IMG/VR virus record: IMGVR_UViG_3300020451_001661
Coordinates: 1 to 50,361 of that record
Strand: one strand, 5' to 3'
DNA from: a virus
Length of the DNA: 50,361 nt
Made by a program: the position numbers and the translations under genes. This document shows, piece by piece, positions 1-50,361 of this stretch (position 1 is its first letter; each line of letters opens with the position of its first letter). The notes beneath the pieces are model-generated. The model had not been told where the DNA came from. It saw only the letters and a list, made by a program, of their open reading frames with translations, and made no database searches.

Positions 1-1139
1 TCTGCTGCTTTCTTTCTTCTTGATGCAGATGCTCTTTCTGCCTTAGACATGCTTGCTCTCTTAGAAGATGACACACACTTAGGTGTACCTTCTCCGGGTT
101 CGTCACTAGCACAGGTTCCACCTGTCTTGACGTTTACCCAACCGGGTTTTCCATCTTTTGATTTAGATCCCTTGAACCATTTATGCAATGACCCCTCTGT
201 CTGCACTTCAGGATTGACATTTACCATCGCTTTTTTCTGAGGGTAGTTCAATAACTGCTTCAATTTCCTAAAATCTCTTTGATTAGTAGGATCTAAGTTT
301 GGATATTTTTTTAGAAATCCATCTGGAAATAATTTTTTCTCATCTATTTGATTCTCTTCGTATGTCTTGACTCCATCCTTTACATATCCTTTTCCTTTAG
401 TGTCATAAAATTTTATACCCTTCTTTACTCTTTCTTTTTTCTTCGCCATAAACTCTTTATCTGCCTTTGCCTTCTCTTCTCTTCTCTTTGCCTTTCTATC
501 TCTTGCTTCCTTTGCTGCTGCTGCGAATGATCTATAATCAGTCAACTCATCCATACTTGACACTTGAATGTCAGTCACAGGTATCTCAAGGTGTGCACGA
601 AGCATATCATATGGAACTGATTTTATTTTTTGATCATCTTTTTTACCACCAGTGCTTTTCAAACCCTTCGGTAGTCCAGTGTTAGGATTTCTATCTTGTC
701 CAGAATAGTATTCCACTTCATCAAGTTTTCCTAAATCAGTTCCTTCCATTGATTGTTTTCGTATTGTTGCGTAATAAACTTTTTCACCTTCTTCTTTACC
801 ATACTGTTTTTTCATATTCTTCTTCATATCTGAATCATCATATTTTTTCTTCAACATCGTGTCTTTTCTCTTTTGAGATGAAGTCATAGTTGCTTCAGAC
901 ATGCCACCATTACCACCATTGCCACCATTACCACCGTTACCATTTCCACTACCATTCCCACCGTTCCCATTTCCGTTAGAACTTCCGTTAGATTTGCCAT
1001 TACCATTGTCTTTAGAATCATCATCTTGGGGTTCTTGTCGCAAATAACCGCGAGCACCGATCATATACCCTTTTGGTATTTTTTTACACTTCTTATCAGT
1101 GTAGCAGTAATATTGTCCTTTCGGGCAAGATTTGGACAT
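1..1139 (-). CDS. Virion-block protein with Gly/Asn repeats and DUF5872-like C-terminus (3' end cut)
   Basis: The frame stays open from ATG at 1139 to the window edge, so about 379 residues are visible and the C-terminus is missing. Residues 1-20 are Cys/Lys-rich (Cys at 5, 12 and 18). Residues about 40-75 are a low-complexity run of Asn-Gly and Gly-Gly-Asn repeats. Then come a Lys-rich charged segment and, near the visible end, a stretch with HKWFKGSKSKDGKPGW followed by TGGTCASDEPGEGTPKC, which I recognise as the phage/marine DUF5872 type. The gene sits where T4 has the gp16-gp17 boundary, next to gp16 and behind a late promoter at 1161-1168. Its function is unknown; a DNA-packaging or capsid-associated role is only inferred from position. 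Confidence 0.75.
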   Translation of the reverse strand, partial: MSKSCPKGQYYCYTDKKCKKIPKGYMIGARGYLRQEPQDDDSKDNGNGKSNGSSNGNGNGGNGSGNGNGGNGGNGGNGGMSEATMTSSQKRKDTMLKKKYDDSDMKKNMKKQYGKEEGEKVYYATIRKQSMEGTDLGKLDEVEYYSGQDRNPNTGLPKGLKSTGGKKDDQKIKSVPYDMLRAHLEIPVTDIQVSSMDELTDYRSFAAAAKEARDRKAKRREEKAKADKEFMAKKKERVKKGIKFYDTKGKGYVKDGVKTYEENQIDEKKLFPDGFLKKYPNLDPTNQRDFRKLKQLLNYPQKKAMVNVNPEVQTEGSLHKWFKGSKSKDGKPGWVNVKTGGTCASDEPGEGTPKCVSSSKRASMSKAERASASRRKKAA

Positions 1140-1152
1140 CTTTTATCGATTA

Positions 1153-1563
1153 CTATTTCTTATTTATATTTCCTTGCTTGATGATCTTTTGAAGATCTGC
1201 AGTGCTACCAATGAATACTGAATTATTTACAGTCTTTGGACCAGAACCAGTTGGTTTTTCTAGATCAACCATTTTTTTCTGCAAATCAATAAGTTTATCT
1301 GTGGTATCTGCCACACTTTTTATCAATTGACCTGCAACTTCATATGCTCTTGGGTGCTGTGAATCCTGACATACATCTAATATACCATTAATTGCTTCCT
1401 GACCCTTCTCTACAAGATTATATAATTGTGCTCTACTATACTCGTAATCTTTTTGAGGATCATCACCCTCATTTTTTATAGGTTTGACTCTAACAGATTT
1501 AGTCTCTTTGACTATCTCTGTCTTTACGTTCATTGCCTTTTCTAACTCATCAAAGTTTTCCAT
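1153..1563 (-). CDS. 16: Terminase small subunit (gp16-like)
   Basis: The 136-residue product resembles T4 gp16, the small terminase that forms rings and regulates DNA packaging by the large subunit gp17. It has an acidic/basic N-terminus, a helical middle (residues 45-100), and a C-terminal segment with NNSVFIGSTADLQ that lines up with the conserved NATVFVGSPTELM segment of T4 gp16. T4 gp16 is 164 residues, so this is slightly short, as expected in marine relatives. Its ATG overlaps the gp15 stop as TAATG. The order gp13-gp14-gp15-gp16 is the T4 order, which strengthens the call. Confidence 0.87.
   Translation of the reverse strand: MENFDELEKAMNVKTEIVKETKSVRVKPIKNEGDDPQKDYEYSRAQLYNLVEKGQEAINGILDVCQDSQHPRAYEVAGQLIKSVADTTDKLIDLQKKMVDLEKPTGSGPKTVNNSVFIGSTADLQKIIKQGNINKK
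1161..1168 (-). promoter_or_regulatory. Late promoter box TATAAATA
   Basis: A perfect TATAAATA on the minus strand lies 21 bp upstream of the ATG at 1139, overlapping the 3' end of gp16. TATAAATA is the T4-type late promoter element read by the gp55-type sigma factor. No -35 is expected for this class. Confidence 0.6.
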
Positions 1564-2612
1564 TATTGGTCAGTGCCCTGACTAGGACTAAAGAATTTAG
1601 AATCTTGGAAGAAGTCAACATCACTGTTGAATCCAAAATCATCACCGACTTCGATCAATGCATGATCAGCAGCGTTAATAAGATTTATAACATCACCGTT
1701 GCTATGCTTCATTTCTGAAGTTCTGAACTGCCCTCTAGCAACTATGATTGAGACATTATCTTTCTCCTCAACTCTCATGACTTCAGAGTTTATTTGAACA
1801 TATTGTCCCACAACTAAACTTGCTCCACTCGTTACAGTCATTTGAGTCTTACCAACTTCTAATGTTGCAGCAAGAGAGAGGGTTGAATCTTGGTTATAAT
1901 CTTTCGTAGCAATAGGTGTAACAACATATCTAACTTCTCTTGGTGCTCTAATAGCAGATGAGTAATCGATTTGAACCTTCTTGATAATTCCACCAGTCTC
2001 GTCTGTAGGAATCTCATTATAGAAGTATGTTTTTGCCATAAATTCTAAATCATATACGATCGCTCTTCTTGTATTGAAATCATCTTCATACTCATCTTTG
2101 AAAGATATATCACTCAAGGTAAACGGTATATCTTTCTTCTCATCATGACCCTCTATCATGTTGAGAGTGACATTATATGATGGTTGAAAGAATGGTAATA
2201 TTTGCTCTAAGATCTGCAAAGCATCATCTTGTAATTTTGCAGCAAAACTAAGTCTGAATCCTATATTATAAGGAACAGGCATAAAGACTTTTTTAATTTT
2301 ATTTTTACTACTATTAGGAACTAAACAGAATTTTGTTATAGGTGCAATCTTTCTTGTAGGGTCATATTGATATGAAACAATTTCAAATGATAATCTTGGT
2401 AATGTTATTGCTACATTTTTATTAAAATTTGGTTGCTGTTCTATTCTTGCTAAGAACTTCTGCATAGGTCCATATGCAATAGGAACCTTGATTGTTGATA
2501 TTACCGCATCTGTTGTATCATTAGTATGCTTTATTGTTATATCATTGAAGAGAGTTCCGAAAGCAATTACAGTCTTTCTAATTGTCTCATTATAAAAATA
2601 CTTTCCAAACAT
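1563..2612 (-). CDS. 15: Tail completion / sheath stabiliser protein gp15, with extra C-terminal module
   Basis: The N-terminus (MFGKYFYNETIRK) and the internal segment with QILEQILPFFQPSYNVTLN match T4 gp15, which caps the tail and joins it to the neck. T4 gp15 is 272 residues; this protein has 349. The surplus is largely at residues about 250-310, where a small beta module appears (INSEVMRVE, then VARGQF and HSNGDVI). The same kind of module occurs in other virion proteins in this window. The ATG overlaps the gp14 stop as TAATG and the stop overlaps the gp16 start, so the three genes are translationally coupled. Confidence 0.92.
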   Translation of the reverse strand: MFGKYFYNETIRKTVIAFGTLFNDITIKHTNDTTDAVISTIKVPIAYGPMQKFLARIEQQPNFNKNVAITLPRLSFEIVSYQYDPTRKIAPITKFCLVPNSSKNKIKKVFMPVPYNIGFRLSFAAKLQDDALQILEQILPFFQPSYNVTLNMIEGHDEKKDIPFTLSDISFKDEYEDDFNTRRAIVYDLEFMAKTYFYNEIPTDETGGIIKKVQIDYSSAIRAPREVRYVVTPIATKDYNQDSTLSLAATLEVGKTQMTVTSGASLVVGQYVQINSEVMRVEEKDNVSIIVARGQFRTSEMKHSNGDVINLINAADHALIEVGDDFGFNSDVDFFQDSKFFSPSQGTDQ

Positions 2613-4018
2613 TATGCTTCACCAAATGGGTTTTTCTCTGTAAAGTCAAGGATACTATCACTTTCTGATTGGAAGCTAACATTATCTCCATAAGAGTCGA
2701 TATTAGTTTCATCATCGTTGTAGTTGATGCTATTTAGACGGTATGCAATAGACTCGCCAGTTGTGGTAGCGGTTCCTACAATCAATTCTCCTACTGTAAA
2801 CTTACCTGTGAGATCTTTAGCAAGTAGTGTATTATTTGTAGCATCCCAACTTGTAGCATATGCAGTTGTTGAACTTGCTTTACCTGTAATAACCATTCCG
2901 TATGCGAATGTTCCTACTCCAACTGTACCTGCTGCACCTACAGTTATAGTTGGTGCTAAAGTATATCCATATCCTGCATTTGTTGTGATAATTTGATCTA
3001 CCTTACCATCTACAAGTATTGCAGTTCCTATAGCAGTCACACCACCTGAAGGTGCTGATGTAAATGTAATAGTTGGAGGAACAACATAGTCTGATCCTTT
3101 GAGTGTCATTGTAACAATGCCAACTGCACCTGTTGTTGCAATACCAGCTCTTACTGATACTCCTCCACCTTGACCGTCTACAGGGGTGATTGTGATGCTT
3201 GGGGAAGTAGTGTATCCAAAACCGGGATCTGTGATTCTAAATTCTTGTAATGATCTAGATCCTTGTGAATTTGCAGTTGTAATAGCGACAGCAGTTGCTC
3301 TTCTACCAGTGCCATTAGGTTTAGATATAAGGACTGTAGGATCTGCTATAAATCCTGTCCCTTCGTTGAATATATTGATTTTATGAATACCACCATTTAC
3401 CAACGATGTCACTGCTGCTGCAGTCGCACCAACACCTGATAATGACATTGTGACATTGTATCCAAGTGTGGCAAAATCATTGTCGATCTCTCCAATACCT
3501 GTTTCAATTTTCTCATCACCAAGTTCAAACATCTCACACTCTAAGACATAGCAATAGTTTTTACCTAAAGCATAAAATGTAGGTGCAGTATGTTTTACAT
3601 GTTTGATTTCAAATAATATATCTCCAAGTGGAAAATATATTAGATCTCCCTCTAAAGGTCTTACTGGTGTAGATATTCCAAGTCCACCTTCTCTTTGCAA
3701 AACAGGAGTAATCAACTCACCAAATCTTGCTTGAGAAATAGTGATCTGCATCTCTGCTGTAGATCTGACTCCAAATTTTGTAAGTAAATTATATTGATCT
3801 CCAAATCCTTCGTAGTTCTCGATATATCCTTCAAGAGGAAATGATTTTTCAAACTTTGATGAAGAGACTTCTCTCATCACAGTTTTTGTATTCACAAAGG
3901 TACGTGGCATATAAACAAACTCAATGCCATGCATTTTGATATGCTCATCTACCAAAGACTGAGCAAGATCTTGTTCATTTCTTGCACCTGTAGGTCTAAA
4001 ATAATTATTGAGTGCCAT
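2612..4018 (-). CDS. 14: Neck protein gp14 with large inserted beta-repeat region
   Basis: Residues 1-190 match the T4-like neck protein gp14, recognisable from NNYFRPTGARNEQ and GYIENYEGFGDQYNLL; gp13 and gp14 together form the portal-tail connector. T4 gp14 is 256 residues but this one is 468. The excess lies at residues about 195-425, made of Gly/Thr/Val-rich units with a GxGY or GxGF turn followed by xxPT(I/V) (for example GTGFIADPTV, GFGYTTSPSI, AGYGYTLAPT). The C-terminal 45 residues look like the end of a normal gp14, so the module seems inserted. The gene is flanked by TAATG overlaps with gp13 and gp15. Confidence 0.92.
   Translation of the reverse strand: MALNNYFRPTGARNEQDLAQSLVDEHIKMHGIEFVYMPRTFVNTKTVMREVSSSKFEKSFPLEGYIENYEGFGDQYNLLTKFGVRSTAEMQITISQARFGELITPVLQREGGLGISTPVRPLEGDLIYFPLGDILFEIKHVKHTAPTFYALGKNYCYVLECEMFELGDEKIETGIGEIDNDFATLGYNVTMSLSGVGATAAAVTSLVNGGIHKINIFNEGTGFIADPTVLISKPNGTGRRATAVAITTANSQGSRSLQEFRITDPGFGYTTSPSITITPVDGQGGGVSVRAGIATTGAVGIVTMTLKGSDYVVPPTITFTSAPSGGVTAIGTAILVDGKVDQIITTNAGYGYTLAPTITVGAAGTVGVGTFAYGMVITGKASSTTAYATSWDATNNTLLAKDLTGKFTVGELIVGTATTTGESIAYRLNSINYNDDETNIDSYGDNVSFQSESDSILDFTEKNPFGEA
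2743..3436 (-). repeat. GxGY-type beta repeats inserted in gp14
   Basis: Four imperfect repeats of about 45-50 residues each fill this segment. Each has a G-x-G-(Y/F) turn, a short gap and a P-(T/S)-(I/V) strand. Related units occur in gp8, the gp7-like protein, the 1042-residue protein and the DUF4815 protein. Confidence 0.6.
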
Positions 4019-4905
4019 TATCCAATAAAATCAAGCGGAGGTAATTCGTAATCCATATTCATACGGGACTCCAACTTTTCTAGTTCTGCTGTACCATCTT
4101 CCCATATCTGTCTACCATTTAGTTCCATACCACCCGGCATTTTGACACCTTGGAACTTCATTAGATTTTGTCCCCACTGCCTTTTCATCAATGCAGTAAA
4201 GTATCTCCTAAAGAATAAATCGCCATATACCCTGTTACCTACAGAACTAGGATCCAATGCTCTATAACACTCAATAATAAGATAGTCATCTTCCTTCAAA
4301 CTACTCATATCAGTATCAAGATATAACTTATTACTTCTTCTATTAAATCTAATTTGTTTGTCAGGATGTAATATAAAATTCAAATCTTCTAAGTATCGTT
4401 TAGTCATTGTGTAATTCAATACTTCAGTGCTACTGAAATAATAAATTTCATTCAAGAATAATTGATAATTCACACTAAACATGTTGGTGCTAATTGCACG
4501 ACTGTCTATTTTCCATATCTTCTCTACACCTATAACAGCATCGGGCATCATAAGGAAGTTTTGATCTTCTTCAAAACTACTAACGACAGTGGTTCCGATA
4601 CCTGCAATAGTATGTTCTCTTCCTGTTGTTGTGACAATTCCCACTCCATTATCTTCCTTTCTTCCACCAACTCTATCAATAAAATCTTTTGTAATTTTAT
4701 GTTTTAGATACATCTTATCGACACCATCCATGTGTCGGTTTTGGAAGTATGAAGTAGTATCCATTATACATTCTTCTATCTGCTCGTCTGCAATATTAAC
4801 TTCCACAACAGGATGACCCAACTTTCTCAATCCATAAAGAATAAATTCTTCTCTGTAATTGAGCATATCATCAGATCTAATTTCAGTGGTTAGATGGTCT
4901 GCCAT
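4018..4905 (-). CDS. 13: Neck protein gp13
   Basis: The 295-residue product matches the T4-like neck protein gp13 in length (T4: 309) and in N-terminal sequence (REEFILYGLRKLGHPVVEVN, then EECIMDTTSYFQNRHMDG). Known gp13 binds the portal after DNA packaging and forms the ring to which gp14 and the tail attach. It starts at ATG 4905, 15 bp downstream of a CATAAATA late box, and its stop overlaps the gp14 ATG. There are no insertions, in contrast to gp14 and gp15 next to it. Confidence 0.92.
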   Translation of the reverse strand: MADHLTTEIRSDDMLNYREEFILYGLRKLGHPVVEVNIADEQIEECIMDTTSYFQNRHMDGVDKMYLKHKITKDFIDRVGGRKEDNGVGIVTTTGREHTIAGIGTTVVSSFEEDQNFLMMPDAVIGVEKIWKIDSRAISTNMFSVNYQLFLNEIYYFSSTEVLNYTMTKRYLEDLNFILHPDKQIRFNRRSNKLYLDTDMSSLKEDDYLIIECYRALDPSSVGNRVYGDLFFRRYFTALMKRQWGQNLMKFQGVKMPGGMELNGRQIWEDGTAELEKLESRMNMDYELPPLDFIG

Positions 4906-4920
4906 TTATTATTTTTTAGT

Positions 4921-4928
4921 TATTTATG
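4921..4928 (-). promoter_or_regulatory. Late promoter box CATAAATA for gp13
   Basis: CATAAATA on the minus strand lies 15 bp upstream of the gp13 ATG and overlaps the stop of the 518-residue fibre-like gene. It fits the NATAAATA late consensus of T4-like cyanophages. Confidence 0.6.
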
Positions 4929-6480
4929 ATCGTCTAACAACAACATCTAGTTGATCTCCGGCAGTTAGACCGTTTGCATCTAGTATTGTAATAGATGGAC
5001 TTCCTATACTCCAGTCCTCAGTTTCTCTTAAAAGTATACCGTTCATATACACTTGCAAATTATCTGCTGTTGTATTTGAATCTGATGGAGCAAAAGAGGT
5101 TTGGCTTTCAACAGCAGTCAATCTATCTTCTGCTTGATCAGAAACAATATCTATATTCTCTCCTGCCCTTGCTGCCTGAGTGAGAACAACTGCAGAACTC
5201 GCTATGTAATCTACAGTGTTTCTAAGTCTGACTCCATTCAAAAATACTTTATAATTTTTAGATGCTGCTATATTACCTGATAAATTAAAATCTTTCTGTC
5301 CTTGTGTTGCTGTAAATAATTCTTCTTCTAGAGTGTGTCCAAAATACAAAACAATACTTATATCATCACCGGCATTGACACCTGTATTGAAATTAACAGT
5401 TGATGGTGCAGATAATTGAAAATCATTAGATGCTCCCACTCTCTGTTTTACACCATTTAGAAATACTTGAGTAGAAAATTCAGAACTACCATCATTGAAT
5501 ACGTTTGGTGCAGTGAAAGATGTTTGTCCTTGTGTTGCTGTAGTGACACCTGTGCTTATAGTAGTACCGGCACCGATTCTCGTCATATCTTTGAACGAGA
5601 AGGTACCATTTCCATTCGTAACTAGTGCCTGATCTTCACTCCCGTCACTTGACGGGAAAGTAAATCCTGATATTGTTGATACACCTGTAGAGTTTATATT
5701 ACCTTGAACACCATGATTTGCAAAAACTTTACCAGTAAATGTAGAGTTTCCTGTAACAACTAAAGTAGATGCCATATCAACTGCACCATCTATATCAACA
5801 GCATCTAAATTTGTTGTACCATCAACGTCTAAGTTTCCATTGAAATCAGCGTTACCTGCTAATGTTAGAGAAGATGCCATATCAACTGCACCATCTATAT
5901 CAACAGCATCTAAATTTGTTGTGCCATCTATATCAATGTTACCACTTACATCTAAACCTACAGCAGTTACAATTCCTGATAAGTTTGCACCTGCTCCCGT
6001 GATACCTGCATTGTGTAGAAATGTGCCACCAACATTATATCCAGTTGAGTGAACAAATACCCCATTACCACCTATCTGAAATCCAGTGGTAAGAATTGTT
6101 GTGCCTGCCCCAACATTTACACTATCATCATTGAGTGTTACACTACCGCTTCCTACAGTAAGAACACCAACTACCCTTCCATTACCTCTAACTAAAAACT
6201 GAGTCTGTGCTGCCCCTACTACTACCTTATCCGATCCAAATGTAGATATTCCAGATACCTTTATATCACCAGAATATGATAATCCTACTCCTACACCAGT
6301 TTCTAACCATGGGTTTACAGTTGTCGTTGTTGTAGCGATACCAACGGAGAACTGATCTTTTACTATATAAACTTTTCCGTCGTATGAGTTTACTGCTAAC
6401 TCACCGCGTTCTAATTGATTTGGTGCGGGAACTTTTCCTTCAACGGAGGAACGTTTTACCTTTATTACTGGATTTGCCAT
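4924..6480 (-). CDS. Fibre-like virion protein in the wac (whisker) position
   Basis: This 518-residue protein begins with a segment typical of cyanophage fibres (PAPNQLERGELAVNSYDGKV), in which a surface protein declares its attachment end. The middle is a beta-repeat region rich in GVST, VDIDG and NLD motifs with two near-identical 35-residue units (residues about 180-255). The last 180 residues hold several copies of an LNGV(R/K) module ending in AGD-x-(I/L)-x-V. T4 encodes fibritin (wac) just before gp13, so position suggests a whisker or short-fibre role, but I see no fibritin homology. It starts at ATG 6480 behind a CATAAATA late box. Confidence 0.7.
   Translation of the reverse strand: MANPVIKVKRSSVEGKVPAPNQLERGELAVNSYDGKVYIVKDQFSVGIATTTTTVNPWLETGVGVGLSYSGDIKVSGISTFGSDKVVVGAAQTQFLVRGNGRVVGVLTVGSGSVTLNDDSVNVGAGTTILTTGFQIGGNGVFVHSTGYNVGGTFLHNAGITGAGANLSGIVTAVGLDVSGNIDIDGTTNLDAVDIDGAVDMASSLTLAGNADFNGNLDVDGTTNLDAVDIDGAVDMASTLVVTGNSTFTGKVFANHGVQGNINSTGVSTISGFTFPSSDGSEDQALVTNGNGTFSFKDMTRIGAGTTISTGVTTATQGQTSFTAPNVFNDGSSEFSTQVFLNGVKQRVGASNDFQLSAPSTVNFNTGVNAGDDISIVLYFGHTLEEELFTATQGQKDFNLSGNIAASKNYKVFLNGVRLRNTVDYIASSAVVLTQAARAGENIDIVSDQAEDRLTAVESQTSFAPSDSNTTADNLQVYMNGILLRETEDWSIGSPSITILDANGLTAGDQLDVVVRRS
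5768..5922 (-). repeat. 105-bp-period direct repeat inside the fibre-like gene
   Basis: About 50 bases starting at 5768 recur without a mismatch starting at 5873, a period of 105 bp or 35 codons. The unit encodes NLDAVDIDGAVDMAS. The near-identity at DNA level points to recent duplication or ongoing slippage/recombination. Confidence 0.85.
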
Positions 6481-6521
6481 TATGTACGCTAAAGAGCATT
6501 GAACACACGTAAAGACGTATG

Positions 6522-6550
6522 TTGTCGTAGCATTATTTATGTGTTATAAT
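6522..6550 (+). promoter_or_regulatory. Possible sigma70-type promoter for plus-strand sulfotransferase pair
   Basis: TATAAT at 6545-6550 is preceded 17 bp upstream by TTGTCG (6522-6527). The ATG at 6561 starts only 10 bp after the -10, so a transcript from here would be nearly leaderless and has no Shine-Dalgarno. It overlaps the divergent late box at 6534-6541. Confidence 0.4.
6534..6541 (-). promoter_or_regulatory. Late promoter box CATAAATA for the fibre-like gene
   Basis: CATAAATA on the minus strand lies 53 bp upstream of the ATG at 6480, inside the divergent gap that also holds the plus-strand promoter. Confidence 0.55.
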
Positions 6551-6560
6551 TAGTTATACC

Positions 6561-7295
6561 ATGATTAAAAAATTGAAAACCCTTGCTATATTGACAGGTC
6601 CACAAGGTTCTGGTAATCACCTTTGGTCTAAAATATTTTCTTTACACCAAGATGTATATGGATGGAAATCATTATTAGATAATTACTGGGAAGCACATAG
6701 ATACTCAGAACCATTTGCTGCGTGTTGGAAAAATCCTAGTTTACTAGAGCAGTTTGACTTTAGCACACACGATTATTTCTTTACCAGTATTAGTGTTCCT
6801 TTGGGTATATCAAGCCAAGGAACTAAGTGGTGTCCAAATATAAAAGAGTTTGGATTGGCAGCAAAGGAACGTGGACTGAATGTAGAAATATTTGTTATTG
6901 GTAGGGATCAAACTATATTAAGTAATCAACAAACTAGAATCAGAGAAGAGAATACTACAAGACATTTTCTGGATGCATTGTCAGGAATACAAGAATCATT
7001 TCCAACACCAAAATTCCTAAGTTATGAATTGTTATATCTTTACAAACAAGAGTATTTGAAATCCTTGAATCTAGGATTTCCAATCGCATGGTACGATAAG
7101 AGAGTCAATGAGATATTAGAGAGAGATGCGAATGCAAAGTATATCAACTATGTAAAAGAGAATCCATTAGACGATGGTAATAAAACTGGAGTCCCTTTCT
7201 TATGGGACCCAAATCATCCTGATGCAAGGAAACCATTAACAAAGGAAACTGATCATGCATATGATGAAGGATCAGATGGAAACTGCTGCCAATGA
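6561..7295 (+). CDS. Sulfotransferase-like P-loop protein 1
   Basis: The 244-residue product has a Walker-A-like loop near its N-terminus (GPQGSGNHLW, residues 13-22), where sulfotransferases bind the 5'-phosphosulfate of PAPS. A hydrophobic strand ending in VIGRD follows at about residue 115, where the 3'-phosphate-binding segment is expected. It shares this loop and the pattern GW-x2-L-x-D-x-YW with the next gene, so the two are paralogues. Both lie on the plus strand, against the surrounding late block, and overlap by ATGA. The target is unknown; sulfation of a virion or cell-surface glycan is only a guess. Another P-loop kinase fold is the main alternative. Confidence 0.55.
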   Translation: MIKKLKTLAILTGPQGSGNHLWSKIFSLHQDVYGWKSLLDNYWEAHRYSEPFAACWKNPSLLEQFDFSTHDYFFTSISVPLGISSQGTKWCPNIKEFGLAAKERGLNVEIFVIGRDQTILSNQQTRIREENTTRHFLDALSGIQESFPTPKFLSYELLYLYKQEYLKSLNLGFPIAWYDKRVNEILERDANAKYINYVKENPLDDGNKTGVPFLWDPNHPDARKPLTKETDHAYDEGSDGNCCQ

Positions 7296-7918
7296 AAAAA
7301 TTACTAATCGTAACAGGACCCCAAGGTTCTGGTAATCATTTATTTGCACGTTTGTTCTCACTTCACCCTAATGTTATAGGTTGGGAAAAATTGCATGACA
7401 AATACTGGGTTCCTAGTGATGAAGAACCCTTTGCAAGATTCTGGGTAAACCCACAGGAACTTACAAAAGAACATTTTGCAGATGGGGAATATTTTTGTGC
7501 TAATGTAAGTGTGCCTTTCTTTTATGATGGTGTAAGAAGAACACCTATGATAAAAGAGGTTGCTATGAGAGCATTTGAATTGGGTGTATTACCAATCATA
7601 GCAGTCATAGTTAGAGATAGAAATATAAACGAACTACAGCAAGTAAGAGTTGGTGGTGAGTGCACAATAGACACTGCTCTAGAATATTATAAAGACATGG
7701 CAGTGCACTTTATAGATCATGAAGCATTCTTTTTATATAAAGGAAAATATATGGAATATCTTGGTCGTACACTAGATTTTCCAGTCACAAAAAAAGGCAT
7801 CGACAACTTTATAAGCGTCGATGCCAATCATAAGTATGTCTTTCCGTGCAAAGAGCACTGGTTAGACAATGAAATTCGTAAAGGTCGAGAACCTTTTACA
7901 CAACGGCCAGAGGAGTAG
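7292..7918 (+). CDS. Sulfotransferase-like P-loop protein 2 (paralogue of preceding gene)
   Basis: This 208-residue protein repeats the layout of its upstream neighbour: a loop with TGPQGSGNHLFA at residues 8-19, then FSLHPNVIGW, and a hydrophobic strand ending in VIVRDR at about residue 110. The start overlaps the upstream stop (ATGA, 7292-7295). Its 3' end overlaps the convergent ferritin-like gene by 23 bp with no terminator visible between them. It is shorter than its partner, mainly at the C-terminus. Substrate and function are not visible; the family call is moderate. Confidence 0.55.
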   Translation: MKKLLIVTGPQGSGNHLFARLFSLHPNVIGWEKLHDKYWVPSDEEPFARFWVNPQELTKEHFADGEYFCANVSVPFFYDGVRRTPMIKEVAMRAFELGVLPIIAVIVRDRNINELQQVRVGGECTIDTALEYYKDMAVHFIDHEAFFLYKGKYMEYLGRTLDFPVTKKGIDNFISVDANHKYVFPCKEHWLDNEIRKGREPFTQRPEE

Positions 7919-8570
7919 CAGTGTTCTGATTACTGATCTCAAGAAGATCTGTTCTCATTCTTTCTACTAATGCTAGTACGTGTGACTGAAGTGCTTCGCT
8001 ACCTTCAACTATTTTTGAAAGTGAACGTCCACCTAAGTTTGAGTGGAATCCTTCGTCTTTAGCGATAGATGCATAGCGAGAAGAGATAAATCTGTCTTCT
8101 ACACATTCTGCCATTTCGTTCCATACTGCTTCTGCTCTTCCTTCAGCAACTAACTGATATGCAGCAAGTGCAGCAACATCTTCTGATGCTTCATACTTCT
8201 CAAGAAGTGATGCACCCTTTGCTTGTGGTGCTTCTGCTTCTGCAGCGAATGCAGCAGCAACATCTAATTCTTCACCAGTGATATGTTCAATAACTTCCTT
8301 TACCATTCTGAAGTGCTTTGCTTCGTCTAATGCTTGCTTAGAAAGTAATTCTAAATCTCTTACGTCTGTTGAAGGATCTGCTGATGCAACTTGCCCTGCA
8401 ATTGCATACATGTTCTGTGCTTCGTTGACCATACGTCCACGGAAGTGCTCGACAAGATACTCGTCGCTTGGGTTTGAATTGAAGAAACGACGGACATTTG
8501 AGCGTGATGCTTCAAATAATTCTTTGTTTCCTTCTTTGATTTTCTTTACAAAATCGGTTCCAGATAACAT
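7896..8570 (-). CDS. Ferritin-like di-iron protein
   Basis: The 224-residue, mostly helical product has residues spaced as in the ferritin-like/di-iron carboxylate fold: Glu50, then Glu83-x2-His86 (DEAKHF), Glu143, and Glu173-x2-His176 (DEGFH). Two ExxH motifs plus two single Glu on separate helices are the classic ligand set of di-iron oxygenases, bacterioferritin relatives and PaaA-type proteins. An Ala/Glu-rich linker occupies residues 103-120. It is led by a perfect TATAAATA late box, so it should be made with the virion proteins. Whether it is an enzyme (oxygenase or hydroxylase) or an iron binder cannot be told from sequence. Confidence 0.7.
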   Translation of the reverse strand: MLSGTDFVKKIKEGNKELFEASRSNVRRFFNSNPSDEYLVEHFRGRMVNEAQNMYAIAGQVASADPSTDVRDLELLSKQALDEAKHFRMVKEVIEHITGEELDVAAAFAAEAEAPQAKGASLLEKYEASEDVAALAAYQLVAEGRAEAVWNEMAECVEDRFISSRYASIAKDEGFHSNLGGRSLSKIVEGSEALQSHVLALVERMRTDLLEISNQNTATPLAVV

Positions 8571-8598
8571 TCTTTTTTATTTTGTTGTAATTACCTTT

Positions 8599-9150
8599 TT
8601 ATTTATAAAGTGAACGCTTTTTGATGTTTTCTACAAAAATTTCTCGGTAAATATATTGAAACACTTCTTGCTCTGTGTAAATGTCGCATTTGTCCCAATC
8701 TATAAATTGAAAATTATCACCATCAACCATAATATTATCCAATGCCCAATCACCGTGACCATAGGGTGCTGTTTCTCTGTAGTGATTCATGCAAAATTTA
8801 TATATTTTATTAATAAATTCTGGAGTTTTTGGAAACACCTCGCTTGCAGGTATGCCTTTAATGATTTTATAGTCTATCCATATACATCCTCTAAAGACTT
8901 TATATCCTAAAATATATCCGGGAAATAATTTATTTACTATTTCTATATGCTCATCTATAGACATTCCTGAATTTTCTTTGGTTCCAGTATTATCTTTCCC
9001 AAATCTATAATTATGATGATCGATAGTTTTTCTATAATGGGTTTTATATTTGTATACTTTTCTACCGCAGTCAATTCTTTTTCGTTTTCTTAATATCTTA
9101 TTATACACATAAATGTATTTGGTTTTAATTAAGTCGGGATATTCAATCAT
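8599..9150 (-). CDS. Small APH/choline-kinase-like phosphotransferase
   Basis: The 183-residue protein carries a Brenner-type catalytic motif, HGDWALDN, at about residue 132, followed 11 residues later by FIDWD, which corresponds to the metal-binding DFG position of APH, choline and similar small-molecule kinases. The first 60 residues are very basic and only weakly resemble an N-lobe, so the kinase is short or atypical. It overlaps the upstream methyltransferase gene by 4 bp (ATGA), implying a functional pair. Its substrate is unknown; phosphorylation of a sugar or aminoalcohol is plausible by family. Confidence 0.6.
   Translation of the reverse strand: MIEYPDLIKTKYIYVYNKILRKRKRIDCGRKVYKYKTHYRKTIDHHNYRFGKDNTGTKENSGMSIDEHIEIVNKLFPGYILGYKVFRGCIWIDYKIIKGIPASEVFPKTPEFINKIYKFCMNHYRETAPYGHGDWALDNIMVDGDNFQFIDWDKCDIYTEQEVFQYIYREIFVENIKKRSLYK
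8600..8607 (-). promoter_or_regulatory. Late promoter box TATAAATA for the ferritin-like gene
   Basis: A perfect TATAAATA on the minus strand lies 29 bp upstream of the ATG at 8570 and overlaps the stop codon of the kinase-like gene. Confidence 0.65.
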
Positions 9151-9665
9151 TTACTTATTTCAAAGTAGTAACGTAGATGACCTTGTGTTGTATACTCCTC
9201 TTCAAAGCGGTCTAGGTTATATTTATAATTAGCGACAATACTTTTAATTTTTGATTGAGTCCAGTCATACCAAACGATCCCGTCCCAATCTGCCTTGTCA
9301 TGCCATGTATGTTCTATACCGGGATTGACTCTGAAGTATGCCTTTTTGTCCCATATTGTATCTAATATTTCTATTTGCTTATCAATAGTATATTCGTCTC
9401 CAAAATTAATGGACCCAAGACATAACGCTATGTCTACAGGTCCAGCTTTGTAATCTTCGAGTGGTACTTTTATATCTGCATAGTCATTGTACGGATCAAT
9501 ACCCATCAAATTGTTTATCTTTCCTTTGAATCTGTTGAAACCACAACCAATGTCTAAAACAGATCTAGGTTTTTGAGAGTTTACTTCATCGACTAATCGG
9601 TAACCAGACCACTTGTATGAGTCGAAACTACTGTCTGACCACTTACCACTGAAATAAGACTCCAT
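9147..9665 (-). CDS. Class I SAM-dependent methyltransferase-like protein
   Basis: The 172-residue product has a recognisable motif I, VLDIGCGFNRFKG (about residues 36-48), the glycine-rich SAM-binding loop, followed by GIDPYND where motif II should place its acidic residue, and ALCLGSINFGD as a motif IV-like strand. It is short for the family and has no added target-recognition domain, so a small-molecule or glycan substrate is likelier than DNA. It is coupled by ATGA to the kinase-like gene downstream. Together they may modify a surface structure, which is inference. Confidence 0.65.
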   Translation of the reverse strand: MESYFSGKWSDSSFDSYKWSGYRLVDEVNSQKPRSVLDIGCGFNRFKGKINNLMGIDPYNDYADIKVPLEDYKAGPVDIALCLGSINFGDEYTIDKQIEILDTIWDKKAYFRVNPGIEHTWHDKADWDGIVWYDWTQSKIKSIVANYKYNLDRFEEEYTTQGHLRYYFEISK

Positions 9666-9668
9666 AAA

Positions 9669-9827
9669 CTATAAAAGCGTTCTACATGCTGTAATACATG
9701 TCCTATCTATAGGATTACATTCTGATATACATTCAAAATAATCATCAATAGGATCTTCAGAAACTATATTCTCACCTTCGGCAGTCCATGCTCGAAGACT
9801 ATTATAAGAAACTTCTTTGTTATGCAT
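9669..9827 (-). CDS. Small Cys-containing protein (52 residues)
   Basis: I start this gene at ATG 9827; a longer frame exists only by using a TTG at 9887. The product is 52 residues with a C-terminal half bearing four Cys in a paired CxxxC pattern (ECISECNP, then CITACR), resembling small helical hairpin proteins with two disulfides or a metal site. It lies 3 bp from the methyltransferase start. Short proteins of this look are common in T4-like cyanophages; no function is known to me. Confidence 0.5.
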   Translation of the reverse strand: MHNKEVSYNSLRAWTAEGENIVSEDPIDDYFECISECNPIDRTCITACRTLL

Positions 9828-9907
9828 TTGTTTTGGTTTGAACACATAACTAATTATAAAAAAATTAATACTTATTGTCAAGTACAACCGTATAAATTGT
9901 TACATTT

Positions 9908-10129
9908 TTAGAATGTACCGGCATCCGTACCTTTCTTAGGTTTTGCTACTTTCTTCTGTGGTGTAGGGGCAGAAGGTGTAGAGGCAGAAGGTGTAGGAGG
10001 TTGTTGTGTTAAATCTTGTATCTGTCTTGCCATAATTGAAATTCTTGCTTCAAATGCTATCGCTTGTGCAGTTACATCTGCCAATCTCTTTTGATAAACT
10101 CCAATCAATGCTTGTATTTCAGGTTCCAT
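9908..10129 (-). CDS. Small coiled-coil protein with DAGTF C-terminus
   Basis: From ATG 10129 the product is 73 residues: a helical heptad-like segment (residues 1-42), a Pro/Ser/Thr linker, a Lys-rich patch and a terminal DAGTF. The same kind of C-terminal pentapeptide ends the large fibre (DGGSF) and the 137-residue protein (DAGTF), so I take it as a fibre-associated virion component, perhaps a trimeric connector. A TTG start at 10174 would require translation through the terminator hairpin and is rejected. No Shine-Dalgarno is visible. Confidence 0.55.
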   Translation of the reverse strand: MEPEIQALIGVYQKRLADVTAQAIAFEARISIMARQIQDLTQQPPTPSASTPSAPTPQKKVAKPKKGTDAGTF

Positions 10130-10141
10130 AGTAAACAATAA

Positions 10142-10165
10142 AAAAGGGGACTGTCTAGTCCCCTT
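10142..10165 (-). terminator. Intrinsic terminator between the large fibre and the small coiled-coil gene
   Basis: On the minus strand a 9-bp stem (AAGGGGACT paired with AGTCCCCTT, tetraloop AGAC) is followed by a T-run. It ends transcription of the fibre gene 10192-13260. The loop contains TAGACA, as in the nested terminator/promoter sites elsewhere, but no acceptable -10 lies downstream. Confidence 0.8.
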
Positions 10166-10191
10166 ATATATCAAGTTTTTATAACCCTATT

Positions 10192-13100
10192 TTAGAACGA
10201 GCCACCGTCGATAGTGATGTTCTCAAGCGATCTTGTAGTACCACTACATGAGATAACTTGTGAAGCACCGGCACAGTCATTTAGGTATAATGAACCCATT
10301 TCGACTCCACCGTATGTGACAGAACCTAGAACGCCGGTTGTCTCAGTAACTACACTACCGAAAGCAAATCTTCCTGCAGAATCATCCCAGAACATCGCTG
10401 CTTTCTTAGCAGAACCGTCATAGTAGTTCATGACGATACCAACGTCTTTGTTAGTATCTGAACCTAAGTTACCACCATCTACTTTCTGTAATTCAAGTAG
10501 CGTATCTTCAATGGTTGTGTTGACCGTATTGATCTGTGTAGTCGTACCGTTGACTGTTAGGTTTCCACTAATTGTAAGGTTAGTTGAAACTGTAGCAGCA
10601 CCAGTAACAGCAAGAGTAGATCCGTCGAATGTAAGATTTCCTGAATCTTCTATTTCTCCAGATGTGCCTGCTAATACAACACGACCTGCTGTTAAGTCAG
10701 ATACCTTTGCACTTGAAGCAACTAAACCTGCACCACCAGAAATGTTAGCACCACCGTTACCATCGATGATTCCACCGAATGTACCGATACCAGTTACGTT
10801 TACAGCAGCAAATGTAGCACCGCCAGATCCACCTAAGATATTCTCAGATATTCTTTGGAATGTTACCTTTCTGTTTGTACCGCCTGCACCGTCATCCACG
10901 ATGAATAGATCACCATCAGCAAGGTCTGCACCTATGTCAGTACCACCGTCAATGTCGATTACATTGAGAGGTAGAGTATTTGCTGTTGCACTGGCAAGAG
11001 AACCAGTAATATTACCAGTTAGATTTCCTACAAATCCACCGGTAGCAGTTGCCACTCCTGTTACCGTTAGATCAGCAGCAGTCTTTAGTGACTGAATGTG
11101 AACAATATCACCAAGTGATTTCCAAGAAACAGTTTGAATTTCATCACCTGCACTAGCACCTGATGCTAAAGTAACTGTGGTTGCGTTTGTTTCTGTGTAG
11201 TCAGTTCCTGTTATTAGACGAACACCGTTTAGGTATACATCTACAAATCCTGCTGTATAGTTAGCAGAAACTGTAACAGCAGTCTGTCCTTCAGTAGCAA
11301 CTGTAGTTTGTTGAGATGTGAATGTAGTAGCAGCAACACCAGTTAGAACAACGTCTGCAATGCCATCTTCAACAATAAAGTCTTCAAGACCATTTCCTCT
11401 AAATTTGAATGCAGTTACAAGACCTGCATCAGAAGTTGCTGAAACAACACCAACTCCGGGAATTAATCCGGCACCAGTTGAGTTTCTTAGTGGTGCAGCA
11501 CTTGTGAGTTGTCCGTCAACATCTAATGTACCACCGATGTGTGTGTTTTTGGCAATACCAACACCACCATCAACAATCAAAGCACCAGTTGTGTTACTGG
11601 TTGACTGAGTAGTAGCGTTGAGGTTTGTTGCTCCAGTTACATCAAGAGTTGTTAGGTTTCCTACAGATGTAAGAGAACTTGCTACGACACTTGATCCAAG
11701 AGTTGTTGCGTTTAGAACTGATACATTGTTTACTTTGTATGCCTTACCACTTGCAACGTTTACGTTCTCAGAAGATCCTAGGTTATCACCTGTTGCTTCA
11801 AACTGGAATGTCTTGTTACCTTCACCAGATACGATTGTAATACCACCACCGTTAGCAGCAGCATCGTTAGCAGCACCTGTACCCAACTCAAGGTTCTTAT
11901 CATCCACTGTCATAGTGGTTGAGTTAACTGTGGTTGTTGTACCGTCTACTTGTAAGTCACCGGCAATAGTAACTTTACCTGTATTATCACCTACCCCTGC
12001 AGGGTCAAGAGTGATTGTAGCAGGACCTGAGATTGTGTTTGAAGTAACTCTGATTGCAGATCCTTCAGCACCTGTATGGAATGCAGTACCAGTAACAGTG
12101 CTTGAAGCATTAATTGTTGAGTGGTTTGTCTGTCCAGTAAATGTTGAGATACCAGATACTTTCAACTGAGTAGCATCAACGAAGGCATTTGTAGAAATAC
12201 CAGTAACATTGATTGCAGCAAATGTAGCACCTGATCCACCACCTAGAACATAAGACTTGACTCTAGACATTGCAGACTTACGGTTTGTACCGCCTGCTCC
12301 ATCATCAACTACGATCAAGTCAGCATCCGCTAGATCAGCACCTATATCTGTGCCACCATCTATATCTAAAGTAGAAAGTGGAGTTGTACCACCTGATAAT
12401 CCTGCTCCAGATCCAGTGAATGAAGTTGCACTTACAGTGCCTGTAACGCCTAATGTAGAACCATCGAATGTGAGGTTTCCTGAATCTTCTAAAGCACCAG
12501 ATGTACCTGCGATGACAACTCTGTTATCTGTTAGATCAGAAACTGTAGCAGAACTTAATACTGTTTCACCACCGGCGATATTAGCACCACCGTCAGCATC
12601 GATTGCTCCGTTGATATCAACTGTGCCTGTGAATGTAGAAACACCAGATACTTTGAGTTGAGTAGCATCTACAAATGCAACAGTACCAATACCAGATACC
12701 TTGATAGCACCAAATGTAGCACCGGCACCACCACCAAGAACATAATTCTTGATTCTAGATGCAGCAGTCTTACGATTAGTACCACCGGCACCGTCATCTA
12801 CTATGAATAGATCGGCATCAGCAATATCGGCACCAATATCAGTACCACCGTCTATATCAAGAGTGGTAAGAGGTGTAGTTCCTGCTGATAAACCTGAACC
12901 AGATCCAGTGACTGTTGTTGTATATGATAAATTACCTGACCCATCACTTACTAATATACCGTTTGCAACATCTGTTGCAGGTAGAGTGTAGGTAACGTTT
13001 GCAGCAAGTGAATTAGGTGATTTGAGTGCAATATAGTTTGCACCATTATTACTTCCTTCAACTAATCTAACAGATGAACCTACCGTAGTAGTTTCTTTGT

Positions 13101-13260
13101 TCCAATAACGATGTGATCCAAAAAATTTATTATTTGATGTCGTGGAGTCAATACCCACGTAGAGGTCGAATTTGTCAGTTGTAAATCCCGGTTCACCTGC
13201 TCGTAGTCCCGGTAGATTTGAAAACTGACCCCTCTTAAACTGTAAAACAGGAGCTCCCAT
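10192..13260 (-). CDS. Large repetitive tail-fibre-like protein (1022 residues)
   Basis: The N-terminus (FKRGQFSNLPGLRAGEPGF) is a cyanophage fibre attachment segment related to that of the 518-residue protein. Three long repeats follow at about residues 130-285, 285-380 and 760-880; each begins with DIDGGTDIGAD, continues with VDDGAGGTNRK and ends in an ATFxAI or ATFxAV strand before a GxST segment. An LNGVRL module sits near residue 680. The C-terminal domain (residues 880-1022) lacks the repeats and ends in IDGGSF; it holds MNYYDGSAKKAAMFWDD, as in fibre tips of other marine phages. This is probably a host-recognition fibre. A late box precedes it and a terminator follows it. Confidence 0.8.
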   Translation of the reverse strand: MGAPVLQFKRGQFSNLPGLRAGEPGFTTDKFDLYVGIDSTTSNNKFFGSHRYWNKETTTVGSSVRLVEGSNNGANYIALKSPNSLAANVTYTLPATDVANGILVSDGSGNLSYTTTVTGSGSGLSAGTTPLTTLDIDGGTDIGADIADADLFIVDDGAGGTNRKTAASRIKNYVLGGGAGATFGAIKVSGIGTVAFVDATQLKVSGVSTFTGTVDINGAIDADGGANIAGGETVLSSATVSDLTDNRVVIAGTSGALEDSGNLTFDGSTLGVTGTVSATSFTGSGAGLSGGTTPLSTLDIDGGTDIGADLADADLIVVDDGAGGTNRKSAMSRVKSYVLGGGSGATFAAINVTGISTNAFVDATQLKVSGISTFTGQTNHSTINASSTVTGTAFHTGAEGSAIRVTSNTISGPATITLDPAGVGDNTGKVTIAGDLQVDGTTTTVNSTTMTVDDKNLELGTGAANDAAANGGGITIVSGEGNKTFQFEATGDNLGSSENVNVASGKAYKVNNVSVLNATTLGSSVVASSLTSVGNLTTLDVTGATNLNATTQSTSNTTGALIVDGGVGIAKNTHIGGTLDVDGQLTSAAPLRNSTGAGLIPGVGVVSATSDAGLVTAFKFRGNGLEDFIVEDGIADVVLTGVAATTFTSQQTTVATEGQTAVTVSANYTAGFVDVYLNGVRLITGTDYTETNATTVTLASGASAGDEIQTVSWKSLGDIVHIQSLKTAADLTVTGVATATGGFVGNLTGNITGSLASATANTLPLNVIDIDGGTDIGADLADGDLFIVDDGAGGTNRKVTFQRISENILGGSGGATFAAVNVTGIGTFGGIIDGNGGANISGGAGLVASSAKVSDLTAGRVVLAGTSGEIEDSGNLTFDGSTLAVTGAATVSTNLTISGNLTVNGTTTQINTVNTTIEDTLLELQKVDGGNLGSDTNKDVGIVMNYYDGSAKKAAMFWDDSAGRFAFGSVVTETTGVLGSVTYGGVEMGSLYLNDCAGASQVISCSGTTRSLENITIDGGSF
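10820..12870 (-). repeat. Three dispersed copies of the DIDGGTDIGAD / VDDGAGGTNRK repeat
   Basis: Copies lie near 12,770-12,870, 12,280-12,380 and 10,870-10,970. They are similar in both protein and DNA, with codon-level differences, so they are older than the exact repeat in the 518-residue gene. They could support recombination within the fibre gene. Confidence 0.75.
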
Positions 13261-13295
13261 GTTTTTTGATTAAGTTATAGTGTTTTCTTCCTTAG

Positions 13296-13303
13296 TATTT
13301 ATT
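13296..13303 (-). promoter_or_regulatory. Late promoter box AATAAATA for the large fibre
   Basis: AATAAATA on the minus strand, 35 bp upstream of the ATG at 13260, in the AT-rich gap between the 137-residue gene and the fibre. Confidence 0.55.
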
Positions 13304-13311
13304 AAAAAAAA

Positions 13312-13337
13312 TAACTATACCTAGTAACTATACCTAG
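13312..13337. repeat. 13-bp tandem duplication at a stop codon
   Basis: TAACTATACCTAG occurs twice without a gap (13312-13324 and 13325-13337). The stop codon of the 137-residue gene lies inside the second copy, so the duplication leaves a second copy of the stop context just downstream. Confidence 0.85.
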
Positions 13338-13747
13338 AATGTTCCTGCGTCTAAATCTATCTTATCGTCTAATGCTGTATCTAAGTAGTCTATTGCTGCT
13401 GAAGAAATTCCTGCAGGTTGAGGGAATGTTGTTCCTGCTCCCACTGCAGCATCTACAACTGCATCTGGATTTACAAATGTGAATTTATTGTTTGATGCAT
13501 CGAATGTTAATACAAACTTGTCTCCTGCAGATGATCCTGAAGGTATTGCTGTAACATCTACATCTCCTAGGTCTCTTAAATTTGACACTGATCCTAATCC
13601 TGATACTGAGTCTACAAATTGTACTATAAGGTCTCCGACACCATCACCAGTGATATTTGTATCTGCTACATTATTGTCGTCTACTGTGATAGACGCGACG
13701 AAATCAGAATCTGATTCGACTACAAATACTTGGATGTCTTCTGCCAT
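13334..13747 (-). CDS. Fibre-associated virion protein ending in DAGTF
   Basis: The 137-residue acidic protein is rich in Asp, Val, Ser and Gly. It has a central segment (LRDLGDVDVTAIPSGSSAG, then FTFVNPD) of a type found in phage fibre and tail proteins, where LxDLxDV is followed by a beta hairpin. It ends DLDAGTF, the same terminal motif as its 73-residue neighbour and close to the DGGSF end of the large fibre. It overlaps the 120-residue gene upstream by 1 bp. I infer a structural role in the fibre or its attachment; no enzymatic motif is present. Confidence 0.6.
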   Translation of the reverse strand: MAEDIQVFVVESDSDFVASITVDDNNVADTNITGDGVGDLIVQFVDSVSGLGSVSNLRDLGDVDVTAIPSGSSAGDKFVLTFDASNNKFTFVNPDAVVDAAVGAGTTFPQPAGISSAAIDYLDTALDDKIDLDAGTF

Positions 13748-14109
13748 TAGATAGCGGTGCCATTTACTAATGCTTGACCTTGAATTACCTTTGTTTTTTT
13801 ATTGTTATTAGTATTTTGTACAACAATATCATAATCATATCTTCCTGCTGTAAGAATACCCACTGAGGTCATTGTCGCTGCAAATGATACAGTAAGTTGT
13901 CCGTTTGAGGGATTATTGCCAAAGGTTGTTCCCATGCTGATCATATTATTCTCCATTCCTCTAGTAACAGAAGAACGACTTTTGATCATATGTGCTTCAA
14001 AAGTATAGAACGTTAGATCCAATGGGGTATTATCTGCCTTCTTCAAGGAGTAGGTCCTTGAGAAGTCAGTGCCCTGTTCAATTACTAAATTGACTGTTGG
14101 AACTGCCAT
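13747..14109 (-). CDS. Small beta-sandwich virion protein (BppU-like look)
   Basis: The 120-residue product starts with VNLVIEQGTDFSRTYSL, then LDLTFYTFEAHMIKS, then alternating strands ending in GRYDYDIVVQN. This strand order (a DLTxY-x-A-x-I segment after a polar stretch) resembles the N-terminal domain of baseplate upper proteins and other immunoglobulin-like phage modules. It is preceded by a GATAAATA late box and its stop overlaps the start of the DAGTF protein. A structural role is inferred from context and fold pattern only. Confidence 0.55.
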   Translation of the reverse strand: MAVPTVNLVIEQGTDFSRTYSLKKADNTPLDLTFYTFEAHMIKSRSSVTRGMENNMISMGTTFGNNPSNGQLTVSFAATMTSVGILTAGRYDYDIVVQNTNNNKKTKVIQGQALVNGTAI

Positions 14110-14128
14110 TATACCTTATATACTAAGA

Positions 14129-14386
14129 TTATTTATCACGTATCAACGCTTTGAGCAGTTCTATCTCTGCTCTCAGTTCGGTGATTTCATTCCGTTGTGT
14201 TTTGACCCTGTTCTTTTCTGCCATATATTTTTCATAATATATGGTATCTGTGTTGACGATCGCTCCAGTATCTAAATCTCTTTTTAGATCGTCACGATCG
14301 TTGATAGGTGCTTTTTTCATAATTGGATAAGTTTCATCTAAAGTTCCCTCAAGAACTTCTGCTGCTAAACTCCATGCATTAATCAT
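14129..14386 (-). CDS. Small helical protein with C-terminal coiled coil
   Basis: This 85-residue product has no family I recognise. The last 35 residues (from YMAEKNRVKTQ) show heptads of a coiled coil ending in LRAEIELLKALIRDK, so it probably oligomerises. It overlaps the upstream 63-residue gene by 4 bp (ATGA) and lies in the late block between the DUF4815 protein and small virion proteins. A chaperone or assembly-factor role would fit, but is a guess. Confidence 0.6.
   Translation of the reverse strand: MINAWSLAAEVLEGTLDETYPIMKKAPINDRDDLKRDLDTGAIVNTDTIYYEKYMAEKNRVKTQRNEITELRAEIELLKALIRDK
14130..14137 (-). promoter_or_regulatory. Late promoter box GATAAATA
   Basis: GATAAATA on the minus strand, 20 bp upstream of the ATG at 14109 and overlapping the 3' end of the preceding gene. 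Confidence 0.55.
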
Positions 14387-14574
14387 TTTTTGTCATTAGG
14401 GTATAGAGAGTTGATTCGCTTTTGACGTAGTTTTTCTTTATTCCTTTCTGCTTCCACTTTTTCGTCCCACCATATAACTGGAGCACGATTAAGTTTTAAT
14501 GCAGCAATCCACAATTTCTTACGAGGAAGACGAAAGTATCTTCTTATTAAGTATTGTAGTGTTGGGAATTTCAC
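14383..14574 (-). CDS. Small basic protein with GTG start
   Basis: The 63-residue product is strongly basic (many Arg/Lys) with PVIWWDEKVEAER in the middle. The start is GTG at 14574, overlapping the stop of the DUF4815 gene as TAGTG, and the end overlaps the coiled-coil gene. I recognise no family; tight coupling on both sides supports it being real. Confidence 0.55.
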   Translation of the reverse strand: MKFPTLQYLIRRYFRLPRKKLWIAALKLNRAPVIWWDEKVEAERNKEKLRQKRINSLYPNDKK

Positions 14575-17500
14575 TACGCCAAAGCGATTACTCTAAAGTC
14601 ACGAATGCTTGGGGATTGTGCCTGATTAGTTGAAATTACTTCAACCTTTATTTGATAACCACTAAACTGAGGAAGACTGTTCGCTGTGAACTGATGTTCT
14701 AAGAACTGTCCTGCCACACTATTACTTATCTGTCTATCAGATCTACCATCGTTGTTCTTACCATCTATAACCTTACCATTGATATCAATGTTATTGAATC
14801 CGGGCATTAGTTCAAATACCTTATCAACGTCAGAACCATCTGCTCTTCTCAATCTGTAAAGAACTCTGATGTCAGAAGTTCCGGGTTTGAATGCAGCAAG
14901 AATGACCTTCAATGAACTTGCAGGATTCTCTAATTCAATTACAGATGTTACATATGAGAATGTATGAGGATCTTCAAGTAATGTGTTAGATCTTCTATCA
15001 GTGGTGTAATTGGTTATTGGTGCATTTACCTTATTTGATTTTATCGTGATATTACTATCAAAGACATCAACCACAGGTGACACATCTTCATTTGTGCTAC
15101 TGATAGTCACATCAAGTGTAAATGATTTAGCACCCGGCAAACTACTTAGTTTGTCTACCTCATTGACTCTAGATGCAATGATTCGGGGGTTAGCAAACTC
15201 AGTTAGACCAGTAAGAGACACTGGTTGGTAACCACGATCTTGGAATGATGTTTCACTACCACTAATACTTGTACCAGATGTAGTTCTTGCACTAGCATTT
15301 ATGGTTGTATCATTAGGTAAAATGTGACTCAAGTTTGGAACCATTGATTCAAACTGAATATTTTGTGACGCTCTTGCATTTAATCCACCACCAAGTGAGT
15401 GTGATGTGAATGACTTTGTACCACCAACCTTCAGGAAGTAATGATCTAAACCAATCTTCTCTGTGATAGTATTTGTAACATCAGCAAAACTATGCTCTTT
15501 GTTGATCTCTCTAAGTGAGACACCCTTGAATTCATACTTTTGAATAGGTGTTCCGGGTAAGAATGATTGAGTTGTTGTACCATCAACTCCTCTTGTTGTA
15601 ATACCAGTCAATATATTATTACCCACACCAGTGTAAGCAATAATTTCATTAGCAACCAATGCAAATCCGGGATTTGTAGTGGATACCTGTGATCCTTCAA
15701 AAATGTTGAAGTTTGCAGAAGATGCAATACTAATATTTTGAATCGAACTAGCACCATAACCAACAGTGATATTTGTTGGTATAGTATCTCCTTCAATACG
15801 GGTCATTTCGACTTTGTTATTGAAGGCATGCATACCATGATTAGGATGAGAAACTCTAATATGCTTTCCATCAAACTCATCAGAGTTGATAGTCACACTT
15901 GTTAGAGTAATAGATGCAAGTGTTGATCCTAAACCAACTCCTGATCCTCCTGATGGGACATACTGTATAAGTTCAGATGCATTGAAGTCTTGTCCTGTTA
16001 CACCTGTCAATTTCAATGCATTAGTGGATGTTACAACACCAACTGTCAATATCAAGTTTCTACCGAGATCGTTACTTCCAAGAGTAGCAGTTACAGTATC
16101 ACCAACTTGATATCCAGATCCTGTGTTTAGAACACATACACTATCTGCAGTACCACCTGATACAGTAACGATACCTGTTGCACCAGATCCATTACCAGTC
16201 AAGGTTGTGAAGTTCACAGCACCGAAGGTTGTATTAGAGTAACCAATACCTGCATTAGTAATACTGAATCCAGTATTTGCTGCACCAACAGCACCTAATT
16301 TACCTTCAACAAAACCACTAGATGTTCTATTGTTTTGTTTGATTTGTGTACCAACAACAATGTTTGGATTCTTCAAATCAGAAGAGAGACCAACGGTAAC
16401 TTTCTTATCAAATACTTCTATTGGATTAGAAGGTAGTAGGTTTCTTTGATTGAATGTTTGTAACTCTGGATTGTACATCTTGAATGTACCTTGACCAGTT
16501 ATAAACTTTGCCTTATACGCTTTATACTTGAGATCTTCTAATTGAGATGCAGTCCAAGTAGATGCGTTTTGTGACTTGAATAGTGAACCTAAAGATGGTT
16601 GTTTACTAATAACAACCTTTCCGAGTTCTGGATTATTACGAGTGGTAATATCATCTTCACCTACACGAGATATCCATGCTTGATACTCTTGAGTAGATGC
16701 TAGGAGAACTAAAGCATATTCTCCTTCAACAACATATACTGGGCAATCAAATTGGAAGTTAGTTGGTACTGTTCCATCGTCAGATATACTGACCTGACTT
16801 GGTTCTAGAACCTTACTATCTATTATACGAGTTGTTGGATATCCATTCTCTAAATGTACTAATCTTAATTCAATAGGGATAGTATTACTCTTCGAGAAGA
16901 AGAATACATCCATAGATGTCAAGAATATTCCGGGATTCTCAGTCACTCGGAATGACTGTGCTAGTGGATCATCATCATTTTCGGGTGGTGGTGGAGGAGG
17001 AGGTGGAGGTGCTATTCGGTTTATCGTAGTCTGTGTAATCAAATCTCCTTTGGAGAAGAAGTTTGCATATGCCTTACTTATAGGTAACGATCCGGGAACT
17101 TGTTTTACCTCTCCTTTAGCAGCACTCAAACCAACAGTATTGCTTCCATTAGTAAAGTTAGGATTACCAGTAGGAATATGAATAGATCCTAATAATGCAC
17201 CAAATTGATCAGAGATCAATCTGACTTCTTTGACTTGTGCTTCTGCATTACTTGTTTCACCAACAAGTCTCATATCTTTGACAATATTACCAAAAAATCT
17301 TTCATCAGATTTCTGATTCAAACTATTAGTATCAACGTTTATAAGTATGCTTGTATCACTATAAGAAGATGATATACCGGCACCGTCATAAGGACTTGAT
17401 TCATATACTAAAGTTGGAGCATTATATGGACCATCTTTATGATTAGGTGTTGCAACACGGAATCTTATTTCAGGAACTGTATTAGAATTTTGATTGTTGA

Positions 17501-20500
17501 GTAACTTACCTGTTACAGTTTCACCAACTTGGAATGCACCCTTGACTGGTGTAACTTCAATCAGTTTTGGAACTGTCAAATTTCTGTTATCTGACATATC
17601 AGTTCTAGAGAAAGAACTATAGAACTTAGTTCCGGGTTTTAGTCTGTATCCTGTAAACGCAATGTTCTGTGATCTAAGATTTGGTATTGATGTAGTTTCT
17701 GTAATAACTTCAGTGCTGCCGAATCCACCATCAAAACTCTTGAACTCTCTTTCTACCCATACGTCCTGTGTTGGATTGATAAACATCTTACCAAGCCATG
17801 TGACAACATCATATGGGTTTACATTTACAACTCTACTTGCAAATGGTTGATCAAAATCTAAAACTTCTGTATAATTCAGCATGACTTTAGATCCTTTTTT
17901 AGTCACATTTTGAGAACCTAAGTCAGTTGCATATCTAACATCAACTGCATTGTTAGGAACACCTGACAGACCAATCAATGATTCAGATCCAATGAGTAGA
18001 TCAATAGCATCATAGTTTGCTCTTGCCACAGCAGTACCATCCTCTATATCATATTTCAATTCTGGTAAAGTAGTATCTGCTAGAGCAAAAGTATTGAAGT
18101 TATCCACAGCAAAACCAGTTTTGAAACTGTCTAATCCTGTATCTGGATCTTTGACAACTAATGCTTCAGTTTTTGCTTCCAATAATGATAATGAAGTTGC
18201 AAATTCTACATTCTCAATTCTCTTCTCGATAGCACCAATATCTCTCATGGTGTATCTCTTATTCATTTTTGTTTCAATAGTGATGTCTCTATTCACATCA
18301 AACACATATGGAGCATATGTAATTTCTGCTAATTCAAATGAACTGTCGATTGCTTCAGGTAATTGAGGTGCTCTAGAAGGATTGCCCTCAACAAGTGTGA
18401 AAGTAGAATCACTATTCAAGAATAGTCTGTCTACTCTACCAAGATAATACTTATAATCAAATGTGATATTCTCATCAGATACAAGAACATTTGTTATTGA
18501 TTGTCCAGACCCAGAAAATATTCTTGAACCCCATTCAAATGGTGATAATGAACCAGAATAATCTGCTACTCTTGGTCTGATATCAACAACATCAGTGTTT
18601 CTTTTTCCTCTAAAGCTAGGAACAATATCATATACATCTGAATCATAACTACTTGCTGTTATGATTTCTCCACTATCTTGAGAATTTATTACAAATTTAT
18701 CAAAAAATACTTTGATTCTTGCTGATGGTTCAGGGGCACCCTGTCTTCTTACCAATCTACCAAAGTCATAGAATTCTGCTCTCTGACCATTATCTAATAT
18801 AAAGTTTGCACTTATTTCTTTATCGCCTAATGTTAAGGAATTGATTTTACCACCAACTTTACTTTCAGTAAAGTAAATCTCTTCACCCTCTATAAAGTTG
18901 CCTTCATTACTACTCTTGATGAATGCAGACTGTGTACCAGTGGTGCCTAAAATCAATGCAGATGCACCCGAAACTTTTCCTATTACAGATTCACCCTTGA
19001 TAAGATCTGAGTTGTTAGTATTGGGTCCATTCAAACCTGTAAATGTGAGTGATGGTATTGTTGGATCAGCATTAGATGATGATTCAAATACAGCACGAAC
19101 TCTCACAACGTCAGCAGTGTCTAAAGATATTTCTCTGTCTTGAACTCTCTTACCATATGCAAGATTGTAAGTCAGTCCATCACCTATAGAAGTTGACACA
19201 CCCGAATAATTATATTTTGATCCATTTACAACTATATTTTCACAACGTTGTAGATCTTTATCTTTCGCTACTACTTTTGTTTTCTGCTTGGTTACATGAA
19301 CAACTACATTATTCTTGCTTGCAGATAATCCACTCAAGGTTACACCCTTACCACCACCAGTTATTACAAACTGATCTGTTGTAAGAGGTTCAATGGTGCC
19401 ATCTTCATATAATACTGTATATCTCTCTTCATCAAATGGTGAATACACAAAATCTGTTCCACTTAGAGTGGGTAGATCTAATGTTCCTAATGAATTTATT
19501 GTTCTTCCTCTAAGTTCACCTCTTACAAATATATCCGAACGTGTAAGATCAACAGATTCTACATTACTATCAGGCATATCTGCAAACAAGAATCCACTCT
19601 GTGAATTTCTAATGATTGGAGATACTACACTCAATCCTGAAACGTTGATTGCTCCTGTAGGAATAGATCCTGTACATACATCACTTACGTTAGCAACTGC
19701 TTCAACTTCAATACTTGTTCCTGTAGGAGAAACAGTCTTGACTCTATTCAATACAGTTCCAGTAATACCAGATCTGTTATATTGAATGATGTCTCCTGTT
19801 TGTATTCCAACTGTCCATGAATTTGAAGATGATGATACAGTTGACTTACTTGCTGCTGCAGCAGTAAAGTTGAATGACTGTCCACCAAATACAATTCTAG
19901 GTTCTAGAACTGTATCACCACTGAATGTTTGAACACCAACTTCCTGTCTGATGGAGTGAACATCATTTATACCAAATTCTGTGACCTTTGTTATAATTCT
20001 ACCATTATCAATACCATCAACAGTAATCGCTTCATCTTGAATAAACTGACCTGCAGTTTGATGTAACGCTAAGATATTACCTGTCTGAGATCTCAAAAAT
20101 CCTTTTGCACCAGATCTTTTACCTTCTACTAATGCAGGTGCTGATATTGCTAGGGTATTATTAAGAGTAATCTCGGTGTCTGTTTGAATATCGAATAAGA
20201 ATAGATCAAAATTAGATGTGGTATTTGAATATGCTCCTGCAGATAGTTTGAAATCATATACTCTTGCTCTACCGATTGATTGACCTGTGGGTTCATCTCT
20301 ATCAGTGCCTAGTCTATCACTTCTTAGATCAACATATCCTGTTGTTGCTATACCGACACTAGCACCACCATATACATTGTTGAGTCTTATAAGATTTCCT
20401 GATTGAAAGGGAACTGTGGAGGACTCTACTGATTCTGTTTCTCTAGGTTTTTTAGAATCTACAAATGATGCTCCAAATGTTTCTACTTCATAACCTTTGA

Positions 20501-21581
20501 CATATGCTTTTCCGGGTCCAACTTTGATACTTACAATATCTTTAGATGGAGTATTAGTATCATCAGTAGTTTCTTCTGGGAAGAATACACCAAATTGTGA
20601 GTATCTATCATTCAGACTTTCTTTAGATTCAAAGGAAAATGGTGTTACAAAATAATCTCCACTTTCATCAAACGTTCTTCTAGCAAGTTCTTTTGCTATT
20701 TCACTATATACGGTTCTTACTTCAATTTTCTTAATTTCACCTTTATTGGTTCTGAAGAGTTCAATAAAGTTTTCATCTTGAAAATTATCTAATGGTTTCT
20801 TAGATAATTTTAGACTAATTTTGAGTCTGTCAGCACCGGGTGCTGTATAATTACTAAATCCTGCAGCATTGTCATATAATGAATCATCTTCTACTGCAGT
20901 TATAATTTCTTCAACAACTTGAAACCCAACTCTGTATGATGGATTATTACTATACTGATCTAATACTATAGTTTCTGTTTCTACCTGTATAAAGGCACCA
21001 CGAGCAAAGAATACACCCTCAACAACAGTAAATGCTGATCCTGTTGATGTAGCATTCTTTAGAATACAAGTTGCAAAATCCGACCCTGCAGTAGTAGTAG
21101 TGCTACCAAAAGTAAAATCAGATAAAGTGACGAGATTTTCTCCGTCCTGAAAAGTTTGCGTTGTTTGGTCATTAGCGTTTGCTGCTCTATATTTTACATA
21201 TATTGTAGTGCAGTTTTGAGTGGACTTTGATGCCTTTAGAACACTCTTAACTATGGCGGTTACACCAGATGATTTACCTTTTATTACTAATCCAACTAAT
21301 TTATCAAAATATGACTCTACAGGAACACCAAAAAATGTAGACTCTAATTTTACAGCATAATATTGATCATCATAAGCAACAGATCCGGGTATCACTACGG
21401 ATCCTTCTTTGAACATATGATGTCCAAATTTTTCAATCTGATCTTGTAAGATAGATTGAAGTGTTGTTAGTTCTCTTGCTTGAACAGGAGTTCCGGGTTT
21501 GAATAAGACTTTGTTAAAATTCCTATTCTTATCGAAATCGTCGAAGTATGGATTGACGTTTAGGTTGGTGTTCTGTGGCAT
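14574..21581 (-). CDS. Giant DUF4815-type virion structural protein (2335 residues)
   Basis: The N-terminus (NPYFDDFDKNRNFNKVLFKPG, split here as NPYFDDFD and FNKVLFKPG, then PVQARELTTLQSILQDQIEKFG) is the DUF4815 signature of cyanophage baseplate or tail proteins. The rest is modular: a long beta-rich body, a nine-proline run at about residue 1525 followed by ENDDDPLAQSF, GxGY repeats at about 1770-1850, an NEIIAYTGV module near 1975, and a distinct C-terminal domain after residue 2150. It occupies the place where T4 has gp9-gp12, so it may replace several baseplate-periphery proteins. It starts 3 bp after the gp8 stop. Confidence 0.8.
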   Translation of the reverse strand: MPQNTNLNVNPYFDDFDKNRNFNKVLFKPGTPVQARELTTLQSILQDQIEKFGHHMFKEGSVVIPGSVAYDDQYYAVKLESTFFGVPVESYFDKLVGLVIKGKSSGVTAIVKSVLKASKSTQNCTTIYVKYRAANANDQTTQTFQDGENLVTLSDFTFGSTTTTAGSDFATCILKNATSTGSAFTVVEGVFFARGAFIQVETETIVLDQYSNNPSYRVGFQVVEEIITAVEDDSLYDNAAGFSNYTAPGADRLKISLKLSKKPLDNFQDENFIELFRTNKGEIKKIEVRTVYSEIAKELARRTFDESGDYFVTPFSFESKESLNDRYSQFGVFFPEETTDDTNTPSKDIVSIKVGPGKAYVKGYEVETFGASFVDSKKPRETESVESSTVPFQSGNLIRLNNVYGGASVGIATTGYVDLRSDRLGTDRDEPTGQSIGRARVYDFKLSAGAYSNTTSNFDLFLFDIQTDTEITLNNTLAISAPALVEGKRSGAKGFLRSQTGNILALHQTAGQFIQDEAITVDGIDNGRIITKVTEFGINDVHSIRQEVGVQTFSGDTVLEPRIVFGGQSFNFTAAAASKSTVSSSSNSWTVGIQTGDIIQYNRSGITGTVLNRVKTVSPTGTSIEVEAVANVSDVCTGSIPTGAINVSGLSVVSPIIRNSQSGFLFADMPDSNVESVDLTRSDIFVRGELRGRTINSLGTLDLPTLSGTDFVYSPFDEERYTVLYEDGTIEPLTTDQFVITGGGKGVTLSGLSASKNNVVVHVTKQKTKVVAKDKDLQRCENIVVNGSKYNYSGVSTSIGDGLTYNLAYGKRVQDREISLDTADVVRVRAVFESSSNADPTIPSLTFTGLNGPNTNNSDLIKGESVIGKVSGASALILGTTGTQSAFIKSSNEGNFIEGEEIYFTESKVGGKINSLTLGDKEISANFILDNGQRAEFYDFGRLVRRQGAPEPSARIKVFFDKFVINSQDSGEIITASSYDSDVYDIVPSFRGKRNTDVVDIRPRVADYSGSLSPFEWGSRIFSGSGQSITNVLVSDENITFDYKYYLGRVDRLFLNSDSTFTLVEGNPSRAPQLPEAIDSSFELAEITYAPYVFDVNRDITIETKMNKRYTMRDIGAIEKRIENVEFATSLSLLEAKTEALVVKDPDTGLDSFKTGFAVDNFNTFALADTTLPELKYDIEDGTAVARANYDAIDLLIGSESLIGLSGVPNNAVDVRYATDLGSQNVTKKGSKVMLNYTEVLDFDQPFASRVVNVNPYDVVTWLGKMFINPTQDVWVEREFKSFDGGFGSTEVITETTSIPNLRSQNIAFTGYRLKPGTKFYSSFSRTDMSDNRNLTVPKLIEVTPVKGAFQVGETVTGKLLNNQNSNTVPEIRFRVATPNHKDGPYNAPTLVYESSPYDGAGISSSYSDTSILINVDTNSLNQKSDERFFGNIVKDMRLVGETSNAEAQVKEVRLISDQFGALLGSIHIPTGNPNFTNGSNTVGLSAAKGEVKQVPGSLPISKAYANFFSKGDLITQTTINRIAPPPPPPPPPENDDDPLAQSFRVTENPGIFLTSMDVFFFSKSNTIPIELRLVHLENGYPTTRIIDSKVLEPSQVSISDDGTVPTNFQFDCPVYVVEGEYALVLLASTQEYQAWISRVGEDDITTRNNPELGKVVISKQPSLGSLFKSQNASTWTASQLEDLKYKAYKAKFITGQGTFKMYNPELQTFNQRNLLPSNPIEVFDKKVTVGLSSDLKNPNIVVGTQIKQNNRTSSGFVEGKLGAVGAANTGFSITNAGIGYSNTTFGAVNFTTLTGNGSGATGIVTVSGGTADSVCVLNTGSGYQVGDTVTATLGSNDLGRNLILTVGVVTSTNALKLTGVTGQDFNASELIQYVPSGGSGVGLGSTLASITLTSVTINSDEFDGKHIRVSHPNHGMHAFNNKVEMTRIEGDTIPTNITVGYGASSIQNISIASSANFNIFEGSQVSTTNPGFALVANEIIAYTGVGNNILTGITTRGVDGTTTQSFLPGTPIQKYEFKGVSLREINKEHSFADVTNTITEKIGLDHYFLKVGGTKSFTSHSLGGGLNARASQNIQFESMVPNLSHILPNDTTINASARTTSGTSISGSETSFQDRGYQPVSLTGLTEFANPRIIASRVNEVDKLSSLPGAKSFTLDVTISSTNEDVSPVVDVFDSNITIKSNKVNAPITNYTTDRRSNTLLEDPHTFSYVTSVIELENPASSLKVILAAFKPGTSDIRVLYRLRRADGSDVDKVFELMPGFNNIDINGKVIDGKNNDGRSDRQISNSVAGQFLEHQFTANSLPQFSGYQIKVEVISTNQAQSPSIRDFRVIALA

Positions 21582-21583
21582 CT

Positions 21584-23122
21584 TTAGAATTCTAAGACGA
21601 TTTTAATATCTTCTCTTTGATTTGGTGCTCTTGTCACCTCTGGTCGATTGTCAATGTAAATGATATCACCAGAGTATTTTTCTATCTCAGGGGAAGCAAT
21701 ACCGCTATTGATGGATTGTCCAAAATAATATGTTTTAGAATTCACTGATGTAGATACACCGGTGAATGTGGTTTCAATTCCTACAGTCTCTGTTCCTGTA
21801 GTTGTTGTTACAACAACGTTGATAGAACCTCCTGTTGACGGAGTGCTCGTAAACTTATTTAGACGGTAACCGTAGGTGGGATTTGCACCTGAAGAACTAT
21901 TTGTAGCAAGAGATCTATCTTGCCAATATCTCAGGAATTTAGTAACTGGATCGTATGATATTATCTTTCCAACTGCAGTTGATCCTATACCTATTGTTTG
22001 TGTAATCTGCCCATCAACAGATACACTCATAGTACTAGATGCTGCTCCTGCAAGACGAAGACCATATACTCCACTTGCACTTGATGCAGTGAGTAAATTA
22101 GTAGTTCCGTTTATGTTTGGATTCTTCAAAATTCCGATACGAGCAAACTGATTACCTACTGGAAAATCAGGATTTGTTGTATCACTATTTTCTATTCTAG
22201 AATAGACTAGAACCTTGTTTGATCCTAGTTCTGTGTATATGTCTGCACCATGTCCTTTTGGTGGTGGTATTATAACTGAAAATACTGCACCAGATCCTGT
22301 AACAACTGAATCTAAATCTAATGTTGCAAAAGTGTATCCTGAACCACCATTAGTGACCTGAACAGAGGTAGGTTTACCATTTACAAAGGTTACAGATGCT
22401 AGTCCATCTTGACCATCTCCTCTGATAGGAACATTATTCTTTGTACCACTGAATTGATAAGCAGCACTGGTTGTATCTGTTATAACTACTGTTTCAATCT
22501 TACCGTCTACAGCAGAATTTCTTACGTCAAGAGTATCGGAATTATTCAACCAATCTTGTGGGACTGGAATATAATCCACACTATCAAACTTCACAATATC
22601 GCTTGGTTTTATAGTATACAGATACTTCCAAAGATATCCATCAGATTCTAATCTAGGTTGTAGATCAGTATGTGTTGGTTCTTCTAGTGATGCAATTCCT
22701 TTACCACTATTAGTTGGATTTGCTCCATTGTAAATGCACTCATAGACTCTGAAGTCTGAGTTCATTACATAAAAATTCGAGTTATATAAATTCGACGAAT
22801 TAGTCTGTGGTGTTGTATTATTAATATCATAATCATGTCGATACATTTCGTATATTGTTCCAGTGGTCCAAGAAATTTTTCTTATGACTTGAAGAACATC
22901 GCTAGAATTTATTTTCTTGGCAGATATTAGTGTATCGTATATGTTATCGTGATCGTCAAAGTTATCAATAGGTGCCGGAGTATTGGTATTCCAATCTGAA
23001 TTAATTTCCGTGGCATTCGGCAACCCTATAAACACGTAATAACTATTTGTCGTGGTTGAAATTCCGTTGACAAAGTTTTCCGCATTTAATACTCTTATTT
23101 GATCTGTAATGATCGCAGGCAT
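21584..23122 (-). CDS. 8: Baseplate wedge protein gp8
   Basis: Several anchors match T4 gp8: an N-terminal ITDQIRVLNAENFVNG, a central SDGYLWKYLYTIKPSD (T4: GDGYVWEYLFEIPPDV), and a C-terminus SGDIIYIDNRPEVTRA...IKIVLEF that parallels T4 SGEMIYMENRPPIIMA...INILFTF. T4 gp8 is 334 residues; here 512, with the surplus in the middle, including a GGSGYT unit at about residues 240-290. gp8 dimers join the inner wedge to the outer baseplate. A CCTAAATA late-like box lies just upstream. Confidence 0.88.
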   Translation of the reverse strand: MPAIITDQIRVLNAENFVNGISTTTNSYYVFIGLPNATEINSDWNTNTPAPIDNFDDHDNIYDTLISAKKINSSDVLQVIRKISWTTGTIYEMYRHDYDINNTTPQTNSSNLYNSNFYVMNSDFRVYECIYNGANPTNSGKGIASLEEPTHTDLQPRLESDGYLWKYLYTIKPSDIVKFDSVDYIPVPQDWLNNSDTLDVRNSAVDGKIETVVITDTTSAAYQFSGTKNNVPIRGDGQDGLASVTFVNGKPTSVQVTNGGSGYTFATLDLDSVVTGSGAVFSVIIPPPKGHGADIYTELGSNKVLVYSRIENSDTTNPDFPVGNQFARIGILKNPNINGTTNLLTASSASGVYGLRLAGAASSTMSVSVDGQITQTIGIGSTAVGKIISYDPVTKFLRYWQDRSLATNSSSGANPTYGYRLNKFTSTPSTGGSINVVVTTTTGTETVGIETTFTGVSTSVNSKTYYFGQSINSGIASPEIEKYSGDIIYIDNRPEVTRAPNQREDIKIVLEF

Positions 23123-23145
23123 TATTCTCTACAATTTGATAGTGT

Positions 23146-23153
23146 TATTTAGG
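23146..23153 (-). promoter_or_regulatory. Late-like promoter box CCTAAATA for gp8
   Basis: CCTAAATA on the minus strand, 24 bp upstream of the gp8 ATG and overlapping the stop of the 1042-residue gene. It is a one-mismatch form of the TATAAATA late element; the same CTAAATA form occurs twice before gp25. Confidence 0.45.
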
Positions 23154-26100
23154 TATAATCTAGTGATAGTTTCGTTGTGCGAACTATTGTTGGTGCAGTA
23201 GACAGACCTGTAAGTCCATCAGAGGCATTACAAGTGAATGCTATTCCAGTGGTTCTAGATGAACTGAATTTTGCCCAACTGTAGTCACCGTAATAGTTTC
23301 CAACCCCTGAACCTAGTCCTGTAAAGTTTAGACCATGACCGGTCTCTACGTTTACATGAACTCTAACAGAAGATGCAGAACCTATAGGTGCGATATCTTC
23401 TATATGAGACACTTGGTACACAGTATCTATAAGGTCAGAGCATGATGAAATAGCAACTGTTCTATCTTGAGATAATGCAGTCACTCCACTTCCAACATTT
23501 GATCTACTTACTAAGAAGTAATCTCCAGTTGAAATTCCTGTCTTAGTGAAACCACCAAAAGCATTATCTCTGATTGGTGATGATAGTGGTATATGCATGT
23601 TGAACTGTATTCCTTGTGCAGTTGTTCCAATACCAGTTATCACACCATGATCTCCGGAAACAGATACTCCTGTTACTGTCTCAACAGGGTTTGTAAATGT
23701 GGTAGTTCCAAACCCAGTATTATTTTTATCAGCATCTACAATTTGAATATCAAATGTTGATGTATTAGGATCTTCTGTTGTGCTGAATACAACAGACCCA
23801 CCCCCTGTATAGAAGGAGTTATCACTTGTGCTGACATTCTTTATTATTCTTGCTGCAGGTTTCACTCTAGCATCATAAAGATCTCTTGATTTACTTGCTA
23901 TAGCACCATCAACAATTAGATCATCCTGTTGCTTACACCAAACTACAGGTCTTAGTGGTGAGATCTGATTTGATATTCCTTGCTGAGAATATATGTTAGT
24001 TCTTAATGTATCTCTTGATGTAATCGCAGCAACAATTCTTTCATTCTGTGTGACAGGAGTAATTTCACCATTACTCTTTCTTATTGTTATACTGTCACCA
24101 GTCTTGATTGTTTGTAATGCTCCTTCTGTAGCAACATCAGAATCAGTTCCTCTATACAATAGGACTTGTAGAGATGTTCCTTCTACAGGAGGTTCAGTAA
24201 ACTCAATTTGAGTTCCACCGCTAAAGACATATGCAACATTGGGTTCTTGTATAATATCATTCAAAAATATTAGTAAGTTATTCTCTAAATCTATAAGTGA
24301 ACCTGCATTTTTCTCAACACTCAGGGCTTCTTTATTCTCAGTCATTGTAAAGACTTTTTTACGACCATCAAATTCTTCAGAAAAATCATCTAAAACTTGT
24401 AACTTACCAAATACCCATCCTGCAAATTCATCATCCCTCGTTTCAGTTACTGTAAATACAGCGTTTTTGAATGTAGATCCAATACTCGTGACAGTCGGTA
24501 TTCCTGCAATACGTAATTGTTCTCCTTGTGTGAAACCATATCCAATATTATTCAAATTAAATGACGAGATACTAAGACCTGCACCCACATTCACAGTTAC
24601 TGATGCACCAATACCTGTTGAAGAACTGATAAGTTGTAAATCATCATATCCAACTGGACTATCAAAAGTAATTCTAGGTACATCGGTATGTGTATATCCT
24701 GTGCCCACAGGATTCATAAACACATCCTTTACATGTCCCCCCTCGACTGTAAATGTGCCAGAACTCCCAACCGTAGGATTTCCGCCATTGACCAGTATTC
24801 GATAAGTAGTAGGAGGATTTCTGTATCCTGATCCACTAAATCCGATTGCAACAGTAATCGTGCCAAATCCCGTGACCACTGCGGTTCCTGTTCCCACTTG
24901 TCGTTGTTGATATCCATACCCCTCCGAATTTGCTATTGAAACTATAAGACCTTTTCTAGGTAAATTATTTGAATTTACATCACTTAAATTTATAGTATTT
25001 GTACTGTTACCTGTAAATCTAATTGAGGTAATTCCTGTAGCAGAACCACCTATAAAGTCATAATCTACTTCTGGTTTTTGGAATATATTATTTACGAGTA
25101 TAGCACCAAAATCGCTTGTAATACCTGTTGTATTGACTCCTGAACTTGTAACTGTAAATGTCTTTGCTATACCAGTAAAACCACCTGATACATCATCCAT
25201 GACCACATTTCCTGTGTAGTCGGATCTAATGAAAGATCTACCTTGGAATGAACTTCCATTTGAAGTATCTACAAATAAGAAATTATGAGTTCCTATACCT
25301 GCAGATGTAAGTGTGATAGCAGCACCAACAAGGGCATCACCTTTATTTGATGCGATAGAAAAATTATTAACACCATTCTTGATCAAGAAATAATTATCAT
25401 TCCCCACCAAAGGTGCAGGAGGATTGACACTTCGTAATCTGACTTCTGATCCAGTGACTAAGAAATCTGATAGTGCTGTAAAACTATTTGCTGCTATATT
25501 GAATTGATTTGAACTTACACCAACAGTTTGCTTTATACCACCAAAAGGAACATCAGCAAAAGTTATTCTATCTTTGATAATGTTATAGTCACCTTTTACT
25601 AATTGAACAGTAGATCCATTTGTATGTGCTGCTGTTTGTGTGCCCATCCATTCTCTATCCACAAACACATTATTCGGATTACCATTATACCCAACAACTT
25701 GAATTCTCATGATCTCGTCATCAATTTTTATAAGATCATATGATTTGAATATACTAGCATCATATAGTGATATAACTCTGTTCAAAATTGATACTGTTGT
25801 AGTAGCAGCACCAACCTTATTATAAAGAGGAGACTGAATTATATTATCCAGTGCTACCATAACCTTACTATTTTGTTTCTTTGCTGTAAAGGAATGACTT
25901 ACTCCAACACCGACAGTTGTCAGCCCAATATGTGTTCCTGCTGCTGCTAAAGCAGGTGTTGCTGCAAGTTTTATTTTACTTTCATTGACCTTTATAGCAT
26001 AAACCTTCGTCGGTAATCTAGTGGCACCACCAACACCACTACTGGTGTGATCTATACCTATCGCTGCATCATCTGCAAAATATTCTAACTCCTCACCTGT

Positions 26101-26277
26101 AGTGAAGAAATGATTATTCAATACGATTGTATCTGAACCTATTAAGACCTTAGAAGTGTCTGACCCACTAAAAGATTTTAGGAAGATAGGATCTCCCTTA
26201 TGAGTTAGGTGAAATGAATACCTAAAGGTTTCAGTTTCTTTATTGAATTTTTTATTTACTGATCCTATTTTAAACAT
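23149..26277 (-). CDS. Large beta-rich virion structural protein between gp7-like and gp8
   Basis: The 1042-residue protein starts MFKIGSVNKKFNKETETFR and is built of small beta modules: an IDDEIMRI...GTQTAAHTNG unit (about residues 180-222), LN(D/N)I(I/F)Q units near residues 395 and 675, and GSGY/GTGY repeats at about 466-545. Its position between the gp7-like protein and gp8, with TAATG coupling to the former, suggests it is a baseplate component, perhaps the part of a gp7 function split into two genes. I recognise no domain with a defined activity. Confidence 0.6.
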   Translation of the reverse strand: MFKIGSVNKKFNKETETFRYSFHLTHKGDPIFLKSFSGSDTSKVLIGSDTIVLNNHFFTTGEELEYFADDAAIGIDHTSSGVGGATRLPTKVYAIKVNESKIKLAATPALAAAGTHIGLTTVGVGVSHSFTAKKQNSKVMVALDNIIQSPLYNKVGAATTTVSILNRVISLYDASIFKSYDLIKIDDEIMRIQVVGYNGNPNNVFVDREWMGTQTAAHTNGSTVQLVKGDYNIIKDRITFADVPFGGIKQTVGVSSNQFNIAANSFTALSDFLVTGSEVRLRSVNPPAPLVGNDNYFLIKNGVNNFSIASNKGDALVGAAITLTSAGIGTHNFLFVDTSNGSSFQGRSFIRSDYTGNVVMDDVSGGFTGIAKTFTVTSSGVNTTGITSDFGAILVNNIFQKPEVDYDFIGGSATGITSIRFTGNSTNTINLSDVNSNNLPRKGLIVSIANSEGYGYQQRQVGTGTAVVTGFGTITVAIGFSGSGYRNPPTTYRILVNGGNPTVGSSGTFTVEGGHVKDVFMNPVGTGYTHTDVPRITFDSPVGYDDLQLISSSTGIGASVTVNVGAGLSISSFNLNNIGYGFTQGEQLRIAGIPTVTSIGSTFKNAVFTVTETRDDEFAGWVFGKLQVLDDFSEEFDGRKKVFTMTENKEALSVEKNAGSLIDLENNLLIFLNDIIQEPNVAYVFSGGTQIEFTEPPVEGTSLQVLLYRGTDSDVATEGALQTIKTGDSITIRKSNGEITPVTQNERIVAAITSRDTLRTNIYSQQGISNQISPLRPVVWCKQQDDLIVDGAIASKSRDLYDARVKPAARIIKNVSTSDNSFYTGGGSVVFSTTEDPNTSTFDIQIVDADKNNTGFGTTTFTNPVETVTGVSVSGDHGVITGIGTTAQGIQFNMHIPLSSPIRDNAFGGFTKTGISTGDYFLVSRSNVGSGVTALSQDRTVAISSCSDLIDTVYQVSHIEDIAPIGSASSVRVHVNVETGHGLNFTGLGSGVGNYYGDYSWAKFSSSRTTGIAFTCNASDGLTGLSTAPTIVRTTKLSLDYT

Positions 26278-29200
26278 TAGTATTCTATTGTAGTATCGTT
26301 ATTAACATTATCAGGTTTGTCGATTCTTATTTCAGATACTCTTACAATGTAATCTCTATTTTCCATAGGAGTAAATTGTAAAATTACACTGGAACCAGAA
26401 ACAATAATGTCTGTATTCTGAATATCTCGTCTAGCAGTTAGACCAGTAGAGACATTTCCATACTTGACATAATTAGAATCACCCTCATATGCGTTAGCAG
26501 CGACATGAAATGTTGAATATTCGTTATTAGTAACGTTCTCAACTTCCACATAATATTTAACACTGGTGTAATTACCATATGATAAAGAGGATACATTAGT
26601 AGCAGCAGGAGTTCCAGATGCTGATATCTCAGTTCTATTTGACTGTAGATAAGCATCACCCACCTCATAGGATCCAGAAGGTATACCGTTAGAAACAGTG
26701 GTTCCTACACCTACAAGAGTTGCCAGTGTTGCAATTGTCACACCTATACCTGCAGTAGGAGTAAATTTGATTTGTAAATTATTTGTGGTGGTCATACCCA
26801 CATTGAATGTCCCTAAATCCATATCCTCTTTCATCTTGCCATATTCAATATATTGAACTGTAGATCCTATACCAACAAAACTTGCTTCTAAGATTTCCTT
26901 CTCTTTTGGATTTCCAGTTACAGCAACAAGAACGGTTCCAGACTTGAATGCATTAGCATCGATTGTTTGAATGATCTGTTCGGAAGGAGAACCTGATGCT
27001 GCAACAAAAGCTGAAACACCGACTTTCTTTATACCACCGTAGGACGTAGTACCAACACCCACACCCTGATTCAAGACCTCACGATACACCGTTATATCAT
27101 AAACAAAGGTGCTATTATAAGGACTGAATGATACTGAAACCTGACCACTCGCCATATCTGCAGTAAAATCACCAAGATCAAAAGAATCTGATAAATCTGA
27201 GTATTGATTGATCATTGATACCACACCATTATGTGACACAATAAATTCTGAATACTGTGTTTCATTTACCAACACACCTGCAGTAGAGTCAAGGACTACT
27301 TGAGCATAGTATTTTACTGCAGTAAAATCAGCAGCAGACCAAGTATCAATTTCTGCTGATCTTATTAAATTTGGATCGGTATAGAATTGTGGACTAATAT
27401 CATCTATTTCCAAAACTCTGTTTGTTTTACAAACTAAAGCATTACCAAACTTATTTGATTGAAATACAACCTTATCACTCTTAGTTTGAGTAGAGTCAGT
27501 AATTTCTCTGACTAAATCAAAGTCATGCTTACAATTTGTGTCTGCTACATTATCAATAAGAACAATAGAAGATATAACTTGCTCTCTTGCTGAAACTGTA
27601 GATCCAAGTCCAACAGATCCTACTGAAGGAACTAATAGATCGGAATGTTTTTTGAATCCTGCCGGATGTGCCAATGATTCAACTGGTTCACTCCAACTTG
27701 ATATTCCTACAAGAGATTTGAGAGAGTAAGAAAAGTTTTGATAATAATCATTATCTTGTATTCTTTGGAAGAACTCGTTTGTTTTACCAGTATCTTTTTG
27801 CCAACCAAATGCCTTTTTCAATGTAGACCCTAATGTGAATCTACCTGTATTTGGGGTGATACTTTCTATTATACCTGATGCTCTAGAAGTTCTGCCTGAT
27901 ACTAAATCTCCGACATCGAGTCCATCAATAGAATCAACTCGAATAATATTTGTAGAACTATCTTGTCCTTTAGAAATGTTTGTTGTTGCATTGTCACTAT
28001 AAACTTCTTCTCCGGAGAAGAAGGAACCCTCCTCAAGTATGGCGTTGAATTGTGCAATATCAGATTTCTTAGTTACAATACCAAAATTCTGAAAATTATG
28101 AATTCCGGGATTTTTGTTTACATTATATGTGATGGTCGCCTGATTTACAAGACCTGCATTTGTATTGACACCGCTTACAACAAAGTATGAATACTGGAAA
28201 TCAGAAGAATTATAACCATTTCCTGTCGATACACCAATGTTTTCAACAAAAATTTCATCACCTATTGTGAATGGTAAGGGCAGTGCTGTTGTAAATCCAC
28301 CTGAAGGTGTCTGCAATCTCAAAGTGACAGTAGGATCTGAATATGTTGCACTTATAATACCAACACCATTTGTATTGTTGATAGCAAAAACTTCAGTGTC
28401 TGTACTCTTCAAATTACCACCAGAATTGATAATTCGGACATTATTTACAGATGAACCCGCAAGATTTGCTACTGCCTCTATACTTGTGTTCACTACATCA
28501 TCTTCTCTGTTGTAAACGATAATATCAGGTGCAGTTAGATACTTAGAACCGGTAGAAGTGATTCCTATAGATTTTAGACTAAAATTATCTTTTAGTGTAA
28601 TAATATTTGGTACAGATGCTTCAGGTGTTAATGTTGGATCTGAAGGATAATCATATCCAAATTCTAAAATTTCTGTGGTTAGTAATTTACCGGCAGTTTC
28701 AGTTTCTGCTAATATCACTGCTGATTTACCTGTGGTAGAAGCAACAGAAACTTTTGGTAAATCTTTGTAGTTTAGTCCACCTTCCTCAAGAAGAGCTCTT
28801 GAAATAGATCCACGAGCGTTTGTAGAAGTGGTAGTATAAATTATACTCGATTCACTTGTATATCCAACTCTTTCTGGTAGTCCACCAGTCAAGAATGAGA
28901 ATGTTGTACCTGTAGATGTTGTTAGAGAATGTTTACCTGAAAATTCACTTGCTTTTACAATGATCTTACCATAATCCGTGACATCTTCATCAACATCGAC
29001 TATTTTGCTAGAAACAGATGAGAACTTATAATATAAAACATCGGGCACATTTTCTGTTAAATGAATTGTAGTTCTTGCAGATGTAATTCCGGGAACGAGA
29101 TTATCAGTTCGTTCTACTGTAGATTTACCAGAACCTACAAATGTTTTCGTAAATTTTTGATCTAAGAAGAAGTCAAGTTGTGTTCCTGATAAATCAGCAT

Positions 29201-32200
29201 CAGAAGTATCGAATATGAGTTTCTCACCAACTGTGGTTATAATTGGTGGGTTATTAGATGAACCAATACTTATAAACTTTGTTCCGGGGTCGTAATTAAT
29301 ATTAAGTGTACTTGATCCTGCAGAAACGATTTTCATGTCGATTTCATCGAAACTGTCAAGATGATGCGTTGTAGCAGTAGAAACAGTGACTTCAAATGTA
29401 GTTGCATCAGCAGTTGCAACGTTTCTGTTTGTTCTAAATGAATGACTATTACCTACACCGGCATTTCCAGTTATAAAGACTCTATCGTGCTTGTTTTCAA
29501 TCTGATAAGCATTCGTCACTATACCAATTAGATCATTATTGATTTTTTGTACAAATAATCCTGTATTTGGTAAGAAGTGTGTATTACTGCCATCAAATGA
29601 ATATAATAAATTTGTTCCATTATTAGGTGTATAAGTTAGAGGATCACCGTGATCAAATGGGTGACCGGGAAGTCTTATTGACTTGACTGGAAGAAATGTG
29701 GTGGTAGATATGTTTCCTGCACCCACGAACGATACTGTAGTGCCGATTCCTACCCCACTTGTAAGACCTACACCAATATTTGTTGTGGCATCAAAAAAGA
29801 GTGACTCATTGATGGGAGTTGCAGCATCTATCGGTCTATCAATCTCATATGTAAACTTATTTTCTCTTTGATAGATTTCTGCTCTATCTGTATGTGCAAC
29901 ACCTGTAGTTCCGTTCTGAGCACGTAGAAGTGTAATCTTCTGATTGAGACGATCGTGTGCAATCACTCTCATCTGCTCATCGCCTACCTGCACAATAGCG
30001 TTATTATCAAAAATGTCTATATCGTCTCGAAGAGTGATTGTAGTCGTCAGACCACTTGCAAGGAGAGATGTTCCCAATCCACTTCTTACAAAATCAACCT
30101 TAATTGGATATGTGCCCTCTAATCCACTAAAGGTTGCAGATGAAATACCACTAATCTTTATAGGTGTTCCAGTCACATAATCATGTATACCTGTTGTAAC
30201 AATACCTGTTACAGTTTTACCTTTAGCATATAGTTCAATTCTTTTCTTGATTTTTATAGTAGAGGTGATGACAGTTGCAGCAACTCCAACTAGTTCAGTA
30301 ACTTTACCAAATGAACCAAAACCATCTGTATTTGAATTGTCAAAAGTAAGTTTATCTCCTACATTATAATTTGTGCCACCCTCTACAATCTTAACAGAGT
30401 CAACAGATCCCTTTTGAGTATTTTTTATTTTAGCGATACTTACTTTTGTCTTTGCACTAGCAGCAACACCTGAATAGTCCTCTAAGTTATATTTCTCAGT
30501 GTTTCTTAATAAATCTTCAGGTAAAGAATCCTGTGTTGATGTGAATTCATTGTTATACTGTAATAACTTAGAATTATAAGTATCACCAATAATATAAGGA
30601 AAAATAGGTTCTCTTCTACCTTGGAAAGGTGAGAAAATATTAGATACTGGATTTGGAGAAACTGTAATGTAGTATGCATATACGCCATTTGGATATTCTG
30701 GTGTTACTGCAAATCTACCATTATGCTCATCAAGGTCGCCGTATCCTTTTTGGAATTGATAGTCTTCAATGAAAAATCCTGCAGCATAGTCCGTCAAAGC
30801 GGGACCATTTGTTCTTGATAACCCAGATATCTTGGCATAACTGGATTGCATATATTTTAGAGGTCCACTACCATCAGTATTTTCAAACGCATATGGACCA
30901 TATATGGGATGTCCGTCATATGCCCATCCTAATATTGGTGAGTGACCAGTACCACTATCATCTAAATGACTGCGTAATTTTCTTGAAGCATAGTAATTTA
31001 CGTAAGGATATCCGTTGTCTGCCACCTTTAGTTCGCCATAAAATCCATCATCATCTTTTACATCACCAAAATTAGCGTAACGTTGAACATTGTTGATAGT
31101 CCATGTCTTCAAGTTGGATGACATTATTACACCAGAACCCGGAGTTTTTGCAGTGATGGTAGTTCCGTTCTCAGTATATCCGGCACCTTTTGTTATTACA
31201 TCTACACCCACAATCTCACCATTCGCTACTCGTGCAATAAGTTTTGCACCCACACCATCACCATTCACAATTATGTCAGGGACACTGAAGAAGTCCTTAC
31301 CACCACTCTTAATAGATACAGAATCTATTTTTCCATTGATTATAACAGGATCAAATGCTGATTTAGATCCTTCAATAACCACCGCATCGGGTTTATAATT
31401 ATCATTAATGAAGAGCGAACCAAAAGTATCACCTTTTGTTTTTACGTGAATTCCATCAACTTCTCCTCTGATAACAGCAGATGCAGTCGCATTTGAAGTT
31501 GATATTCCTTGTGTACCATCAATAGTTACGGATACTGGTGGATAGTTGAATGTATGTGTTCCAGTTCCGGGTAGAGTCATCTCTACATAATCAACTAAAG
31601 ATGTTGAAATAGAGACTCTAAAATTATTATCATCAATCTTTACAACATAATAATCATTTCCAGATGTAAGACCAGAGATATCTGATACAGTTCCTCCTTG
31701 ATATCTTATCAGTTCTCCTGATGAGTATCTGTGATTAGATATGTTTATTACATCTGTAAACGTATTAATACCTACACTATCAACAGTGTTTTCTCTATTT
31801 TCAAAATTAGTTGACGAAATAATTTCTATATTATCTACTTTTAGTCTAGACTCTTTTGTTTCAAACTTATGCAATCCACCACCACTGGTTGTAATCGAAA
31901 GTGTTGAGATACCTGCAAGTGCCTCATTACGGGTTTTGGCAAGTGATAGGGTAAAGTCGTCATTCTTGATGACAAAATAACTTGATTTGTTAACAAGATT
32001 TCCCGGAGTAGTGCCAATTCCAATGGTCGTTGAACCATCGGTTCCGTAGACAATCTCTTCACCATGTTTGAATCCATGAGGTCCAGTAAATGTAAATTTG
32101 TCAGTACTAGTATTCAAAACACCACCAACACTGGTACTATCAAAGAATACTTCATGTGGAGCGAGTCTCATCTTCGCTTCAGCAGTTGCCTGTCCATTAC

Positions 32201-34454
32201 CACCGGTAATTTTTACATCAGGAGTCCCTTTGTAATCTAATCCACGAGATGTTACTTGTATCTCTTCTAATTTACCGCTAACATGAGCGATAACAGATGC
32301 ACCTGCACCCGCGTGTCCGTTCTGCTGTATGGAAATACGAGGAGGATTATTTACATCATAATCAGATCCTGTATTCAATACATTTATTGTCTCTACTGAT
32401 CCATAGTAAATTTTATCGGAAGATTTGTAAGAATATGCTTCTACACCGTTGACAAAGAGTCCTACACCTTTACCAGTTTCAGTTTTATCCTTAGTAGAAC
32501 CGTATTCTGGTTGTGTAAATTTACGAAGTAATTTTTGAGCACCAATAGTTCCAAAACCAACTTCAAACGGAGTAAGAGAGTGATTTGTATTAGTTCCAAT
32601 GTCAGCAGTATCAAAAACAGTGACATACTGACTTCTACGAGCGTTCTCTGCTGATAGAGAGAGTGAAATCGTAGATTGGGATAGATTAGTCACATAGTAC
32701 GATTGACCGGTGCTGAGACCTGCTACAGGAGATCCTGTTACACTAGGAGTATAGAGAACAATGTCACCATGTTGTAAATTGTGATCTGGTATTGTGATTA
32801 CTTGAGATATTGTTGAAACACCAGAAGTGTTGAAGTTTCTAATTCTCTTCTGTACATCTATTGGATAATGAGGTAAACTATTTGATGCTATAACAACAGT
32901 ATCACCTTGAGCGTAGGTATTTTGAATATTTGCAACGTTATTATTTTGTCTTTCTAATTTTTTCTGTATGTAATACTGTTTACCCGCTAAAAGAGATGGT
33001 GCACTGATATACACAACCTGATCATTCAATATACCTGTAATTGTGCCATCTTGATTCTGACCATCAGCGTCTATGACAGATATAAGTTCTCCAGTCTTGT
33101 AATAGTGTTTCGCAGTCAATATAAGTTCAAAGTTTCCTGTAGATATTGTCTTGAAATCTTTTACAACATGCTTTGTTGCAATATTCTCTAACCACTCACT
33201 ATATCTAAGGTCTGTCTTCTTGACACCAAGAGTTTTAATATTATATTCACTACCTTTTTGCTGAAGAATACCTGTTCCTTCAAAACCTACGACAGAATTC
33301 AATATTTTAAGTTCTGTGGATCTTGAAGGATTATCATTCTGATATGCGATCGCTAACCCACCCGAATCAACTGCTTCACCCACACTTGCGGTACCAAATC
33401 CAGTTACATTTAAAAATTCTGTTAGAGTTTTGTCAGTATAATCATATCTTCGTCTTCCTATAGTTACAAAAGAAGATTTGGCAAAACCAACTGTAGAGTC
33501 TACACATATAACAGTGTCTGCTTTCTCAATTTTAGATGTAACGTGAGTTCTCTGTACGGGTTTGAAAGATCCGACAATTGTATCAGAAGATAATCTTATT
33601 TTATAGTAAGTCTTACCCTGAATAACAATATTCTCCACTTCAAATACTGATGCACTCACATCTCCTTGAATAACAGATTGATTAACAATTTTCTCAGGTT
33701 CACCTGATATCTTTTCGCAAATTAATACGTCATTTACAGAATATTGTGCATCTGATGGTTTGAAAAGAAATTCTTGAGGTTTAATTAATTCAACCTTCTC
33801 TTTATACAGAGTTCCAAATAATATTTTATACGCTTCTTCTGTTCCTTTAGCAGTATAGAAGTCTTTTGACTGTCTTAGGAAATTTGATATGCTTAAATCT
33901 CCTGTGAATGATCTATCCTCAAAACCCGGAGATATTTGTGTCTTTACTTTCTTGAAAAATTTCTGTAAGAAAATATTACTTAGATTCTTGACCTGTGCAT
34001 TCTCTGCATGAGTGCTAAGACCTGATTTAGAAAATGTGAGGTATTCTGGAGAGTTTGTTTTTTCACTATTCTCAATACCACTAAACCCCCTAACGCATCC
34101 TGTAAATGAAGTAGAACCTATACCTGTATAAGTGATTATCTCATCATCGATCTTGAGCAAACCATACTTACTAGGCCACCCTTTAGTAGAGTCAACATAT
34201 ATTGTGTTAGAAAACTTTTGTGTATACTGAGAAGTTGATGTAAATCCAGTAAGATTGTCTTTATTTAAAAAATCAACACTCTTGTAGTCAGTAAGATTCT
34301 CAGCAATATCAACTGGACCACCTTGAAACTCTTGTGATATGTAATATTGCTTTAGAAATGTTCCAAGTAAAGGATTGTCAGAATCTATTGCTTCAGGTAT
34401 CTGACTTTCAATTACTTCGTGTATTTTGACTCTGGATAAAGAGGTTTCTATCAT
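26277..34454 (-). CDS. 7: gp7-like giant baseplate wedge protein with YHYH domain (2725 residues)
   Basis: The gene lies between gp6 and gp8, the place of the wedge initiator gp7 in T4 (1032 residues). The N-terminus (SRVKIHEVIESQIPE...LLGTFLKQYYISQEFQGG) is typical of the large cyanophage version. Modules include IDDEIITYTGIG (about residue 100), GxGY-type repeats at about 685-765 and 1040-1105, and a second VGDEQMRV unit near 1485. Residues about 1110-1290 form a YHYH-type domain with GWAYDGHPIYGPYAF and YPNGVYAYYIT. The gp7 name rests on position and known cyanophage usage rather than residue-level similarity. TAATG overlaps link it to gp6 and to the 1042-residue gene. Confidence 0.72.
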   Translation of the reverse strand: MIETSLSRVKIHEVIESQIPEAIDSDNPLLGTFLKQYYISQEFQGGPVDIAENLTDYKSVDFLNKDNLTGFTSTSQYTQKFSNTIYVDSTKGWPSKYGLLKIDDEIITYTGIGSTSFTGCVRGFSGIENSEKTNSPEYLTFSKSGLSTHAENAQVKNLSNIFLQKFFKKVKTQISPGFEDRSFTGDLSISNFLRQSKDFYTAKGTEEAYKILFGTLYKEKVELIKPQEFLFKPSDAQYSVNDVLICEKISGEPEKIVNQSVIQGDVSASVFEVENIVIQGKTYYKIRLSSDTIVGSFKPVQRTHVTSKIEKADTVICVDSTVGFAKSSFVTIGRRRYDYTDKTLTEFLNVTGFGTASVGEAVDSGGLAIAYQNDNPSRSTELKILNSVVGFEGTGILQQKGSEYNIKTLGVKKTDLRYSEWLENIATKHVVKDFKTISTGNFELILTAKHYYKTGELISVIDADGQNQDGTITGILNDQVVYISAPSLLAGKQYYIQKKLERQNNNVANIQNTYAQGDTVVIASNSLPHYPIDVQKRIRNFNTSGVSTISQVITIPDHNLQHGDIVLYTPSVTGSPVAGLSTGQSYYVTNLSQSTISLSLSAENARRSQYVTVFDTADIGTNTNHSLTPFEVGFGTIGAQKLLRKFTQPEYGSTKDKTETGKGVGLFVNGVEAYSYKSSDKIYYGSVETINVLNTGSDYDVNNPPRISIQQNGHAGAGASVIAHVSGKLEEIQVTSRGLDYKGTPDVKITGGNGQATAEAKMRLAPHEVFFDSTSVGGVLNTSTDKFTFTGPHGFKHGEEIVYGTDGSTTIGIGTTPGNLVNKSSYFVIKNDDFTLSLAKTRNEALAGISTLSITTSGGGLHKFETKESRLKVDNIEIISSTNFENRENTVDSVGINTFTDVINISNHRYSSGELIRYQGGTVSDISGLTSGNDYYVVKIDDNNFRVSISTSLVDYVEMTLPGTGTHTFNYPPVSVTIDGTQGISTSNATASAVIRGEVDGIHVKTKGDTFGSLFINDNYKPDAVVIEGSKSAFDPVIINGKIDSVSIKSGGKDFFSVPDIIVNGDGVGAKLIARVANGEIVGVDVITKGAGYTENGTTITAKTPGSGVIMSSNLKTWTINNVQRYANFGDVKDDDGFYGELKVADNGYPYVNYYASRKLRSHLDDSGTGHSPILGWAYDGHPIYGPYAFENTDGSGPLKYMQSSYAKISGLSRTNGPALTDYAAGFFIEDYQFQKGYGDLDEHNGRFAVTPEYPNGVYAYYITVSPNPVSNIFSPFQGRREPIFPYIIGDTYNSKLLQYNNEFTSTQDSLPEDLLRNTEKYNLEDYSGVAASAKTKVSIAKIKNTQKGSVDSVKIVEGGTNYNVGDKLTFDNSNTDGFGSFGKVTELVGVAATVITSTIKIKKRIELYAKGKTVTGIVTTGIHDYVTGTPIKISGISSATFSGLEGTYPIKVDFVRSGLGTSLLASGLTTTITLRDDIDIFDNNAIVQVGDEQMRVIAHDRLNQKITLLRAQNGTTGVAHTDRAEIYQRENKFTYEIDRPIDAATPINESLFFDATTNIGVGLTSGVGIGTTVSFVGAGNISTTTFLPVKSIRLPGHPFDHGDPLTYTPNNGTNLLYSFDGSNTHFLPNTGLFVQKINNDLIGIVTNAYQIENKHDRVFITGNAGVGNSHSFRTNRNVATADATTFEVTVSTATTHHLDSFDEIDMKIVSAGSSTLNINYDPGTKFISIGSSNNPPIITTVGEKLIFDTSDADLSGTQLDFFLDQKFTKTFVGSGKSTVERTDNLVPGITSARTTIHLTENVPDVLYYKFSSVSSKIVDVDEDVTDYGKIIVKASEFSGKHSLTTSTGTTFSFLTGGLPERVGYTSESSIIYTTTSTNARGSISRALLEEGGLNYKDLPKVSVASTTGKSAVILAETETAGKLLTTEILEFGYDYPSDPTLTPEASVPNIITLKDNFSLKSIGITSTGSKYLTAPDIIVYNREDDVVNTSIEAVANLAGSSVNNVRIINSGGNLKSTDTEVFAINNTNGVGIISATYSDPTVTLRLQTPSGGFTTALPLPFTIGDEIFVENIGVSTGNGYNSSDFQYSYFVVSGVNTNAGLVNQATITYNVNKNPGIHNFQNFGIVTKKSDIAQFNAILEEGSFFSGEEVYSDNATTNISKGQDSSTNIIRVDSIDGLDVGDLVSGRTSRASGIIESITPNTGRFTLGSTLKKAFGWQKDTGKTNEFFQRIQDNDYYQNFSYSLKSLVGISSWSEPVESLAHPAGFKKHSDLLVPSVGSVGLGSTVSAREQVISSIVLIDNVADTNCKHDFDLVREITDSTQTKSDKVVFQSNKFGNALVCKTNRVLEIDDISPQFYTDPNLIRSAEIDTWSAADFTAVKYYAQVVLDSTAGVLVNETQYSEFIVSHNGVVSMINQYSDLSDSFDLGDFTADMASGQVSVSFSPYNSTFVYDITVYREVLNQGVGVGTTSYGGIKKVGVSAFVAASGSPSEQIIQTIDANAFKSGTVLVAVTGNPKEKEILEASFVGIGSTVQYIEYGKMKEDMDLGTFNVGMTTTNNLQIKFTPTAGIGVTIATLATLVGVGTTVSNGIPSGSYEVGDAYLQSNRTEISASGTPAATNVSSLSYGNYTSVKYYVEVENVTNNEYSTFHVAANAYEGDSNYVKYGNVSTGLTARRDIQNTDIIVSGSSVILQFTPMENRDYIVRVSEIRIDKPDNVNNDTTIEY

Positions 34455-36574
34455 TAGTATCCGCTACTGCTGCTTGACGATGAACTTGTTGATGACGAAG
34501 ATGATGTTGTGGTAGAAGAGGTATTCACAGGTGTAATTGTCGTGAGATTATCACGAATCTGTACACTATTTACCGAGTGAGAAGAACCGGTCATTTTAGT
34601 GCCATCTGTCATAGTATGGAATTCACCGTAATAAGGTTGACCATTGACATATCCCACTAATCTACCAACTCCTGATGAACTTGTTACTATAGCACCCCTT
34701 ACCTTGTTTCCATTACTGTAACTAGATTGTACATCAAATCTTGTTCCTGATACGTTTGCTCCCGATGAGATCAAGTCTTGTCTCATTGTAAAATTACTTT
34801 TTTCAGTGCTGAGTTGTAAGAATAATTCCTTTCTTCCCAAAACATCATTTGATAATGGCACTGCCTGTATCTCAATAATATTTTCTGGTAAAAGTGTGGA
34901 AGTTATGTTTACTGTGTTGATAATCACCTCACCCTTCGTATAATCAACAGTACCAAAGTTTGTTGACACTATCTCGACATCCACGTCGTCTGTAATTTTG
35001 AATAGGAACAGATTACCTATATTTGATCCTTCAACCACTTTATCGGCAATGTAGACCGTTCCATCGACCCCTGAGACACTGAATCCTGTACTCTTGATAT
35101 TGTAAGAATCTAATTCATGATAAAATTGATTGTCAAAACATAATTCATACTGTGTGAAGACATTTATCATTGATTTTAGATTTCTTCTAATCAATACGTT
35201 CGTAATATTAGATGTAATAGAATCGTCAACACCATCAATAATCGAAGTCATTTTAGAGTATTTGAATCTACCACCAAACTTATTCAACTCACCAGACTTA
35301 GAATATTGTTCTACTGAATCAGTTATCTTTGATCTAAGAGAATTAGAGTCTCCAACAAAGTTAGTATTATAATAAATGTATGAATCCAATTCAACATATA
35401 AGAATTTTAGGTCTATGAAAGATGGTACAATCCCTGCTACACTGTAACTTTTGAGGGATTTCAATAAATTTGTTTTTGTAGATTCTGCTAAAAAATTACC
35501 GTTTCTTGGTTTTGCTGCGATAAAGACACGACCATATTGAGGTGGATTGAGGTCTTCTCCTCCATATGCACTTACTGATTCTATATTTGGGTATATTGAA
35601 GGAAGTAATGCTTCATAATCCGTAGCAGTGACCGCACGATTCTGTGCTGCAAATCTTCTAGGAGCGTAATTTCTAATACTTTGCACACTTTCTATATCAT
35701 CTCCATTCTCAGAAGGCGTCAAAACACGTAGTCTTGCGACAGCAGTTGGTATAAGTGCACCGTTTTCATCTTTTACTGTACCTACAAAGTTGAAGGATGA
35801 CGCACCATTACCCTCTTTACCATCAGTTTTGATGTAAGTTGCTCTAATTACATTATTCGATTCTAACTTCTTACCAAATATACCGTCTCCAAAGAGTAAT
35901 TCATACTTTTCATCACTTGTCTCCTGTATCAAGAATGTATTAGATGTAGAAGTAATGCCAACTATACTATTAATTTCCTTGAACTCGGTTTCAATAGTGC
36001 TTGATGCATCTTCTTTTATATACACTCTGAGTGTAGATGTGTCAATACTATCGTTAGGTAAAATATATCTTTGATTCGCTTGTGATAAGTTTACAGACCA
36101 TTGTTTTTCTAAAAGTTGACCTTGATATATTTGAAGAAATCCAGTAGATTGTCCAAAGTTAGAAGCAGCAGTCACTCTTTGTGGTAAAGAGTATGTATAG
36201 TTAATACCATTCAAACCAGAGTTTGCAATAACTCCTTCATCAATACTAATTGATGTATTTGTTGTTGAGATTCCTGTAATGTTAATAGAAATAGTTGATA
36301 CCGCAGCACGTTTAGATCTAGGAACATATCCTATATTTCTAGCGAGTGATACAACGTTTTCTCTGAGTGTTGCTGAATCAATAAATGATTCATTCGCAAC
36401 CATGTTAGTGTTATATGCTGTAATGTAGGTATTATATGCTAATGTATTAATAAGGACAGATAAGTTAGATCCCTCAAAGTCAAAATCTGAGAAATTGGAG
36501 TTTTGTCTCAGATAATCTTTGATTGAAGTTTTTATATCTTCAAAGTTGAGATTTGTGAATTGATTGAGGGCCAT
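34454..36574 (-). CDS. 6: Baseplate wedge protein gp6
   Basis: The 706-residue product matches T4 gp6 (660) in length and architecture: an N-terminal FEDIKTSIKDYLRQ and a following LINTLAYNTYITAYN segment typical of gp6/gpJ-like wedge proteins, then NYAPRRFAAQNRAVTATDYEALL cut as NYAPRRFAAQNRAV and TATDYEALLPSIYPN, the conserved core. gp6 dimers form the ring that holds six wedges together. The last 25 residues are an odd Ser/Thr tail that I would not expect to fold. TAATG overlaps couple it to gp25 upstream and the gp7-like gene downstream. Confidence 0.92.
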   Translation of the reverse strand: MALNQFTNLNFEDIKTSIKDYLRQNSNFSDFDFEGSNLSVLINTLAYNTYITAYNTNMVANESFIDSATLRENVVSLARNIGYVPRSKRAAVSTISINITGISTTNTSISIDEGVIANSGLNGINYTYSLPQRVTAASNFGQSTGFLQIYQGQLLEKQWSVNLSQANQRYILPNDSIDTSTLRVYIKEDASSTIETEFKEINSIVGITSTSNTFLIQETSDEKYELLFGDGIFGKKLESNNVIRATYIKTDGKEGNGASSFNFVGTVKDENGALIPTAVARLRVLTPSENGDDIESVQSIRNYAPRRFAAQNRAVTATDYEALLPSIYPNIESVSAYGGEDLNPPQYGRVFIAAKPRNGNFLAESTKTNLLKSLKSYSVAGIVPSFIDLKFLYVELDSYIYYNTNFVGDSNSLRSKITDSVEQYSKSGELNKFGGRFKYSKMTSIIDGVDDSITSNITNVLIRRNLKSMINVFTQYELCFDNQFYHELDSYNIKSTGFSVSGVDGTVYIADKVVEGSNIGNLFLFKITDDVDVEIVSTNFGTVDYTKGEVIINTVNITSTLLPENIIEIQAVPLSNDVLGRKELFLQLSTEKSNFTMRQDLISSGANVSGTRFDVQSSYSNGNKVRGAIVTSSSGVGRLVGYVNGQPYYGEFHTMTDGTKMTGSSHSVNSVQIRDNLTTITPVNTSSTTTSSSSSTSSSSSSSSGY

Positions 36575-36978
36575 TATAGTCTAGTCGGTTCTAATATAAA
36601 GTTTATTGTTTGTAGTGGTAACGACAAACCAACGATGTTGTACGATATCTCAATATCTAGAGAATTCTCATCAGGTCTAGGGTTAACACTTACATCTGTA
36701 AGATCTACTCTAGGTTCAAAGTTTGTTATAACAGTATCAATTTCTGTAGAAATGGGATCAATGAAATCAGAGGTCCCTAATTCAAATAATGCACCTGTGA
36801 TACGGGTGCCAATGTCATCTCTAAAAAATACTTCACCAATCTTTGTCCTAACAAGATTCTGCACAGCACGTTTGATTGCATCCTCATTTTTCAAAGGAAG
36901 CAAATCCCTTGTAACAGGGTGACGTTTGAAGGATAGTGAAATATCCCTAAAACCTCTTGATATTTTGCTGAGAGGCAC
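36574..36978 (-). CDS. 25: Baseplate wedge protein gp25 (GPW/gp25 family)
   Basis: At 134 residues it equals T4 gp25 (132). It shows the family core, with HPVTRDLLPLKNEDAIKRAV, then LVRTKIGEVFFRDDIGTRI and LFELG. gp25 nucleates the inner baseplate and contacts the first sheath ring; the family also includes the type VI secretion TssE. It opens the run gp25-gp6-gp7-gp8 as in other T4-like marine phages, has two CTAAATA late-like boxes upstream, and ends in a TAATG overlap with gp6. Confidence 0.93.
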   Translation of the reverse strand: MPLSKISRGFRDISLSFKRHPVTRDLLPLKNEDAIKRAVQNLVRTKIGEVFFRDDIGTRITGALFELGTSDFIDPISTEIDTVITNFEPRVDLTDVSVNPRPDENSLDIEISYNIVGLSLPLQTINFILEPTRL

Positions 36979-36997
36979 TTTTTATTGAATACTCGTG

Positions 36998-37015
36998 TAT
37001 TTAGTGCTATTTAGA
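36998..37015 (-). promoter_or_regulatory. Pair of late-like boxes upstream of gp25
   Basis: ACTAAATA (36998-37005) and TCTAAATA (37008-37015) lie in tandem on the minus strand, 20 and 30 bp upstream of the gp25 ATG. The 10-bp spacing equals one helical turn. They are one-mismatch forms of the late element. Confidence 0.45.
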
Positions 37016-37028
37016 CAGTTTCTACGAG

Positions 37029-37745
37029 TTATCTTTCGTCTGATTGATGCTGATCAGTGAAATGGTGGTAATATTGTTCATCTATGTCTGCCATGACTTC
37101 TCTATCCTTTGCAGTTTTCCAGAAATAATCATCTTGATCACCCAATCCATCTCTTTCATATCCATGCTCGACTTGATAGTAGTCTGTAGAGACCTTGAAG
37201 TCCGGTGTTTTCACTTCTACTGGGGTTAGACTATTATCATAGATTCTCATCCTGTTATTGGGGTACAGAGCGAACTGACCATTCTCCAATGCTATGAGGT
37301 TGTGTGACTTGTGCTCTGCAGGAGTTTCAGAAGTAGAGCAGTCAATGCTATCTGCAGAGTCGTGGTAGTTGTCCAGTGTACAGATGTATTCTCCTCTAAT
37401 GCTTCCGTGATCACGGGTATTAATTTCATAATCCGCACTTCCGATGATCGATTTTGTGATTGCTGTGACTCCATAATCCATACAGTTCCAGAATTGTAAA
37501 TTAGGTAGACTCATATCTGGATTAGGAGTCTTTGGTTGAGATACAAATGCACTGATTGGAAGTTTATCAAACAATGCAGCATATTCATACAGATATGTCT
37601 CAAAGTAAAAAGCACGACCCGGCATTGACTTAGCAGTTACCCAGACACCCTTTACAAACTCTCCATGACCATCTTTATGATCTCTCAGATATTCCTTTCG
37701 CACCCACACATGTTCAGCAGGTAAATTACAGATCAACGTTGACAT
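37029..37745 (-). CDS. Conserved cyanophage-type protein of unknown function (238 residues)
   Basis: I recognise the look of this protein from T4-like cyanophages, where it sits next to gp25, but know no function. It has HVWVRKEYLRDHKDGHGEF near the N-terminus, then GRAFYFETYLYEYAALFDKL, a central run with several His and Cys, and a charged C-terminus with HHFTDQHQ. The His/Asp-rich composition could mean metal binding. Upstream lies TATAAT (37766-37771) in a terminator/promoter overlap, so it may be expressed earlier than gp25. Confidence 0.6.
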   Translation of the reverse strand: MSTLICNLPAEHVWVRKEYLRDHKDGHGEFVKGVWVTAKSMPGRAFYFETYLYEYAALFDKLPISAFVSQPKTPNPDMSLPNLQFWNCMDYGVTAITKSIIGSADYEINTRDHGSIRGEYICTLDNYHDSADSIDCSTSETPAEHKSHNLIALENGQFALYPNNRMRIYDNSLTPVEVKTPDFKVSTDYYQVEHGYERDGLGDQDDYFWKTAKDREVMADIDEQYYHHFTDQHQSDER

Positions 37746-37765
37746 AATAAACTATCTCTGTACTA

Positions 37766-37793
37766 ATTATACACAAAAAAAAGAGGACGTCTA
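37766..37793 (-). promoter_or_regulatory. Promoter TAGACG-N16-TATAAT nested with a terminator
   Basis: On the minus strand TATAAT (37766-37771) is preceded at 16 bp by TAGACG (37788-37793), which lies in the loop of the terminator at 37774-37800. The -35 is weak, but its geometry equals that of the nested sites at 46.2 and 48.8 kb. Confidence 0.5.
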
Positions 37794-37800
37794 GTCCTCT
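37774..37800 (-). terminator. Intrinsic terminator after the 60-residue gene
   Basis: A 7-bp stem AGAGGAC / GTCCTCT with a 5-nt loop, followed by eight T on the minus strand. It overlaps the last codons of the 37791-37973 gene. Confidence 0.85.
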
Positions 37801-37973
37801 ATGCCTAAGTATTTGACTTCTATATCGTCAGGGTGTGGAGTTCCGTCACGATAAAATTGTTCTGCAAATTCTTGAGTTACTTCAAGCATCTCTTCTTCAT
37901 CAATGTCAGAACGGATTTTCTCACCCTGCAAGTATATATCGTATCTTTCCATTTCCAAGTGTATATTTGACAT
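37791..37973 (-). CDS. Small acidic protein (60 residues)
   Basis: The product is 60 residues, acidic, with ERYDIYLQGEKIRSDIDEEE and a C-terminal EVKYLGIED. It begins 11 bp after the glycosyltransferase gene and its last codons are part of an intrinsic terminator, so it closes that transcript. No family is recognised with certainty; similar short proteins are frequent in marine T4-like phages. Confidence 0.6.
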   Translation of the reverse strand: MSNIHLEMERYDIYLQGEKIRSDIDEEEMLEVTQEFAEQFYRDGTPHPDDIEVKYLGIED

Positions 37974-37984
37974 TACAAACCTAC

Positions 37985-38746
37985 TTATATAATTCTCATC
38001 TTCTCGTGTCCCACTCTAATCGTTGGGTCACACCAGATCTCGAATCCTGCTTTGATTGCTTCAAGACAGAAAGAAACATCTTCACCACACATATCCTGTA
38101 CTTGACCAGAATCAAATACCTGCATCTGTGGTGCAAACCATGGATACTTCATATCAGGATGTTCAAACACACCTTTCTTGATCATCACCCATCCAAACCC
38201 TGTGTAATCACATGTGAATGGTTTTCTTCTTTTCTGTATACCATCAACCATTTCATGATTCATGACTCCACCATTCTGTTCAAATTCGTCCTCTTCTAAC
38301 CAATGTGCAACAGATGTAGTCTTACCATCTTCTGTACAATACCATCCTGCAGCGATATCTTTATTCATCCATACAAGTTTGTAAAATGCTTCTAGATTGA
38401 ATACAATATCACTATCAATCCATAATTGAAGATCATAGTTGAGTTTACCTTGCCATGGTAACTGATCAGGACCTTTGAGTACGTTTGCTCCTAATACTTT
38501 ACATCGAGCAAAGTTGACCATTGAAGAATAGTCTTGCGATATCTGAATTGATGCACCTTGCTGTACACATTCAAAACAGAGTTGTACAAAGTTCTTCAGA
38601 AAAGTATATGATACTCCACGACCGGGAAGACAGAATACAATTGCTTTATCTTTAATTAATTTTCTTGCTTCCTCTATCGAAAACTCATCACTAACCTTGT
38701 TTGTCGTTTTTGGTGGAGTAGTCACCACCTTGAATCCTTTTGCCAT
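37985..38746 (-). CDS. Glycosyltransferase, GT2-like / GT-A fold
   Basis: The 253-residue product has the GT-A hallmarks: LQLWIDSDIVF with the metal-binding DxD at Asp111/Asp113, a hydrophobic Rossmann-like start (IVFCLPGRG), and near the C-terminus GEDVSFCLEAIKAGFEIW then RVGHEK, matching the late acidic and His elements of family-2-like enzymes. It should transfer a sugar from a nucleotide donor, perhaps to a virion protein, DNA base or host glycan. A near-perfect sigma70 promoter (TTGACA-N17-TATAAT) lies just upstream, suggesting early expression. Confidence 0.75.
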   Translation of the reverse strand: MAKGFKVVTTPPKTTNKVSDEFSIEEARKLIKDKAIVFCLPGRGVSYTFLKNFVQLCFECVQQGASIQISQDYSSMVNFARCKVLGANVLKGPDQLPWQGKLNYDLQLWIDSDIVFNLEAFYKLVWMNKDIAAGWYCTEDGKTTSVAHWLEEDEFEQNGGVMNHEMVDGIQKRRKPFTCDYTGFGWVMIKKGVFEHPDMKYPWFAPQMQVFDSGQVQDMCGEDVSFCLEAIKAGFEIWCDPTIRVGHEKMRII

Positions 38747-38768
38747 TACAGAAAATGTTTGTCAATTC

Positions 38769-38797
38769 ATTATACTCGTTTATTTAGTGTGTGTCAA
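38769..38797 (-). promoter_or_regulatory. Consensus sigma70-type promoter for the glycosyltransferase
   Basis: TTGACA (38792-38797) and TATAAT (38769-38774) are separated by exactly 17 bp on the minus strand. The -35 overlaps the final codons of the SGNH gene. It ends 22 bp from the ATG at 38746. Confidence 0.8.
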
Positions 38798-39416
38798 TCT
38801 GGTTAATTATGAAATCTGCAACTTTTCTATGACCCTTGGTATTGAAGTGACCGTCTATCTTTTTTATGTGTTCATGATAGAAATATTCGTGTTTCTTATA
38901 CATTCCCAATATAGATTCATGCTTTTCAAAAAGTCTTCTTGTTACAGTAGGTAATTCACCACCATTACATCTTCTTCTCCATATATTATCGTAAGATGCA
39001 TGATTATTATCAAATTGCAATAAAATTAAGGGAATATTTCTTTTATTAAATTCTTGCTCTAATAAAAACCGATTTTTGTAAAAATTTTTAGAACCTATAT
39101 CATCATTATAATACTTTTCATAAAATTGCCGACAACTAGGTTCCGAAGGTAAGAATTTGTATGGAGTGTTAGTTGTTGGAGTTATTAATTCCATTCTATC
39201 AGTATGAGTCATCATAATAATTGCATAGTCGCATTTATTATGCTCTAAAAATTCAAACGTTCGTCTAACTATTGCATCGTTACTTGACCCCTCTACAGCA
39301 TCATTCCTATGATCTGCATTGTAATGGTTACTTACTAATGTAGAAAACCTTTCATCCTCTTCGTGTTCTAATCGTACACCGTCTGTATGAGAACATCCAT
39401 TAAAATAAAAAAACAT
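38784..39416 (-). CDS. SGNH/GDSL-type hydrolase-like protein
   Basis: Elements of the SGNH fold are visible: FNGCSHTDG at the N-terminus with the putative nucleophile Ser9, a GSSND block with Asn46, and near the C-terminus DGHFNTKGHRKVADF, giving the Asp188-x-His190 and His196 expected of block V. These enzymes are esterases or acyl hydrolases that often trim glycan acyl groups. It lies next to a glycosyltransferase, so a surface-glycan function is a reasonable inference. The start has the same promoter module as the right-hand accessory genes. Confidence 0.65.
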   Translation of the reverse strand: MFFYFNGCSHTDGVRLEHEEDERFSTLVSNHYNADHRNDAVEGSSNDAIVRRTFEFLEHNKCDYAIIMMTHTDRMELITPTTNTPYKFLPSEPSCRQFYEKYYNDDIGSKNFYKNRFLLEQEFNKRNIPLILLQFDNNHASYDNIWRRRCNGGELPTVTRRLFEKHESILGMYKKHEYFYHEHIKKIDGHFNTKGHRKVADFIINQIDTH

Positions 39417-39442
39417 TACAATTATTGATTGCTTATGATACT

Positions 39443-39484
39443 ATTATAATGGTTATGGATCAAAGGCAATGTAACCAATGATAC
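39443..39484 (-). promoter_or_regulatory. Box/promoter module upstream of the SGNH gene
   Basis: Minus-strand TATAAT (39443-39448), TTGCCT at 15 bp (39464-39469) and the box read on the plus strand as GTAACCAATGATAC (39471-39484). The leader contains AAGCAATCAATAATT before the ATG. This copy stands 6 kb away from the main cluster of modules. Confidence 0.65.
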
Positions 39485-39560
39485 ATCGCCTTAAAGAAAT
39501 ATTAAGTGATACCCCTCGGAGAAAACTCACAGAGTTAGTTATATAAAATCTTACCTATGT

Positions 39561-39689
39561 CTAATCTTCGTCATAATTGAAAGGATCTTCCCTTCTGAGT
39601 TTCCACATCTTATACTGAACCTTAATCCAACGAATTAGATTCCAAGACCTAATATGTTTGATTGTAAACGGAGTATTTTTAAGTTTCAT
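39561..39689 (-). CDS. Very small basic protein (42 residues)
   Basis: ATG 39689 lies within the end of the upstream 38-residue gene (11-bp overlap). The product is rich in Trp, Lys and Ile with RSWNLIRWIKVQYKMWKLRR, ending in acidic residues. It looks like an amphipathic helix. The chain of overlaps with neighbours supports it; no function is known. Confidence 0.5.
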   Translation of the reverse strand: MKLKNTPFTIKHIRSWNLIRWIKVQYKMWKLRREDPFNYDED

Positions 39690-39795
39690 CCTTTACTTCC
39701 TCAAATTTTTCCTCCCAAGAATCGTCAGGAGTAAAAATAACAGGACCTTGTGCTATCGCTTCTGCCAATTCATCTAATAGTGGATCTTTTTCCAT
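39679..39795 (-). CDS. Very small acidic protein (38 residues)
   Basis: ATG 39795 lies inside the end of the 68-residue membrane gene; the stop lies inside the start of the 42-residue gene. The product is acidic (LLDELAEAIAQGP, then SWEEKFEEVKDE). It is too short for a family call; overlapping start and stop arrangements on both sides are the evidence. Confidence 0.5.
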   Translation of the reverse strand: MEKDPLLDELAEAIAQGPVIFTPDDSWEEKFEEVKDET

Positions 39796-39976
39796 TTTTT
39801 CCAAAAATAAGGTAGTATGCCCCAACTAAAACGAGTGGCACGGTTATCATATGCATTATAACCATCATTTGCAATTCTGTCAAACCAGATGCGGTTGTAA
39901 CCTGCTCTGTCCATGTACCTTCCAACATGTAAACCTGTGGGTTCGCCATGAAATAAGAAATTGCTGAAAATGTCAT
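39770..39976 (-). CDS. Small membrane protein
   Basis: The product (68 residues from ATG 39976; 59 if the internal Met10 is used) has one transmembrane helix near the C-terminus (MITVPLVLVGAYYLIFG) followed by basic residues, so an N-out, C-in orientation is likely. MANPQVYMLEGTW at Met10 looks like a natural N-terminus. It is the third gene of the HNH transcript. Function unknown. Confidence 0.55.
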   Translation of the reverse strand: MTFSAISYFMANPQVYMLEGTWTEQVTTASGLTELQMMVIMHMITVPLVLVGAYYLIFGKNGKRSTIR

Positions 39977-39998
39977 TAAAATATTGTATCTAATTCTA

Positions 39999-40157
39999 TT
40001 ATATAGAATCGTACTTAATTGTCACCTGTTCTGGTGAATAACAACTCTTTACACCGGCATGTATCATTTGACGAAACATTTCCTGTCGTCGTAATGCCTC
40101 TTCCTCACTAATGTGATGGTAAATTCGTTTTTCGTCGAGGTATACAGAATAACTCAT
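39999..40157 (-). CDS. Small protein (52 residues) coupled to HNH nuclease
   Basis: The start ATG at 40157 overlaps the HNH stop as ATGA. The product is a basic, helical 52-residue protein (EEEALRRQEMFRQMIHAG, then YSPEQVTIKYDS). No family is recognised. Tight coupling to the nuclease gene suggests joint expression. Confidence 0.55.
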   Translation of the reverse strand: MSYSVYLDEKRIYHHISEEEALRRQEMFRQMIHAGVKSCYSPEQVTIKYDSI

Positions 40158-40537
40158 AAAACTATACACTTTGTAGGAATTCCTCCTCTACCTCTTATAT
40201 AGCGTTTTCGTTGAGCAGGTGCAAGTTCTGCTTTCCATAGTTCAATTGCTTCCCATCTCTCCTGTTGAAAGAAATCTTGTTGGAAGTACCAGATCTCTAC
40301 AGATTCGTGCCCTTTATTTTTATTACAGTCCTCACAGCAACATATCATGTTTGTCAAGTCTGATTGACCACCATGTGCTTGAGGATGTATATGATCTATC
40401 GTATCTGCCTTTTCCCCACAATATGCACACTTATACTTCCACGCTTCCTTTATATTCTTTTTCCACATCTTTCTCGCTTTACTATAATTACTCGCCAACA
40501 TTTCATAAAGGTACTCTGAAGGTTTGCTTAGAAGCAT
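40154..40537 (-). CDS. HNH endonuclease
   Basis: The 127-residue protein has a full zinc-HNH core: Cys37-x2-Cys40 (CAYCG), Asp48-His49 followed by IHPQAHGG, Asn63 in LTNMI, and Cys68-x2-Cys71 followed by NKNKG. The two CxxC pairs bind structural zinc and DHI/N/H form the metal-dependent nuclease site. It could be a free-standing homing-type or packaging-associated nuclease; no intron or split gene is visible next to it. It is divergent from the sulfotransferase-like gene with a 28-bp gap. Confidence 0.85.
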   Translation of the reverse strand: MLLSKPSEYLYEMLASNYSKARKMWKKNIKEAWKYKCAYCGEKADTIDHIHPQAHGGQSDLTNMICCCEDCNKNKGHESVEIWYFQQDFFQQERWEAIELWKAELAPAQRKRYIRGRGGIPTKCIVL

Positions 40538-40565
40538 ACATATTTGGTGTAGTAATATTATCTAT

Positions 40566-41516
40566 ATGAAACCAAAGTTTATTATGAGTTCGGGTACTGG
40601 ATGGTCGGCGACCACTCCCCTGTGGTACACTCTACAATTAGATAATCAATATATGCATACTGGATTGAAGAAAGAGAGTGAATATATTAGAAAACTTTTA
40701 CAGAATCCTACTGAGAGATTTTCAGGAGTAGTAGAAAGAATCAGGAAAAAAAGCAGATGGAGATCAAGAGAAGAGCATAAAGTCAGAAAAGAGCAAACAA
40801 TCAATAAAAACCTGTTCTTGAATCAGGAAGACAAAGATGCCTTCCTGAAAGCACCTTATACCATAGAAAAGTATATCACTTACTATAAAAGACTTTGGGA
40901 AAGTTTACAGGAGAATAATTGTTCATATCAGGCAGTTGGTGATTTTTCAAATGCAAACTATTCGATACCAGAAGAATTTTGTCATGAATTAGTTGGGAAA
41001 CTTTCTGAAGAGTTTGATGTCAAAGTGCTTATGATAGTGAGAGACCCGATTCGTCGTTTATGGTCAGAGATAGGAGGATTTTGGGGTCAAAAATCAACCC
41101 GTCAGTGGGAGAATGAAAAAGAGGTTATTGAATGTCTTTATGATAGGATAACTCGAAGAAGTCTTTCTTTAGATTATGTTCAAGTTATTGAGAAATGGGA
41201 AAGAGTTTGTCCGATTCATGTCGTCATAATGGAACAATTGTGGGAGGGTGACGAGCAAGAGAGAGAAAAGCAGAGATTATCCGATTTCCTAGACTATGAC
41301 ATCAAAAAAATTCATGAAAATGTCTATAGTCCCGACCGTGGACCCAATGCACCTCATTATGAGGGTCTACCAGACCAGTGGACAAGTGATAAATACTGGT
41401 TACAAGATGAATTATACAATAGAGTCAAACCACTTTTCCCCGTTTACCAACAATGGGTGGACAAGTATGGTAGTTTACCGCTATACTGGGGAAAACCATA
41501 CAACTATGAGGTATAA
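40566..41516 (+). CDS. Sulfotransferase-like protein 3
   Basis: I start at ATG 40566, since the upstream ATG (40524) would overlap the divergent HNH start and add an unrelated segment. The 316-residue product has the PAPS-binding pattern: SSGTGWSATTP at residues 8-18 (5'-phosphosulfate loop) and VLMIVRDPIRRLW at 154-166 (3'-phosphate loop, RDP-x3-R). This is a clearer sulfotransferase than the pair at 6.6-7.9 kb and is not a close copy of them. It is the first gene of the plus-strand operon. The acceptor is unknown. Confidence 0.72.
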   Translation: MKPKFIMSSGTGWSATTPLWYTLQLDNQYMHTGLKKESEYIRKLLQNPTERFSGVVERIRKKSRWRSREEHKVRKEQTINKNLFLNQEDKDAFLKAPYTIEKYITYYKRLWESLQENNCSYQAVGDFSNANYSIPEEFCHELVGKLSEEFDVKVLMIVRDPIRRLWSEIGGFWGQKSTRQWENEKEVIECLYDRITRRSLSLDYVQVIEKWERVCPIHVVIMEQLWEGDEQEREKQRLSDFLDYDIKKIHENVYSPDRGPNAPHYEGLPDQWTSDKYWLQDELYNRVKPLFPVYQQWVDKYGSLPLYWGKPYNYEV

Positions 41517-41522
41517 TCAATT

Positions 41523-41942
41523 ATGCTTGACCCTTTTGGTGATAGCAGCATGGGCAAATCTACTCCTCAAGTAACTATGACCGACAAAATAACGAAGAAT
41601 TTACCTATTTCTGAAGTTTTTGCAAAGGTTAACTTCAAAATGCCAGAGACAACCTATACAAAGAGTCAGGTTGATGCTCTGATTGCTGATGCATTGGCAG
41701 AAGCGAAGGCAATTGATGAAGCATCTATGGCAAAGCACAATCGTGATGCAACTGTTCTTAGTATGATTCTTGGTTTTACTGTTTTGGCGTTCTTTGTAGA
41801 CGGTCTTTTACGACTTTTAGGAGTTGTTCCTCCATTTTTAGGCATTGATATCGATATTTTAGACAAAATTACTCAAAGAGTCGAAGGTGACATCCTTTCA
41901 CATCTTTCAAATCTCAAAAATCTCAAAAATGTGATAAAATAA
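41523..41942 (+). CDS. Membrane protein of unknown function (139 residues)
   Basis: A cytoplasmic-looking N-terminal half (VDALIADALAEAKAIDEAS) is followed by one strong hydrophobic segment, MILGFTVLAFFVDGLLRLLG, and an amphipathic C-terminal helix with KITQRVEGDIL. AGGT precedes the ATG at about 12 bp. It overlaps the next gene by TAATG. I know similar proteins from marine T4-like phages but no function. Confidence 0.6.
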   Translation: MLDPFGDSSMGKSTPQVTMTDKITKNLPISEVFAKVNFKMPETTYTKSQVDALIADALAEAKAIDEASMAKHNRDATVLSMILGFTVLAFFVDGLLRLLGVVPPFLGIDIDILDKITQRVEGDILSHLSNLKNLKNVIK

Positions 41943-42181
41943 TGAATTCGACCGTACTTTTCCTCTATTTTTTACTTTTTATGACGACTTTGGTCTCTGC
42001 AATCGTCTTTATGTGGAAGAGTATGACCGAAACTTTCAAAGAATTGGGAAAACCGACGATATCTAACATTCATCCAGAGATGAGAGACGTTCAAAGCGGT
42101 ACAGAACTACTTGTTTTTCATGCATCGGACGATGAAGAGGAAGATGATGGCGAAGGAGACGTCGTAGTGGTCAGAAGATAG
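41942..42181 (+). CDS. Small membrane protein with acidic tail
   Basis: The 79-residue product has an N-terminal transmembrane helix (LFLYFLLFMTTLVSAIVFM), then KPTISNIHPEMRDVQSGTEL, a segment I recognise from cyanophage and picocyanobacterial small proteins, and a DDEEEDDGEGD acidic stretch before VVVVRR. Its start overlaps the upstream stop (TAATG). A role in membrane-associated host takeover is only speculation. Confidence 0.65.
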   Translation: MNSTVLFLYFLLFMTTLVSAIVFMWKSMTETFKELGKPTISNIHPEMRDVQSGTELLVFHASDDEEEDDGEGDVVVVRR

Positions 42182-42209
42182 TTGCAAAAGTCTTTTTTTA
42201 TGGTATAAT
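42182..42209 (+). promoter_or_regulatory. Promoter TTGCAA-N16-TATAAT before the cupin gene
   Basis: TTGCAA (42182-42187) and TATAAT (42204-42209) are 16 bp apart, the same class as the accessory-gene promoters. The -10 sits in an inverted repeat TATGGT / ACCATA. The GTATCA-type box is absent. Confidence 0.6.
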
Positions 42210-42232
42210 AACCATATAGTAAGATTTGTTTC

Positions 42233-42697
42233 ATGAGTAGTGTCAGTTTTAGGAAACACCGTGTGTTCAAGGAGACTGAAAATGTTATTTTTTATGATAT
42301 TACAGTCGAAGAGTCCAATGCATCCGATTTAGTTGTACATGAAGGTGTTGCAACATCGCCACCAGACGATTTTGTAGGAGCAAAACAGTTTTATATTCAT
42401 TCATATCAAGATGATTACAATAGAGTGGTGTCAGGAACGCGAACTTTTGAGTTAGTCAACACCAATTGGAAGTGTCCTTATCATATTGTCAATCTTGATC
42501 GTAGTCATGGAGCACTTTTTATACCTCGTGGCACCTATCATCGGTCAGTTTCGGGACCAAATGGGTCAATCGTCATCAACCAAGCACACAGATATCCCGG
42601 TTTTGATTCAAATAAAGAGTTTCTACCTATTTCTTGTGCTGAGAAGCAAGAATTGTATAATATACTCAGGAATGAAAAACCTGTAATAGACCAATAG
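42233..42697 (+). CDS. WxcM/FdtA-like cupin (sugar 3,4-ketoisomerase-like)
   Basis: The 154-residue protein has a cupin core typical of the FdtA/QdtA/WxcM group: FYIHSYQDD (His56), GTRTFELVN, HIVNLDRSHGALFIPRGTYHRSVSG (His103), then SIVINQAHR. Relatives isomerise dTDP-4-keto-6-deoxy sugars for glycan decoration. Together with the sulfotransferases, glycosyltransferase and SGNH hydrolase it supports a glycan-modification theme. No other dTDP-sugar gene is in the window, so the substrate is not established. Confidence 0.65.
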   Translation: MSSVSFRKHRVFKETENVIFYDITVEESNASDLVVHEGVATSPPDDFVGAKQFYIHSYQDDYNRVVSGTRTFELVNTNWKCPYHIVNLDRSHGALFIPRGTYHRSVSGPNGSIVINQAHRYPGFDSNKEFLPISCAEKQELYNILRNEKPVIDQ

Positions 42698-42698
42698 T

Positions 42699-43019
42699 AT
42701 GACTGGATATGATTGGCATGTCATGAGAGACTTACCGCCTGCTCATGGTAGTGGTAAGGAACCCATGTATGCAGGTATGGGCAAGTCTACAAAACCAGAT
42801 CCCAACAGAAAGATTGAATATCCTAGAGTTCTTCATGTACTCTGCATTGACTCACACAATACCAGTTACTTCTATGAGAGAGAAGATGGAACATATTACT
42901 GGTTACATGCTCGTAAGAATAAAGATGACGTTGAGGTAGATGCAGATCAACTTCAATTAGATCTCTTTGGTGAACCGATACTCCCTCGTGAGTTTCTTGA
43001 CAAAGCAATACATGCCTGA
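42699..43019 (+). CDS. Unknown protein (106 residues)
   Basis: It follows the cupin gene after 1 bp. The N-terminus is Gly/Pro-rich (LPPAHGSGKEPMYAGMG), followed by HVLCIDSHNTSYFYERED, suggesting a small alpha/beta domain; the C-terminus has LDLFGEPILPREFLDK. I recognise no family. The 3' end contains a consensus promoter for the next genes. Confidence 0.6.
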   Translation: MTGYDWHVMRDLPPAHGSGKEPMYAGMGKSTKPDPNRKIEYPRVLHVLCIDSHNTSYFYEREDGTYYWLHARKNKDDVEVDADQLQLDLFGEPILPREFLDKAIHA

Positions 43020-43025
43020 TATAAT
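42997..43025 (+). promoter_or_regulatory. Consensus sigma70 promoter inside the operon
   Basis: TTGACA (42997-43002), 17-bp spacer, TATAAT (43020-43025). The expected transcription start is at or within a base or two of the ATG at 43032, so that gene would be leaderless from this promoter, while DUF3310 at 43130 would have a normal leader. Confidence 0.75.
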
Positions 43026-43031
43026 AAGTAT

Positions 43032-43130
43032 ATGGAAACATACTTTATATTCATGATTACATTAGCATGTATAGCACTGATAAGTGTTATCATTTGGTTT
43101 GTCGTATGGTTCAAGAGGTGGATAGTCTGA
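43032..43130 (+). CDS. Tiny single-helix membrane peptide (32 residues)
   Basis: The peptide is METYFIF followed by a continuous hydrophobic helix (ITLACIALISVIIWFVVWF) and KRWIV. It overlaps the DUF3310 start as TGATG. Such peptides in phages can act as membrane effectors or inhibitors; here only topology can be seen. It is too short for routine gene callers. Confidence 0.5.
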   Translation: METYFIFMITLACIALISVIIWFVVWFKRWIV

Positions 43131-43498
43131 TGGATACTTCAAAAGGTAGATGGCAGGACATGTTCACCTCCGGCAATATAGAAGTAGGAACCCCCGGTGT
43201 CGGTACAGCAGATACAACACTCTCTTCTTCTTGGGAACATATTGAAGTCAATCCTGACTTCCCCGAAGATATTGAAATTAATTCAGATCATCTCGATAAC
43301 AAATACGACCCCTCACATTATCAGAGAGGCAAGATCCAAGTATGGGATTTCATCGCCGATCAGAAACTTGACTTCTTCAAGGGTAATGTGGTAAAATACG
43401 TATGTCGTGCAGGCACCAAGTCCGGAGAGTCGGAACTGGATGACCTCATGAAAGCAAAAGTCTACGTGGAGAAGGCAATTGAACTGTTGGCACTGTAA
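43130..43498 (+). CDS. DUF3310 protein
   Basis: The start at 43130 (overlap TGATG with the peptide gene) is preferred over an upstream ATG at 43067. The 122-residue product has the DUF3310 core: HYQRGKIQVWDFIADQ, then LDFFKGNVVKYVCRAG, and ELDDLMKAKVYVEKAIE. The family is widespread in phages, sometimes labelled nucleotide-kinase-like, but its activity is unknown. The C-terminal codons overlap the next gene by 20 bp. Confidence 0.85.
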   Translation: MDTSKGRWQDMFTSGNIEVGTPGVGTADTTLSSSWEHIEVNPDFPEDIEINSDHLDNKYDPSHYQRGKIQVWDFIADQKLDFFKGNVVKYVCRAGTKSGESELDDLMKAKVYVEKAIELLAL

Positions 43499-43637
43499 TA
43501 CAGAACTGATATGGGGTGCTGACTTCAATGGAGAGGATTACGGGGTAGAAGATGTTTACTCTATCGTCACCAATCTATCATGCCCCAAATGTAACTCATT
43601 CGTAGAAGTATACTATCCAAATGAAACAAGCAACTAA
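43479..43637 (+). CDS. Zinc-ribbon protein with TTG start (52 residues)
   Basis: No ATG fits this frame. TTG at 43479 has a Shine-Dalgarno-like GGAGAAGG just upstream and gives MNCWHCNTELIWGADF, followed after about 20 residues by LSCPKCNSFVEVYYP. CWHC and CPKC form a four-cysteine zinc ribbon. I recognise this small protein from T4-like cyanophages. It overlaps DUF3310 by 20 bp and the next gene by 17 bp. A nucleic-acid or protein contact role is likely; no catalytic residues. Confidence 0.65.
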   Translation: MNCWHCNTELIWGADFNGEDYGVEDVYSIVTNLSCPKCNSFVEVYYPNETSN

Positions 43638-43833
43638 AATCATCAATGCAAAGTACTGGTTACTCATTGCAGGACTTCTGACCTTCGGTATGATATACCT
43701 TGGCAACAGTAACCATAGACTTGCAGATACCAATGATGCATTGTCAACAGACATGCAGTTACTCATGGAATACATGGAGTATGGAAATCGAAAAGGCACA
43801 GGTACTCCATATCAAATGCCCATACTACAATGA
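43621..43833 (+). CDS. Small membrane protein (70 residues)
   Basis: An N-terminal transmembrane segment (YWLLIAGLLTFGMIYLG) follows a short basic start, then a polar helix with STDMQLLMEYMEYG and a Gly/Pro-rich end. It overlaps its neighbours on both sides (ATGA to the next gene). Function unknown. Confidence 0.6.
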   Translation: MKQATKIINAKYWLLIAGLLTFGMIYLGNSNHRLADTNDALSTDMQLLMEYMEYGNRKGTGTPYQMPILQ

Positions 43834-44027
43834 CCTTTCAACAAACATCAGACCAACCCTATGACAGGCATCACTATAAGATCATATCTTCGAGATATGC
43901 TACCTTCATAGTCAAATCTTGGCAAGAGGTTCAAGAGTGGTGGTGGAATCATTATCAAATACCTCAGTTTGATGCAGTCATAGAAATCCTAGATATACCA
44001 GAAGAGAAATCTAAAGGTTTTGGATGA
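43830..44027 (+). CDS. Small conserved protein with WWW motif (65 residues)
   Basis: The product has HHYKIISSRYATF, then KSWQEVQEWWWNHYQIPQFDAVIEILD, a pattern I recognise from several T4-like cyanophages, and a Lys-rich end. It overlaps its neighbours by ATGA on both ends. It likely forms a small alpha/beta fold; no function is known. Confidence 0.65.
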   Translation: MTFQQTSDQPYDRHHYKIISSRYATFIVKSWQEVQEWWWNHYQIPQFDAVIEILDIPEEKSKGFG

Positions 44028-44191
44028 CCACAAATTATCACATATACTTTCGACAAGAAGTCCTTTTCAAGAATCTCACTCTTGAAGAGTTTACTTTGAT
44101 ATGGGATAAACTTTATACTTCTTATTGGAAAGAAGACATTACCTATTCTAAGTGCTATGATGAAGTATGTATTGAGGAGTCCTCTTTCTAA
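44024..44191 (+). CDS. Small conserved protein (55 residues)
   Basis: ATG 44024 overlaps the preceding stop (ATGA) and the stop overlaps the NifU-like ATG (TAATG). The product (TTNYHIYFRQEVLFKN, then EEFTLIWDKLYTSYW) has an alternating beta/helix pattern similar to its neighbour, so the two may be related small folds. It is below the length caught by many gene callers. Confidence 0.6.
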   Translation: MTTNYHIYFRQEVLFKNLTLEEFTLIWDKLYTSYWKEDITYSKCYDEVCIEESSF

Positions 44192-44427
44192 TGGAACTAA
44201 ATGAAAGCAATGTTACCAAGTCACTCTCAGAAATCGCTCCTTACATAGAAGCAGATGGAGGATTTGTAGAGTTTGTAGAGATAGAAGAAGAAACAAACTA
44301 TGTGAAAGTTAGATTAGGTGGTGCCTGTACAAGTTGTGCAATGAGTGCCATGACACTCAAACAAGGTATTGAAAGTAAGATCATGCAAGATATTCCTGAT
44401 TGTAATGGAGTCATTCAAGTACTGTAA
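44191..44427 (+). CDS. NifU-like (Nfu-type) iron-sulfur scaffold domain
   Basis: The 78-residue protein is essentially one NifU C-terminal domain: IAPYIEADGGFVEFVEIE, then VRLGGACTSCAMSAMTLKQGIE with the Fe-S-binding Cys46-x2-Cys49. Hosts use Nfu proteins to deliver 4Fe-4S clusters, including to photosystem I in cyanobacteria. Marine T4-like phages often carry this gene. It is coupled by TAATG to endonuclease VII and the preceding small gene. Whether it acts on host or phage proteins is unknown. Confidence 0.88.
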   Translation: MELNESNVTKSLSEIAPYIEADGGFVEFVEIEEETNYVKVRLGGACTSCAMSAMTLKQGIESKIMQDIPDCNGVIQVL

Positions 44428-44840
44428 TGAATTCCATTCAAAAACAATTAGGTCTCGAACAACAACCTGAGACTCGGTGTTGTAATCGTTGTGGTACAGT
44501 CTTACCAATTACCTCTTTTGGATGGAATAGTTATGGTTCACAAAGATTCCGTCGTAAGATCTGTATACAATGTCGTAAACATTCTGATCAGACTAAGAAA
44601 GATGCTGTCAAGAAGAAAGGATATACAAAACCCCCAGTCGGAACACCATGTGAAGTTTGTGGAGTACCAATGACTCATGATACAACTATGACAGGTATGT
44701 GCTTTGACCATAGTACTACCACATCAGAATTTCGTGGATGGATATGTAAGAAGCATAATACAACTATCGGTTTCCTCGGAGATACTGTCGAGGGGGCACA
44801 ACAATTAGTAGATTATCTCAAAAAGCATGAAAAACCCTAG
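44427..44840 (+). CDS. 49: Recombination endonuclease VII-like (gp49)
   Basis: The core Cys75-x2-Cys78, MCFDHSTTTSEFRGWIC with Asp94-His95, and CKKHN with Asn111 match the His-Me finger and zinc site of T4 endonuclease VII, which resolves branched DNA before packaging. The residues correspond to T4 Asp40, His41 and Asn62. T4 gp49 is 157 residues; here 137. Unusually, an additional CxxC pair set (Cys19-Cys22, Cys46-Cys49) forms a second zinc finger at the N-terminus, while the usual C-terminal dimerisation helix is short. It ends the plus operon before a hairpin. Confidence 0.85.
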   Translation: MNSIQKQLGLEQQPETRCCNRCGTVLPITSFGWNSYGSQRFRRKICIQCRKHSDQTKKDAVKKKGYTKPPVGTPCEVCGVPMTHDTTMTGMCFDHSTTTSEFRGWICKKHNTTIGFLGDTVEGAQQLVDYLKKHEKP

Positions 44841-44850
44841 GGGGATTTTT
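44830..44850 (+). terminator. Possible intrinsic terminator after endonuclease VII
   Basis: AAAAACCC, TA, GGGGGATTTTT forms a short A/T-extended hairpin around CCCTAGGG with a following T-run. It is nearly symmetrical and may act in both directions. The GC stem is only 3-4 bp, so strength is uncertain. Confidence 0.5.
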
Positions 44851-44966
44851 ATATGCCAAAAAAATTTTGATATTTGATGTAACTTGTATTCGATATCACT
44901 CTCGCGTCTGGAAACGTTTGTAGGTTAGAGGGACCCATTGTTTTAATAACGGGCACCGCCCCCCAC

Positions 44967-45106
44967 AAAAAAACGGGGAAAACCGCCCAGAACTGTTTAT
45001 AACTGTCTGAATCGATTCCCCTCGCTTCGGGTATTGTGTGAGATGGGGGGCAACCCAGATTGGCAGTTTGGGATTTATTTCCTGTCGGAACGCCTTGCCC
45101 CTTATA
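44967..45106 (-). ncRNA. Candidate structured non-coding RNA
   Basis: Between 44,841 and 45,224 I see no convincing gene. A consensus minus-strand promoter (45113-45141) would start a transcript near 45,106, and no ATG follows in any frame that gives a plausible product. The RNA can form a closing helix GGGGCAA / TTGCCCC (45095-45101 with 45047-45053) around two hairpins, TTCC/GGAA (45079-45090) and CCCA/TGGG (45054-45072). A T-run (44967-44973) after a weak CGG/CCG stem could end it. G6 and C6 runs (45045-45050, 44959-44964) offer a competing pairing. The ends are estimates. Confidence 0.3.
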
Positions 45107-45112
45107 TCACTA

Positions 45113-45141
45113 ATTATAATGCGGATTTCTGAAACTGTCAA
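45113..45141 (-). promoter_or_regulatory. Perfect sigma70-type promoter reading into a gene-free stretch
   Basis: TTGACA (45136-45141), exactly 17 bp, TATAAT (45113-45118) on the minus strand. It points away from the minus-strand accessory genes and towards the 3' end of endonuclease VII, with no gene on that strand for at least 4 kb. Confidence 0.75.
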
Positions 45142-45224
45142 CCCTTTTGTTAGGATTATGCAACAGTTTGCTTTTTTCAAAATCTTGCATAACTGTCTCA
45201 ATGTTTGGACGATTCTTATAACGA

Positions 45225-45395
45225 ATGTCTGATAACGAAAAATTGGACGATACTGTCATAATCACGAGTCTGAGAGAATTGTGTGAGTTTTGTGAAGAAT
45301 GGTTGACTTTTTATAAGTTGGTCGCTAAGAGGAAGAAAGAAATAACACTTTTAGATTTATTTGGATATTTCTTTCTTTTTGCGTCAACTCCATAA
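45225..45395 (+). CDS. Possible small protein (56 residues)
   Basis: ATG 45225 opens a 56-residue frame with a charged helix (LRELCEFCEEWLTFYKLVAKRKKE) and a hydrophobic end (LLDLFGYFFLFAS). It converges with the minus-strand gene at 45384 and overlaps it by 12 bp. There is no clear promoter or Shine-Dalgarno. The sequence looks protein-like, but the call is weak. Confidence 0.4.
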   Translation: MSDNEKLDDTVIITSLRELCEFCEEWLTFYKLVAKRKKEITLLDLFGYFFLFASTP

Positions 45396-45650
45396 ATCAT
45401 CTATAAGTATGTCAGTCATCATACTGTCAAAAGTCCTTCTATCATGTAATAAAAGGTCGATTGCATTACTGACCATTCTCCTAATCTGCATATAAGTTTT
45501 AGCGTCAAGTGTTTCTCTAGTGAAGTTCTCACACTTATCGATTACTATAGAAACAGTCTCAAGAACGTCCTTAGTAGAAATTGAATCTCCTACTACATAA
45601 CCATCATATCTTGACTTTACTACTACTGGAACTGCATCAAATAAATTCAT
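45384..45650 (-). CDS. Accessory protein of unknown function (88 residues)
   Basis: The product is helical with VLETVSIVIDKCENFTRETL and MVSNAIDLLLHDRRTFDSMM. I recognise no family. It is the last gene of the right-hand minus-strand cluster and has its own box/promoter module (45683-45725) with a CAATCAATCA leader. Confidence 0.6.
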   Translation of the reverse strand: MNLFDAVPVVVKSRYDGYVVGDSISTKDVLETVSIVIDKCENFTRETLDAKTYMQIRRMVSNAIDLLLHDRRTFDSMMTDILIDDLWS

Positions 45651-45682
45651 GATTGTAAAAGTGATTGATTGCTTATGATACT

Positions 45683-45725
45683 ATTATAGTCGATAGTGAC
45701 TAGAGTGCAATGTACATTTTATACA
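45683..45725 (-). promoter_or_regulatory. Box/promoter module for the 88-residue gene
   Basis: Minus-strand TATAAT (45683-45688), 16-bp spacer with internal TAGTC/GACTA dyad, TTGCAC (45705-45710), and the 13-mer box, plus strand GTACATTTTATAC (45712-45724). The box holds the stop codon of the upstream gene. Confidence 0.7.
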
Positions 45726-46177
45726 ATGCTAAATTCTAGTTGATTGTCCTCTGTAGGTAGATCAGCAAGTGTTAGAGGTTTTTGAAAGATAACCATGCCA
45801 TCATAGAAATTGATTTCTGTATCTGTGTTTGAATCTCTAACTATCCACTTACCTCTAACTTGTACTATTCTCACTTTTCCATTAGTGTGTAAATGTAGGA
45901 TAGCGTTTAGTCTTTCCTTAGTTGTTTTTGTATAGTAGTTTTGAGTGAATAGTTTGACTTTCTGATTATCGTAGTTAGTAGGGTCATAGGAGCATATTAG
46001 ATTGCCATGTAGGTAAACATCTACTATTCTACTACCATCTTGCCTTACTCTAGTTTCTGTGTTACCAGATTTTTGGTTACAATTCATTCTCATTAGTAGA
46101 GATGTATCCTGAGATGGTTTTGAAAATGTATTCCAGATATATGACTGAGTAGTTAGGTTAGTGAGATCGAATTCCAT
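45719..46177 (-). CDS. Accessory protein of unknown function (152 residues)
   Basis: I start at ATG 46177, just after the CAATCAATCA leader; longer frames would run through a terminator and promoter. The product is beta-rich: TRVRQDGSRIVDVYLHGNLI, then LNAILHLHTNGKVRIVQVRGKWIV, and a C-terminal EINFYDGMVIFQKP. The pattern of paired strands suggests a small barrel or sandwich. No family recognised; no catalytic motif. The N-terminal 40 residues look helical. Confidence 0.65.
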   Translation of the reverse strand: MEFDLTNLTTQSYIWNTFSKPSQDTSLLMRMNCNQKSGNTETRVRQDGSRIVDVYLHGNLICSYDPTNYDNQKVKLFTQNYYTKTTKERLNAILHLHTNGKVRIVQVRGKWIVRDSNTDTEINFYDGMVIFQKPLTLADLPTEDNQLEFSIV

Positions 46178-46202
46178 TTTGTTTGATTGATTGATATACT
46201 TT

Positions 46203-46256
46203 ATTATAGAGAAAAAAAAGGGAACTGTCAATAAGTTCCCTTGTATCATTTTATAC
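46203..46256 (-). promoter_or_regulatory. Box plus promoter nested in a terminator (46.2 kb)
   Basis: Minus-strand TATAAT (46203-46208), 17-bp spacer, TTGACA (46226-46231), box on the plus strand GTATCATTTTATAC (46243-46256). The -35 lies in the loop, sharing one closing base, of the terminator at 46212-46241; the spacer is the terminator's 3' arm and U-tract. The box contains the stop of the upstream gene. Confidence 0.75.
46212..46241 (-). terminator. Intrinsic terminator overlapping a promoter
   Basis: An 8-bp stem AGGGAACT / AGTTCCCT with a 7-nt loop and eight T on the minus strand, directly after the gene 46251-46592. Confidence 0.85.
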
Positions 46257-46592
46257 TCTGACCTTTCTGTTATAAAATGCTTTGCGATCGCTGTATCCTG
46301 TAATTCTCTGAAGTTCATCAGATAAATCTTGGAAAAATGATTCTCCATTGAATCCTAGTTTTTCGATCTCATAATAAGTAAATGGAATTGCTGAAAGTGC
46401 TAAACCTGAGAACCAGTATTCTAGACTTTCATAACCTCCTACCTCTACCATGTAGCGATCGAAGCACCATTCAAACTTATCTGAGTCTGACCAGTTTTTT
46501 GAGTCAGTATTGTCTAGAATAGCATTGTTTGAATAATCATTTTCTAGATCAGAATTGATTGCGTCTAGTAGAATTGTTTTTAGAGAAGTCAT
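46251..46592 (-). CDS. Accessory protein of unknown function (113 residues)
   Basis: The product is acidic with LLDAINSDLENDYSN, then FEWCFDRYMVEVGGYESLEYW and TYYEIEKLGFNGESFFQDLS. The spacing of aromatic residues suggests a compact helical fold. I recognise no family with certainty. Its own promoter module lies upstream and a terminator follows at once, so it is a single-gene transcript. Confidence 0.65.
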   Translation of the reverse strand: MTSLKTILLDAINSDLENDYSNNAILDNTDSKNWSDSDKFEWCFDRYMVEVGGYESLEYWFSGLALSAIPFTYYEIEKLGFNGESFFQDLSDELQRITGYSDRKAFYNRKVRV

Positions 46593-46615
46593 AACTGATT
46601 GATTGCTATACTGTT

Positions 46616-46657
46616 ATTATAGAGGATAGTGGATAATTGTCTATGTACAAATGATAC
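46616..46657 (-). promoter_or_regulatory. Box/promoter module for the 113-residue gene
   Basis: Minus-strand TATAAT (46616-46621), 16 bp, TAGACA (46638-46643), 13-mer box on the plus strand GTACAAATGATAC (46645-46657). Confidence 0.7.
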
Positions 46658-46666
46658 ATACGTCAG

Positions 46667-46873
46667 TTAGTTTCGATACTCATAGGGATTAGTCCAGTTT
46701 GCTCGCTGATTCTCAGTAATGTATCCATCAGCAGCAAGAAATTCAGTATAATCTTGCCATGCAAAAACTTTTGCCAGTTTGGTCACTCTTTTGTTTTCTC
46801 TTTTACATCTTAGAGTGTAAACCTTCCAGTTATATTTGAATTGTTGGATTGCTTCAACTTTAGTTGTTTTCAT
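46667..46873 (-). CDS. Small basic accessory protein (68 residues)
   Basis: The product is basic with VEAIQQFKYNWKVYTLRCKR and KLAKVFAWQDYTEFLAADGYI, ending in TNPYEYRN. The basic N-terminal half would suit nucleic-acid binding. No family recognised. It has its own module upstream (46897-46938). Confidence 0.6.
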   Translation of the reverse strand: MKTTKVEAIQQFKYNWKVYTLRCKRENKRVTKLAKVFAWQDYTEFLAADGYITENQRANWTNPYEYRN

Positions 46874-46896
46874 GTAAGTGCCTGATTGATGTTTCT

Positions 46897-46938
46897 ATTA
46901 TAATGGATAGGAGCGAAAGAGCAATGTACATTTTATAC
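46897..46938 (-). promoter_or_regulatory. Box/promoter module for the 68-residue basic gene
   Basis: Minus-strand TATAAT (46897-46902), 16 bp, TTGCTC (46919-46924), 13-mer box on the plus strand GTACATTTTATAC (46926-46938). Confidence 0.7.
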
Positions 46939-46983
46939 ATTGTTTTGTATCGCTTTCGCCCCTCTAAACAAGTAGAATAAGAG

Positions 46984-47187
46984 TCACTCATTCATCAGTT
47001 CAATTATTTCAAGTTGTTCCCAGTTTTGAGTCATCAGTTCATAAATATCGGGATTAGTCAATACAACTTGATTAGACTTATCTAATCGTATCATAACCTG
47101 ATACTCTTTTGTGAGATACTTGACTTTATCCCCTATTCCAATTTGAGAGAATGACTTATAAAATCGGTTAGTTGTTTCTACTGGCAT
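46984..47187 (-). CDS. Small accessory protein (67 residues)
   Basis: The product has QIGIGDKVKYLTKEYQVMIRL then NQVVLTNPDIYELM, the strand-turn-strand pattern of a small SH3-like or KOW-like barrel, which is inference. The start overlaps the preceding gene by 10 bp, so it is translated from the three-gene transcript that begins at 47.55 kb. Confidence 0.6.
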   Translation of the reverse strand: MPVETTNRFYKSFSQIGIGDKVKYLTKEYQVMIRLDKSNQVVLTNPDIYELMTQNWEQLEIIELMNE

Positions 47188-47357
47188 AAATCCTCAAATA
47201 GTGACTGGGCAACTTCCTCAAGTCGATTCTGAACATTTTTGTTCATGAGATACAACTCTTCCATTCTATCCTTAGAATAATCGTTAGCGATTCTAAAATC
47301 CTCATAAGCAATTTCAAAACAATTTTCTAGTATTGTTTCATGATGTAAAACTGACAT
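47178..47357 (-). CDS. Small helical accessory protein (59 residues) with strong RBS
   Basis: ATG 47357 is preceded by AGGAGG at 8 bp, a full Shine-Dalgarno, unlike the first genes of transcripts in this region. The product is helical and acidic (ILENCFEIAYEDFRIANDY, then NVQNRLEEVAQSLFED). The stop overlaps the start of the 67-residue gene. No family recognised. Confidence 0.6.
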   Translation of the reverse strand: MSVLHHETILENCFEIAYEDFRIANDYSKDRMEELYLMNKNVQNRLEEVAQSLFEDLCQ

Positions 47358-47369
47358 TGAAAAATCCTC

Positions 47370-47519
47370 CTATAGTGATTGAATAAAGGTTTCTGTGTTG
47401 GTATCGATTTCTTCGATAGCAACAATTTTTGTAGTTTGCTGAAAATAGTCCTCTGCTATGATTCTAGCGTGGTCTAAGTCTTTAGTAAACTTGACTGGAC
47501 TTGAGTAAATTACAAACAT
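47370..47519 (-). CDS. Very small accessory protein (49 residues)
   Basis: ATG 47519 follows the CAATCAATCATCACT leader of the module at 47543-47584. The product is 49 residues (FVIYSSPVKFTKDLDHAR, then QQTTKIVAIEEIDTNTE), predicted beta-helix-beta. It is the first gene of a three-gene transcript with 47178-47357 and 46984-47187. Confidence 0.6.
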   Translation of the reverse strand: MFVIYSSPVKFTKDLDHARIIAEDYFQQTTKIVAIEEIDTNTETFIQSL

Positions 47520-47542
47520 AGTGATGATTGATTGATGTTTCT

Positions 47543-47584
47543 ATTATAAAGGTTATACTAGGATAAGTCTAGTACAAATGATAC
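47543..47584 (-). promoter_or_regulatory. Box/promoter module for the three-gene transcript
   Basis: Minus-strand TATAAT (47543-47548), 17 bp, TAGACT (47566-47571), 13-mer box on the plus strand GTACAAATGATAC (47572-47584) directly abutting the -35. Confidence 0.7.
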
Positions 47585-47593
47585 ATGATGATG

Positions 47594-47761
47594 TTACGCT
47601 ATTTCTAAGTCTGATAAAAATACCTGATGAGTTAGAAATTCATAGTCGTTTATCCAATTTTTGACTACTGCCAAATTGGTCACTCTATCCAATATAATAA
47701 CCTCACTTCCATTGAGATCATTGTGAATTTTGTGATTGACTTCCATGCCTAGTTGGATCAT
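47594..47761 (-). CDS. Small accessory protein (55 residues)
   Basis: ATG 47761 gives a 55-residue product with KIHNDLNGSEVIILDRVTNLAVVKN, a beta-hairpin-like pattern, and a helical end. No family recognised. It is preceded by the module with the longest inverted repeat (47786-47845). The leader has AAGTCAATCAAGAAAACT and no Shine-Dalgarno. Confidence 0.6.
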   Translation of the reverse strand: MIQLGMEVNHKIHNDLNGSEVIILDRVTNLAVVKNWINDYEFLTHQVFLSDLEIA

Positions 47762-47785
47762 AGTTTTCTTGATTGACTTGTTTCT

Positions 47786-47845
47786 ATTATAATCGTTATG
47801 GTATCATAAGCAATGTAACCAATGATACCATGTATAATATTATAC
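47786..47845 (-). promoter_or_regulatory. Tandem-box promoter module (47.8 kb)
   Basis: Minus-strand TATAAT (47786-47791), 16 bp, TTGCTT (47808-47813), then two 14-mer boxes on the plus strand, GTAACCAATGATAC (47815-47828) and GTATAATATTATAC (47832-47845), 3 bp apart. A 10-bp inverted repeat ATGGTATCAT / ATGATACCAT (47798-47807, 47822-47831) brackets the -35. The second box contains the stop of the upstream gene. Confidence 0.75.
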
Positions 47846-48181
47846 AAAGAGTGCCTTATTCAAGAAATTTACAACTCTTCTTGCCTGAGTACCTAAACAT
47901 CTTGATACGACTTTCTCATTTACAACTAATTCATCAATTTCCCATTTATCATTTTTCATCATATCATCAAAATCTTTTGAAGTTCCCCCATGTATATTGA
48001 CAGTTAGGTCATCATGAGCAAGTTTATAAAATACAGTTGCTATTGTTTTGTTTTGTACTCTGATAGCACTTGTAAATTGGTTATCTGTATGGTATGAATT
48101 CCATATAGTAACGTGATTGTTTAGACTACAGGATTCTCTTTTGTTGATTGCCTGTAAAATTCTTTTTTGATAAGCGTCCAT
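47840..48181 (-). CDS. Accessory protein of unknown function (113 residues)
   Basis: The product begins MDAYQKRILQAINKRESCSL, then has a beta-rich middle (TSAIRVQNKTIATVFYKLAHD, split as TSAIRVQNKTIA and TVFYKLAHD) and DKWEIDELVVNEKVVSRCLG. The N-terminal helix plus sheet layout resembles the 152-residue protein at 45.7 kb only in style; I do not claim homology. It has its own promoter module. Confidence 0.6.
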   Translation of the reverse strand: MDAYQKRILQAINKRESCSLNNHVTIWNSYHTDNQFTSAIRVQNKTIATVFYKLAHDDLTVNIHGGTSKDFDDMMKNDKWEIDELVVNEKVVSRCLGTQARRVVNFLNKALFV

Positions 48182-48207
48182 GATTGATTGATGATTGACT
48201 TGTTTCT

Positions 48208-48267
48208 ATTATAATGGTTATGGTATCAAGTGCAATGTGACAAATGATACCATGTATAATTTGTTAC
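48208..48267 (-). promoter_or_regulatory. Tandem-box promoter module (48.2 kb)
   Basis: Minus-strand TATAAT (48208-48213), 16 bp, TTGCAC (48230-48235), boxes on the plus strand GTGACAAATGATAC (48237-48250) and GTATAATTTGTTAC (48254-48267), 3 bp apart. A 9-bp inverted repeat ATGGTATCA / TGATACCAT (48220-48228, 48245-48253) brackets the -35. Confidence 0.75.
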
Positions 48268-48476
48268 CAAGTGAAGTTCAATGACTTGACTTGAGACTTT
48301 CTATAAACTAGGCAAGCAATTTCTGCTTCATTTTTAGTTTTGAACCACCCTAAAACCTCATCATCACAAAATGTTGCAACATATAAAGGTTTTTCATGAC
48401 CGCACCATTGTAAACTGACTCTAAAACGCTCATCTAGTGTTTTTCCTTCAACTGTGATAAGTTTTGTTTTTGCCAT
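48264..48476 (-). CDS. Small accessory protein (70 residues)
   Basis: The product has KLITVEGKTLDERFRVSLQW, LYVATFCDDEVLGWFKTKNEAEIACL and a basic end. A strand-strand-strand-helix order is apparent (beta sheet with GWFKTKNEAE like small sheet-helix proteins). No family recognised. It has its own module with CATCAATCAATC leader. Confidence 0.6.
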   Translation of the reverse strand: MAKTKLITVEGKTLDERFRVSLQWCGHEKPLYVATFCDDEVLGWFKTKNEAEIACLVYRKSQVKSLNFTW

Positions 48477-48502
48477 GATTGATTGATGTTTGACTTGTTT
48501 CT

Positions 48503-48562
48503 ATTATAGTTGCTAGTGTAGAGAAAGCAACGTATCAAATGTTACAAGGTATCAAATGATAC
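48503..48562 (-). promoter_or_regulatory. Tandem-box promoter module (48.5 kb)
   Basis: Minus-strand TATAAT (48503-48508), 16 bp, TTGCTT (48525-48530), boxes on the plus strand GTATCAAATGTTAC (48532-48545) and GTATCAAATGATAC (48549-48562), again 3 bp apart. The second box is a perfect 14-bp dyad (GTATCA-AA-TGATAC read loosely as a 6-2-6 palindrome) and includes the upstream stop codon. Confidence 0.75.
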
Positions 48563-48758
48563 CCTGTTCAATTTGCTCAAATAACGAATCGCCCATTTCA
48601 AAAATAATTTCCCCAGTTACGTTATCCCTGACTATAGAATAACCATATTCTTGACCACACTCGATTGCATAATCTTCTATAGTCTCATAATCGTTAGAAT
48701 GAACGTCTCCACCCACAAATTTGTTAGGTGTTTCACAAGTGTATTTGAATTGAGTCAT
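48552..48758 (-). CDS. Small acidic accessory protein (68 residues)
   Basis: The product has TCETPNKFVGGDVHSNDYETIEDYAIECG, split as TPNKFVGGDVHSNDYE and TIEDYAIECGQEYGYS, then VRDNVTGEIIFEMGDSLFEQ. The VRDNVTGEIIF strand-turn-strand is typical of small regulator-like phage proteins, but there is no family call. The C-terminal codons and stop lie in a GTATCATTTGATAC box. Confidence 0.6.
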   Translation of the reverse strand: MTQFKYTCETPNKFVGGDVHSNDYETIEDYAIECGQEYGYSIVRDNVTGEIIFEMGDSLFEQIEQGII

Positions 48759-48784
48759 GATTGATTGATGATTGACTTGTTTCT

Positions 48785-48837
48785 ATTATAATGAAAAAGG
48801 GATAGAAGTCAACTCCTATCCCTGTATCATTTTTTAC
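48785..48837 (-). promoter_or_regulatory. Box plus promoter nested in a terminator (48.8 kb)
   Basis: Minus-strand TATAAT (48785-48790), 16 bp, TTGACT (48807-48812) wholly inside the loop of the terminator at 48794-48823, box on the plus strand GTATCATTTTTTAC (48824-48837). Same order of parts as at 46.2 kb. Confidence 0.75.
48794..48823 (-). terminator. Intrinsic terminator overlapping a promoter
   Basis: An 8-bp stem AGGGATAG / CTATCCCT with a 10-nt loop and a five-T run on the minus strand, right after the gene 48834-49031. Confidence 0.85.
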
Positions 48838-49031
48838 AAATGGTCGTGCCATTTTGTACCGAACGAACTCATCATTTCATTATCAGTTGGTTCATAATTG
48901 ACGATTGAGTCAATTATTTCAAGAGCGTCATACAACTCATTGAAGTTTGTATATTCCTGATCTTGAAAATCTTTGCTTTCTTGCCTAGTCAGGTAAGCAT
49001 CTAGGTAACTTTGAATTTCTGCTAGTCTCAT
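48834..49031 (-). CDS. Small acidic accessory protein (65 residues)
   Basis: The product is helical: LAEIQSYLDAYLTRQESKDFQ, then NFNELYDALEIIDSIVNYEP, and a polar end. Two amphipathic helices are likely. No family recognised. It has its own module (49057-49098) and is followed directly by a terminator. Confidence 0.6.
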   Translation of the reverse strand: MRLAEIQSYLDAYLTRQESKDFQDQEYTNFNELYDALEIIDSIVNYEPTDNEMMSSFGTKWHDHL

Positions 49032-49056
49032 GATAATGTCATTGATTGATGTTTCT

Positions 49057-49098
49057 AATATAGAGGATAGTCAGAATCTTGTCTAGTACATTTGATAC
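49057..49098 (-). promoter_or_regulatory. Box/promoter module for the 65-residue gene
   Basis: Minus-strand TATATT (49057-49062), 17 bp, TAGACA (49080-49085), 13-mer box on the plus strand GTACATTTGATAC (49086-49098). This is the only copy whose -10 departs from TATAAT/TATTAT. Confidence 0.65.
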
Positions 49099-49099
49099 A

Positions 49100-49237
49100 T
49101 TATACTGTATCATTCTTACGTTGACGAATTCTCTTGAGTTCATCACGATTGAATGAACGATAATCAAGTTCGGTAGCGATTGCCATGCCTACAGTATAAA
49201 GTGCATAGCAACCACCTATAACGATAAAAAGTTCCAT
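49100..49237 (-). CDS. Small membrane-anchored protein (45 residues)
   Basis: ATG 49237 overlaps the stop of the 111-residue gene as TAATG. The product starts with a hydrophobic segment (ELFIVIGGCYALYTVGMAIA), then a polar and basic tail (RDELKRIRQRKND). One membrane helix with a basic cytoplasmic tail is likely. It is too short for most gene callers. Confidence 0.55.
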   Translation of the reverse strand: MELFIVIGGCYALYTVGMAIATELDYRSFNRDELKRIRQRKNDTV

Positions 49238-49572
49238 TAGAAAAATTGTACTCCATTAGTTTCAACGTCATCTACATATTCAGCAAAGTCATTACTAACT
49301 TGTTCGGTGCTGTCATGACTCTGTTGCCATGTAAGTTGACGATATATTTCAAAAAGTGAACGTAAACTCACTCCTTCTAAGTCAGTCCAGTTAGAAACTA
49401 GATCAAGTTGACTCTCATCATATCCACCAGACTTGAAAGTTGGTGCTGATATGAAATTGAACCCTATATCTATCATAAAAGTTCTACCGAACTCTTCACT
49501 CACGAATGTTTGAAGCGGTAAAAACTTACCATACTTATCGTTTTGGTAGTCTTCAAAAATGTAAGTTCTCAT
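49237..49572 (-). CDS. Accessory protein of unknown function (111 residues)
   Basis: The product has FEDYQNDKYGKFLPLQTF, TFMIDIGFNFISAPTFKSGG and LFEIYRQLTWQQSHDS, with an acidic C-terminus. No family recognised. It is coupled (TAATG) to the membrane peptide and has its own module with a leader ending TCAATCAATCAC directly before ATG. Confidence 0.6.
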   Translation of the reverse strand: MRTYIFEDYQNDKYGKFLPLQTFVSEEFGRTFMIDIGFNFISAPTFKSGGYDESQLDLVSNWTDLEGVSLRSLFEIYRQLTWQQSHDSTEQVSNDFAEYVDDVETNGVQFF

Positions 49573-49590
49573 GTGATTGATTGAATTACT

Positions 49591-49636
49591 ATTATAATAA
49601 TCGATATGATACTATAAGTCAAGTATCAATTTATAC
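49591..49636 (-). promoter_or_regulatory. Box/promoter module for the 111-residue gene
   Basis: Minus-strand TATTATAAT (49591-49599), with TATTAT 17 bp from TTGACT (49617-49622), box on the plus strand GTATCAATTTATAC (49623-49636). TGATAC / GTATCA arms also bracket the -35 here. Confidence 0.7.
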
Positions 49637-49895
49637 CATGTTCAGTTTTGAGTCCTGCTCTGAATGGGTCTCCATTTATCCAGTCAATTTTGGATTCTTT
49701 GTTTGCTATGTCAAAACAGACTTCACACATACAGTCAACTTTTGGAAATTTACGTCTCCAGTCATAATCCTCTTGACAAAAATCTCCGTCCCAGTAATAA
49801 TATAATTCTGGTTGATAATCTGGTAACGCTTGAATTTCTGGTTCGCCATCAGTATGCTCATCATCAAAGTTACCACATACATCACAATATGCCAT
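49626..49895 (-). CDS. Cys-rich, probably zinc-binding accessory protein (89 residues)
   Basis: It starts MAYCDVCGNFDDEH and later has FCQEDYDWRRK and VDCMCEVCFDIANKE; the CxxC pair at residues 4-7 and the C-x-CxxC cluster near residue 56 suggest one zinc-ribbon-like site with an intervening acidic/Tyr-rich loop. The start overlaps the stop of the 101-residue gene by 1 bp. The stop is part of the next module's box. No family recognised. Confidence 0.6.
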   Translation of the reverse strand: MAYCDVCGNFDDEHTDGEPEIQALPDYQPELYYYWDGDFCQEDYDWRRKFPKVDCMCEVCFDIANKESKIDWINGDPFRAGLKTEHGIN

Positions 49896-50200
49896 TACAC
49901 ACCCCCATGCTGTAAATGGACGAGGTAAAAATCCCAGTTATTGAGTAGAATATCTCTTACTCTTTCACGATCAAGACTGTCTCCCTCGCCCCATGTGTAG
50001 GTCTCAGAATTCCTCTTATTGATTGTTGCTAAGTATTGATGAGTTGCTATCAATATGTCAGTCTTATTGAGTGGAGCGTCTCCCTCGACCTTTCTCATAG
50101 GGTAAAGAGGGTCAACGTCTCCATAAAATGAAAAGACGTAATCAATAAAATCTGAGAGTTCTGTATTTAGATCTCTTTCTGGTCTTGTTCCTGAGTTCAT
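49895..50200 (-). CDS. Conserved accessory protein (101 residues)
   Basis: The product has LSDFIDYVFSFYGDVDPLYPM, then KTDILIATHQYLATI and RERVRDILLNNWDFYL, giving three helices. I recall similar proteins from T4-like cyanophages but no function. It is coupled to the Cys-rich gene and preceded by the module at 50219-50264 with a leader ending TCAATCAATCAC. Confidence 0.65.
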   Translation of the reverse strand: MNSGTRPERDLNTELSDFIDYVFSFYGDVDPLYPMRKVEGDAPLNKTDILIATHQYLATINKRNSETYTWGEGDSLDRERVRDILLNNWDFYLVHLQHGGV

Positions 50201-50218
50201 GTGATTGATTGAATTACT

Positions 50219-50264
50219 ATTATAATAATCGGTATGCTAGTATAAGTCAATGTACATATTATAC
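50219..50264 (-). promoter_or_regulatory. Box/promoter module for the 101-residue gene
   Basis: Minus-strand TATTATAAT (50219-50227), with TATTAT 17 bp from TTGACT (50245-50250), 13-mer box on the plus strand GTACATATTATAC (50252-50264). The layout is the same as at 49.6 kb. Confidence 0.7.
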
Positions 50265-50268
50265 AATG

Positions 50269-50361
50269 CTAGTCCTTGACACACTCTAAAACTTCCTCTA
50301 TGGTATCAGTAAAATATTCTTGCCAATATTCCTCGAATTCGATCATTGCTTCAGTATATCC
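50269..50361 (-). CDS. Partial accessory protein (C-terminal 30 residues)
   Basis: The frame is open from the window edge to a TAG at 50269-50271. The visible part is acidic and helical (AMIEFEEYWQEYFTD, then IEEVLECVKD). The start lies outside the window. Its end is followed by the next box/promoter module, as for its neighbours. Confidence 0.55.
   Translation of the reverse strand, partial: GYTEAMIEFEEYWQEYFTDTIEEVLECVKD

Follow-up and report, generated by a model that had tools for sequence, protein, structure and literature searches.

The window, that is, the whole stretch of 50,361 nucleotides analysed here (positions 1 to 50,361 of virus record IMGVR_UViG_3300020451_001661), belongs to a T4-like ocean cyanophage. 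Sixteen copies of a short dyad were confirmed in it at the coordinates originally listed, 15 inside one cluster and a single one, at 39471, outside it (Table 1). While the sites stood as described, their reading on the plus strand did not, since the genes and promoters lie on the minus strand, where the 14-nt box reads GTATCATTTGATAC and the 13-nt box GTATAAAATGTAC. With regard to type, nine of the 16 boxes were GTA-N8-TAC, one was GTA-N8-CAC and six were GTA-N7-TAC; seven overlapped the stop codon of the upstream gene. The genes that they appear to serve are small and presumably early. The gene behind the lone box at 39471 was considered as a regulator and rejected, its sequence resembling an SGNH-type hydrolase with many paralogues. 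Pfam searches found no DNA-binding regulator in 30 window proteins, nor among the matches listed (25 of 35 families) for 74 proteins of the relative G001, and no known RNA family was found in 44500-50361.

Table 1. Boxes and associated features in the window; distances run from the last triplet of the box to the -10 element.
Feature	Position	Strand	Sequence	Distance to -10 (position)	Remarks
Gene	38784-39416				Downstream of box 39471; SGNH-hydrolase-like by motif
14-nt box	39471..39484	-	GTATCATTGGTTAC	TAC, 22 nt (39448-39443)	
13-nt box	45712..45724	-	GTATAAAATGTAC	TAC-N23-TATAAT (45688-45683)	Contains stop codon of upstream gene
Terminator-like hairpin	46218..46242	-	AAGGGAACTTATTGACAGTTCCCTT + T-run		-35 TTGACA (46231-46226) of next promoter in loop
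14-nt box, terminator-linked	46243..46256	-	GTATAAAATGATAC	TAC-N34-TATAAT (46208-46203)	Contains stop codon of upstream gene
13-nt box	46645..46657	-	GTATCATTTGTAC	TAC-N23-TATAAT (46621-46616)	14 nt in G001 orthologue
13-nt box	46926..46938	-	GTATAAAATGTAC	TAC-N23-TATAAT (46902-46897)	G001 orthologue without box, -35 TTGACA
13-nt box	47572..47584	-	GTATCATTTGTAC	TAC-N23-TATAAT (47548-47543)	
14-nt box, proximal of tandem pair	47815..47828	-	GTATCATTGGTTAC	TAC-N23-TATAAT (47791-47786)	
14-nt box, distal	47832..47845	-	GTATAATATTATAC		17-bp register; contains stop codon of upstream gene
14-nt box, proximal	48237..48250	-	GTATCATTTGTCAC	CAC-N23-TATAAT (48213-48208)	
14-nt box, distal	48254..48267	-	GTAACAAATTATAC		17-bp register; contains stop codon
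14-nt box, proximal	48532..48545	-	GTAACATTTGATAC	TAC-N23-TATAAT (48508-48503)	
14-nt box, distal	48549..48562	-	GTATCATTTGATAC		17-bp register; contains stop codon
Terminator-like hairpin	48798..48823	-	AGGGATAGGAGTTGACTTCTATCCCT + T-run		-35 TTGACT (48812-48807) in loop
14-nt box, terminator-linked	48824..48837	-	GTAAAAAATGATAC	TAC-N33-TATAAT (48790-48785)	Contains stop codon
13-nt box	49086..49098	-	GTATCAAATGTAC	TAC-N23-TATATT (49062-49057)	Followed by TAGACA, cf. host amt promoters
14-nt box	49623..49636	-	GTATAAATTGATAC	TAC-N23-TATTAT (49599-49594)	Contains stop codon
13-nt box	50252..50264	-	GTATAATATGTAC	TAC-N24-TATTAT (50227-50222)	

Read on the minus strand, the promoters showed a constant order of box, degenerate -35 and TATAAT. 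The distance from the TAC of the box to the -10 was 22–24 nt at 11 of the 13 promoters (at 49623 and 50252 measured to an overlapping TATTAT), and one helical turn longer, 33–34 nt, at the two terminator-linked ones, the only promoters with a terminator-like hairpin. Three promoters carried tandem pairs in a 17-bp register, with the distal copy 40 nt from the -10. The fixed spacing claimed for the box was thus borne out, but the mark to which it is fixed is the -10 instead of the -35; similarly, a position 0–2 bp upstream of a -35 was recovered, although most of these -35 elements are poor (TTGC.., TAGAC.). The -35 matched the consensus at 3.7 of 6 positions when a box was adjacent, versus 5.6 of 6 when it was missing or displaced. 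Promoters lacking an adjacent box carried TTGACA/T as -35, including two orthologous box-less promoters in G001, both with TTGACA. This trade-off favours activation. At several promoters, a half-site ATGATAC or GTATCAT was also present between the -35 and the -10.

The enrichment of the box was examined against shuffled sequence. With up to 3 mismatches to the consensus, 28 matches were obtained versus 11.8 (sd 4.0) in 100 shuffles, none of which reached that number. For the composite pattern GTA-N7/8-[TC]AC-N22..24-TAT[AT][AT]T, the window gave 13 occurrences, 10 of which fell in its last 5 kb, whereas 200 shuffles gave 0.76 on average and never more than 4. Only the spacers N7 and N8 (GTA-N7-TAC, GTA-N8-TAC) were enriched, and essentially only distances to the -10 of 22–23 nt, plus 33/34 and 40. 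In its strict form the motif was found 13 times in the window, whereas structural-gene DNA of relatives contained 3 copies in 811 kb; this near-absence shows that the matches are not randomly scattered, the outcome that would have spoken against a regulatory site. A regulatory dyad on small, presumably early genes is therefore upheld by the shuffles, the -10 distance, the orthologous promoters of two relatives and the near-absence from structural genes, while nothing was found in favour of the anti-host device also proposed.

Comparison with relatives suggested that the two box lengths may be interchangeable: at the orthologous promoters with the -10 at 46621 and at 47548, 13-nt and 14-nt boxes were swapped, and one factor therefore probably reads both. 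Isolated relatives showed a different dyad, TGTGACA-N10-TGTCACA, located 29 nt before the -10, and the box was essentially absent from most of the genome of isolate P-SSM4 and from the early regions of P-RSM6 and P-TIM40. When the early region was compared with phages by megablast, no match was obtained, and short-query blastn with the tandem box gave matches at chance level only. An over-specific pattern found nothing across viral contigs, and the scan was then relaxed to N8, N7 and, as a control, N9. The 5 matches of the N9 control appeared to be coding or unrelated sequence, whereas the N7 scan brought up a series of loci encoding a winged-helix-like protein of 110 aa (family A2).

Seven other cyanophage contigs contained 62 strict boxes, of which 53 lay within 700 bp of the gene for this protein (nominal binomial p about 3e-56, the related contigs not being independent), including all 11 strict boxes of one 120-kb stretch, and arrays around it comprised up to 11 boxes within about 1 kb. 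Across contigs the gene occupied the same slot, in which Kyano_Gp96 precedes it and an element also present in the window follows. If its product is the protein that reads the box, the presence of the same boxes around this gene in related T4-like cyanophages implies autoregulation. An AlphaFold2 model (pLDDT 69.5, middling) predicted a helix-helix-helix-wing fold with a C-terminal helix, and most of the top Foldseek matches in the PDB were winged-helix regulators of the MarR, BlaI/MecI and PadR kinds, with E-values of only about 0.006–0.05 (best 0.0057). The candidate may share its predicted fold with these regulators and likewise has dyads near its own gene, but it shows no sequence homology to them above threshold and is absent from the available parts of the window's clade. 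Specifically, searches of the window, of G001 and G002 and of the closest contigs (121 kb and 20 kb), all of them incomplete, did not recover the gene, nor did those of the isolates, and no homologue was found in 20 host genomes.

Taken as our first choice, at a little short of an even chance, is that the box is the site of a sequence-specific DNA-binding protein, probably a dedicated cyanophage regulator, with family A2 as the best candidate. We infer the binding, the activation rather than repression and the identity of the protein from the arrangement described above. The repeated unit would be an early-promoter cassette with the box as its upstream half, running from the stop codon of the previous gene through box, degenerate -35, TATAAT and leader to the ATG. 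If transcription starts about 7 nt past TATAAT, the box would be centred near -42, in the position of a class II activator, and might substitute for the weak -35. At both terminator-linked promoters, where the -35 is consensus, it lies one helical turn further up, and a single factor would probably recognise both lengths. T4 middle promoters likewise possess an upstream box that offsets a poor -35, but there the MotA box differs in sequence and is centred at -30. Against this explanation, the half-site of the 14-nt box and its -10 distance equal those of host NtcA promoters, several promoters have half-sites within the spacer such as a repressor might use, and the 13-nt site is a 1-bp change in spacing that many dimeric proteins would not tolerate.

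The main rival is the host nitrogen regulator NtcA, of the CRP family; the boxes would then place early genes under a nitrogen-stress activator already present when the DNA enters, which we regard as possible, at roughly one chance in three. The original statement that no described regulator has this site must be qualified for the 14-nt form, which is the NtcA consensus GTAN8TAC; the 13-nt form is unlike the NtcA sites seen at host promoters. The half-site GTATCA/TGATAC and the -10 distance match Prochlorococcus amt (GTATCAACAACTAC-TAGACAC..-N23-TAAATT) and glnA (GTATCAGCTGATAC, GTACTTATTGATAC and others, -N22-TAN3T) promoters. Canonical NtcA sites are centred at -41.5 with a TAN3T -10, the top sites favouring T4, C5 and A11 (PMC3898017), and a TAN3T at the 20–24 nt downstream expected for NtcA was also found here, at 11 of the 13 promoters. 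Moreover, 1–16 NtcA sites were predicted per T4-like cyanophage genome in all 16 genomes studied by Sullivan et al. 2010 (PMC3037559), and an older consensus, TGTN9/10ACA, as cited in PMC8136909, would take in the 13-nt form. For another host regulator, PhoB, in vitro binding to promoters of T4-like cyanophages has been shown (PMC10976474), a precedent for host control at such promoters, although both sequence and regulator differ. A phage CRP-type protein, considered as reader of the box, was rejected, since no Crp-type HTH was found in 11 phage records, which also suits the host protein.

However, about half of the promoter-proximal boxes are N7, the most frequent such form in the window and the dominant one in contigs G002 and G042, and no N7 promoter site was present among 36 host amt/glnA loci; a search of 20 host genomes with the N7 pattern gave only matches that, by eye, looked unrelated to NtcA promoters. 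The boxes were therefore not classified as NtcA sites. They share with NtcA class II promoters (GTAN8TAC-N20..24-TAN3T) the GTA..TAC dyad, the half-site, the 22–23 nt from TAC to the -10 and a weak -35, and differ in the 13-nt boxes, the 17-bp-register tandems, the displaced boxes with a consensus -35 and the arrays around a phage gene. Such arrays are hard to reconcile with NtcA; the lack of the box in phages isolated on Prochlorococcus NATL2A also speaks against it.

Operators of a repressor that shuts off early genes, blocking RNA polymerase at or over the -35 later in infection, seem unlikely, at about one chance in four. Boxes that abut the -35, tandem pairs, half-sites within the spacer and the mostly repressor structural relatives of the candidate would all fit, but a degenerate -35 with the box versus TTGACA at box-less orthologues is the reverse of what a repressor acting on a strong promoter would lead one to expect. 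Least probable, and in our view improbable, are recombination or termination cassettes serving gene shuffling rather than protein binding, like the promoter-early stem-loops (PeSLs) reportedly described in T4-type phages by Arbiol in 2010 and Comeau in 2014: the location between small, variable genes of a hyperplastic region at presumably early promoters, the overlapped stop codons, the long complementary flanks of some 13-nt boxes and the two units that fuse a terminator, with the -35 in its loop, to the next promoter recall what is said of PeSLs, whereas the common part here is a dyad resembling a protein site, mostly without T-run or stable hairpin, frequently mismatched at inner arm positions, at a fixed distance from the -10 and clustered around one gene in relatives. 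An RNA hairpin as a general explanation was rejected, since folds were strong at some boxes only and near zero at others.

Beyond the window, a wider scheme built on the phage-encoded regulator, which we consider tentative and rather doubtful, would be that the small early genes of T4-like cyanophages have -35-poor promoters dependent on lineage-specific upstream dyads, each recognised by an activator that the phage encodes. For the lineage of the window the dyad would be the 13/14-nt box, read by the winged-helix family, which would control a neighbouring small RNA as well as its own gene; in others it would be TGTGACA-N10-TGTCACA, exactly 29 nt before the -10, and lineages would swap dyads.

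The timing of early genes in T4-like cyanophages, very abundant viruses of the ocean, is poorly described, and these phages are not known to possess the MotA/AsiA switch of T4. A short site with fixed geometry, a named host rival in NtcA and a named phage candidate make the question decidable by binding. If host NtcA reads the box, viral early genes would be coupled to the host's nitrogen status; a phage protein in that role would be a regulator of early transcription in cyanophages that has not been described before.

The window, an IMG/VR record, was identified as a T4-like cyanophage, with terminase, baseplate and ferredoxin genes matching phage families and with Prochlorococcus and Synechococcus myoviruses as the nearest relatives of its gp6. 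Its 45.4–50.2 kb region carries small genes on the minus strand. The original prediction had listed 16 copies of a dyad-like box beside promoters, one of them outside the cluster at 45683–50264, and all 16 were present. Read on the minus strand, the 14-nt form (GTA-N8-TAC) is GTATCATTTGATAC-like and the 13-nt form (GTA-N7-TAC) GTATAAAATGTAC-like, and seven boxes include the stop codon with which the gene before them ends. The sole box promoter outside the cluster drives an SGNH-hydrolase-like gene, judging by the start of its protein sequence (FNGCSHTDG), which has numerous divergent paralogues in related contigs.

The distance from the box TAC to the -10 was 22–24 nt at 11 window promoters and 33–34 nt, i.e., one helical turn more, at the two terminator-linked promoters; at three promoters, a distal second 14-nt box was found in a 17-bp register. 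The composite of box and -10 occurred 13 times in the window, against a mean of 0.76 in shuffled sequence (at most 4 in any of 200 shuffles). When the spacer length was varied, enrichment was restricted to N7 and N8, and when the distance from box to -10 was varied, the enriched values were 22–23, 33–34 and 40. We regard the box as very probably a protein-binding promoter element. In both terminator units, a terminator-like hairpin holds the -35 (TTGACA/TTGACT) in its loop, and therefore each unit would close one transcript and open the next. In the spacer from -35 to -10, three promoters show a third half-site (ATGATAC or GTATCAT), which yields ATGGTATCAT...ATGATACCAT spanning the -35. The early leaders of the window were variants of TATAATAGAAACA(AGTCAATC)ATCAATCAATCATG, in which a Shine-Dalgarno sequence was not evident. 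Where the early block ends, a consensus promoter (TTGACA-17-TATAAT) lacks a clear gene downstream. It belongs to a segment with G-rich inverted stretches that is conserved in the related contigs G001 and G002, shares part of its span with a small ORF (~48 aa, 45259 to about 45111) and gave no Rfam match.

The same early block was found in G001 (121 kb, L096-L102) and G002 (20 kb, L103), whose gp6 proteins are 79% and 78% identical to that of the window and whose early promoters can be aligned with the window promoters. Nearly all boxes are retained in G002, and four adjacent ones, all of 14 nt, in G001. Since promoters 46621 and 47548 carry a 13-nt box in the window and G002 but a 14-nt box in G001, both lengths are probably read by a single factor. 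The G001 orthologues of 45688 and 46902 are devoid of the box, and their -35 is TTGACA. The overall -35 match was 3.7/6 with an adjacent box compared to 5.6/6 where the box was displaced or missing (p of at most about 1e-4, with orthologues that are not independent). A weak -35 beside an adjacent box is the pattern expected of a class II activator site. Activation at the box promoters appears somewhat likelier than repression, the less likely alternative, which the half-sites inside some promoter spacers would suit.

Whether the protein comes from phage or host is a separate question from its effect, so that the confidences in the rival readings overlap. Among 36 amt and glnA loci from Prochlorococcus and one marine Synechococcus, recognisable sites for the host regulator NtcA had GTATCA or TGATAC half-sites, 22 or 23 nt from TAN3T, in agreement with published features (PMC3898017, PMC9430850); TAC-TAGACA is common to host amt and window promoter 49062. 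Because half-sites, distance and published features agree, the 14-nt box can hardly be distinguished from an NtcA site, and such sites were previously predicted in T4-like cyanophages (PMC3037559). The 13-nt box is easier to distinguish, given that no N7 form was seen in those 36 loci and that N7 matches across host genomes looked unrelated, as judged by eye.

A scan of the 13-nt promoter pattern against all viral contigs led to loci in which boxes of both lengths crowd around a protein-coding gene (110 aa) placed after Kyano_Gp96. Strict boxes were within 700 bp of this gene in 53 of 62 cases (seven contigs), including all 11 of one 120-kb stretch, against a background of 3 in 811 kb of structural-gene DNA of relatives. 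In contig stretch L247, the gene lies before an element also present in the window, the slot being the same as in the window. Contig G042 shows the pure form of the promoter type: 14-nt distal box, three bases, 13-nt proximal box, 23–24 nt and -10. For the 110-aa protein, AlphaFold2 predicted a winged helix plus C-terminal helix, and the nearest solved folds were mainly MarR, BlaI/MecI and PadR-type regulators (E 0.006 or weaker). The protein had no match in INPHARED at E 0.01 and was not found in 20 host genomes or in those parts of G001 and G002 that were available. A divergent box promoter, pointing away from this gene, leads into a short, RNA-like stretch that is conserved (AGTCTGGGGTAGGACT ... 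ACTCCCCCTGC), a hairpin in appearance whose loop could pair downstream (GGGG/CCCC in one contig, TGAG/CTCA in another); one contig with the locus also carries a manA RNA (RF01745).

The 13-nt form and the box arrays around this gene both speak against NtcA, and for these reasons we tentatively prefer, at close to even chances, a dedicated regulator from the phage, for which the winged-helix family is the candidate. NtcA, the main rival, is a less probable reader of the boxes; the older consensus TGTN9/10ACA, as given in PMC8136909, would accommodate the 13-nt form.

Coordinates of features in the window and related contigs
Feature	Location	Strand	Remarks
Winged-helix-like protein family (A2)	L243:1544-1873, L247:9959-10324 and relatives		110 aa; uncultured T4-like cyanophages; 13/14-nt boxes around
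RNA-like sequence behind divergent box promoter	L230:330-410, L227:150-230, L247:9660-9740	minus	
manA RNA	L231:605-796		
TGTGACA-N10-TGTCACA dyad	L095 (P-TIM40), L093 (P-SSM4), L083-L087, L090-L092, G001 60810		24 bp, before TATAAT; no recognisable -35; T4-like cyanophages
SGNH-hydrolase-like gene	window 38784-39416	minus	
Element shared with L247	window about 44990-44880		
G-rich segment with consensus promoter	window 45141-44950	minus	
Terminator-like hairpins	window 46203-46242, 48785-48823		
Third half-site	window 47786-47828, 48208-48250, 49594-49636		
Early leader (example)	window 48181-48213		

Cyanophages without the box carry another dyad, TGTGACA-N10-TGTCACA, located 28–30 nt ahead of the -10, in most cases at exactly 29; in 30 distinct cases, the -35 match was 2.9/6 compared to a background of 2.6. 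Several of these dyads overlap an upstream stop codon. Given this near-background -35, and the presence of both kinds of dyad in G001, our results suggest that T4-like cyanophages generally have early promoters in which a poor -35 is combined with a lineage-specific dyad upstream.
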